37,413 bases of DNA from Aquabacterium sp. (GTDB taxonomy: Bacteria > Pseudomonadota > Gammaproteobacteria > Burkholderiales > Burkholderiaceae_C). Where the stretch lies: contig NZ_JACRAH010000019.1 in the NCBI RefSeq assembly GCF_016234775.1, positions 74,105 to 111,517 on the forward strand, in the 5' to 3' direction. The notes below the pieces were generated by a model. That model had not been told where the DNA came from. It saw only the letters and a list, made by a program, of their open reading frames with translations, and did no database searches. The first letter of the stretch is position 1; each line of letters begins with the position of its first letter. Positions 1 to 37,413 of this stretch are shown here, in pieces. The position numbers and the translations under genes were made by a program.

Positions 1-203
1 GCCAGCCGGGCTTCATGGCAGATGTCGCGGATGGTGACCTTGCGCAGGCCCAGGGTGCCAAAGACCTGAATCGCTGCGCTCAGCAGCTTTTCGCGGCGTT
101 GATGCATGCGCTCCTGCGCTGACAGGCCACCATAGCGGCGATCGGATTTGGCCGTGGTTGTATCGGCATGGCTCGCCGTGGCGGTGGAATGCTGGCTGGG
201 CAT
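1..203 (-). CDS. TetR-family transcriptional regulator, N-terminal part (cut by window edge)
   Basis: The first 67 or so residues are visible, read on the minus strand from an ATG at 203. After a polar N-terminal tail of about 30 residues comes a classic TetR helix-turn-helix: RREKLLSAAIQVFGTLGLRK, then a recognition-helix region TIRDICHEA. Only the DNA-binding part is present; the ligand-binding domain lies beyond base 1, so the inducer is unknown. The start is the only ATG that gives a sensible distance to the HTH, though an in-frame ATG just before the HTH (around base 100) is also possible. It lies in the same direction as the upstream acetyltransferase gene with a gap of about 190 bp. 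That gap carries an AT-rich patch (231-265) that may hold its promoter. The family call is secure; the target genes are not known. Confidence 0.8.
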   Translation of the reverse strand, partial: MPSQHSTATASHADTTTAKSDRRYGGLSAQERMHQRREKLLSAAIQVFGTLGLRKVTIRDICHEARL

Positions 204-392
204 GGCAAGGACTTCAAGACGGGGCGATTTGCTAGCGGCAATAACAAATCAATTATCGAGAAGGGCATGCACCTGACATGCTCGGGTTATCGCGTCATGC
301 ATGGCACGCAGGGGCGGATTCGCGTCATCGCCCTGCCCGCGGTTTGGCTGCGGCGGGGGTTTTCTCTGAGCCCGGAACAGTGCGTGCGCACC

Positions 393-920
393 TCAGCCGT
401 CGATGGGGCGGGCTGGCGTATCGAGGATCAGTTGATAGAAGTCGATGTCCAGCCAGCGGCCGAACTTGAAGCCGGCTTGCCTGAGCGTGCCGCTATGCGA
501 AAAGCCCAGCTCGACGTGAAAGCGTTTGCTGCCTTCATTGGCACTGTCGATCACGCCGATCAAGGTGTGTGCGCCTTGTTGCCGGGCGTGTTCGATCAGT
601 GCCTGCATCAGCACGTGGCCCAGCCTCTGGCCGCGATGGGCCTTGTGCACATAGACCGAATGCTCGACGCTGTACTTGTACGCCGGCCAGTTGCGAAAGC
701 TGCCATAGCTCGCAAAGCCCAGCAGCGCCCCGGCCTCATCTTCCAGGCCCAGAACCGGATAGCCACCTTGCTGTTTGGTGGCAAACCATTGCTGCATCTG
801 TTCGGCCGTGCGCGGCTGGTAGTCGTACAAGGCCGTGGTGTGGACGATGGCCTCGTTGAGGATGTCCAGGATGGCCTGCGCGTGGCGCTCGGGCGTGCAG
901 TGAACCAGCTTGGGTGCCAT
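393..920 (-). CDS. GNAT-family N-acetyltransferase (phosphinothricin/methionine-sulfone acetyltransferase-like)
   Basis: A 175-residue single-domain GNAT enzyme. It would transfer an acetyl group from acetyl-CoA to an amine, most likely an amino acid or analogue. The N-terminal segment HAQAILDILNEAI followed by TTALYDYQPRT resembles the Pat/Bar/MnaT subgroup, which acetylates phosphinothricin or methionine sulfoximine/sulfone. Motif A is seen as VYVHKAHRGQRLGHVLM (residues about 88-104), with the R-G-Q-x-x-G acetyl-CoA pyrophosphate loop. Motif B follows with ANEGSKRFHVELGF. The length fits the family. The methyltransferase gene starts upstream and ends only 15 bp before this start codon, so the two are probably one transcript. 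Substrate specificity cannot be read from sequence. No obvious Shine-Dalgarno precedes the ATG. Confidence 0.85.
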   Translation of the reverse strand: MAPKLVHCTPERHAQAILDILNEAIVHTTALYDYQPRTAEQMQQWFATKQQGGYPVLGLEDEAGALLGFASYGSFRNWPAYKYSVEHSVYVHKAHRGQRLGHVLMQALIEHARQQGAHTLIGVIDSANEGSKRFHVELGFSHSGTLRQAGFKFGRWLDIDFYQLILDTPARPIDG

Positions 921-935
921 GTCTGTGGTCGATGA

Positions 936-2102
936 TCAGGCCGCGGCGAGGCGCCACAGCGAGGTGATCTCTGCGGCACGCGCGCGGTGCAGCGGATCGT
1001 TGGCGTCCTGCGCCTTGGGGTGACGAGGCCGGGCATCCAGCTTGCCCACCACTTGCAGGCCGGCGCCGCGTATCCAGCTTTGCAGCTCGTCCGGGCCGCG
1101 CAGGCCCAGGTGCTCGGCCAGATCGGACATGATCAGCCAGCCTTCGCCACCGGGCGTCAGGTGGGCCTTTAAACCAGCCAGGAAGCCGCGCAGCATGCGG
1201 CTGTCGGGGTCGTACACCGCGTACTCGATGGGCGAGCTGGGGCGAGCCGGCAGCCAAGGTGGGTTGCAAACGATCAAAGGCGCCTGGCCTGGTGGAAACA
1301 GGTCAGCCTCGATCACCTTGACCTGCTTGTCCAGCTTGAGGCGGTGCAGGTTCTCCTGGGCGCAGGCCAGGGCGCGGGCGTCCTGATCGGTGGCGGTGAT
1401 CCTGGCGATGCCGCGTGAGGCCAGCACGGCGGCGAGCACACCAGAGCCTGTGCCGACATCGACCGCCTCCTGGATGCCTGCGGGCAAAGGCGCCTGCTGG
1501 ACCAGGTCGACATACTCGCCTCGCACGGGTGAGAACACACCATAGTGCGCATGAATGCGGCCGGATCCCTTGCCCTTGAGGGCCTCGATCGCCACGCCCT
1601 TCTTGCGCCATTCGTGCGCGCCGATCAAGCCCAGCAGTTCGCGCAAGGAGGTCACGTAGGCTTCGGTGCCTGGCCCGTAGCCTTCCAGGCACGCTTGTTG
1701 CACGTCCGGCGCACGGCGCAGGGGGATGGTGTGGTCGGCGTTGAAGGGAATCAGCAGCATACCCAGGATGCGGGCGCGGTGCGCCAGGCGTTGGCGATGC
1801 TGGTGAAAGGCCAGGCCTGCATTGGGTGGCTCGTCGCGCTTGTTGGCAGCGCCGCGCTTGGGTGCGGCGGCCTTGTCGAGCCGACGCGTGAGCGCTTGCA
1901 GCAAATGGCGCGCGTTCTGGAAGTCACCCGTCCACAGCAGACCAGTGCCTTCGCAGGCGAGCTTGTAGGCCTTGTCGGCGGGCGTGGTGTCGTCCACCAG
2001 TAACACGCGTTGGGGCGCGGGCACGGCGGCCTCCGAGCGCCACAGGGCGCTGGCCAGACTGCCGTCTTGCTGGGTCCAGTGAAGGTGGGTGTCTGCGCTC
2101 AT
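936..2102 (-). CDS. Class I SAM-dependent methyltransferase with NPPW motif (HemK/PrmC/RlmG-like)
   Basis: A 388-residue protein read from an ATG at 2102. The reading frame stays open further upstream, but that part is the shadow of the divergent AraC gene. The C-terminal half is a Rossmann methyltransferase. Motif I is DVGTGSGVLAAVLA (about residue 215), the acidic strand is ATDQDARAL, and the substrate-site motif is VCNPPWLPAR. NPPW/NPPY is typical of enzymes that methylate an exocyclic or side-chain amide nitrogen, for example PrmC on release-factor glutamine or RlmG/RsmC on rRNA guanine. The N-terminal 190 residues are not a recognised domain to my eye, so the substrate is open. The promoter probably lies in the 102-bp gap shared with the divergent AraC-type gene. 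The acetyltransferase gene follows after 15 bp. Confidence 0.82.
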   Translation of the reverse strand: MSADTHLHWTQQDGSLASALWRSEAAVPAPQRVLLVDDTTPADKAYKLACEGTGLLWTGDFQNARHLLQALTRRLDKAAAPKRGAANKRDEPPNAGLAFHQHRQRLAHRARILGMLLIPFNADHTIPLRRAPDVQQACLEGYGPGTEAYVTSLRELLGLIGAHEWRKKGVAIEALKGKGSGRIHAHYGVFSPVRGEYVDLVQQAPLPAGIQEAVDVGTGSGVLAAVLASRGIARITATDQDARALACAQENLHRLKLDKQVKVIEADLFPPGQAPLIVCNPPWLPARPSSPIEYAVYDPDSRMLRGFLAGLKAHLTPGGEGWLIMSDLAEHLGLRGPDELQSWIRGAGLQVVGKLDARPRHPKAQDANDPLHRARAAEITSLWRLAAA

Positions 2103-2204
2103 GGGGTGCCTGGTGGGATAGGGCGGCAGTGTAAGGTACCCCCTGGCTGGCGCATTTGAACACTTCCGTGATGCAGCCACCCATGCGAAACTGATCGGCC
2201 TGCC

Positions 2205-3239
2205 ATGAAGATGTTGCGAACCCCCAGCGTGGACCGAAGGTTTTTTCAGGCCACGGCCGATGCCATGGCCGGGTTCGGCATCGACCTGGATGAGCTGTGT
2301 GCCGCCCAGCGCATCGCCAATCCCTTGCATCTGGAAGGCGAGCGCCTGCCGCTGGAGCTGGTGTCGCAGGTGTACATGGCCGTGGAGCGGGTGGCGGCTG
2401 ATCCTGCCTTCATCTACATGCAGCCCGAGCAGGTGACGCACGAGGGATCCTCGGTGCTGTTCGCGTTGGTGAGCTGTTGCGCCACGCCGGCCGACATGGT
2501 GCGCATGATCTGTCGCTACTCCTCCATCGCCAGCGACGCGGTGAGCTATGAACTGGCGGACGACGGTGATCGCCTGCGCATGCGGGTGGTGCCTGACAGC
2601 CGTGTCTTCGTGTCTTTTCACCAGATCGAGATGGCTGTGTGGTTCATGGTGCAGTGGCTGCGCCAGCTCAAGGCCCTGACCGGCATCAGCATCGATTGCA
2701 GCGTGCAGTATGCGCATGCGCCGCGCTTCGATCAGGCGCGTTATGCCGAGATCTACAAGCTGCCCCTCAAATTCGAGGCCGATCGCACCATGCTGACCTT
2801 TGGCGGGCCGCAGTTGCACAAGGCGGTACCCGGGCAGGACGAGCGCATGCTGGCCTACTACCGCGCCCAGGCCGAGCGTTACGAGCAAAGCACCCTGTCT
2901 CACGGTGACTTTCCGCGCCGGGTGGCCATCCTGTTCATGCAGCGCATGGCCTTTGGCAAACCCGATGCGGCCGACATCGCCGCGCAGTTGCACATCAGTG
3001 TGCGCACCTTGCAGCGCCGCCTGATGGACGAGGGCAGCAGCTGGAGCCAGGTGTCTGACGAGGCGCGCCAGATGGTGGCTTGCCGGGAACTGCAGCAGGC
3101 AGCGCGCCCCTTGTTCGAGATCGCCTTGCTCACCGGCTTTGCCGATCCGCGTGCCTTCATGCGGGCCTTTCGGCGCTGGACGGGCCTGACGCCATCCCAG
3201 TATCGCAAGCAGGTGCAAGACGGTAGCGACGAAGGATGA
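2205..3239 (+). CDS. AraC-family transcriptional regulator (OruR/ArgR-like, arabinose-binding-like N domain)
   Basis: A 344-residue regulator. Residues about 20-205 match the layout of the AraC 'arabinose_bd' type sensor domain found in OruR/MmsR-like regulators (QVYMAVERVAADPAF, then EGSSVLFALVSCCAT). The last 100 residues hold two helix-turn-helix units. The first is ADIAAQLHISVRTLQRRLMD and the second is FEIALLTGFADPRAFMRAF, ending in the family signature RWTGLTPSQYRKQ. It is divergent from the methyltransferase and sits directly upstream, in the same direction, of the exported-protein and lipase genes, which makes it the best candidate for their local activator. A 10-bp motif, CACTTCCGTG, lies 35 bp upstream of its own start (2161-2170) and recurs at 3277-3286 before the next gene. 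The effector is unknown; fatty acids or another product of lipase action is a guess. Confidence 0.9.
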   Translation: MKMLRTPSVDRRFFQATADAMAGFGIDLDELCAAQRIANPLHLEGERLPLELVSQVYMAVERVAADPAFIYMQPEQVTHEGSSVLFALVSCCATPADMVRMICRYSSIASDAVSYELADDGDRLRMRVVPDSRVFVSFHQIEMAVWFMVQWLRQLKALTGISIDCSVQYAHAPRFDQARYAEIYKLPLKFEADRTMLTFGGPQLHKAVPGQDERMLAYYRAQAERYEQSTLSHGDFPRRVAILFMQRMAFGKPDAADIAAQLHISVRTLQRRLMDEGSSWSQVSDEARQMVACRELQQAARPLFEIALLTGFADPRAFMRAFRRWTGLTPSQYRKQVQDGSDEG

Positions 3240-3263
3240 CCTGAGGGTTTGACCGGTGCGGCG

Positions 3264-3306
3264 TGGCGCATCCGGTCACTTCCGTGTTGGGGCGCCCCAT
3301 GCGCCA
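3264..3306 (+). promoter_or_regulatory. Inverted repeat enclosing a candidate AraC-type binding motif
   Basis: An 8-bp perfect inverted repeat, TGGCGCAT (3264-3271) and ATGCGCCA (3299-3306), encloses the sequence CACTTCCGTG (3277-3286) and a self-complementary GGGGCGCCCC (3289-3298). CACTTCCGTG also occurs at 2161-2170, just upstream of the AraC-type regulator gene. The structure has no T-run after it, so it is not an evident intrinsic terminator. The likely reading is an operator for the adjacent regulator, but this rests on a single shared word. Confidence 0.35.
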
Positions 3307-3368
3307 ATGGACACCAGCAGCACGCAGCCCGTGCGTGTCACCAACAGAACCCTTGCCGAGGAAGTGCC

Positions 3369-4889
3369 ATGTCTTTGAACCGTCGTCTGATCGTCTCCGT
3401 GTGTGCGGCCGCCAGTGGCCTGGCCGTCGCGGCCGAGCCCAACCCCAATCCCAATCCCTGGTTGGCCGACTCACCCTGGCCCATGACCCACAGCCAGCCT
3501 GGCGCGCCCGATTCCAGCGTCTACCCCGGCCCGCAAAGCGCAGCCCAGCTGGGTGCGCCGCAATATGTGGCCACGGGCTACATCAACATCACGCAGGCCA
3601 TGTCACCCCAGTACCCGGATGGCAACCGTGTGTACTGGGGCTCGAACATCTCGGATGTCTACAAGCTGGCCGTGGTCAATGGCAAGCTCAAGAAGCTGGC
3701 CTCGCTGGCCAAGCCTGGCAACACCTTGAGCAACCTGGGCAGCCCCACTTCAGGCGCCTATACGCTGGTGGACAAGGACAATGTGTTCTACACCGTGCGG
3801 GGCACGTCCTTGCTGGCCTACAAGGATGCCGTGGCGGGACAGCTTGATTCGCCGATCGTGCTGGCGCGCCAGTTGACCCTGCCGGCTTCCGTGACCACCA
3901 GCGACGATGCGGTGGTGGGGCTCAATCTGATGTGGGATGGGCGCCTGGCCTTCGTGACCCGCAAGGGCGTGGCCGGTGTGGTCAACCGCGATTTCACCGG
4001 GCTGCAAACCGTGGTGCTGGGTGCGGGCGATGAAGAGGTGTCCAACTCGATCGCGGCCGATGAGCAAGGTGGCATCTACATCGTCACCTCCAAGGCCATG
4101 TACCGCGTGCAATGGACAGGCCGCCAGTTGTCGCTCGACGAGGCCACGGGCGCCTGGCGGGCCGAGTACAACGGCGGCTCGGCCGGCACGGGCGGTGGGC
4201 GGCTGGGGGCCGGTTCAGGCTCCACGCCCACCATCATGGGATCGGGTGAGCAGCGCTTCGTGGTCATCACCGATGGCGCCAATGTGGCCAACATTGTGCT
4301 GTTCTGGGCGGACCGCATCCCCGCAGACTGGAAGCCCATCGCACCAGGCAAGAGCCTGCGCATGGCTGCCGAGATGCCGGTCAACTTTGGTGACCCCAAG
4401 CGCACGGCGACCAAGTCCGAGCAGTCGGTGGTGGTGAGCGGTTATGGCGCGGTGGTGGTCAGCAACGATTACCGCAACACATCCCTGCTCAGCGGTGGCA
4501 CGGGCGTGGCCCTGATTGACCAGGCCATGAACGGCGCGATCGTGCTGATGAGCGGCACAACCAAGGTGCAGCCCTGGGGCGTGCAGAAGTTCACCTGGGA
4601 CACGGCCGCACGCCAGTTGCGCAGCGCCTGGGTCAACACGAAGGTCAGTTGCCCCAACGCCATCCCCACGGTCAGCGAGCCCAGCCAGCGCTTCTATTGC
4701 GTGGGTGCGTATCTGGGCATGTGGACCATCGAGTCGCTGGACTGGCGCACCGGTGGCGACCACTTCCGCAAGCTCATCGGCATGCTGCCGCGCTACAACA
4801 GCTTCTATGCGGCCACGCAGCTCACGGGTGATGGTGGTCTGATCTACGGGTCGTTCGACGGTGCGGTTTACCTGCCAGCCGCACGCTGA
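3369..4889 (+). CDS. Exported protein, probable beta-propeller, function unknown
   Basis: A 506-residue protein with a Sec signal peptide: MSLNRRLIVSV, a short hydrophobic core, and a likely cut after AVA in GLAVAAEPN. A small Asn-Pro repeat follows at the mature N terminus. The body has repeated short beta-rich blocks with Gly, Asp and Trp at regular spacing (VYWGSNISDVYKLAVVNGKL; GGIYIVTSKAMYRVQW; YGSFDGAVYL at the end). This pattern fits a quinoprotein- or SMP-30-like propeller. No catalytic motif or haem/PQQ site is recognisable. Two cysteines near the C-terminal third could form a disulfide. I chose the ATG at 3369 because GAGGAA lies 6 bp before it and the signal peptide begins there; the frame is open further upstream. 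The next exported-protein gene starts 11 bp after its stop, so they form an operon. Confidence 0.7.
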   Translation: MSLNRRLIVSVCAAASGLAVAAEPNPNPNPWLADSPWPMTHSQPGAPDSSVYPGPQSAAQLGAPQYVATGYINITQAMSPQYPDGNRVYWGSNISDVYKLAVVNGKLKKLASLAKPGNTLSNLGSPTSGAYTLVDKDNVFYTVRGTSLLAYKDAVAGQLDSPIVLARQLTLPASVTTSDDAVVGLNLMWDGRLAFVTRKGVAGVVNRDFTGLQTVVLGAGDEEVSNSIAADEQGGIYIVTSKAMYRVQWTGRQLSLDEATGAWRAEYNGGSAGTGGGRLGAGSGSTPTIMGSGEQRFVVITDGANVANIVLFWADRIPADWKPIAPGKSLRMAAEMPVNFGDPKRTATKSEQSVVVSGYGAVVVSNDYRNTSLLSGGTGVALIDQAMNGAIVLMSGTTKVQPWGVQKFTWDTAARQLRSAWVNTKVSCPNAIPTVSEPSQRFYCVGAYLGMWTIESLDWRTGGDHFRKLIGMLPRYNSFYAATQLTGDGGLIYGSFDGAVYLPAAR

Positions 4890-4900
4890 GGGGCCGCGTC

Positions 4901-6445
4901 ATGTACATCCATCAACTGAAGCCTTGGGTGTCAGCAGGCCTGGCGCCCGTGCTCGCGGCCTTGTGCCTGGGTGCGGCACATCAGGCTGGCCACGCCTGTA
5001 CCCCTGCGGCCACCACGCCAACGCGCAACGCGCAAACCGGCAAGTTGGAGATCTCGCTGGGCAACTGTGCCGGTGCCGGCAAGGCCTGGGATAGCCAGTT
5101 CGACAGCTCGGCTTCGCAAGCCACCTTCTACCCGGATACGAACGCCAATTACTGGGTCACCGGCCTGCCATCCTTGAAAGGGCAAGGGGCGCATTGGGAG
5201 GTGCGCGGGCAGATGCCGGACGCCCGCTTCTCGTCCTTGCAGACCTACACCATCCGGGGCGATCGCATGGGTGTGCTGGTGGATGAGGATTACCAGGCCA
5301 ACCCGGGCAGCGTGAACTGGATCCGCCAGTCCGGGCGCTACGCCCGTGCGACATCCCATCAGTACACGGCCACGCTGCATCAGGTGGGCGCGGAGGTGAG
5401 CTTGCCCAAAGGACAGTTGGTCATCAGTGACGAAGCTCTGGGTTCGGGCAAGGTGCCGGTCGCCTTGCTGGCCTACCGTGTCTATCCCAACCTGAGGCCG
5501 AACGGCTCGGTGGTGCCGTCTGACATGAAGGCCACCAACTGGGTGGCGCGTGGACAGGTGGCTTTGCCCGAGATCGTGTATGTGGTGGATGACACGGCCC
5601 TGCCACACTTCACCAGCAGCGATCAGATCTTCAAGGACACGCAAGCCTCCACCTTGCTGGGAAAAACCATGGCGGGCGTTGAAGCGCTGGCCGACGTGGC
5701 TGCACCGTTCTTGTCATTGGTCAAGAACCTGCCCGCGCCGCTGTGGGCTGATCCCGTCCGCTGGCAGGCCAATGCTGGTTTGCAGACCAATCTGCGCGGC
5801 ATGATCAATGCGGCCGAAGCGCCCATCGCATCGACCCTTTGGCAAGCCACCTTGAGCAAGCTGCCCAACTTCAGTGGCTTTGACAACGCGGCCACACGTT
5901 ACTTCGTGGGCGGTATCCATCCCGCCAGAGGCCAGGTGCTGGTCACGCGCTTCAAGGCGGCCACGGTGGCTGACCCGGATCGCGGCGAGGCCATGATGCC
6001 TGCGGCCGAAAGTGCCCGGCAGGTTCGGTACTGGTCCATCTGCCTGAACAACACGCTGAGCCTGTATGTCACCGGCTGCATCAGGGACACGGCTGTGAAG
6101 ACCGATGCCAATGGCGATGTGACCCTGGTGTTGAGTTCCGGCAGCAGCGCCCCTGTGGGGCCTGATGGCTTGCCTGCTGCGAACTGGTTGAAGCATGCTT
6201 CGCCCAATGAGTTGCTGTTGATCCGCTATATGTGGGCTTCTGCCGGCTTTGCGGCGTCACCGACCGCGTACACGGGCCATGCCGATGACACGGCAGCACT
6301 GGCCGCCTGGTCCCAGGCGTATTACCCGCGCAGTACGTATTGCTCGCTCAACAACTACCGCTACAACGCCTGTACACGGGTCTTCACGCCTGCGCAGGAG
6401 CGGCTCTATCAACTCAATCCGAGCCTGTTGGGCAAGGCAGGTTGA
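4901..6445 (+). CDS. Exported protein of unknown function
   Basis: A 514-residue protein with an N-terminal signal peptide (MYIHQLKPWVSAGLAPVLAA then a hydrophobic stretch, cut probably near HQAGHA). I do not recognise a named domain. The block YWVTGLPSLKGQGAHWEVRG followed by MPDARFSSLQTYTIRG suggests a jelly-roll-like N-terminal domain, reminiscent of the DUF1214-type folds seen in secreted proteins; that is only a resemblance. The mature protein has several cysteines (for example near WSICLNNTLSLYVTGCIRDT and at STYCSLNNYRYNACTRVF), suggesting disulfides and a periplasmic or extracellular site. A good ribosome site (GAGGGG) overlaps the stop of the upstream gene. It lies between the propeller protein and the secreted lipase, so a role in using or sensing lipid or ester substrates is plausible but unproven. 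Confidence 0.7.
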   Translation: MYIHQLKPWVSAGLAPVLAALCLGAAHQAGHACTPAATTPTRNAQTGKLEISLGNCAGAGKAWDSQFDSSASQATFYPDTNANYWVTGLPSLKGQGAHWEVRGQMPDARFSSLQTYTIRGDRMGVLVDEDYQANPGSVNWIRQSGRYARATSHQYTATLHQVGAEVSLPKGQLVISDEALGSGKVPVALLAYRVYPNLRPNGSVVPSDMKATNWVARGQVALPEIVYVVDDTALPHFTSSDQIFKDTQASTLLGKTMAGVEALADVAAPFLSLVKNLPAPLWADPVRWQANAGLQTNLRGMINAAEAPIASTLWQATLSKLPNFSGFDNAATRYFVGGIHPARGQVLVTRFKAATVADPDRGEAMMPAAESARQVRYWSICLNNTLSLYVTGCIRDTAVKTDANGDVTLVLSSGSSAPVGPDGLPAANWLKHASPNELLLIRYMWASAGFAASPTAYTGHADDTAALAAWSQAYYPRSTYCSLNNYRYNACTRVFTPAQERLYQLNPSLLGKAG

Positions 6446-6454
6446 GGCGCCAGG

Positions 6455-6556
6455 GCGGGACAAACCCGCGCTTTGCGCCCCGTCGCAAAGTCGGCGCGCC
6501 GCATTGAAAGACGGGCCTGTGCAGCCTGAGAAGAATCGAGCCCATCGAGTCTCGAT
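6455..6556 (+). promoter_or_regulatory. Structured 5' region of the lipase gene: two tandem hairpins and a palindrome
   Basis: Three elements lie between the upstream stop and the lipase start. Hairpin one pairs GCGGG (6455-6459) with CCCGC (6465-6469) across a 5-nt loop. Hairpin two pairs CTTTGCG (6471-6477) with CGCAAAG (6484-6490) across a 6-nt loop. A 13-bp palindrome, ATCGAGTCTCGAT, lies at 6544-6556, with an extra direct copy of ATCGAG at 6535-6540. Neither hairpin has a following T-run, so strong termination is unlikely. The palindrome ends about 12 bp before the ribosome site (AGGA) of the lipase gene and could be an operator. Function is inferred from position only. Confidence 0.4.
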
Positions 6557-6580
6557 CAACTCAAGCACACAGGACCCATC

Positions 6581-7519
6581 ATGACCCACACCTCATTCAA
6601 GGCCGCGCGCATCGCGTCCGCCATCGCCATGTCGCTCGTCGCGGCGTGCCAGGCGCAAGCCGCATCAACTTATGCCGCCACACGCTATCCCTTCGTGCTG
6701 GCACACGGCACCACCGGCTTCGATCACATCGGCCCCGTGGACTATTTCTACGGCATCACCAAGGACCTGCAGGCCAATGGCGCCAAGGTCTACACCACGC
6801 AGGTCTCTGCATGGCATTCGAGCGATGTGCGTGGCGAGCAGTTCCTCATTCAGTTCAAGAAGATCCTGGCGGTATCAGGCGCGGCCAAGGTCAATCTGCT
6901 GGGCCACAGCCAGGGCGCGCAGACGGTGCGCTACGCCGCCGGCATCATGCCCGACCGTGTGGCCTCGGTGACCACGGTCAACGGCGTGAACTTCGGCTCG
7001 CCCGTGGGGGATCTGGCGGCCAGCGCCAGCAAGCTGGGTGGCCCGGCTGCCACAGCGATGGTGACCTCGCTCGTCAACGCCTTGGGCAAGCTCATCGACA
7101 CCCTGGCCGGAGACCCTTCGCTGCCGCAAGACACCGAAGCCTGGATCGGTTCGGTCTCCAACGCCGGTGCCGATGCCTTCAATGCCCGCTTCCCGGCTGG
7201 CTTGCCCGCCACACGCTGTGGGCAAGGCCCGGCCAAGGCCAATGGCATCAGCTTCTATTCATGGGGCAGCAACAAGGTCAGCACCAACCTGCTGGACCCG
7301 CTGGACCTGATGACCAGCCTGACCTCGCTGGCCTTCCTCGGCAAGCCCAACGATGGTCTGGTCGGCCAATGCGACAGCCACCTGGGCACCGTGATCCGCG
7401 ACAACTACCCGATGAACCACTTCGATGCCGTCAACCAGGCCATCGGCTTGCGTGGCTCGTTTGACCCGGTGCCGCTCTACCGCCAGCATGCCAACCGCTT
7501 GAAGCTGCAAGGGCTGTGA
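6581..7519 (+). CDS. lipA: Secreted triacylglycerol lipase, family I.1/I.2
   Basis: A 312-residue alpha/beta-hydrolase that splits long-chain triacylglycerols outside the cell. The signal peptide ends near CQAQAAS. The oxyanion-hole segment is PFVLAHGTTGFD. The catalytic triad is Ser110 in GHSQG, Asp258 in PNDGLVGQCDSHLG and His280 in MNHFDAVNQ. The C-terminal part (VIRDNYPMNHFDAVNQ and YRQHANRLKLQGL) closely resembles Pseudomonas and Burkholderia foldase-dependent lipases. Cysteines in ATRCGQG and GQCDS match the conserved structural disulfide. The elbow is GHSQG rather than the GHSHG common in this family. A ribosome site, AGGA, lies 8 bp before the ATG. The foldase gene begins within or just after its stop codon, so lipase and foldase are co-expressed; export is expected by Sec and then the type II system, whose genes are not in this window. 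Confidence 0.95.
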   Translation: MTHTSFKAARIASAIAMSLVAACQAQAASTYAATRYPFVLAHGTTGFDHIGPVDYFYGITKDLQANGAKVYTTQVSAWHSSDVRGEQFLIQFKKILAVSGAAKVNLLGHSQGAQTVRYAAGIMPDRVASVTTVNGVNFGSPVGDLAASASKLGGPAATAMVTSLVNALGKLIDTLAGDPSLPQDTEAWIGSVSNAGADAFNARFPAGLPATRCGQGPAKANGISFYSWGSNKVSTNLLDPLDLMTSLTSLAFLGKPNDGLVGQCDSHLGTVIRDNYPMNHFDAVNQAIGLRGSFDPVPLYRQHANRLKLQGL

Positions 7520-7551
7520 TCGTGGCGGGGCGTTTCGAGGTCGTGAACACG

Positions 7552-8589
7552 ATGAACACGCGCAGGAAGTGGCTCGGTGGTGGTGTGTTGGCCATCACCT
7601 TGATGGGGCTGCTGTGGGCAGTGCGGTCGCCGCAGGGGCCTGCCCTGGCTGACGAGCCCCATCCCGCAAGCGGTGTGGCCTCATGGTTCAAGGCCGCGTC
7701 TGGCAACGCCCCGCCTGCGCAAGATGTGCCGGCGTTCAATACCGGGCTGGAGGACTTGCCACCTTCTTTGCAAGGAACCGAAGTGGATGGCGAACTGCGC
7801 GAAGATGCGCAAGGCCGTCTCGTGGTCACGCTCGGTGTGCGCAAGCTGTTCGACTACTTCCTGTCCACTCGGGGCGAGCAAACCGATGTGACCTTGATCG
7901 CCCGCATCCGTGCCTACATCAACAGCCACCTTCGGCCCGCTGCGGCCACACAGGCCCAAGCCTTGTTGGACAGCTATCTGCGCTACCTTCAGCAACTCGA
8001 TGCCATGGGGCGCCCCTCGGGTGGCGATGCGGTCGCCGCGCTCACGCAACGCTTGCTGGCGCTGGAGAGACTGCGCGCGGCCAGCTTCAGCCCGGAGGTC
8101 GTGCTGGCCTTCTTTGGCGACGACCGCGCCTATGACCACTACACCGTGGACAAGCTGACCGTCATGGCCGATGCCAGCCTCACGGGGCCTCAGAAGGCCG
8201 CTCGCATTCAGGCGATCCGGCAAAGCCTGCCCGCTGAGTTGCGCGAACAACTGGATGCAGCGGAGCAGGTTCAAACGCTCGATCAGCTCACCGCTCAGTG
8301 GACGAAGCGTGGTGGGCCGCCAGCCGAGTTGCGCCGCATCCGCGAAAACCTTGTTGGCCGGGACGCCGCAGACAGGCTGGAGGCCTTGGACCTGGAGGAG
8401 GCTGCCTGGAACGTCCGCGTCAGCGAACACATGCAGGCGCGTGCTCGGATCCTGTCCGATGGGACTCTGTCAGAGTCGACCCGACGTGAGCAACTGCAGG
8501 CGCTGCGTGCTGCGCAGTTCAACGGGCCAGATCGCCTGCGTATCGAAGCGCTGGAGCGCATGGTTGATGTCACGACCAAAGGCTCATGA
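7552..8589 (+). CDS. lifO: Lipase-specific foldase (lipase secretion chaperone, Lif)
   Basis: A steric chaperone of about 345 residues, anchored in the inner membrane with its body in the periplasm, that folds the adjacent lipase before type II export. One N-terminal membrane helix (WLGGGVLAITLMGLLWAV) is followed by an Ala/Pro-rich linker. The family signature RxxFDY is present as VRKLFDYFLSTRGE (about residue 100), the motif essential for lipase activation in known Lif proteins. The rest is long and alpha-helical, as expected for the mini-domain/extended-helix architecture. The start is uncertain. A GTG at 7516 would overlap the lipase stop, and a GTG at 7543 and the ATG at 7552 are in frame; I chose the ATG, with GAGG about 12 bp upstream. 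The length is normal for the family either way. Confidence 0.92.
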   Translation: MNTRRKWLGGGVLAITLMGLLWAVRSPQGPALADEPHPASGVASWFKAASGNAPPAQDVPAFNTGLEDLPPSLQGTEVDGELREDAQGRLVVTLGVRKLFDYFLSTRGEQTDVTLIARIRAYINSHLRPAAATQAQALLDSYLRYLQQLDAMGRPSGGDAVAALTQRLLALERLRAASFSPEVVLAFFGDDRAYDHYTVDKLTVMADASLTGPQKAARIQAIRQSLPAELREQLDAAEQVQTLDQLTAQWTKRGGPPAELRRIRENLVGRDAADRLEALDLEEAAWNVRVSEHMQARARILSDGTLSESTRREQLQALRAAQFNGPDRLRIEALERMVDVTTKGS

Positions 8590-8821
8590 GTCAGAACAGC
8601 GCCAGCTCAACTTTTGCAGGTGGGCTGATTTTTGCCGAGCGGCAGATCACTTGCGCCTGCGCACAAGGCCGTGACAGGTTCAGGGCGTTTTCGCATCAGG
8701 GAAAGCGTTGCACATCGTGGCAAATGAATGGCCTCGATGGTGAGTGACTTGGGTGGATCGGCCCCCTACGATGGGCCGCCAATCAAGTCAAGCCGATGGG
8801 GAGGTCCTGCCGGCCATCTCC

Positions 8822-10327
8822 ATGAACGGGGCCGTCATGACTGCACATCGAGTTCATCGTGTTCTTGCCATTTGTGCACTGTTTGCCGCATGCACGTCGT
8901 GGGTCCATGCGGCTCAGGATGCTTCTGTTGATCTGAACGTGGCCGTGGCGCCAGCGCGTTGCGGACCGGGCTCCCTGCCGGAAACGGGTTTGCAAGGTCA
9001 GGTGCCTTTGCAGGACCGGCTCAATGGCCGCAGCCGGCAAGGCTATCGCTGCAATCTGGAGCTGGTTGGGCAATACCAGGGTGAGGGGTCGGGCACCATC
9101 AGTGACGTGGGCGGGCACTGTGCCTACCTGTCCACCTCGTCAGCTGGTCGCGGCAAGAAGAAGTCACCGGGCGTGCAGGTGGTGGATGCCTCCAACCCTT
9201 CCACGCCTGTGCTGGTGCGGGCATTGGCCACACGCGCCTTCGAGTTGGGTACCTGGGAGTCGCTCAAGGTCAATGAGGCTGGCACGATGCTGGCTGGCGC
9301 GGGCGTCGGGACCCTGATCGGTGCGGGCAAGCTCGATCTGTATGACATCACCGACTGTGCCCATCCCCGCTTGCTCAATGGGGCTGATTCCGGTGACTCC
9401 TTGCCGGTGACCAATGTGGCTCATGAGGGTGAGTGGTCGCCCGATGGCCACACCTACTGGACCTCCGGCCTGGCCGGGGGCACGCTCAGTGCAATTGACG
9501 TGAGCAATCCCGCCAAGCCCAGGAACATCTACTTCGGCGGCTCGTCCATCTTTGTCAACCACGGCATGTCCTTCAATGCCGATGGTACGCGCATGTACCT
9601 GGCCAGCATCTTTCCCGCCGGCATGGTGATCCTTGACGTCAGTGACATTCAATACCGCAAGGCTTCGAATCCCCGAGTCAAGCAGATCGCCCGCATCACG
9701 TGGCAAGACGGCTCCACCACGCAAAGAGCCGTGCCGGTCACCATCCAGGGGCGACCCTATCTGATCGCGATTGACGAGGTGGGGGCGCAAAGCCTGGGAG
9801 GCGGTATCCGTTTCATCGATATCTCGGATGAAACCAACCCCATCATTGTTTCGCACATCCGCCTGGCGATTCAACTCAAGGCGCATGCAGATGTCGCCAG
9901 GCTGGAGGGCGCAGGCAACGGCCTCTTCAAGTACGACGCGCACTATTGCGCCGTCGATAGCAAGGTGAACCCGACCGCGCTGGCGTGCGGCTACTTCCAG
10001 TCCGGCATTCGCGTGTTCGACATCCGCAACCCGCTCAAGCCCATGGAGATCGCCTACTTCAATCCGCCCGCCCAAACGGGCAAGAACGCGCAGTTGCCTG
10101 GATCGGACCATGCCATGTCGCCGGCTTTCGGCTCCATCCTCGATAACAAAATCTCCGACCCTGCGTTGCTGCTGCTTCAGGCCAGCAAAAGCAAGCAGCC
10201 TGACTTGACGGCGGATTGGTGCTCGTCCGCCCCCAAGTTTGTCAACGGGCAGCTGTGGGCGACATGCAATGACAACGGCTTCATGATATTGAGATTCACC
10301 AATGGCGCTTATCCAGTTTCCCGTTGA
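8822..10327 (+). CDS. Exported LVIVD-repeat beta-propeller protein
   Basis: A protein of about 501 residues with a signal peptide (VHRVLAICALFAACTSWVHA, cut before AQDA). It contains several LVIVD-type repeats, in which a beta strand ending in V-D-(A/V/I)-S-(N/D)-P opens each blade: VQVVDASNPSTPVLV, LSAIDVSNPAKPRNIYFGG, IRFIDISDETNPIIVS and IRVFDIRNPLKPMEIAYF. Such proteins form surface or periplasmic propellers; no enzymatic role is established for the family. Conserved His and Asp residues occur (HGMSFNADG; KYDAHYCAVD). The start is not certain. ATG at 8822 and 8837 are both in frame and keep the signal peptide; a GAGG lies some 17 bp before 8822. A small stem-loop (CGGCCC 8759-8764 with GGGCCG 8773-8778) precedes it. 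The 3' end overlaps the DUF305 gene by 26 bp. Confidence 0.85.
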   Translation: MNGAVMTAHRVHRVLAICALFAACTSWVHAAQDASVDLNVAVAPARCGPGSLPETGLQGQVPLQDRLNGRSRQGYRCNLELVGQYQGEGSGTISDVGGHCAYLSTSSAGRGKKKSPGVQVVDASNPSTPVLVRALATRAFELGTWESLKVNEAGTMLAGAGVGTLIGAGKLDLYDITDCAHPRLLNGADSGDSLPVTNVAHEGEWSPDGHTYWTSGLAGGTLSAIDVSNPAKPRNIYFGGSSIFVNHGMSFNADGTRMYLASIFPAGMVILDVSDIQYRKASNPRVKQIARITWQDGSTTQRAVPVTIQGRPYLIAIDEVGAQSLGGGIRFIDISDETNPIIVSHIRLAIQLKAHADVARLEGAGNGLFKYDAHYCAVDSKVNPTALACGYFQSGIRVFDIRNPLKPMEIAYFNPPAQTGKNAQLPGSDHAMSPAFGSILDNKISDPALLLLQASKSKQPDLTADWCSSAPKFVNGQLWATCNDNGFMILRFTNGAYPVSR

Positions 10328-11027
10328 AAGCCAGCGAGCCAGGACGCTGACCTTGATCACCATGATCGCACTGGGCGCGGTGGTGATCAGCAGCGTGAGC
10401 TGGATGGCGCGGTCTGTGCAGCGTGGCAATGCGATGGATTCGCGCGCCATGGCCGCATCCACCGCTACTACAGCGGAGACGGTGCTGGTGCGGCAAGGCC
10501 CGGTGGATGTGGGATTTGCGCAAGACATGTCCGTGCATCACGAGCAGGCTTTGACCATGGCACATCTTGCGCTGACCCGAGGCTCGCCTCGCGTGCGTTT
10601 GCTGGCACAAGGCATCGTCACGCAGCAACTCAAAGAGATCGGCTACATGCAGGGCTGGTTGCTGCTGTGGCAGGCGCCGGGCCTGGCGCCCAACGATGAG
10701 ATGCGCTGGATGCGCGATGCCTATGCCGGTGCTGCCCGTCGTGACGTCACGTATGAGCAGTTCATCGACAATTGCGCGCAAGGTCGTGGCATGCCGGGCA
10801 TGGCCTCGCCACAAGAGCTGGAGGCCTTGGCGGCCGCCTCATCACCGGCTGCTTTTGATGCGGCCTTTCTGGCCCTGATGGTTCGTCATCATCAGGGGGC
10901 TGTCGTGATGGCCCGTTTCGTCTCCGAGAACGCGCAGCTGGATCAGGTGCGTGGTTTTGCCAGGGCGATGGCCGCCGAGCAGCAATTGGAGATGGCGCAG
11001 ATGTTGAGTTGGTTGCGGGCGTCGTGA
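10302..11027 (+). CDS. DUF305-domain protein, membrane-anchored
   Basis: A 241-residue protein with one N-terminal membrane segment (LTLITMIALGAVVISSVSWM) and then a DUF305 fold, a four-helix ferritin-like module. Both hallmark His motifs are present: DVGFAQDMSVHHEQALTMA (about residue 70) and FLALMVRHHQGAVVMA (about residue 190). DUF305 proteins are often found near copper or other metal-handling genes and are suspected to bind metal through these histidines and methionines; no reaction is established. The gene starts 26 bp inside the end of the LVIVD propeller gene in another frame, so its translation is probably coupled to it. The two proteins therefore likely act together at the cell envelope. 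The stretch from its end to 11269 shows no further gene. Confidence 0.88.
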   Translation: MALIQFPVESQRARTLTLITMIALGAVVISSVSWMARSVQRGNAMDSRAMAASTATTAETVLVRQGPVDVGFAQDMSVHHEQALTMAHLALTRGSPRVRLLAQGIVTQQLKEIGYMQGWLLLWQAPGLAPNDEMRWMRDAYAGAARRDVTYEQFIDNCAQGRGMPGMASPQELEALAAASSPAAFDAAFLALMVRHHQGAVVMARFVSENAQLDQVRGFARAMAAEQQLEMAQMLSWLRAS

Positions 11028-11269
11028 GGGCTGTCCAACCATGCCCTCACGAGGCCGAATAGGGGCAGGCCAAACAAGGCCAATGGATTTCTGCGACGAT
11101 TCGCGACTGCCTTTCACGTGTGGGGTTATGTCGCGATGGCGACGTGTGGCTGGCGCGCGGTTTGTCGTGCGTGATGGTTTGGAACGCCATTTCCGATCGA
11201 AACCTCTATGACGTCAAAGCACTTGCCACCCTATGCTTCCGTTCAGGACTCTATTCAAACGAACCGCCT

Positions 11270-11977
11270 ATGCCATTCCAAGCCGCCATCGTCGATCTAG
11301 ACGGCACCATGGTTGACACCCTGGGAGATTTCGTCGTCGTTCTCCAGCACACCTTGACCGATGTGGGTTGCCATCCTGTCGAGTTGGCCCGTGTGGACCG
11401 CGCCTTCATCGAACTGACCGTGGGCAAAGGAACCGAAGATCTGGTGCGTCGCAGTCTGGCCCACGCCTGGGGCCTGTTGCCCGATGATGCCGACGTGACC
11501 GGAGCCTTGCCGCAGGCCCTGCACCACTACCACGAGCACTACCCCCGCCTCAATGGCGAACACTCCGAGGTCTTTCCCGGCGTGCCAGAAGGCCTGCGCC
11601 AGTTGCGCGAGCTTGGCGTGCCACTGGCCTGCCTGACGAACAAACCCACGGCCTTTGCCAAACAGTTGCTGGAGCGCAAGGGCCTGCTGGGCTACTTCGA
11701 TCAGGTGTTTGGCGGGGATGCCTTCGAGCGCAAGAAGCCCGATCCATTGCCCTTGCTCAAGACCTGCGAAGCCTTGGGCACCACGCCTGCCGCGACCTTG
11801 ATGGTGGGCGACTCCAGCAATGATGCGCAAGCCGCACGCGCGGCGGGCTGCGACATCCTGTTGGTGACCTACGGCTACAACCACGGCCATCCCATTCAAG
11901 ACGTGCCGGCCGTGGCCCATGTGCCGCGCCTGGACCAAGTAAATTGGCCCGCCGTGTTAGGGCGGGCCAATGGCTGA
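11270..11977 (+). CDS. gph: Phosphoglycolate phosphatase (HAD superfamily)
   Basis: A 235-residue HAD hydrolase that removes phosphate from 2-phosphoglycolate, a by-product of oxidative DNA damage repair and of RuBisCO oxygenation. Motif I is VDLDGTMVDT with both catalytic aspartates. Motif II threonine is in LACLTNKPT. Motif III lysine is in FERKKPDP. Motif IV is LMVGDSSNDAQAAR. The cap domain lies between motifs I and II, as in Gph. The ATG at 11270 places motif I at residues 8-17, as usual; the frame is open another 150 bp upstream, but without family-like sequence. In many betaproteobacteria gph sits just upstream of trpE, as here, except that a minus-strand gene is inserted between them. 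The last 35 bases of the gene form part of a strong hairpin. Confidence 0.9.
   Translation: MPFQAAIVDLDGTMVDTLGDFVVVLQHTLTDVGCHPVELARVDRAFIELTVGKGTEDLVRRSLAHAWGLLPDDADVTGALPQALHHYHEHYPRLNGEHSEVFPGVPEGLRQLRELGVPLACLTNKPTAFAKQLLERKGLLGYFDQVFGGDAFERKKPDPLPLLKTCEALGTTPAATLMVGDSSNDAQAARAAGCDILLVTYGYNHGHPIQDVPAVAHVPRLDQVNWPAVLGRANG
11943..11971. terminator. Perfect 11-bp hairpin between convergent genes, possible terminator
   Basis: ATTGGCCCGCC (11943-11953) and GGCGGGCCAAT (11961-11971) form a perfect 11-bp stem with a 7-nt loop. It overlaps the last codons of gph and lies 28 bp beyond the 3' end of the convergent chalcone-isomerase-like gene. The T-run is missing on the plus side and poor on the minus side (TTTACTTGG), so it may act as a weak bidirectional terminator or as a 3'-end stabiliser. 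Confidence 0.5.
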
Positions 11978-11998
11978 TTCAGTGCGCTGATTGGGTGA

Positions 11999-12643
11999 TT
12001 ACTGCAGGGCGTCCAGCACAGGCGGCGCCTTGTAGTCCAGCAGGGCGTCCTTCAAATCTTGCGTGACGGGGCGGTTGCCCAGCCAGGTGCGCAGCACCGC
12101 AGGGAAGAAGCCCGCGTCTTCCAGGGGCAGGCCGGCAGGTTGGGCGTTGACGAAGAACATGGTGCCGCGCTTGGGCACGAATTCGATCGAAAACACGTCG
12201 CCGGGGTTCAGTCGCTTGATGCGCGAGAACTGTTCACCCATGATGCGGATAGAAGGGATCAGCTTGAAGAATTCTTCGCGGCTGCTGTTGTTCTCGATGC
12301 CCTTGGTGATGACCTTGCCCAGTTCGTCCACGCGCATGCCTTGCAGCATCACGAAGCGCAGTTGCTTGGGGCCACCGGTGGCGAAGATGGCTTCGGCCTT
12401 GCTGGCTTTCTGGGGCACATACAGGCCCACCGTGTACAACTTGGCCACGGCGCGGTAGCTGATGCCGCTGCCGTTGATGGTGAGGTTGGCGCCTTCGACC
12501 TTGATCGTGGGGGGGTAATGCACACCCACCACATCGGCACTTTGAGCCTGGGCCACGTGGGGCAGCCCCAGCGCGAGTGCCAGGCCGGCTGTGGCCAGGG
12601 CTTGGCGCCCGATACGGGACATGGCAGCGAGAGTCAACGACAT
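11999..12643 (-). CDS. Exported chalcone-isomerase-like protein
   Basis: A 214-residue protein with a Sec signal peptide (ALATAGLALALGLPHVAQAQ). The mature part has the bacterial chalcone-isomerase-like fold: PPTIKVEGANLTINGSGIS near its start, YRAVAKLYTVGLYVPQKA, then a helical middle and FSIEFVPKRGTMFFVN. Bacterial members of this group are small periplasmic proteins of unknown role and are not expected to be plant-type chalcone isomerases. They may bind fatty-acid-like ligands. Two in-frame ATGs (12643 and 12622) both keep the signal peptide. A TATAAG box at 12656-12651 sits so close to the first that the second may be the true start. It is convergent with gph and divergent from the trpE promoter region. 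Confidence 0.85.
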   Translation of the reverse strand: MSLTLAAMSRIGRQALATAGLALALGLPHVAQAQSADVVGVHYPPTIKVEGANLTINGSGISYRAVAKLYTVGLYVPQKASKAEAIFATGGPKQLRFVMLQGMRVDELGKVITKGIENNSSREEFFKLIPSIRIMGEQFSRIKRLNPGDVFSIEFVPKRGTMFFVNAQPAGLPLEDAGFFPAVLRTWLGNRPVTQDLKDALLDYKAPPVLDALQ

Positions 12644-12812
12644 ACGAATACTTATAAGGCGTCCTGTTGTGTGAAGCTTGGATGACGTCGAGGTCAGATT
12701 GGCTCCGAACAGGAACTGTACTGGTAAGAGATTGTTACTCGTTCAACGCGAATCACAATCTGGGTTTGCCCTTGAAGGCATGGCTCACTCAAGGGGGGTA
12801 CGTTTTGATCAT

Positions 12813-12839
12813 TTGGCGCCAAGAGCGCCCTGCTACACT
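12813..12839 (+). promoter_or_regulatory. Promoter of the trpE leader transcript
   Basis: An extended -10 (TGC then TACACT, 12831-12839) lies 15 bp after a TTGGCG (12813-12818) that could be the -35. Counting 7 nt from the end of the -10 puts the start of transcription at about 12846, which is the A of the leader ATG. The spacer carries an inverted repeat, GGCGC / GCGCC (12815-12819 and 12825-12829). A second, CCTTGA / TCAAGG (12769-12774 and 12789-12794), lies upstream. Either could be an operator. The rest of 12644-12812 shows no gene. Confidence 0.55.
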
Positions 12840-12845
12840 GTTTTG

Positions 12846-12911
12846 ATGTTCATCTCGCGCAAACAGACCAAAGGTTCGCACGACCGGGGGGCATGGCCCT
12901 GGCGACGCTGA
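12846..12911 (+). CDS. trpL: Tryptophan leader peptide 1, upstream of trpE
   Basis: A 21-residue ORF, starting MFISRK and ending GAWPWRR. Two Trp codons (TGG at 12894-12896 and 12900-12902) stand three codons or fewer before the stop at 12909-12911. Tryptophan is rare, and two Trp codons this close in a tiny ORF upstream of trpE are the hallmark of transcription attenuation, in which ribosome stalling reports tRNA-Trp charging. There is no Shine-Dalgarno; the predicted transcription start falls on the ATG itself, so it is probably translated as a leaderless mRNA. Leaderless trpL is known in Sinorhizobium, an alphaproteobacterium. trpE starts 195 bp after the stop. Confidence 0.7.
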   Translation: MFISRKQTKGSHDRGAWPWRR

Positions 12912-12958
12912 CTCCCTATTTCTTGTCGCTCAGTGCGTCGCGATCATAGCGGCGCGCT
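12902..12958 (+). promoter_or_regulatory. Mutually exclusive RNA hairpins after the trpE leader ORF (attenuator-like)
   Basis: Segment 1 (12902-12911, the last Trp codon's tail through the stop) pairs with segment 2 (12930-12941). The pairing is GCGACG with CGTCGC plus CTGA with TCAG, around a 2-nt bulge, giving 10 bp. Segment 2 (12932-12941, AGTGCGTCGC) can instead pair with segment 3 (12949-12958, GCGGCGCGCT): 10 unbroken pairs counting three G-U, with a 7-nt loop. The two pairings share 12932-12941 and exclude each other, the geometry expected of a 1:2 versus 2:3 switch. A following intrinsic terminator with a U-tract is not evident. The only later stem I see is GCCCTC (12973-12978) with GAGGGC (near 12996), without a U-run. 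Rho or translation may therefore be the output. Confidence 0.55.
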
Positions 12959-13106
12959 CACTCGGCAAGGGGCCCTCCACGTCACAACGGTAAGAGGGCG
13001 TAAACAGAACGGGTGGATCCGCTCCTAAAGGGGGTGTTTCACAAGATGACATATGTGGCGCAAAGCCGACTGATGCTGGCGCTGCCGGGCTCGGAGTCCC
13101 CAAACC

Positions 13107-14585
13107 ATGATCACTGAACAAGCATTCAATGCCCTGGCCGCTGAAGGCCACAACCGCATTCCCCTGGTCGCCCAGGCCCTGGCCGATCTCGATACGCCGC
13201 TGTCGCTCTACCTCAAGCTCACCAAGGGGCAGCCGCTGAGCTTCCTGCTGGAGTCCGTGGTGGGCGGCGAGCGCTTTGGTCGCTATTCCTTTGTGGGCTT
13301 GCCGGCACACACGCTGGTGCGGGCTACCGGTCGCCAGGTTGAGGTCGTGCGTGATGGCACGGTGGTGGAAACGTTCGACGGCAACCCGCTGGATTTCATC
13401 GCCACCTATCAGCACCGCTTCAAGGTGGCGGTGCCTCAAGGTCTGCCGCGCTTTTGCGGCGGTCTGGCCGGCTACTTTGGCTACGACACCGTGCGCCACA
13501 TCGAGCATCGCCTGGCGAAAACGCACAAGCCCGGTGGCATCGGCACGCCCGACATCCTGCTGCTGCAGTGTGAAGAGCTGGCCGTGATCGACAACCTGGC
13601 CGATCGCCTCTTCCTGATCGTGTACGCGGACCCCTCCCAGCCGGGCGCCTACGCCAAGGCGGTTTCCCGCATTGCGCAATTGCAGGCGCAGCTCAACGAA
13701 GTCGTGCCGGTGCCGCCCATCACGGCTGGCGAGTCCTACCCTGTCGAGCGCCACTTTGCCAAGGCTGATTTCGAATCGGCCGTGCTCAAGTGCAAGGAAT
13801 ACATTGCTGCGGGTGACTGCATGCAGGTGGTGATCGGCCAGCGTCTGCAAAAGCGCTTCACGGCTTCGCCGCTGAGCCTGTACCGTGCACTGCGTTCGCT
13901 CAATCCGAGCCCCTATATGTATTACTACGACATGGGCGATCACCATGTCGTGGGTTCGTCGCCCGAGATCCTGGTGCGCCAGGAGAAGAACAAGGATGGC
14001 GGCGAGACGGTCACCATCCGCCCGATTGCCGGCACACGTCCGCGTGGCACCACGCCCGAGCAGGATGCCGCCAACGAGAAGGAACTCCTGGCCGATCCCA
14101 AGGAGCGCGCCGAGCACGTCATGCTGATCGACCTGGCCCGCAACGACATCGGCCGCATTGCGAAAACCGGTTCGGTCAAGGTCACCGAGGCCTTTGGCAT
14201 CGAGCGCTATTCGCATGTGATGCACATCGTCAGCAACGTCGAAGGCACGCTGAAAGATGGCATGACCGGTCTGGACGTGCTGCGCGCCAGCTTCCCGGCG
14301 GGCACCTTGAGCGGTGCACCCAAGATCCGCGCGATGGAAATCATCGACGAGCTGGAGCCTGTGCAACGTGGCGTCTATGGCGGTGCCGTGGGCTACCTGA
14401 GCTTTGCGGGTGACATGGACGTGGCCATCGCCATCCGCACCGGCGTCATCAAGGACCAGACCCTGTACGTGCAGGCAGGTGCCGGCGTGGTGGCCGATTC
14501 CGTGCCCGAGCTCGAATGGCAAGAGACCGAGGCCAAGGCCCGCGCCGTGGTGCGGGCGGCCGAGATGGTCGAACAAGGCCTGTGA
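13107..14585 (+). CDS. trpE: Anthranilate synthase component I
   Basis: A 492-residue enzyme that, with TrpG, makes anthranilate from chorismate and glutamine, the first committed step of tryptophan synthesis. The feedback site LLES is seen in [17 protein letters not shown] (about residues 45-61). The chorismate-binding domain has [14 protein letters not shown], then [38 protein letters not shown] and [15 protein letters not shown], all typical and intact. The length is normal. It lies 195 bp after a Trp-rich leader ORF and is followed after 26 bp by a cyclic-di-GMP protein, not by trpG, which is nearly 4 kb away. Feedback inhibition by tryptophan is expected from the LLES motif, and attenuation from the leader. 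Confidence 0.97.
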
Positions 14586-14611
14586 TGTGATCCTTTTGGC
14601 GATCGGGTCTG

Positions 14612-16969
14612 ATGGCCTGGTCGTCAAGGGATATCCCCATTTCAGTGCGCCTGCGGGTGCGTCGATATACCGCTTCATCCTTCATTCAGGACGCAGCGCT
14701 CGACGTGCTCTACACCTTTGCGATCTACATGGCTGTGACCCTGGGCACCGGGGTCGCCTTGCTGCTGGTCTGGCGGCAGGATCGCGCGCAGACGTTCACG
14801 GCCTTGCTGGGCCTGTCGCACCTGATCTGGACGTTCAACCCACTGGCCTATCTGGCCACACGCAGCGCCGATCCCATGTGGCATCACATCGGTCTGGTCG
14901 GGCTGGTGCTGGTGGGCACCACCTACCTCAGCCTCTTGTCACTGGGCTTCATCCATCTGTCGGGCAGGCGTTTCAACAGGTGGAAATTGCTGGCGACGGG
15001 CGGCTTCCTGTTCGTGTTTCACGTCGGCCTGATCCTGGTTGAGCTGCATTGGGCGCAACTGGGGTTTGCGGCGCTGAACACGGTGATCGGGCTGGTAGTG
15101 GCCTGGTGGTTGCGCAAGCAGGGCCCGGGCGAACGGGCCAGCGGGGTGTTGATCGTGCTCTGTGGCCTTAACCAGTTCACCTATGTGTTGATGGGCGAAC
15201 CTGGTGCCATGCTGCAGACCACGATTGCCGCGGCGCTGCGCCTGTTGCTGGGCATGTCATTGATGTACGCGGCGCTGACGCGAACCGGGCAGGCTGTGCA
15301 GCGCCTGCATGATCGCTTCTTCGAATTGACCGAACGCTCACCCCAGGGCGTGACCGTGGTGCGCAAGGGCATGGTGGCCTATACCAACCCAGCATTCCGA
15401 GAGCTTTTCGGCATGCGCAAAGAGACGCCAAGCCCACCCGTGTTTTCGCCGCGCTGGGTGGAGCTCACCGTGCCCGAAACCGAACGTCAGGGCGCCGAGA
15501 TCATCGCGCGACGGGTGCTGGACGGCCAGCTTCAGCAGGCCGAATGGCATGGAGAGCGGATCTCGCTCGATGGCCGACGCCTGCACCTGCGTTTCAAGGC
15601 CTGGCAGGTGGAGTGGGACGGTGCACCAGCCTTGCAGGTTGTCGTCACGGATGACACGGCGCGCGTGGATGCCACACAGGCTTTGCTGTGGCGGGCCACG
15701 CATGACGAGCTGACAGGCCTGCCCAATCGCAGCGCCTTGTTGCAGCGCCTGCGCGAACTGTTCGATGACCCTGCTCGCCCGGCGTTCGCGCTGATCCTCA
15801 TGGACGTGGACCGCTTCAAGTTGTTCAACGAAGCGCACGGGCAAAGTGTGGGTGACGATGTGCTCAAGGTGCTCAGCACCGATCTGGCCAGACGCTTCGT
15901 GTACCAGGCGCAGGTGATGCGCATGGGCGAGGATGAGTTCGCCGTGCTCATTGAATGTGAGGATGCGGTGACCGTGGCTGAGCGGATAGCCCAGGAGGTC
16001 AAGGCCATGTTGCGAGAGCCTTTGGTGCTGCCCGCACACCGCTTCTTCCTGGACGTGTCCATGGGCGTGGCCAGCCATCCCTCCTCTGCCCAGGATGCCG
16101 AGGCCTTCCTGCAAGTGGCGCACGCCGCCATGCATGATGCCAAGCGCTTGCCCGGCACGTCCGTGCAGTGGGCGTCCGCAGATGGGGCGCAAGGCCTGGT
16201 GGCCTTTTTCAGTGCCGAACAGGCTTTGCGAGCCGGCTTGCAGAACGACGAGTTCAAACTGGTCTATCAGCCCAAGGTGGCCGCCAAGTCAGGCAAATTG
16301 CTGGGCTTCGAGGCCCTGGTGCGCTGGGATCGCCCTGGGATCGGGCGCATCAGCCCGCTCGACTTCATCCCGGCAGCAGAGCGCAATGGCCTGATCGTGC
16401 CCTTGGGCGCGCTGATCCTGCGGGAGGCTTGCCAGCAGTTGGCCGCCTGGCGCGATCAGGGCTTGAATCTGGTGCCCGTGGCGGTCAACGTGTCGCCCCT
16501 GCAATTGCTGGATGCGACCTTTCCGGAGTCCGTTCTGGCGATTCTGGGTGAGTTCAAGCTGCCACCGAGTTGCCTGACCCTGGAGATCACCGAGACGGCT
16601 GCCGTGGCGCACATGGATCAGGCCAACGAGCAGATCAGCCAGTTGCGCAAGGCCGGCGTCGAGGTGGCGCTGGACGACTTCGGCACCGGTTTTTCATCGC
16701 TGAACATGCTGCGCAGCCTGCCGCTGCGCACGGTCAAGATCGACCGCAGCCTGATCGATCCCATGCCCAATCAGGAGGCCAACGCCGTGGTCAAGGCCAT
16801 TTGCGATCTGGCCTCCGTGCTCAGCCTGGATGTGGTGGCGGAAGGGGTCGAGACCGAGGAGCACGCCAGTGCGGCTGTTCGCGCAGGTTGCGATGTGCTG
16901 CAAGGTTTTCTGTTTGCCAAACCGCTGGAAGTGGACGAGGCCACGCGCTGGTTGACGGATCGCTATTGA
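14612..16969 (+). CDS. Membrane PAS-GGDEF-EAL protein, probable c-di-GMP phosphodiesterase
   Basis: A 785-residue protein. The first 225 or so residues hold about seven hydrophobic segments (for example YTFAIYMAVTLGTGVALLLV and TTYLSLLSLGFIHL). A PAS-like domain follows (RFFELTERSPQGVTVVRKGM), then GGDEF and EAL domains. The GGDEF signature reads GEDEF (residues 439-443); replacing the second Gly by Glu should disable the cyclase, leaving a possible GTP-sensing role. The EAL domain looks complete: E567 in FEALVRW, the Asn in AVNVSPLQL, LEITETA, ALDDFGTGFSSL, VKIDRS, AEGVETEEH and LQGFLFAKP. So it likely hydrolyses c-di-GMP to pGpG. It starts 26 bp after trpE and probably shares its transcript. 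The start codon is not certain; later GTG/ATG codons before the first helix are possible. Confidence 0.88.
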   Translation: MAWSSRDIPISVRLRVRRYTASSFIQDAALDVLYTFAIYMAVTLGTGVALLLVWRQDRAQTFTALLGLSHLIWTFNPLAYLATRSADPMWHHIGLVGLVLVGTTYLSLLSLGFIHLSGRRFNRWKLLATGGFLFVFHVGLILVELHWAQLGFAALNTVIGLVVAWWLRKQGPGERASGVLIVLCGLNQFTYVLMGEPGAMLQTTIAAALRLLLGMSLMYAALTRTGQAVQRLHDRFFELTERSPQGVTVVRKGMVAYTNPAFRELFGMRKETPSPPVFSPRWVELTVPETERQGAEIIARRVLDGQLQQAEWHGERISLDGRRLHLRFKAWQVEWDGAPALQVVVTDDTARVDATQALLWRATHDELTGLPNRSALLQRLRELFDDPARPAFALILMDVDRFKLFNEAHGQSVGDDVLKVLSTDLARRFVYQAQVMRMGEDEFAVLIECEDAVTVAERIAQEVKAMLREPLVLPAHRFFLDVSMGVASHPSSAQDAEAFLQVAHAAMHDAKRLPGTSVQWASADGAQGLVAFFSAEQALRAGLQNDEFKLVYQPKVAAKSGKLLGFEALVRWDRPGIGRISPLDFIPAAERNGLIVPLGALILREACQQLAAWRDQGLNLVPVAVNVSPLQLLDATFPESVLAILGEFKLPPSCLTLEITETAAVAHMDQANEQISQLRKAGVEVALDDFGTGFSSLNMLRSLPLRTVKIDRSLIDPMPNQEANAVVKAICDLASVLSLDVVAEGVETEEHASAAVRAGCDVLQGFLFAKPLEVDEATRWLTDRY

Positions 16970-16993
16970 GCCCCTCGCCCGCTGCGCCAGGCC

Positions 16994-18106
16994 TCAGTGC
17001 GTGCCCAGGCGTTGCCGCAACCAGGTCTGAGCGGGCATTTCAACGAGCTGATAGACAAGCGTGGCCAGCCCGAACACCCCGATCAGATAGACCAGCACCC
17101 AGGCCGGTTCGTGCAAGGGCAAGGCAAAGCCCAGGCTGGAGCTCAGGCAGGCCAGCAGCAATTGCAGCGGAAAGTGCAGCAGGTAGCTGGCGTAGGTGGT
17201 GTTGCCCAGGCGGTTGAGCCAGCGGATGGCCGTGGCCGAGCGCGGCTGCACCCAGTCCAGCAGCACGATCAGCGCCACCGGCGTGAGCACCGCCACGTAG
17301 AACATGGCGCGCAGCTTGCCGCTCATCAGCAACGCTGTGCCCATGGCCACGGCCAGCAGCCCGGCGGCCTGCACCGCATGCTGCTGCCAGCGTGGGCGTT
17401 TGACCAAGGCTTCATGTGCCAGATGGGTCAAGGCGCCAAGGTAGAAGAAGAACACGCACAGCACGATGGGATGGTCCGTCAGCTTGAGCGCGTAGACCAC
17501 GCCCGAAGCACCGATCAGGCCCAGTACCTGCCACCAGCGTGTCAGGCCCAGCTTGCACAGCACGAAGAACAGCGCATAGACCAGCACCTCGATCGAGATG
17601 CTCCAGATCGGGCCATTGAAGGACCATTCGCTGCGCCCCAGCCAGTCGCTGGCCATGAACAGTTGCAAGGCGAAGTGCGCCCAGTCGTTGTATTGGTAGA
17701 CGTAGTCGCTGCCGTGCAGTTGCCGGTACCACAGGCCCAGCGCCGCCACGATCAGCAAGGTCAGCAGGTGCAGGGGATACAGGCGGGAAAAGCGCAGCAC
17801 GGCAAAGCGCCGCGTGCTGACTCGTCCTTGCGCCACCGGTAGCGCGTATTTCCAGAAGAAGATGAAGCCCGACAAGGCCCAGAAGGCCTGCACGCCCAGC
17901 CAGCCTGCTTCATAAAAAGGCTTGAGCCAGGCATACAGCGGCTGGGCGCTGGTCTCGAAACCCACCGGCGCGCCGCCCTGAAAGAAGAAGTGCTGGTAGT
18001 GCCACAGCAGCACCGACACGGCGCACGCAAAACGCATCAGTTCCAGACCCAGCAGGGCGTGTGCGGGTTGGTCTGCGGATGTGGTGGTGCGTTTCATGGC
18101 GCGCAT
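16994..18106 (-). CDS. Acyltransferase 3 family (OafA/NodX-like) membrane protein
   Basis: A 370-residue integral membrane protein with about ten hydrophobic helices. These enzymes move acetyl or succinyl groups onto exported glycans such as O-antigen or exopolysaccharide. Family marks are visible: ELMRFACAVSVLLWHYQHFF near the N terminus with the conserved Arg and His, FWALSGFIFFWKYAL, RFSRLYPLHLLTLL and WSISIEVLVYALFF. There is no periplasmic SGNH extension. It stands alone on the minus strand between the EAL gene (24 bp from its 3' end) and the trpG leader, dividing the trp locus. Its partner glycan may be that of the exopolysaccharide cluster 6 kb away; that is inference. The start could also be the Met three codons later (MKRTTT). 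Confidence 0.9.
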   Translation of the reverse strand: MRAMKRTTTSADQPAHALLGLELMRFACAVSVLLWHYQHFFFQGGAPVGFETSAQPLYAWLKPFYEAGWLGVQAFWALSGFIFFWKYALPVAQGRVSTRRFAVLRFSRLYPLHLLTLLIVAALGLWYRQLHGSDYVYQYNDWAHFALQLFMASDWLGRSEWSFNGPIWSISIEVLVYALFFVLCKLGLTRWWQVLGLIGASGVVYALKLTDHPIVLCVFFFYLGALTHLAHEALVKRPRWQQHAVQAAGLLAVAMGTALLMSGKLRAMFYVAVLTPVALIVLLDWVQPRSATAIRWLNRLGNTTYASYLLHFPLQLLLACLSSSLGFALPLHEPAWVLVYLIGVFGLATLVYQLVEMPAQTWLRQRLGTH

Positions 18107-18172
18107 CTTGGCATGAGCCTGTGCTGCACAGGCCGTGGCGCGCCCCCTCAGTCAGGGCGGGGCCACGCCATG

Positions 18173-18178
18173 TAGAAT
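18173..18178 (+). promoter_or_regulatory. -10 box of the trpG leader transcript
   Basis: TAGAAT (18173-18178) follows a TG pair and predicts a transcription start near 18185. That is one base before the ATG of the short Trp-Trp ORF at 18186. No good -35 hexamer is visible at 16-18 bp upstream; the region is very GC-rich. Confidence 0.45.
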
Positions 18179-18185
18179 CACCCGC

Positions 18186-18236
18186 ATGCAGCAACCCTCG
18201 GATTTTTCTCACCTTGACGCACGTTGGTGGCGGTGA
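18186..18236 (+). CDS. trpL: Tryptophan leader peptide 2, upstream of trpG
   Basis: A 16-residue ORF reading MQQPSDFSHLDARWWR. Tandem Trp codons (TGG TGG, 18225-18230) stand one codon before the stop (18234-18236). It lies 138 bp upstream of trpG. As with leader 1 there is no ribosome site, and the likely transcription start coincides with the ATG. The Trp codons also form one side of a small hairpin (TGGCG 18228-18232 with CGCCA 18237-18241, GTGA loop). Tandem Trp codons at this position are the classical sensor of charged tRNA-Trp. Confidence 0.7.
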   Translation: MQQPSDFSHLDARWWR

Positions 18237-18264
18237 CGCCAACCTGACACTGCATGACCTGCGC

Positions 18265-18288
18265 GCGCACCCCTCCCCGGTGCGCTTT
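18265..18288 (+). terminator. Candidate attenuator terminator before trpG
   Basis: GCGCACC (18265-18271) and GGTGCGC (18279-18285) form a perfect, GC-rich 7-bp stem with a 7-nt C-rich loop, followed at once by TTT (18286-18288). It sits 29 bp after the stop of leader peptide 2 and about 90 bp before trpG, where an attenuator should be. The U-run is short. I could not find a convincing competing antiterminator pairing. An 8-bp direct repeat, TCCGAGGG, occurs just after (18305-18312 and 18318-18325). Confidence 0.5.
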
Positions 18289-18374
18289 GCCAAGAAAACG
18301 GGTCTCCGAGGGGGAATTCCGAGGGATGGTGCAAGACCACCCCATGACTCACATCCCGAATCAGGATAGTGCCC

Positions 18375-18959
18375 ATGCTGCTCATGATCGATAACTACGA
18401 CAGCTTCACCTTCAACCTGGTGCAGTACTTCTGCGAACTGGGCGAAGAGGTCAAGGTGTTTCGCAATGACGAGATCACGCTCGACGAGATCGCCGCGCTC
18501 AAGCCCGATCGCCTCGTGCTCTCGCCAGGCCCATGCTCACCCGCCGAAGCCGGCATCTGCGTGTCGGCTCTGCAACGCTTCACCGGCCAGTTGCCCATCC
18601 TGGGTGTCTGCCTGGGTCACCAGAGCATCGGTGCGGCCCTGGGTGGCAAGGTGATCCGCGCGCACGAACAGATGCATGGCAAGACCAGCATCATCACCAC
18701 CGATGAGCAAGGCGTGTACGCCGGCCTGCCGCGCCAGTTCACCGTGATCCGCTACCACTCGCTGGCGATTGAGCGCGAGACCTTGCCCGACTGCCTGGAG
18801 GTCACCTCCTGGACGGACGACGGCGAGATCATGGGCGTGCGCCACAAGGGCCCACAGACGGACAAGAACTTCGCGCCGCTCGAAGGTGTGCAGTTCCACC
18901 CTGAATCCATCCTGACCGAGCATGGCCACGCCATGCTGGCCAATTTCCTGAAGATGTAA
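18375..18959 (+). CDS. trpG: Anthranilate synthase component II (glutamine amidotransferase)
   Basis: A 194-residue class I glutamine amidotransferase that releases ammonia from glutamine for TrpE. The opening [19 protein letters not shown] is diagnostic. The nucleophile Cys is in [11 protein letters not shown] (about residue 79), and the His/Glu pair is in [13 protein letters not shown]. The oxyanion-strand motif SPGPCSP is present. I chose the ATG at 18375, with AGGA 8 bp upstream, over a GTG two codons earlier. trpD follows after 14 bp with its own strong ribosome site, so trpGD is one operon behind leader peptide 2. In some bacteria the same protein also serves PabB; no separate PabA is in view. 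Confidence 0.97.
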
Positions 18960-18973
18960 TCGAGGAGGCCGAC

Positions 18974-20020
18974 ATGTCCCAGCTGACCGATCAACAGGCC
19001 TTGCAACGCGTCATCGAACACCGCGAGATCTTCCACGACGAGATGCTGGGCCTGATGCGCCGCATCATGACGGGTGAGATGTCGCCGGTGACCATGGCCG
19101 CCTTCATCACCGGTCTGCGCGTGAAGAAGGAAACAGTTGGCGAGATCACGGCGGCCGCCCAGGTGATGCGCGAGTTCGCCACGCCGGTGCACGTGTCCAA
19201 CAAGATGCACCTGGTGGACTTGTGCGGCACGGGTGGTGACGGCCAGCACACCTTCAACATCTCGACCACGGCCATGTTCGTGGCTGCTGCTGCCGGTGCC
19301 CGCGTGGCCAAGCACGGTGGTCGCAGCGTGTCGTCCAGCACGGGCAGTGCCGATGTGCTCGAAGCCCTGGGTGCCTGCATCAACCTCACTCCTGACCAGG
19401 TGGCGCAGTCGCTGGCCGCATCCAATGTTGGCTTCATGTTTGCGCCCAACCACCATGGCGCCATGAAGCACGCCGCACCGGTTCGCAAGGAGTTGGGCAT
19501 CCGCACCTTGTTCAACATCCTGGGGCCTTTGACCAACCCGGCCGGTGCACCCAATCAGCTCATGGGTGTGTTCCACCCGGATCTGGTGGGCATCATGGCC
19601 CGCGTGCTGCAGCGCCTGGGCTCCGACCACGTGATGGTCGTGCACGGTTGCGATGGCCTCGATGAGATCACGCTGGCGGGCGATACCCAGGTGGCGGAAC
19701 TCAAGAACGGCGAAGTGCGCGAGTACCGCGTCAACCCAGGTCAGTTCGGTCTGGCCGAACATGATGGCGCCATGCTCAAGGCACAGAACCGCGAGATGTC
19801 GGTGGGCATCGTGCGGCGCGTGTTCGACAACGAACCGGGCCCGGCGCGTGACATCGTGCTGCTCAACGCTGGCGCAGCGCTTTATGCGGCCAATGTGGCT
19901 GATTCGCTGGGCGATGGCATCGAGCGCGCGCGGGATGCGATTGCCAGCGGCCGTGCTGGCGAGGCCTTGTTCAACTTCGTGCAGACGACGCAGGGTCTGG
20001 CTGCCCAGCAGCCGGCTTGA
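18974..20020 (+). CDS. trpD: Anthranilate phosphoribosyltransferase
   Basis: A 348-residue enzyme that joins anthranilate to PRPP, the second step of the pathway. The PRPP/anthranilate loop is [19 protein letters not shown] (residues about 79-97). [21 protein letters not shown] follows, where KHGNR is more usual, so the Asn is replaced by Gly. [21 protein letters not shown] and [13 protein letters not shown] are typical. A strong GAGGAGG lies 6 bp before the ATG. The last 50 bp overlap, on the opposite strand, the 3' end of a diguanylate cyclase gene. That overlap, rather than a free intergenic region, separates trpD from trpC. Confidence 0.97.
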
Positions 20021-21914
20021 GCGATTCGCTCGGTGTGGCGGGCCCCTGCGGCTTGTGCGCCGCACCTGATTTGCGCGGCATCGTGGCCAGCGCTTGCGGG
20101 TTGAGGGCGCAGCGGTTGCGCCCGTTTTGCTTGGCCTGATAGAGCAACTGGTCTGCGGCGTTCAGCAAAGCTTGTGGCGGCAGATCGATGGTGGGCACCA
20201 CGCTGGCCAGGCCGATGCTCACGGTCAGCGGGATGGGCTTGCCCTCATGTCGGAAGTCGAGTGACTGCACGCCCAGCCTGATCGTCTCGGCAATGTGGGC
20301 GGCGCCCACGGTGTGGGTTTGCGGCAGCAGCACCAGAAACTCTTCGCCGCCGTAGCGCAAGGCATGGTCGCCTGGCCGTTGCACAGCATGTGCGATGACG
20401 CCGGCTACCTGCTTGAGCGCCTCATCGCCCGCCAGGTGCCCGTGGTCGTCATTGACGCGCTTGAAGTGGTCCACGTCAATCATCAGCACCGAGACCGGTG
20501 TGTGCCAGCGCTGGGCCTGGCGCCACACCTCGGGCATGCGCTCCGACAGGAACATGCGGTTCTTCAAGCCGGTGAGGGCATCCTGCTCGGTCAATTCCTG
20601 CAGCCGTTCGTTGGCCTTGGTGAGCTCGGTCATGGCCTTGTCCAGATCGCGGGTGCGATCCTGCACGCGGTGCTCCAGTTCGGTGGCATGCGCCAGTTGC
20701 AGCCGCTCGTATTCTTCGCGTGCCAGCTTGACGCGATGCGCCAGTGCAAACGACAAGAGGGTGAACTCCAGCATCGAGCCAATCTGCATGCTGTACTCGG
20801 TCAGGAAGTTGCGCTGCACGATGCCGAACATGTGCAGCGACGTCAGCAAGACGCCCAGCAACAGCACCGTGAACGCGGCCAGGAAGTAGCGTGCCTGTTG
20901 CACCCCTTTGCGCAACAGGCCCACCGTGATGATCAACAGCAATACCGGCGTGACGATGGTGGCCAGGGTCACGATCTTGATGGGGATGGCGTAGGGCAGG
21001 ACAAAGGTTTCGGGGACGGCCGCCAGGTACAACCACTGCAAGGCCTGCATGGCCAGATCGGCGCGTGGCCAGTGCGTGCGCAAATCGAGAAACTGCCGGC
21101 TGAACAGCACCAATGACCAACCCGCCAGGCCCATGAAGATGGGGGCCGCCTGGTTGCCCCAGTTGGGCGCATTCGGCCAGAGCGTTTCAAAGGCCAGGCC
21201 GCTGAGCGTGTACTGGGTCATGCCGAACAGGCTGATGTAGACCACGTAGTGCAGGTAGGCCTTGTCGCGCAGTGAAATGCACAGCAGCAGGTTGTAGACC
21301 AGCATGGCCAGCAGGGCGCCACTGTAGATGCCCAGCAGCAACTGTTCGACATGGGCGTGGCGTTCGTAGGCTGCGGGCGTGCTCACTTCCAGCGGCGCTT
21401 GCAAGGAGCCCTGGCCTTGCACGCGCACATACAGTTGCACGTGGTCGCCTTGCCGCAGCTTCAGCTTGAAGTAGAAATTGCGGTCTGCCAGCGAGCGGGT
21501 GTGGAAGGGGCGGCGGTCGCCACTGGCGTGGTGCTGCACGCGGCCGTCAGGCCACACCACGTAGATGTCCAGGTAGTCCAGCAAGGGGTAGCGCATGCCC
21601 AGCAGCCAGTCCTGCTGCTCGCTCGCTACGTTGACCAGTTCGCCGTGCAGCCACAGGGCCGAGCGGCTGTAGCCGAAGTTCAGGTTGTCGCTGTGGCGGT
21701 CTTCCCAGCGACTGTCGCTGCGCTGCGCTTCGACATCGGCCAGGCGCATTTTCCCGGTCGGGTCGTCCAGTACGCGCAAATGCCGACCGATGGGCTGACT
21801 GGTGAACTGGTCATCCAGCTTGACGATGTCAGCCCAGGCATTTGCCGCCAGCAGGCTCAACAGGGTGAGCGCCAGCCATCGAGCCCAGCAACGGTGAAAA
21901 GTGGCCCACGCCAA
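19971..21914 (-). CDS. 7TMR-DISM diguanylate cyclase with intact GGEEF and inhibitory site
   Basis: A 647-residue membrane sensor that should make c-di-GMP. The order is a signal peptide (cut after NAWA), a periplasmic 7TMR-DISM extracellular domain of about 150 residues ([19 protein letters not shown]), a block of seven membrane helices (about residues 190-395), a coiled coil ([19 protein letters not shown]), and a GGDEF domain. The signature is GGEEF (residues 522-526), preceded five residues earlier by RPGD, the RxxD product-inhibition site. So it is probably active and feedback-inhibited. The start appears to be TTG at 21914: the signal peptide begins there and no in-frame ATG is near. 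The C-terminal tail is Pro/Ala/Ser-rich, and its last 50 bp run antisense to trpD. Its 5' end faces trpC. Confidence 0.9.
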
Positions 21915-22036
21915 TGCACAAACTCCCGAACGGGGGGATCTATCCTTATCGGCAGAAATTCGACGGGTACGAAGCGCCTGAATGGCCGGGAGCGGTCGCC
22001 TTTCACGTCTGTCTCGCTGAGGTCACGCCAAACGCG

Positions 22037-22042
22037 GATAAT
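22037..22042 (+). promoter_or_regulatory. Possible -10 box for trpC
   Basis: GATAAT (22037-22042) stands 28 bp before the trpC ATG, in the gap after the divergent diguanylate cyclase gene. No clear -35 accompanies it. Since trpC is cut off from trpGD by a minus-strand gene, some local promoter is expected. Unlike trpE and trpG, no short Trp-codon ORF is seen here. Confidence 0.35.
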
Positions 22043-22070
22043 TCAGGCCTGATCGAACCCACCTCAGCCC

Positions 22071-22871
22071 ATGTCCGACATCCTCAACAAGATCGTTGCC
22101 GTCAAGCACGAAGAAATCGCCGCCGCCCTTCAGCTCAAATCCTTGAGTGCCGTGCGGGCCGAAGCCGAAGCGCGCAACCGCGAGCTGGCCGATGTGCGTG
22201 ATTTCGTGGGCGCCCTGCGCAGCAAGATCGCGGCCGGCCAGGCGGGGGTGATCGCCGAAGTGAAAAAAGCCAGCCCCAGCAAGGGCGTGCTGCGCGAGCA
22301 TTTCGTGCCGGCCGAAATCGCGGCCAGCTATGCCCGCCACGGCGCGGCTTGCCTGAGCGTGTTGACGGATGCCCAGTTCTTCCAGGGTTGCACACCGTAT
22401 CTTCAGGAAGCCCGTGCGGCCTGCGCCTTGCCTGTGCTGCGCAAGGATTTCATGGTGGACGCCTACCAGGTATACGAGGCCCGGGCCATGGGCGCCGACT
22501 GCATCTTGCTGATCGCCGCCTGCCTGGATGACCAGCAGATGGCCGATCTGGAAGCCTGTGCGTTCGAGCTGGGCATGGCGGTGCTGGTCGAGGTGCACGA
22601 TGGCATCGAGCTGGACCGCGCACTCAAGCTCAAGACGCCGCTGGTGGGCATCAACAACCGCAACCTGCGTACCTTCGAGGTCACGCTGGACACCACGCTG
22701 GGCCTGCTGGATCGTGTGCCGGCCGACCGCCTGCTGGTCACCGAATCCGGCATCCTGGGCGCCGCCGATGTGCAGCGCATGCGCCAGGCGAATGTGCATG
22801 CCTTCCTGGTTGGCGAGGCCTTCATGCGCCAGCCTGACCCGGGCGTCGCGCTGGCCACGCTGTTTGCCTGA
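22071..22871 (+). CDS. trpC: Indole-3-glycerol-phosphate synthase
   Basis: A 266-residue TIM-barrel enzyme that closes the indole ring, making indole-3-glycerol phosphate from CdRP. The N terminus [18 protein letters not shown] is typical. Active-site strands are seen: [17 protein letters not shown] (catalytic Lys), [45 protein letters not shown] and VTESGI, and the phosphate loop LVGEAFMR. It is a monofunctional TrpC, not fused to TrpF, as usual in betaproteobacteria. It lies downstream of, and divergent from, the diguanylate cyclase. The ung gene begins only 7 bp after its stop and is likely co-transcribed. Confidence 0.97.
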
Positions 22872-22878
22872 GCCGGGT

Positions 22879-23697
22879 GTGAAGCGCGTGGCGCAGCAGC
22901 AGGGGCTGTTTGAGGGCGTCTCGGGGCCTGATCAAGGGGCCGGGGAGTCGGCGCCGTCACAGGGGCTGAGCCGGCCGTTGAGCGCCTTGTTTGACGAGGT
23001 GCCTGCCGATTGGCGGGGCATCACCGACGCATTTCGCGGCACATCTGCTGGCCAGGCCTTGATCCGGCGTGTGGACGCTGCCCGCGCGGCAGGCGACACG
23101 ATCTATCCGGATGATGTGTTTGCCGCGTTGAAATGGACGCGGCGCGACCAGATCAAGGTGGTCATCCTGGGGCAGGATCCGTATCACGGGCCGGGGCAGG
23201 CGCATGGCCTGGCGTTTTCCGTGCGGCAGGGCGTGGCCATTCCGCCCAGCCTGCGCAATATCCGCAAGGAAATCCAGCGCGATCCTGGTGTGCCTGCGCC
23301 TGAACATGGCTGCCTGCAGACTTGGGCCGAGCGTGGGGTGCTGCTGCTCAACACGGTGCTGACGGTCAAGGCCGGTGAGGCGGCCAGCCATTCGGGCTGG
23401 GGCTGGGAGGCGCTCACGGACGAGTTGATCAGGGCGGTGGCGGCTGATGCCGGCCCCAAGGTCTTCATGCTTTGGGGTGCGCACGCCCAGAAGAAAGCGG
23501 CGCTGATCGAGCAGGCAGCACAAGCGGGGGCAGCCGGCGGTGCGAACACGTCACGTCATCTGATCCTGCAAAGCAACCATCCCTCGCCCCTGTCGGCCAT
23601 GCGCCCTCCCGTGCCCTTTGTTGGCAATGGGCATTTCGCCAGGGCCAGTGCGTTCTGGCAGGAAAAAGGCCAGCGCCTGGATTGGTCACTGGCCTGA
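22879..23697 (+). CDS. ung: Uracil-DNA glycosylase, family 1
   Basis: A protein of about 272 residues that removes uracil from DNA, the first step of base-excision repair. The water-activating loop is [20 protein letters not shown] (catalytic Asp in GQDPYH), and the minor-groove loop is NHPSPLSA with the catalytic His. [20 protein letters not shown] and [12 protein letters not shown] are also typical. No ATG occurs upstream of the conserved region, so a GTG start is needed: 22879 (seven bases after trpC) or 22888. The first 40 or so residues (AQQQGLFEG onward) are a variable tail. The frame is open backward through trpC, but that is only its shadow. Confidence 0.95.
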
Positions 23698-23987
23698 TGG
23701 TTTAAATGACTGGCAAAATAACGCGTGCTGCACAACAGCATGTATCAATGCGTCACATTTGACACCCCATACTTGCACGTAACGCTCATTCGCGGGGGCA
23801 AGGGTTCACCCTCAATTTACCCAAACGGCCAGAGAATGACAGCAGCGCCCAAATAAGAGAAATCAACGGTTGTCAATTCCAGGCACGGGCGAATCACAGG
23901 CGAGGGGGCGGCTGGCACGCGATGGCGCGTGTAGCTGCGCCCTTTTTTGTTTTGACGGACGGGCCCTTTCACCAAAAGACCATCGCC
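23698..23987 (+). other. Upstream region of the exopolysaccharide cluster
   Basis: A 290-bp gap, richer in A+T than its surroundings, with no convincing gene. It holds a perfect TTGACA (23759-23764), but the best -10 at a fitting distance is poor (TAACGC, 15 bp away). A short inverted repeat, AGGGT/ACCCT, lies around 23800-23812. The promoter of the plus-strand polysaccharide operon is presumably here, but I cannot place it securely. Confidence 0.45.
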
Positions 23988-24902
23988 ATGATTGAATCTC
24001 TGCCAACGGGCTTGCCCGATCCAAACTGCAGCCTGGGTGTGGTCATCGTCAACTACCAGACCTTCGATCTGACCATGCAGTGCGTGGCATCGCTGCTGGA
24101 GCATGGCATTGCCAAGGCTGAGCACATCGTGGTGGTGGACAACCACTCCCCAGATCAGTCCGGCGCCCGTTTGGATCAAAGTCTGCCTCAAGGCGTCGTG
24201 CGCGTCTTGTCCAAGGTCAATGGTGGCTTTGGTGCGGGCGTCAATCTGGGCGTTCAGGTGCTCAAGACCGATCTGGTACTGGTGCTCAACCCGGATACGA
24301 CCTTCCTGCGCAACAAGATCGACGTGGTGCGCCGCTTGTTCGACCAGCGGCCGCGTCTGGGGGTGGTAGGGCTCAAGCTGATCAACCCGGACGGGTCGCT
24401 GCAGTATTCCGCCCGTCGTTTTTATTCCCTGCCCGATATCGTGGCGCGCCGTACGGCTTTGGGGAAGCTGGGGCCACTGCGTCGTCTGGAGCGCTCTCAC
24501 CTGCTGATTCGCAAATGGCGCGAGGAGCCCTTCGAGGCCGATTGGGTGATGGGGACAGGGTTCGTCGTGCGGCGCCACGCTTTCGAGCAGGTGGGTCGCA
24601 TGGACGAAGGCTATTTCCTGTATTTCGAGGAAGTGGACCTGTGCGCGCGCATGTGGGCGCACGGCTGGCGGGTGTTGGCCGTGCCCGAGGTCGAACTGGT
24701 ACACGATCATCAGCGTGCCAGCGGGGCGGGCATTCTTTCGCCATCCGGTAAAACGCATTTGCGCAGCATGGTGCGTTTTTTCGCCAAGTTCGGCGTGCCC
24801 TGGTTTCGCCGGCCATCGCGTTACCGCATGGCGATTGCCCTGGCGCGCTGGCGTCAGTCGGCGCAGGCTGGGCGCTTGAGCAAACCACAACATGAGGGGT
24901 GA
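23988..24902 (+). CDS. Family 2 glycosyltransferase (WbbL/rhamnosyltransferase-like)
   Basis: A 304-residue GT-A inverting glycosyltransferase, the first gene of the exopolysaccharide cluster, adding a sugar to the lipid-linked repeat unit on the cytoplasmic face. Motifs: VVIVNYQTFDLTMQCVASLL at the N terminus, VVVDNHSPDQS, KVNGGFGAGVNLGV (nucleotide-sugar site), LVLNPDT in place of DxD, and the acceptor-side block GTGFVVRRHAFEQVG with DEGYFLYFEEVDLCARMW. These are the marks of WbbL-type enzymes that often transfer dTDP-rhamnose; the donor is inference. I chose the ATG at 23988, which precedes the family sequence by about 20 residues; the frame opens 66 bp earlier. The next gene begins 92 bp later. 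Confidence 0.92.
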   Translation: MIESLPTGLPDPNCSLGVVIVNYQTFDLTMQCVASLLEHGIAKAEHIVVVDNHSPDQSGARLDQSLPQGVVRVLSKVNGGFGAGVNLGVQVLKTDLVLVLNPDTTFLRNKIDVVRRLFDQRPRLGVVGLKLINPDGSLQYSARRFYSLPDIVARRTALGKLGPLRRLERSHLLIRKWREEPFEADWVMGTGFVVRRHAFEQVGRMDEGYFLYFEEVDLCARMWAHGWRVLAVPEVELVHDHQRASGAGILSPSGKTHLRSMVRFFAKFGVPWFRRPSRYRMAIALARWRQSAQAGRLSKPQHEG

Positions 24903-24994
24903 CCCGCCTTCCTGCGGGTATCCCGATTGCTTGTGTCCTCTTATCATCGCCGCGGGCGGATCGTCGCCGGTGTCGAGACTTTGATTCCTTGTTC

Positions 24995-25774
24995 ATGAAG
25001 ACCTACCTTGTTCGCATGGTGATGGGCCTGCTGGCAGCATGGGCCTTGTGTGCCTGTACCCCGCTGAGCGTGCTGCCCACGCCCCAGTGGGACGCACTGG
25101 ACGTGGCCATGGTCACACCAGAGCAGTTGCGCGCCATGCCCAAAGTGCCCACACGCATCCGTCCTGGCGATACCCTGCGCATCACGCGGGATGCCCAGGA
25201 CTCGGCTTCACTGGATTTGCGCAACCTGGTGGACGACAGCCAGACCCAGAATTACCTTGTGCGCCCAGACGGCACGTTCTCGTTTCGTTATGCCGGCCAG
25301 GTCGAGGCTGCAGGCAAGACGCCCGATGAACTGGCGGCCTATCTGCGCACCAAGCTGGATGTGTATTACCGGGAGCCTGGTGTCACCGTGAACATCGTGG
25401 CGTCGCCGACGGGCAAGGTGGTTGTAGGGGGCGCCGTGCGCAGCCCCATTACGCTGGATGTCAACGCCGTGGCGAACCTGGAGCAGGCACTGTTCGCGGC
25501 GGGTGGCTTGGCTGTGTCTGCCGACCCCGGCCGATTGGCTTTGATGCGCCTGGATGACAAGGAACACTACCGCGTCTTCTTCATTGACATCAGCCAGGTG
25601 TTGATGGCGACGCAGGGTGCCGGCCGGGCGTCCATCTCGCTGCAACGTGGTGACATTGTTTTTGTGCCGAAATCCGCTGCGGGTGGTTCGGCCGATGGCA
25701 TCGATCTGTACATCAACCAGCTGTTGCCCTTCTCGCGCTCCATTGGCGTGGCCGGCAATGTGAACTTGAACTGA
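24995..25774 (+). CDS. Polysaccharide export lipoprotein (outer-membrane OPX, Wza/GumB-like, short form)
   Basis: A 259-residue lipoprotein that forms the outer-membrane side of the polysaccharide export path. The N terminus MKTYLVRMVMGLLAAWALC ends in a lipobox, with Cys21 (LCAC) as lipidation site. A polysaccharide export (PES) domain follows: RIRPGDTLRITR, then LVRPDGTFSFRYAGQVEAAG and LDVYYREPGVTVNI. One SLBB-like domain comes next: VVVGGAVRSPITLDV and LEQALFAAGGL. It is shorter than E. coli Wza (about 380 residues) and ends without an obvious amphipathic membrane-crossing helix, so it is of the GumB/EpsA size class. The frame is open before the ATG at 24995 without any signal sequence, so this start is preferred. 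The co-polymerase gene follows after 13 bp. Confidence 0.93.
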   Translation: MKTYLVRMVMGLLAAWALCACTPLSVLPTPQWDALDVAMVTPEQLRAMPKVPTRIRPGDTLRITRDAQDSASLDLRNLVDDSQTQNYLVRPDGTFSFRYAGQVEAAGKTPDELAAYLRTKLDVYYREPGVTVNIVASPTGKVVVGGAVRSPITLDVNAVANLEQALFAAGGLAVSADPGRLALMRLDDKEHYRVFFIDISQVLMATQGAGRASISLQRGDIVFVPKSAAGGSADGIDLYINQLLPFSRSIGVAGNVNLN

Positions 25775-25787
25775 TCGCGCCCAAGAC

Positions 25788-27764
25788 ATGATTGACATCC
25801 GCTCACTGCGCGACCTGATTCGCCTGTTCTACATCTTCCGCCGCGAGTTCAAGTTGGCCATGCTGACCACGGTCGTGTTGGCCGTGCTGGGCGCCTTCTT
25901 GTTGCCGCACAAGTACGTGTCGGATGCACGCTTGCTGGTCAAGCCTGGCCGCGAGAACATGACGGTGCCCATTGACGCAGGCGATCGTCAGACGGTCTAT
26001 CCGCAAAGCACCACGCGCGACCCCATCGTCGACGAAGAGAAGATGCTTACCGGGCGGCCCGTGCTGCTGGAAGTGGCTCGCCTGTACCTCAATGAGTTGA
26101 ATGCCGAGGCGCCCAAGCCGGGTGTGCTGGGTTCGATCAAGGCAGCGCTCAAGAAAGTCAAGAAGGCCATTGGGCAAGGCTTGGGGCAGGGCCTTGCGGC
26201 GGTGGGTCTGATCGAGTTGCAAAGCGACGAGGAAGTCATGGCGGAGTTGTTGGCTTCGCGCTTTCAGGTCACACACGGGCCGGGCTCCAACGTGATGGAC
26301 CTGAGCTTCACCTGGAATGATCCGCAGCAGGCTCAGCGCGTGTTGCAAACCTGGGTGCGCGTCTACACCGATCAGCGCACGGCCGTGCTGGGTCGCAAGG
26401 GCCTGGTGCTGTTCTATGAGGGCAAGGTTCGGGAGGTGGATCAGCAGATCGACTCGGCCAAGTCCTTGTTGCGCTCGCGCCTGGAGCAGATCAACGGCAC
26501 CAGCGCGCAAGAGCGCCTGGACATGCTGACCAAGCGACTCAATGATCTGCGCACCCGTCTGGCTGAAATCAACGCCGAACGCTCGGCGCTGCAAAACGGC
26601 ATCAGTTTCGCCGCAGGCCGTGCACGTGCCTTGCCCAAGGAGTCGGTGTCCGAGAGGGATCTGAGTCAAAGCGTTTCCTGGCAGGCGTTGAGCGCGCAAC
26701 TGGCTGAACTCAAGCGCCAGCGCGCCGATGCCCTGCGTGTGTTCAAGGACACGGCGCCAGCCATCAAGGCGCTCAACGACAGCATTGCTCAGCTTGAGTC
26801 TCAACTCAAGGATGAGGACCGCGTGGTGCAACGTTCCGAGAAGCGCACGCCCAACGAGTTGAATGTGAGCATGGAGCGCAACCAGCTCGAAAAATCCGTG
26901 CGCCTGCAGGAGCTCAACACCTTGTATGCCTCCTTCGACAAGGAAGTAGCCGATCTGGAGGCTGCTCGCCACAAAGTCATGGAGCGAGAGCCTGAGTTGG
27001 GGCGCCTGGAGCAGGTGTTGTCCGTAGCCGAAAAGAGCCGCGGCCTGTACCTGGACAGCCTCGAAAAAGCCCGCATCGATCAGGCCCTGGATGACCAGCG
27101 CATCAACAACATCGCGCAGATTCAGGAAGCCACCTTCAACCCCACGCGCCGTTCGCCCAAGAGCCTGCTGATGCTGATCATGGCGCTGCCCGCTGGTGCC
27201 ATGGTGGGCCTGATGGTGGTGTACCTGTATTCGCTGTTCGATCAGCGCATCCATGATGGCGGCCGTTTCGAAGAGCGCTTTGGTGTGCCGCTGTGGTCCA
27301 CCGTCAAGGACATCACCGAAGGCGGTCCGGACAACGACTTCCACGCCAGCCTTTACCGCATCTATGGCACCTTGCCGCTGGAGCGCATCGCACGCGAGGG
27401 CATCGTGCTGGGCCTGGCGTCGGCTCGCGCTGGTGAAGGTGTGAGCTTCATCGCATCGCGTTTGAAGGCCCTGCTGGAGGCGCAGGAGCTGACGGTGCGC
27501 ATCAATCCGGATCAGGTCAAACCCGCCCCCGGCGAGGTGATCTTGCTGGAGGCCTCTGGCCTGCACAGCAACCGTGAGGCATTTGTGCGACTGAGTCAGG
27601 CCAATCTCATCGTGCTGGTGGTGGAAGCCCGCGCCAGCACCATCCCGGTAGTGGACAATGCGCTGGGTGTCTTGCGCACCGCCTTCCGTAAAGTGGATGG
27701 CGTCATTGTCAATCGCCGGCGATTCGAGGTTCCACCTAAAGTGCTTCGCTGGCTGCAACGTTGA
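25788..27764 (+). CDS. Polysaccharide co-polymerase (Wzz/GumC/Wzc-like) with degenerate kinase-like C-terminal domain
   Basis: A 658-residue inner-membrane protein that controls chain length and links synthesis to export. TM1 is near residues 22-42 (KLAMLTTVVLAVLGAFLLPH). A large periplasmic part follows with the Wzz domain and long coiled coils (about residues 200-430), then a GNVR-like region (NPTRRSPKSLLML) and TM2 (LIMALPAGAMVGLMVVYLYS). The cytoplasmic tail of about 170 residues aligns by eye with the BY-kinase domain. But where Walker A should read GEGKST it has GEGVSF (about residues 549-554), so the Lys and Thr are lost. The later strand LIVLVVEARAS keeps the fold, and there is no C-terminal tyrosine cluster. 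It is therefore probably a non-catalytic pseudokinase. The following glycosyltransferase gene has its ribosome site over this stop codon. Confidence 0.9.
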   Translation: MIDIRSLRDLIRLFYIFRREFKLAMLTTVVLAVLGAFLLPHKYVSDARLLVKPGRENMTVPIDAGDRQTVYPQSTTRDPIVDEEKMLTGRPVLLEVARLYLNELNAEAPKPGVLGSIKAALKKVKKAIGQGLGQGLAAVGLIELQSDEEVMAELLASRFQVTHGPGSNVMDLSFTWNDPQQAQRVLQTWVRVYTDQRTAVLGRKGLVLFYEGKVREVDQQIDSAKSLLRSRLEQINGTSAQERLDMLTKRLNDLRTRLAEINAERSALQNGISFAAGRARALPKESVSERDLSQSVSWQALSAQLAELKRQRADALRVFKDTAPAIKALNDSIAQLESQLKDEDRVVQRSEKRTPNELNVSMERNQLEKSVRLQELNTLYASFDKEVADLEAARHKVMEREPELGRLEQVLSVAEKSRGLYLDSLEKARIDQALDDQRINNIAQIQEATFNPTRRSPKSLLMLIMALPAGAMVGLMVVYLYSLFDQRIHDGGRFEERFGVPLWSTVKDITEGGPDNDFHASLYRIYGTLPLERIAREGIVLGLASARAGEGVSFIASRLKALLEAQELTVRINPDQVKPAPGEVILLEASGLHSNREAFVRLSQANLIVLVVEARASTIPVVDNALGVLRTAFRKVDGVIVNRRRFEVPPKVLRWLQR

Positions 27765-27772
27765 GGGGCGTT

Positions 27773-29023
27773 ATGCGTCTGGCCTTGTTGTCGCCTTTGC
27801 CACCTGAACAAACCGGGATTGCCGACTATGCGGCGCACTTCCGGACGTCCTTGAATCAGGCAGGGGTTGACGTGTTGACCCCGCTTGCGGGGCAACGTCC
27901 TATCGATAGCCTGGCTGCCGCACACGCCTGGGTGGCTGAACGCGACTGGCGTCGGGTGGACGTGGTCCATGCCGAGCTGGGCGGTGGTCGCCACAGCGAA
28001 TTCCTGACCTTGTGTGCCTTGGCCAGCCTGCCCAATCGGCCGGCCTTGTCGGCCACCGTGCATGACCCGGAGCGCCTGATCTGGAAGCCCGTTAACCGGG
28101 TCTGGACCATGGTCAACGGCATGTCCGGCCTGCCGCGCCCTGCCAAGCAGGCTGTGGCATTGTTGTCGGATCCGGCCACCTTGATGGCCGAGCGCAAGCT
28201 GGCGCGCCAGCTCGATGGCCTGGTCACCTTGACGCAGACCGGTGCCGGTCGTCTGATCAAGCGCATGAAGCTGCCGGCTGATCGCGTCAGCGTCATCGCC
28301 CATGGTGCGCTCACGCTGCCGTCCAGGCCTCTGCCCGATCTGGATCCCATCCGTCTGCTGTACTTCGGCTTCATCTATGCCGGCAAGGGCATCGAGGATC
28401 TCATTGACGCCATGGGCAAGGTCAAGGCGCAACAGCCTGAACTCGCTGCGCGTCTGCGCCTGACCATTGCTGGCGGCACCTCGCCCGATATCGCCTTTGG
28501 CGCGCAGGGTAGTTATCTGGATCAACTGCGTGCCCGTGTCGAGCGCCGCGGCCTGTCTGCGCACGTGGATTGGGAGCTGGACGTCGACGAGCGTGACATC
28601 CCCTTCCTCGTGCAACGCCACCACCTGATGATGTTGCCCTACCGCGAGTCCCGCAAACTGGCCCTGCTGGGGCAGATGCGCGGCACCAGTGGCGCACTGG
28701 CCTGGGCGATTGCCTGCGGGCGTGGCGCCATCACCTCCGATGCGCGTGCGTTTGCCGAAGAGATCAGCCATGGTAACGGCTCGTCCTACAAGCAAGGTGA
28801 CGTGAGCGCGCTGGCCACGCAGATCGAAGGCGTGCTGCTCAAGCCCGAGATCCTGTCGCAATGGGCGGACCGCGCCAGTGCGCTGGCGCACGAACGTGCC
28901 TGGCCCACCACGGGGCAACGCTTTGTGGGCCACTTTCAGCGTGCCATGGCGCGTGCGCCGCGTGCCAAGGGCTCGTCGTCTGCAGGCCCGGCATCGGTGT
29001 GGTCGCAAAAGGAAAGCCTATGA
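27773..29023 (+). CDS. Family 4 (GT-B) glycosyltransferase
   Basis: A 416-residue retaining glycosyltransferase of the GT-B fold. The N-terminal domain begins MRLALLSPLPPEQTGIADYA, a form common in cluster-encoded GT4 enzymes. The donor domain starts at about residue 185 with IRLLYFGFIYAGKGIEDLIDA and carries LTIAGG. The usual E-x7-E motif is replaced by a looser MRGTSGALAWAIACGRGAIT with GTSGAL at the donor site, so the donor sugar is unclear. The ATG at 27773 has GAGGGG 4 bp upstream; the earlier TTG overlapping the previous stop is less likely. The last 20 residues are a Ser/Ala-rich tail. Its stop overlaps the next start (ATGA), so translation is coupled. Confidence 0.88.
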   Translation: MRLALLSPLPPEQTGIADYAAHFRTSLNQAGVDVLTPLAGQRPIDSLAAAHAWVAERDWRRVDVVHAELGGGRHSEFLTLCALASLPNRPALSATVHDPERLIWKPVNRVWTMVNGMSGLPRPAKQAVALLSDPATLMAERKLARQLDGLVTLTQTGAGRLIKRMKLPADRVSVIAHGALTLPSRPLPDLDPIRLLYFGFIYAGKGIEDLIDAMGKVKAQQPELAARLRLTIAGGTSPDIAFGAQGSYLDQLRARVERRGLSAHVDWELDVDERDIPFLVQRHHLMMLPYRESRKLALLGQMRGTSGALAWAIACGRGAITSDARAFAEEISHGNGSSYKQGDVSALATQIEGVLLKPEILSQWADRASALAHERAWPTTGQRFVGHFQRAMARAPRAKGSSSAGPASVWSQKESL

Positions 29024-30402
29024 GCTTGCCGGCCGCTACCCGGCGCCAGCAGTTGCGCCTTGGTGGTGCGCTGGCCTTCGGCGCCACCAGCCTGATGCTG
29101 GGCGGTGCCGCGAACGCCGGGTGGTCTCTGTGGCCGAAGAAGACGCCGCGTGCGCTGGAAATCCTGCCCATGCGGCCCGTGGTCTGGCAGGACTTTCTGG
29201 GCATCAATGCCCAGCTGCAATGGTTTGCGCCCGATGTGGCTCGCATGCAGGTGGAGCGCCTCAAGGCCCTGGGGCTGAACTGGGTGCGCCTGGCCCTGCA
29301 CTGGATGCTGATCGAGCCCGAGGCCGGCAAGTTGCAGCTTGATGCCACCGACCGCATGATGAGCCTGGTCAAGCAATCTGGCTTGCACAGCCTGACCTAT
29401 GTCGTGGGCACGCCGCGTTTTGCCAGCTCTGCGCCGCCCGGTGCCGACTACTCTGACAAGTTTCCACCCAAAGACCCTGCCGTGTTCGCGCAGCGCATGC
29501 AGGCCCTGGCCAGGCGCTATCCCAATGTGGATGTATGGCAGGTCTGGAACGAGCCCAATATCCCGGCCTTCTGGCAACCCCGCATCGATCCGCAAAGCTA
29601 CGGTCGTCTGCTGCAGCCCGCCGTGGCCGCCTTGCGACAGGCCGTGCCAGACAAGCCCGTCGCCATGGCCGGCATGGCCTACTATAGCCAGATGGCAGGC
29701 CGCGAAGGCCTGATGCTCGATGCCATGGGCAAGCTGGGCGCCTACCAGCTCAAGCTGATCGCCTGCTATCACCCCTACACGGCCGAGCCTGAAGGTGCCG
29801 ATGATGGCTCGCGCGACCTGCTCACCCACGTGCCCTTTCTCAACAAAGGTCTGCGGGCTTATGGCGTCAAGCAGATCTGGGCAACGGAATGGGGCTGGTC
29901 CAGCTATGACGGCCCTGTAGAAGAGCAGCCGCTGGTGGGCGAAGAGGGCCAGGCCGGCCACACGCTCAAGCGTCTGGCCCTGATGGCCACACAGGATTTC
30001 GACCGTGTCTTCCTGTTCACGCTGGCTGATCTGGATGACCCTCGCGTCGGCCCGCGTGACAAGCGTTATGGCCTGCTGCGCGCCAATGGCCAGCCCAAGC
30101 CGGTCTACACCGCGCTGCAACGCTTCCTGAGCATTGGCGGGCCGCGGCTGGAGCCGGCGGCCGCCCCCATGCGCATCGACGGTGGTGTGCCCGCAGGCCT
30201 GGTCAGCATCCACTGGAAGCGGCCCGATGGCAAGCAGCTCTGGATGGCCTGGGCGCATGAGCCCATGAGCGTGACCTTGCCCGCCGTGAAGTCGGGCACC
30301 TGGCATCAGCCCTTGTCAGGCACGCAGCGCGACGTGAAGGCGGTGGACGGCAAAGGCCTGGTGCTGGACGTCAGCACCGATCTGCAGATGCTGGTGTGGT
30401 GA
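29020..30402 (+). CDS. Exported clan GH-A glycoside hydrolase (GH39/PslG-like)
   Basis: A 460-residue exported TIM-barrel glycosidase. The N terminus carries RRQQLRLGGALAFGA with a hydrophobic core, cut likely after AANA; the Arg pair leaves Tat export possible. The acid/base Glu is E178 in VWQVWNEPNIPAFW and the nucleophile is E290 in IWATEWGWSSYDG, at the end of strands 4 and 7 as in clan GH-A. A C-terminal beta domain follows. Within a polysaccharide cluster the likely role resembles PslG: trimming or releasing the polymer in the periplasm, so that it affects chain length or export. The true linkage cut is unknown. It starts in a 4-bp overlap with the upstream glycosyltransferase, and another glycosyltransferase starts 2 bp after its stop. 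Confidence 0.88.
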   Translation: MSLPAATRRQQLRLGGALAFGATSLMLGGAANAGWSLWPKKTPRALEILPMRPVVWQDFLGINAQLQWFAPDVARMQVERLKALGLNWVRLALHWMLIEPEAGKLQLDATDRMMSLVKQSGLHSLTYVVGTPRFASSAPPGADYSDKFPPKDPAVFAQRMQALARRYPNVDVWQVWNEPNIPAFWQPRIDPQSYGRLLQPAVAALRQAVPDKPVAMAGMAYYSQMAGREGLMLDAMGKLGAYQLKLIACYHPYTAEPEGADDGSRDLLTHVPFLNKGLRAYGVKQIWATEWGWSSYDGPVEEQPLVGEEGQAGHTLKRLALMATQDFDRVFLFTLADLDDPRVGPRDKRYGLLRANGQPKPVYTALQRFLSIGGPRLEPAAAPMRIDGGVPAGLVSIHWKRPDGKQLWMAWAHEPMSVTLPAVKSGTWHQPLSGTQRDVKAVDGKGLVLDVSTDLQMLVW

Positions 30403-30404
30403 CC

Positions 30405-31634
30405 ATGAAGCCTCAGCGCATCCTGTGGACCATGCCTTATCTGCCCTGGCCCATCACCAGCGGTGGCAAGGCTCGCCAGTACAACTTGCTCAAGGCCATG
30501 GCGCAACGCGGTCATGAAATCACGCTGCTGGTGCAATCCAAGACACCCGCCGATGCCGATGTGCAAGCCGCGCTGGCACCCTGGGTGAAAGAGCTGATCG
30601 TCTTGCCGAGGCGCTCGTTGAAGGATCCCCGCACCTTGTGGCGCGCGGCCTTCTCGCCACTGCCTTTGCTCACCACGATCAACGGTTACGCACCCGCACT
30701 GACACGGCAGTTCGAGCAACGGCTGAAGCGCCAGCGCTGGGACGTGGTCCAGATCGAGCACAGCTATGGCCTGCAGCCCTTCGAGGCCGCGCTGCGCCGG
30801 CATCAACAACCCTTCATCCTGGTCGAGCACAACGTCGAGTCCGAGTTGGGTGCGGCCACGTATGGCAAGTGGCCTTGGTGGGCGCGACCGCTGGCCCGGT
30901 ATGACCAATGGCGCGCGCGCCGTTGGGAGCAGCATGCGATGGCGCTTGCCAGCCTGGTGGTGGCCGTCACGGAATCCGACGCCCGCAAGCTGTCGGCCCT
31001 GACCGCGCGCAGGCCGCATGTGGTCAGCAACGGCGCCGATATCCAGGGCTATGCCAGCGTGAAGCCCGATGGGCTCAGCCAGCGTGTGCTGTTTGTGGGC
31101 AACTACGAATACGCGCCCAATGTGGATGCCGTGGAGTGGGTGATGGAGGCCGTGTGGCCGCGCTTGTGGCAATTGCAGCCGCAGGCGCGCTTCGTGGTGT
31201 GCGGCCACGCCTTGCCCGATGCCTGGCGCCAGCGCTGGACGGATCCCCGCGTCGAGTGGCGCGGTTATGTCGATCACCTGCCCACCGTGCAGTCGCAATC
31301 GGCTGTGTTCCTGGCGCCATTGCGATTCGGTGGCGGCTCCAAGCTCAAGGTGCTGGAGGCCCTGGCGGCCAGCCTGCCCGTGGTCAGCACCACGGAGGGC
31401 TTGTCTGGCCTGGGGATGCAGCCCGGTGAGCAGGCGCTGGTGGCTGACAACCCCGAGGACATGGCGCAGGCCGTGGTCAGCCTGCTGAACGCACCTGAGC
31501 GCGCGGCCTTGATGGGCGAGAAGGCCCGCGAGTACGTTACTGCGCATTTCGACTGGCAGGCCTGTGCTCGCCAGCTGGAAGGGGCTTACGAGGCCCTGTC
31601 AGGCCAGCCCGAGAAGGAGTCCGCATGCGCGTAG
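30405..31634 (+). CDS. Family 4 (GT-B) glycosyltransferase
   Basis: A 409-residue GT-B glycosyltransferase. The N-terminal acceptor domain begins ILWTMPYLPWPITSGGKARQ with the glycine loop, followed by VQIEHSYG and ILVEHNVESELG. The donor domain has RVLFVGNYEYAPNVDAVEWV, WRGYVDHLPTV and the retaining-GT motif APLRFGGGSKLKVLEALAASLPVVST, with Glu in KVLEAL. This is the group of WcaL/exosortase-cluster type 'GT1/GT4' enzymes in exopolysaccharide loci. The ATG at 30405 lies 2 bp after the previous stop; GTG codons at 30396 and 30399 are alternatives. The next glycosyltransferase overlaps its end by 10 bp. Confidence 0.92.
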   Translation: MKPQRILWTMPYLPWPITSGGKARQYNLLKAMAQRGHEITLLVQSKTPADADVQAALAPWVKELIVLPRRSLKDPRTLWRAAFSPLPLLTTINGYAPALTRQFEQRLKRQRWDVVQIEHSYGLQPFEAALRRHQQPFILVEHNVESELGAATYGKWPWWARPLARYDQWRARRWEQHAMALASLVVAVTESDARKLSALTARRPHVVSNGADIQGYASVKPDGLSQRVLFVGNYEYAPNVDAVEWVMEAVWPRLWQLQPQARFVVCGHALPDAWRQRWTDPRVEWRGYVDHLPTVQSQSAVFLAPLRFGGGSKLKVLEALAASLPVVSTTEGLSGLGMQPGEQALVADNPEDMAQAVVSLLNAPERAALMGEKAREYVTAHFDWQACARQLEGAYEALSGQPEKESACA

Positions 31635-32734
31635 GACTGGATCTCCGCCCTTTGACTGCGGCGCCGTATTCGGGCATCGGCAGGCAGGCGCTGGCGCTCT
31701 ACAACACCCTGCGCCAACGACCCGATACCGAAGCCCTGCCTTTCACGAGCGCACCGCTCGCCCACCAGCATCGCACGTGGGCGTATTGCCCTGCCAAGCC
31801 TTCGCCCGTCGAGGGCCTGCACCGGCCGCAGGAGCGTTTCCGTTTCGAGCGGGACTTCCTGCCGGAGGCCATCAGCGGGCTGGCGGTGGATGTCTACATC
31901 GCCACGGTCAATATGGGCCTGCCCATCGGGCTGAGCGATGTGCGGCGCAAGCGCACGCTCTGGGTGCTGCAGTTGCATGATCTCTTTCAGATCACCCATC
32001 GCAATCGTCACGAATCTGGCCTCAAGGCTGCTTTCTACAGCTGGTTCGATCGCTGGAGCATCCGCCATGCCATGGAACTGGCCGATGCCATCTGGACGCC
32101 ATCGGCCTACACCGCGCAAACCGTGGTCGATCTTTTTCCGGCCACGCAATCGCGGCTTCGCCTTCTGCCCAATGCGGTGCCGCTGGATCCTTGGCAGAAG
32201 CTGCAGCAAGACGTGTTTGCCCCGCAGCGTTACTGGTTGCTGGTGGGCACGCGCGAGCCGCGCAAGAACATCGCCTGGTTTCTGGAGGCATGGCAGCAGG
32301 CGCGCAACATGTGGCCGGATCTGATTCCCCCGCTGGTGCTCATTGGTCATCCCCGCGATGTGTCATCTGTGCCGCAGCATGTGCGTTTTGTGCATGGCAT
32401 CAACGATGCCCAACTGGGCGCGTGGTATCGCCTGGCCGAGCGCTTGTGGCACCCTTCATATGCCGAAGGCTTCGGCTTGCCGGTGATCGAGGCGGCTGCT
32501 TGCGGCACACCTGTGGCCACGGCGCGAGGCTCGTCCCTGGATGAGGTCACCCCGCCCGGCGCTCTGCGCTTTGATACGCGGGATACCGTCACCCTGGTTC
32601 AACTCATGCATCAGGCCGCTCGGCAGGGCCGGGGCGAGCAGGAGTCGCCTGAAGCCTTGCGTGCGTGGGCGACGCAGTACGACCTGCCAGCCTATGCCTG
32701 CCGTGTCGACGAGCTGCTCAAGGAGCTGGCATGA
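31625..32734 (+). CDS. Family 4 (GT-B) glycosyltransferase (mannosyltransferase-like)
   Basis: A 369-residue GT-B glycosyltransferase. It opens with MRVGLDLRPLTAAPYSGIGR, the GIGR glycine loop typical of WbdB/mannosyltransferase-type GT4 enzymes. Donor-domain marks are YWLLVGTREPRKNIAWFLEA, VRFVHGINDAQLGAWYRLAE and HPSYAEGFGLPVIEAAACGTPVA, with the E-x7-E pair E-G-F-G-L-P-V-I-E intact. It is therefore expected to be active. A strong GAAGGAG lies 5 bp before the ATG within the end of the upstream gene (10-bp overlap). The stop overlaps the polymerase-like gene (ATGA). Mannose as donor is only suggested by similarity. Confidence 0.94.
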   Translation: MRVGLDLRPLTAAPYSGIGRQALALYNTLRQRPDTEALPFTSAPLAHQHRTWAYCPAKPSPVEGLHRPQERFRFERDFLPEAISGLAVDVYIATVNMGLPIGLSDVRRKRTLWVLQLHDLFQITHRNRHESGLKAAFYSWFDRWSIRHAMELADAIWTPSAYTAQTVVDLFPATQSRLRLLPNAVPLDPWQKLQQDVFAPQRYWLLVGTREPRKNIAWFLEAWQQARNMWPDLIPPLVLIGHPRDVSSVPQHVRFVHGINDAQLGAWYRLAERLWHPSYAEGFGLPVIEAAACGTPVATARGSSLDEVTPPGALRFDTRDTVTLVQLMHQAARQGRGEQESPEALRAWATQYDLPAYACRVDELLKELA

Positions 32735-34140
32735 GTCAGCTGCGCACCACGTTCGCCATGGCCAACTGGCTGCCTGTGCTGGCGGGCCTGCTGTTTGGCG
32801 GCCTGATGTTGCTGGCCGGCCCTCCCGCCTTGATCATGGGCGTAGTGGGCTTGATGGTCGCGGTGGCGGTGCTGGCCAGGCCGGAGCGTGGCTTCCTGCT
32901 GTTCTGCCTGATCGCGCCTTTCGTGCCCTGGACCACGGTCACCATCGGAATCCGCATGACCGTGTCCGAAGCCCTGTTGGCGCTGACCTGGGTGGGCGTT
33001 GTGCTGCAAAGGCTGATGGGGCGCATGCCGCCGGTCGAGCACGGCCCGACCGAGCGCGCCATGCTCAGGCTGATGGCCTGGAGCATCGTGCCCCTGGTGG
33101 CGGGGCAACTGATGGTGCACGAAGAAGGCAACGGGCCCGTGAACTGGCTGCGCTGGTTGCTCAACATCTCCACGCTGTTCCTGGTGCCCTTGCTCACGCC
33201 CACACCAGCCTTGCGCCAGCGCATGATGGACTGCCTGGTCATCGGCTTCAGTGCCATGCTGGCCTTGTCGCTGGGCGTGTTCATCAAGAGTCATGATGCG
33301 CGCGCCATGATCCCGGTGCTGTCGAGCCTGCACTACGCGCACCCGGAAGCGCTGCTGGACATCTTCACCGCCATGGCAGACCGCATGGCCTCGCCCTGGG
33401 TGCACCCCAACTCCACCGGTGGTGCGCTCTTGCTGGCCGTGCCGCTGGCCATGTTCTACGGCATCACGCAAAAGGGCTGGCGCCGAGCCTTGTGCCTGTT
33501 CGTGGCCTTGGGGGGCTCTGCCGGCATCGTGTTCAGTGGCTCGCGTGGCGCGTTGCTTTGCCTGGCTGCGCTGGTCATCTGGCTGGCGTACCGCCGCGTG
33601 CCGTTGGCCGGGCGTGCATTGGTGATCGGTGCCTTGCTGTCGGCCACCATGCTGGTCGCTTATCCGCCCGCGCGTGAGCGTCTAATGTCTCTGACGCAAG
33701 GCTCTCAGGACGCCAGCACCAGCGTGCGTTTCGATGAATACCGCAACTTCCACCGCGCCGTCGAGCGTTACCCACTGGGCATGGGCTTCAAGATCGAGAC
33801 ACCCGCGACGGGCTCAGGCCTGTTCGGTATCTCCAATCTCTGGCTCAACTACTGGTACAAGCTCGGGCTGCCGGGCATGCTGCTCTTCATGGCCTTGACC
33901 AGGGCCTGGTGGCGCGAGGTCCGTCTGACGGGTGACCTGTCGCGGATGGATGGCAGCATGGCCTTGCGCGTGGGCAGTGTGGGGGCCATGCTGGCCGCCT
34001 TGCTGACGGGCTTCATCGATCACTACTTCAGCTTCACCCAGGTCCTGATCTCCTTCTTCTGGCTGACCATGGCCATCAGCCTGCAGGCCTCGCGCCCATT
34101 GCCACAGGTGATCGCGCCAGGCGGGCAACCGAAGGCCTGA
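32731..34140 (+). CDS. O-antigen ligase/polymerase (Wzy-like) membrane protein
   Basis: A 469-residue protein with about 11 membrane helices. The Wzy_C-type region is visible in HPNSTGGALLLAVPLAMFYG and then GIVFSGSRGALLCLAALVIW, followed by a periplasmic loop (RFDEYRNFHRAVERYPLGMG) and FGISNLWLNYWYKLGLPG. In an exopolysaccharide cluster this is most likely the polymerase that joins lipid-linked repeats on the periplasmic side, working with the flippase and co-polymerase. Polymerases and ligases of this superfamily cannot be told apart by motif alone. The start overlaps the upstream stop by 4 bp, with AGGAG 5 bp before the ATG. The acyltransferase gene follows after 28 bp. Confidence 0.9.
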   Translation: MSQLRTTFAMANWLPVLAGLLFGGLMLLAGPPALIMGVVGLMVAVAVLARPERGFLLFCLIAPFVPWTTVTIGIRMTVSEALLALTWVGVVLQRLMGRMPPVEHGPTERAMLRLMAWSIVPLVAGQLMVHEEGNGPVNWLRWLLNISTLFLVPLLTPTPALRQRMMDCLVIGFSAMLALSLGVFIKSHDARAMIPVLSSLHYAHPEALLDIFTAMADRMASPWVHPNSTGGALLLAVPLAMFYGITQKGWRRALCLFVALGGSAGIVFSGSRGALLCLAALVIWLAYRRVPLAGRALVIGALLSATMLVAYPPARERLMSLTQGSQDASTSVRFDEYRNFHRAVERYPLGMGFKIETPATGSGLFGISNLWLNYWYKLGLPGMLLFMALTRAWWREVRLTGDLSRMDGSMALRVGSVGAMLAALLTGFIDHYFSFTQVLISFFWLTMAISLQASRPLPQVIAPGGQPKA

Positions 34141-34168
34141 TCTAGTCGGGACAGACACACACATCGTC

Positions 34169-34993
34169 ATGAAACACCGCATCTTTCACAGCAACAACCT
34201 GCGCGAACGTCTGGCCGAGTACGCGCCACGCCTGGGTGTCGATCTGTCCACGCTGACCGAGGCCTTCGAATGGATGTGTGGCCACGATGTGGCGTTCGAG
34301 CAGCCCGGCCGAGGCGGCGTCACGCAGACCTACATCGCCTACGTCAACATCGAAAAACGCATTGAACATCCGCTGGGCAAGCGCTTCTACGCGATGCTCA
34401 GAGACGAGATCCCGGCGGGCTTCGTACCTCTGTACGGCATCAACTGGCCCACCCTGGTGGACCGCTGGCGCCGTGGCTGGGAGCAGGTCTACAACATGCT
34501 GATCAACAAGATCCCCAGCCACACCATTCGGCTGGCCTGGTTGCGCATCGGTGGCGCGAAGATCGGCAAGGGCTCGACCATCTGGCGCAACACCGAAGTG
34601 CTGGGCATGGAAGGTCTGCAGATTGGCGAAGACACTTGCATCGGCTGGCACTGTCAGATCGACGCCCGCGCGGGATTGCGCTTTGGCAACCACGTGACCG
34701 TGGCCTCGCACGCCATCATGATTGCTGGCGGCCATGACATGAAGGCGCCCGAGTTCTGGGCCTTCGGCTCCCCCATCGTGATCGAGGACTACGCCTGGAT
34801 TACGACCCGCGTCATCTTGCTGCCTGGTGCGCACATTGGCGAAGGCGCCGTGGTGGCGGCCAACACGGTGGTGGCCAAGCCCGTCGAGCCTTACACGATC
34901 GTGGGTGGTGAGGGGCCGAAGGTGCTGGGCCAGCGTGTGCGCGGCCTCAACTACAAGGTGGGAGGCAAGGGCCTCTTCACCCTGTTGCACTGA
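34169..34993 (+). CDS. Left-handed beta-helix (hexapeptide) acyltransferase
   Basis: A 274-residue transferase, probably adding acetyl groups to the polysaccharide repeat. From about residue 128 the sequence runs in hexapeptide repeats (IGGAKIGKGSTIW, LQIGEDTCIGWHCQID, LRFGNHVTVASHAIMIAGGHD), with the catalytic His likely in GGHDM. Then come VIEDYAWITTRVILLPGAHIGEGAVVAANTVV and the family ending YTIVGGEGPKVLG. This resembles WcaF/maltose-acetyltransferase-type enzymes. The first 125 residues are an extra N-terminal domain that I do not recognise (LAEYAPRLGVDLSTLTEAFE; INWPTLVDRWRRGWEQVYN). No membrane helix is seen, so it acts in the cytoplasm with acetyl-CoA. The flippase gene starts 12 bp after its stop. 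Confidence 0.88.
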   Translation: MKHRIFHSNNLRERLAEYAPRLGVDLSTLTEAFEWMCGHDVAFEQPGRGGVTQTYIAYVNIEKRIEHPLGKRFYAMLRDEIPAGFVPLYGINWPTLVDRWRRGWEQVYNMLINKIPSHTIRLAWLRIGGAKIGKGSTIWRNTEVLGMEGLQIGEDTCIGWHCQIDARAGLRFGNHVTVASHAIMIAGGHDMKAPEFWAFGSPIVIEDYAWITTRVILLPGAHIGEGAVVAANTVVAKPVEPYTIVGGEGPKVLGQRVRGLNYKVGGKGLFTLLH

Positions 34994-35005
34994 TCGGCCG
35001 CAGAC

Positions 35006-36418
35006 GTGCTCGGCGCCGCCTCCCTGTTGACCCTGGTCACCCTCGCTGGTCTGGTCGCCGGCTTTGCCCGCGAATGGTTGCTGGTGGCCAGTTGGGGCGC
35101 GGGCGCCCGTACCGATGCCTTCGTGATCGCGATGTTCATTCCAGAGGCGGTGCGCAGCATGCTGGCGGCCGGCTTGCTGACGTCGTCTGCACTCACCTTG
35201 TGGCAACAGCGTGCCGCGACCGAACGTGCGCACTGGTTCAGTCAACTCAGTCAGGTGTTGGGCCTGGGGGGCTTTGGCCTGGCCGCCTTGATCAGTCTGG
35301 GCTCGCCCTGGCTGGTGCACCTCATGGGGCCTGGCCTGGCAACCGAGCCGCTGGCGCACACCGTCTCTGCCTTGCACATCCTGGCGTGGAGCCTGCCGGG
35401 GTTGGTGCTGCAGGCCTGGTGGGCCGTGCCGCGTCAGGCGGCCGGGCACTTCCTGCTCGCGGGCATGGGCTCCTTGCTCTACAACCTGCCGGCCATGTTG
35501 TACCTGTGGTGGTGCGGCCCGCAAGCGCAGGAAGATGCCCTGTCCTGGGCCTTTGTGTCGGGTAGCCTGACCATGGGACTGGTGATGCTGCCGTCTGCCT
35601 TGCGCAGTGGTCTGCGGCCGGTGTCCTTGCGTGGCAGTGCCGGTGCCTTTGCCGAGTTGGGGCACAAGCTGGCGCCCTTGCTGGGCAGCGCCATGGCCGG
35701 GCAGGGTCTGACCTTGCTGGAACGCATCGTGGCCTCGTATCTGGGCGAGGGGGTGGTCTCAGCCGTCAACCTCGCGCGCAAGCTCATCAACCTGCCGCTG
35801 ATTGCGCTGCAAAGCCTCAACCAGGTGCTCTTGAGCCTGATGAGCCGCAGCGAAAGCGAGCGTGTGGCCTTGCTGCGCAAGGGGCTGGCGGCCGTCACGG
35901 TGGTGTCATTGCCAGCTTCGCTGGGCCTCATGCTGGGCGCGCCGGCCCTGGTGAGTCTGCTGTTCCCCAAGGTGCAGGGCGCCGAGGTGGTGGTGCCGCT
36001 GCTGGCAGGTTATGCGGCCGTGCTGGTGCTGGCCAGCTGGAATACCCTGTTGGCCCGCTTTCACTATGCCGAGGGCGACACGCGCGGGCCCGTCGTGGCT
36101 GAGCTGAGGGGCAGTTTGCTGCAAGCGCTGGCCTTGCCGCCCCTGGCCTGGTTGGCGGGCTCGTTGGGCATCGTGTGGGCCCTGCTCCTGGGCACACTGC
36201 TGACGGGGCAGTTGCTTTTGCGCGTGCCGGCCTTGAAGCGGGGGCTGGGCCTCGTGCCGCAGGCCCTGGTGTGCGCCCTGTGGCTGATGGCGGCTTGGTG
36301 GGGCATCAAGCCCTGGCTGAGCCAGCAAATCGTGTGGCAACTGATGCAGGCCGCTGTGGTGGGCTCGCTCTGCCTGATCGTCATGGCGCTGTGGTTGCGG
36401 CCCTGGCAGTCGCGTTGA
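35006..36418 (+). CDS. MurJ/Wzx-like lipid-linked oligosaccharide flippase (MOP superfamily)
   Basis: A 470-residue protein with 12-14 membrane helices of the MVF (MurJ/MviN) type. The opening LLTLVTLAGLVAGFAREWLL, then GARTDAFVIAMFIPEAVRSM, matches MurJ, which usually reads GAxxxTDAFxVAFRIPN..R. Later segments include LTLLERIVASYLGEGVVSAVN and KLINLPLIALQSLNQVLLSLMSR. As the last gene of the cluster it most likely flips the lipid-linked repeat across the inner membrane in place of a classical Wzx, although housekeeping MurJ cannot be fully excluded. It begins at a GTG (35006); no ATG is available near the first helix. The transcript may end at a weak stem CGCCA/TGGCG around 36427-36448, just before the tRNA promoter. 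Confidence 0.87.
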   Translation: MLGAASLLTLVTLAGLVAGFAREWLLVASWGAGARTDAFVIAMFIPEAVRSMLAAGLLTSSALTLWQQRAATERAHWFSQLSQVLGLGGFGLAALISLGSPWLVHLMGPGLATEPLAHTVSALHILAWSLPGLVLQAWWAVPRQAAGHFLLAGMGSLLYNLPAMLYLWWCGPQAQEDALSWAFVSGSLTMGLVMLPSALRSGLRPVSLRGSAGAFAELGHKLAPLLGSAMAGQGLTLLERIVASYLGEGVVSAVNLARKLINLPLIALQSLNQVLLSLMSRSESERVALLRKGLAAVTVVSLPASLGLMLGAPALVSLLFPKVQGAEVVVPLLAGYAAVLVLASWNTLLARFHYAEGDTRGPVVAELRGSLLQALALPPLAWLAGSLGIVWALLLGTLLTGQLLLRVPALKRGLGLVPQALVCALWLMAAWWGIKPWLSQQIVWQLMQAAVVGSLCLIVMALWLRPWQSR

Positions 36419-36474
36419 TCACGGTCGCCAACCTTCGGGGAAATGGCGTCTTCCAACAAAAAAGCCACAAAGAT

Positions 36475-36504
36475 TTGGCAAGTTATAAAAAGCTGTGCTA
36501 AAGT
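36475..36504 (+). promoter_or_regulatory. Stable-RNA promoter for the tRNA-tuf operon
   Basis: TTGGCA (36475-36480), an 18-bp spacer, and an extended -10 (TG-C-TAAAGT, 36496-36504). An A-rich stretch (36455-36474) lies upstream like an UP element. The predicted start is about 36511, seven bases before tRNA-Tyr. Confidence 0.65.
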
Positions 36505-36517
36505 CTTGGGCTTGCCT

Positions 36518-36603
36518 GGAGGGGTGGCCGAGTGGTTAAAGGCAGCAGACTGTAAATCTGCCCGCTTACGCGTACGCTGGTTCGAATCCAGCCTCCTCCA
36601 CCA
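36518..36603 (+). tRNA. tRNA-Tyr (GTA)
   Basis: An 86-nt class II tRNA with a long variable arm. The acceptor is GGAGGGG with CTCCTCC, the anticodon GTA is at 36552-36554, the T arm includes GGTTCGAATCC, and the 3' CCA is encoded (36601-36603). It is first of three tRNAs before tuf, an order usual in betaproteobacteria. Confidence 0.97.
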
Positions 36604-36690
36604 GGCAAACCTAATTCGTACATGCTGAACGTCGGATCAAGGTTGGCCAGTTTGCCCAATGCAGGCTGGTGACCATGTGAAGGCTCCCGA

Positions 36691-36764
36691 GCGGGAGTAG
36701 TTCAATGGTAGAACCTTAGCCTTCCAAGCTAATGACGCGGGTTCGATTCCCGTCTCCCGCTCCA
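36691..36764 (+). tRNA. tRNA-Gly (TCC)
   Basis: A 74-nt tRNA with acceptor GCGGGAG pairing with CTCCCGC. The anticodon loop CTTCCAA carries TCC (36723-36725), the T loop is GGTTCGATTCC, and the 3' CCA is encoded. The 120 bp to the next tRNA hold a short stem-loop (CGCT/AGCG) and a TACAGT box with TG before it, but no convincing -35. Confidence 0.97.
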
Positions 36765-36884
36765 AGGTCACGGTTCTGACACGTTCGGCATGCTACAGTC
36801 GCGTTCTTCGCTGAAGAGCGGGGCGTAATAAGTGTCAGGTCGGCACTGGTTTGAGTTCGGTAGCGAGCTTAAACCTGTGTCGAT

Positions 36885-36959
36885 GCCCATGTGGCTCAGT
36901 GGTAGAGCACCCCCTTGGTAAGGGGGAGGTCGGCAGTTCGATCCTGCCCATGGGCACCA
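36885..36959 (+). tRNA. tRNA-Thr (GGT)
   Basis: A 75-nt tRNA with acceptor GCCCATG pairing with CATGGGC. The anticodon stem is five C-G pairs around the loop TTGGTAA (anticodon GGT, 36917-36919), the T arm contains AGTTCGATCCT, and the 3' CCA is encoded. It lies 70 bp upstream of tuf. Confidence 0.97.
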
Positions 36960-37029
36960 CACACCCCTTTCTTCTCTTCTTTTCTTTCAGCTTTTCAAAG
37001 CCTCGATCAAGGCGCCAGGAGCGAGAAAC

Positions 37030-37413
37030 ATGGCAAAAGGTAAGTTCGAACGGACCAAGCCGCACGTGAACGTGGGCACCATCGGTCACGTTGACCACGG
37101 TAAGACCACCCTGACGGCTGCTATCGCTACCGTTCTGTCGAAGAAGTTTGGCGGCGAAGCCAAGGCTTACGACCAGATCGACGCAGCACCTGAAGAAAAG
37201 GCTCGCGGTATCACCATCAACACCGCTCACGTTGAGTACGAAACGGCTAACCGCCACTACGCTCACGTGGACTGCCCTGGCCACGCCGACTATGTGAAGA
37301 ACATGATCACCGGCGCTGCTCAGATGGACGGCGCTATCCTGGTTTGTTCCGCTGCTGACGGCCCCATGCCTCAGACCCGTGAACACATCCTGCTGTCCCG
37401 CCAGGTGGGCGTG
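37030..37413 (+). CDS. tuf: Elongation factor Tu, N-terminal part (runs off the window)
   Basis: The first 128 residues of EF-Tu, the GTPase that brings aminoacyl-tRNA to the ribosome. [20 protein letters not shown] leads into the P-loop GHVDHGKT. Switch I has [15 protein letters not shown], and switch [18 protein letters not shown], all canonical. AGGAG lies 8 bp before the ATG. A pyrimidine-rich tract (36964-36989) separates it from tRNA-Thr. Codon choice shifts sharply from the upstream genes (more GCT, GTT and AAG; few rare codons), as expected for a very highly expressed gene. It is co-transcribed with the tRNAs, as in the E. coli tufB operon. Confidence 0.98.

Follow-up and report, generated by a model that had tools for sequence, protein, structure and literature searches.

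Two predicted leaderless tryptophan leaders at a split trp locus of Aquabacterium, and an exchangeable trpG leader in its relatives

The two components of anthranilate synthase are encoded apart in the Aquabacterium sp. DNA analysed here, a stretch of 37,413 nt (the window). On the forward strand, trpE (component I; Pfam Chorismate_bind and Anth_synt_I_N) lies at 13107..14585, trpG (component II; Pfam GATase) at 18375..18959, and trpD (Pfam Glycos_transf_3) follows at 18974..20020. Between trpE and trpG, Pfam matches mark a GGDEF/EAL protein (14612..16969, forward strand) and an acyltransferase-3 protein (16994..18106, reverse strand). Rfam matches at gathering scores over the whole window are three tRNAs and nothing else, and a consensus promoter scan of 12600-18700 gave no match. 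A single TrpG-like protein (E<=1e-40) was found in 38 of the 41 genus genomes with a match, so TrpG may also serve PabB.

Each of the two genes is preceded, on the same strand, by a tiny ORF with Trp codons close to its stop. Both had been described in a sequence-only reading, and both are present at the coordinates it gave, with the same endings and with no Shine-Dalgarno (SD) sequence. The trpE leader (MFISRKQTKGSHDRGAWPWRR, 12846..12911, ATG to TGA) is predicted to be leaderless and ends in WPWRR; its Trp codons, 12894-12896 and 12900-12902, fall within a core (CCGGGGGGCATGGCCCTGGCG, 12884..12904) that is near-invariant, even at synonymous sites, among 56 distinct sequences. Upstream lies an extended -10 element, TGC-TACACT (12831..12839), whose TACACT (12834-12839) is 6 nt from the ATG. 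In 57 aligned trpE leaders, TGC and TA.ACT are almost invariant and no -35 signal appears; the promoter looks like one of the extended -10 type without a -35.

The trpG leader has a comparable layout. Its -10 box, TAGAAT (18173..18178), is separated by a 7-nt spacer from the ATG of a second ORF (MQQPSDFSHLDARWWR, 18186..18236, ATG to TGA), again predicted to be leaderless, which ends in WWR and has its Trp codons at 18225-18230. This is the leader kind that we call type A. A small hairpin, TGGCG-GTGA-CGCCA (18228..18241), holds the second Trp codon and the stop and is kept in most type A leaders. Farther apart, CCCTCGGA (18195..18202) is complementary to TCCGAGGG, present at 18305-18312 and 18318-18325; the complementarity is visible in the type A alignment, and the predicted fold, which pairs CCCTCGGA with the second copy, is more stable than those of shuffled sequences (z -3.3).

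Transcription usually starts 7 nt behind a -10 element. Given the 6-nt gap after TACACT, the predicted start is the A of the trpE-leader ATG, and it is likely that the mRNAs of both leaders start at the ATG; "leaderless" is throughout a prediction drawn from the -10 spacing. Among 59 trpE leaders, which were picked by their Trp motif and not by a -10, the distance from -10 to start is 6-10 nt in 57. In 20 of these 57 it is 9-10 nt, implying a 5' end of 2-3 nt, which counts against a leaderless start. Type A trpG leaders found by their Trp codons alone all carry TAGAAT 6-7 nt before an in-frame ATG. The 45 trpG leaders that entered the SD comparison were selected at a spacing of 6-9 nt, so their spacing is no test of the geometry. 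An SD-like tetramer lies ahead of the leader start in none of these 59 trpE and 45 trpG leaders (0/104) and ahead of the gene start in 48/59 trpE and 43/45 trpG genes.

The proposal that this design exceeds chance was borne out. We used a leader filter that asks for a -10-like hexamer with a start codon 5-9 nt after it, a length of 8-45 codons, and Trp within the last 10 codons. It accepted 1.0-2.9% of dinucleotide shuffles and, in the loci themselves, 7 of 663 other ORFs 300 aa or longer, a background that includes spurious ORFs; none of the 663 had two Trp codons. An excess of third-position differences is clear in 2 of 5 leader sets: third codon positions account for 57% of the differences among the trpE leaders of the genus and for 51% among type A leaders of 16 aa, with little or no excess in type B, 19-aa type A, and the wider trpE sets.

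Comparison across relatives, which the sequence-only reading had suggested as a check, found the Trp codons and the start geometry conserved at both genes. A trpE leader of the RGAWPWR type (ATG plus AW(P/L)WR) is present in 58 of 80 TrpE loci; 20 others lack the motif and 2 lack the ATG start (L013 and L040, which have the motif and are excluded from the counts, as are L001 and L002). Within the genus, 39 of 41 genomes carry it (38 of 40 besides the window's own). The trpG leader follows the separation of the genes. It is found in 33 of 35 split genus genomes, 22 of the 33 with type A, and in none of the 6 joined ones, one of which (G029) offers only 131 nt upstream. A search of the family matched 194/200 and 191/200 genomes, and the matches listed included 21 cases from other genera with trpG split off or on a broken contig; of the 20 analysed (all but G207), 15 have a Trp leader before trpG. 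A further 43 joined loci, drawn also from other families of the order and beyond, have none, which brings joined loci to 0/49; the same holds for 16 loci whose two genes stand 100-1000 nt apart. Among the 80 loci, the filter accepted a leader before 2 of 10 split trpG genes; G156, G202, and G092 lack one both by filter and by eye. Of the ten type B trpG leaders in the genus, eight carry just one Trp codon (RQRWRKP).

The type of trpG leader is discordant with the trpG tree: the leader is exchangeable among relatives. The sequence-only reading had seen one design occurring twice, and two leaders do exist; their origin by simple duplication does not stand, since the trpG leader has been replaced within the family.

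On these comparisons, each leader is likely to be the tryptophan sensor of its own gene. The mechanism that we propose would begin with transcription at the leader ATG; the ribosome translating the leader would then signal to the downstream genes how much tryptophan is available. With charged tRNA-Trp scarce, ribosomes would stall at the leader Trp codons, and stalling would raise the expression of trpE and trpG, either by freeing a ribosome site or by blocking Rho. We consider it probable that trpE and trpGD each have a Trp sensor of this leaderless type and no classical terminator, and that the exchangeable trpG leader of relatives is, in some genomes, brought by islands. The earlier idea that the two genes are attenuated independently survives in part: there is one Trp leader per transcription unit, but the classical terminator is absent in 93 of 104 leaders.

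How the leaders would act downstream admits several accounts. They may be classical ribosome-mediated attenuators with an intrinsic terminator that are simply leaderless, as Sinorhizobium trpL is. Trp codons close to the stop and a hairpin at the Trp codons would fit, as would the 10 of 59 trpE leaders, including the window's, that pass a loose hairpin-plus-T-run filter. The account is nevertheless improbable. The window's trpG leader fails that filter, as do all 22 leaders of type B or other family kinds; among 23 type A leaders, one passes (G003, typed "other" elsewhere, is counted with type A here). In some, for example L019, the stretch from leader to gene does not hold even three consecutive T. 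Control trpE leaders of Alcaligenaceae have the terminator in 6/6. With a hairpin plus T-run missing from 93 of the 104, the leaders do not belong to the classical trp attenuators: they share with that class the adjacent or near-adjacent Trp codons upstream of a trp gene, but the intrinsic terminator is mostly absent and no SD sequence serves the leader. Still less credible, to the point of near-exclusion, is the notion of chance ORFs beside ordinary promoters with no leader function, given that the leaders are conserved, that they accompany split and not joined genes (33/35 vs 0/49), and that background ORFs so rarely pass the filter.

Two mechanisms without a terminator fit its general scarcity. 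Under translational control, the Trp-codon core would mask the ribosome site of trpE or trpG by pairing, and stalling of a ribosome would open it, as is reported for the leaderless polycysteine ORFs of mycobacteria; we regard this as quite possible, though short of an even bet. Complementarity of core to SD exceeds that of shuffles at trpE, where the mean z is -0.57 (s.e. 0.14, n=57). The core pattern occurs in 9 of the 22 type B and family leaders, and in these the excess is similar (z -0.72, s.e. 0.13), but these z values are inflated by kinship of the sequences, and type A shows no such excess (z +0.28, s.e. 0.2, n=23). In the window, modelled stalling lifts SD openness from 0.32 to 0.51, but over 104 leaders it has no mean effect on SD accessibility (trpE +0.006, type A +0.022, type B +0.001, family +0.029), which speaks against SD release in the form modelled; a species-swap test also gave no clear co-variation. 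Rho-dependent attenuation, in which a Rho entry stretch behind the leader is disabled by the Trp-stalled ribosome or by a structure that it allows, is a tentative possibility. T-runs are few, and C exceeds G behind trpE, type A, and family leaders (0.37-0.41 vs 0.28-0.31) and behind type B leaders of the genus (0.305 vs 0.232), against 0.303 vs 0.293 in control upstream regions. Type A and family leaders reach on average the 86th percentile of 58 controls; however, this is evidence from composition, and trpE and genus type B reach the 62nd and 68th. The trpG sets in the terminator, stalling, composition, SD, and core-pairing analyses were chosen by patterns that include the -10 spacing. A separate lead concerns the 5' end of the trpE mRNA, whose predicted pairing to a GAAUGAAC-like stretch upstream of trpE scores a mean z of -0.79 (n=59; other leader windows 0.05, 0.04, and -0.10); it is a lead only, because a species-swap test of this pairing gave no clear support and the window itself scores +1.2.

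Returning to the leaderless-type sensors, the exchange of the trpG leader has a likely agent in relatives. In ten genomes, the opening 18 nt of trpG recur in a displaced copy with an integrase gene behind it; this and the other island counts are lower bounds, as the search was for exact 18-mers and at most 4 candidates were scored per genome. Both 18-nt copies lie on one contig in 6 genomes, with one mismatch in G008, two in one copy in G132, and one in G139. Complete island intervals number six and span 19-26 kb. Ahead of the intact trpG, 4 of the 6 carry a new Trp leader that passes the filter, and so do G007, G001, and G230, whose left and right ends fall on separate contigs. At the right end of G139 stands a Trp ORF that no clear -10 precedes, and at that of G132 a GTG-started Trp ORF recognised by eye; G041 has leader B, with no left 18-nt copy found. 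Paired AGCGGGTAYC repeats flank the core of the island site on either side, at constant distances from it.

Uninterrupted sister genomes exist for four island genomes, most clearly for G011 and G008. The left flank plus core is 97-99% identical to the leader of the uninterrupted sister (three sisters for G011, one for G008); the right-end leader is only 53% identical to it, and so unrelated, while trpG is 91-95% identical. The integrases of G011 and G139 contain Arm-DNA-bind_3, Phage_int_M, and Phage_integrase domains, and relatives of them occur in all ten genomes with the displaced 18-mer (partial in G313, at a contig end). Integrases at least 71% identical were found in at least 4 of 42 and at least 3 of 399 genomes, and each of these 7 lies no farther than about 3.5 kb from a copy of the 18-mer. 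In these relatives, the integrase inside, the direct repeats at the ends, and the uninterrupted sister site are together those of a site-specific island, and the integrase-bearing islands in the first codons of trpG are likely to be mobile.

Islands would thus insert at the 5' end of trpG and bring a new leader with them. Two of them (G410, G139) lie directly behind trpE, and their genus relatives have trpE and trpG joined; insertion may therefore be one way from a joined trpEG to a split locus with two Trp leaders. More speculatively, these may be defence islands specialised on trpG whose attachment arm carries the Trp sensor, the family's second leaders, the window's included, being traces of insertion. 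Since the integrase directly follows a trpG leader in either state, the old one when integrated and the new one in a circle, mobility would then answer to tryptophan. The window has no island at the 5' end of its trpG, whose first 18 nt (18375..18392, forward strand) differ from the island site at 2 positions. Its leader kind, type A, is the one that islands have cut off from trpG in three species of the genus, and the island repeats are absent from type A leaders in 21 of 22 genomes, so an island origin of the window's own leader stays conjecture.

Precedents exist for parts of this arrangement. By the title of their 2001 work, Olekhnovich and Gussin are said to have placed both the trpE and the trpGDC operons of Pseudomonas putida under attenuation, a likeness to the two leaders here; those attenuators are reportedly classical, and we know of no leaderless start or island link for them. 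Canestrari reportedly described in 2020 that mycobacteria have leaderless polycysteine ORFs by which the genes downstream are attenuated; to our knowledge, no exchange by mobile elements is known for these. The likeness lies in leaderless ORFs rich in codons of one amino acid, there Cys in Actinobacteria and here Trp. Mycobacterial ORFs of this sort are mentioned in part of PMC9031893, and passages of PMC1262725 describe Actinobacteria Cys leader ORFs without a terminator hairpin, for which Rho was suggested; they resemble the present leaders in lacking the terminator and differ in amino acid and lineage. In Pseudomonas aeruginosa, early 3' ends near a possible GTG-started upstream ORF ahead of trpGDC appear in part of PMC8297930. 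Sinorhizobium meliloti trpL (rnTrpL), as portrayed in sections of PMC7298713, is a Trp leader ORF with its transcription start on the ATG, as predicted here, and attenuates trpE(G); there, one leader serves trpE(G) through transcription termination, whereas here two leaders serve split genes, mostly without a terminator. The Alcaligenaceae controls (L063-L065, L067-L069) are likewise Trp-rich, before trpE, and of the same order; unlike the leaders here, they are mostly of the (A/Y)W.RWWR type, and all six have a GC hairpin and U-run. Integrase islands seated in the 5' end of a housekeeping gene are known from dusA, where, in the account excerpted from PMC4482086, they replace the gene end and bring a new putative promoter; the new upstream region at trpG differs in that it also holds an amino-acid leader fitting the interrupted pathway. 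The titles and abstract openings of the top-ranked open-access literature contained neither leaderless Trp leaders in Burkholderiales nor islands in trpG.

If the proposal is right, a large group of Burkholderiales senses tryptophan by leaderless ORFs, one per transcription unit, from most of which the textbook terminator is missing. An operon would be broken and yet remain regulated, with the breaking DNA supplying the sensor. Amino-acid leaders have hitherto been viewed as fixed parts of their host operons; here, one kind would be portable, at the end of an island, a question directly testable through interrupted and uninterrupted sister genomes. Elsewhere in the window's own genome, a scan with mechanically guessed gene starts found no two-Trp leader before trpF, two DAHP synthases, or two class Ib tRNA synthetases; a weak single-Trp match lies upstream of one DAHP synthase.

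The two short Trp-codon ORFs of the window, proposed from the sequence-only reading, are borne out by a sequence check. Leader 1 (12846 to 12911, MFISRKQTKGSHDRGAWPWRR) lies before trpE with its ATG 6 nt downstream of TACACT; leader 2 (18186 to 18236, MQQPSDFSHLDARWWR) lies before trpG with its ATG 7 nt downstream of TAGAAT. The gene order is trpE, a GGDEF/EAL gene, an acyltransferase gene on the opposite strand, trpG, and trpD. The window belongs to contig 1 of an assembly of 68 contigs totalling 4.27 Mb. Ideonella, Rubrivivax, and Comamonas (Burkholderiales) are among the nearest named relatives by TrpE, and the genus was sampled with 42 genomes.

The comparison across Burkholderiales that the same reading had proposed supports conservation of the trpE leader. 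An ATG-started leader with the motif (G/E)AW(P/L)WR is present at 58 of 80 TrpE loci; 2 more have the motif without an ATG, and a motif of this type was not found at the remaining 20. Within the genus, the leader follows a -10-like box in 38 of 40 other genomes, with a spacer of nearly always 6 or 7 nt, and third codon positions hold 57% of the differences. The Trp core, GACCGGGGAGCCTGGCCCTGGCG, is nearly invariant across 56 distinct sequences, synonymous sites included. When aligned on the -10 box, the promoter reads TTTGC-TA(C/A)ACT and shows no -35 signal. The distance from -10 to start codon is 6 to 10 nt in 57 of 59 leaders, counting the window (6 nt in 19, 7 in 15, 8 in 3, 9 in 13, and 10 in 7). 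The absence of a Shine-Dalgarno, seen in that reading, likewise stands: an SD-like tetramer precedes 0/59 trpE leaders versus 48/59 trpE genes.

The genus offers a natural experiment on the trpG leader. In 35 genomes trpG is over 1 kb away from trpE or on a different contig, and a start-proximal Trp leader precedes it in 33, versus 0 of the 6 genomes with trpG joined to trpE. In other genera, 15 of 20 split genomes among the matches listed have such a leader, as do 2 of 10 split loci within the 80-locus set; it is absent from joined loci (0/43) and from loci with a trpE-trpG gap of 100 to 1000 nt (0/16). Our filter (start codon 5 to 9 nt behind a -10-like hexamer, 8 to 45 codons, Trp in the last 10) passes 1.0% to 2.9% of shuffles and 7 of 663 other ORFs. 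By eye, the 5 filter-negative split genomes of the family comprise G132, with a GTG-started leader, G139, with a WRWRKP ORF lacking a clear -10, and three (G156, G202, G092) with no trpG leader. Further Trp-rich ORFs that fail the -10 filter stand before separated trpG genes at loci L064, L075, and L080.

Two main types of trpG leader occur in the genus. Type A (MQQPSDF..RWWR; 22 genomes) includes the window, whose second leader is a conserved leader on a split trpGD; detected by Trp codons alone, type A leaders all have TAGAAT at 6 to 7 nt. Type B (MRAFLSSSA..RQRWRKP; 10 genomes) has a single Trp in 8 of the 10, and leaders across the family reading MSAIRPITAARSGWRWRKPSA are likely related to it. 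In G033, a genus genome with joined trpE-trpG (locus L089, 81 nt between), CATGTAGAAT and a broken type A promoter and leader start persist before trpG, as if the leader had been lost upon rejoining. At locus L187 (genome G088), a trpE-type leader (RGAWPWRQP) lies directly upstream of trpG, with trpE on a different contig.

In several relatives, an integrase island occupies the start of trpG. Integrase searches placed one integrase between trpE and trpG in G011 and G008, and one downstream of trpE on the same contig in G001 and G007. In island intervals, the first 18 nt of trpG are present twice: the left copy stands behind the old leader or trpE and is followed by foreign DNA with the integrase, and the right copy begins the intact trpG. 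Both copies share a contig in G011 (21.6 kb), G008 (21.0 kb), G086 (18.9 kb), G410 (20.6 kb), G139 (24.9 kb), and G132 (26.5 kb). G001, G007, and G230 carry the intact trpG on a separate contig, and we infer the link between the ends; the G313 contig stops within the integrase, before any right end. The left-end leader is type A in G011, G008, and G001 and type B-like in G007, G086, G230, G313, and G132. G410 and G139 have no left-end leader, the 18-nt copy lying 1 to 2 nt after the trpE stop; relatives in their own genera have joined trpE-trpG among the matches listed. A new leader passing the filter precedes the intact trpG in G011, G008, G086, and G410, and, on their other contigs, in G007, G001, and G230; G132 has its GTG-started leader there, and G139 just a Trp ORF. 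In G041, which carries a type B leader and has 42.6 kb between the genes, neither a second 18-mer nor a related integrase was found.

Integrases with 71% identity or more were found in 4 of 42 genus genomes and at least 3 of 399 family genomes, all 7 near a displaced 18-mer; the remaining genus matches do not exceed 43% identity and are located on different contigs or at a distance from trpG. Ten proteins scanned from three islands include the integrase, type I restriction-modification, SIR2/ThsA-like, and RelA_SpoT proteins. In four genomes (loci L231, ~1527; L230, ~5387; L215, 2720; L217, 3984) the integrase ORF begins 267 nt past the core start in the same direction, so its expression may come from the promoter and leader that formerly served trpG.

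Close relatives with an uninterrupted leader serve as controls. Left flank plus core is 97% to 99% identical to the leader of three sisters in G011, 98% to that of a sister in G008, 92% over a gapped alignment in G001 (second sister, 87%), and 98% over only 99 aligned bases in G007, whose second sister carries a different leader (49%). Right-end leaders share only 48% to 54% identity with the sister leaders and so count as unrelated, whereas trpG past the core is 91% to 97% identical. Islands of the at least 71%-identical integrase group carry the repeat AGCGGGTA(T/C)C in pairs with a 12-nt offset. The right-hand pair sits ahead of the core at -74/-62 and the left-hand pair at about +125/+137; these repeats are putative integrase arm sites. 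The left pair of G230 has one mismatch per copy, G139 has right-end repeats in mismatched forms only, and G132 has practically none. G080 also has the right-end pair, with no integrase within its 4.2 kb interval. Of 1243 background windows, 19 contain a single match, and 21 of 22 type A leaders lack the repeats.

On the trpG tree (41 genomes), neither type forms a clade, and type B requires 8 changes, at least 6 of them by well-supported branches. The type B leader regions of G008, G007, G011, and G001 are 94% to 99% identical, their trpG third positions 72% to 80%, and close relatives of these genomes carry unrelated leaders. By these comparisons, the trpG leader is exchangeable within the family. 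Three genus species have an island between a type A leader and trpG, with another leader before trpG. No recognizable island remnant was found in the window's 3.8 kb gap: neither gene in it is an integrase, its contig has none of the genome's integrase matches, and the window has no second 18-mer with up to 4 mismatches allowed. An island origin of the window's second leader is therefore no more than a possibility.

Ribosome stalling at the Trp codons is probably the tryptophan sensor. Under a loose filter, a hairpin with T-run is missing from 93 of 104 leaders, which points to output mainly through translation or Rho; it is present in 0/22 type B and other family leaders, 1/23 type A leaders, and 10/59 trpE leaders (the window's among them), and in 6/6 Alcaligenaceae-type controls. 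Leaders may control translation at the ribosome site: in trpE leaders, complementarity of the Trp core to that site exceeds shuffles (z -0.57, s.e. 0.14, n = 57; adjoining window -0.35, others -0.03 to +0.32), but type A shows no such excess (z +0.28), and modelled ribosome positions give no mean change of the site. Output may instead depend on Rho, since C exceeds G downstream of the leaders. Against 58 control regions, this excess is strongest for family and type A leaders, at a mean 86th percentile, and trpE leaders reach only the 62nd. By eye, a Trp codon in many leaders is part of a short stem closed by a GNRA-like loop, of the form UGGC(G)-GNRA-(C)GCCA. GAAUGAAC-like stretches complementary to the trpE 5' end occur in many, though not all, relatives, and were not found in the window. 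The terminator of Alcaligenaceae-type trpE leaders (loci L063-L065, L067-L069) is strong, which sets them apart from leaders of the Comamonadaceae-like type.

In Pseudomonas, trpE and trpGDC are reportedly attenuated separately, in a study that PMC8297930 cites. Among the titles and abstract openings listed in an open-access literature search, none concerned an island whose amino-acid leader fits the interrupted operon. Published accounts describe leaderless trpL in Sinorhizobium (PMC7298713), leaderless amino-acid ORFs in mycobacteria (PMC9031893), and 5'-end islands bringing new putative promoters to dusA (PMC4482086). A single TrpG-like protein (E<=1e-40) is present in 38 of 41 matching genus genomes, so TrpG may also serve PabB; the window's genome has a second chorismate-binding protein on contig 23. 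Loci L164 and L165 (genomes G038 and G032) hold a second trpE-like and trpG-like pair (TrpE 55%, TrpG 62% to 65% identical).
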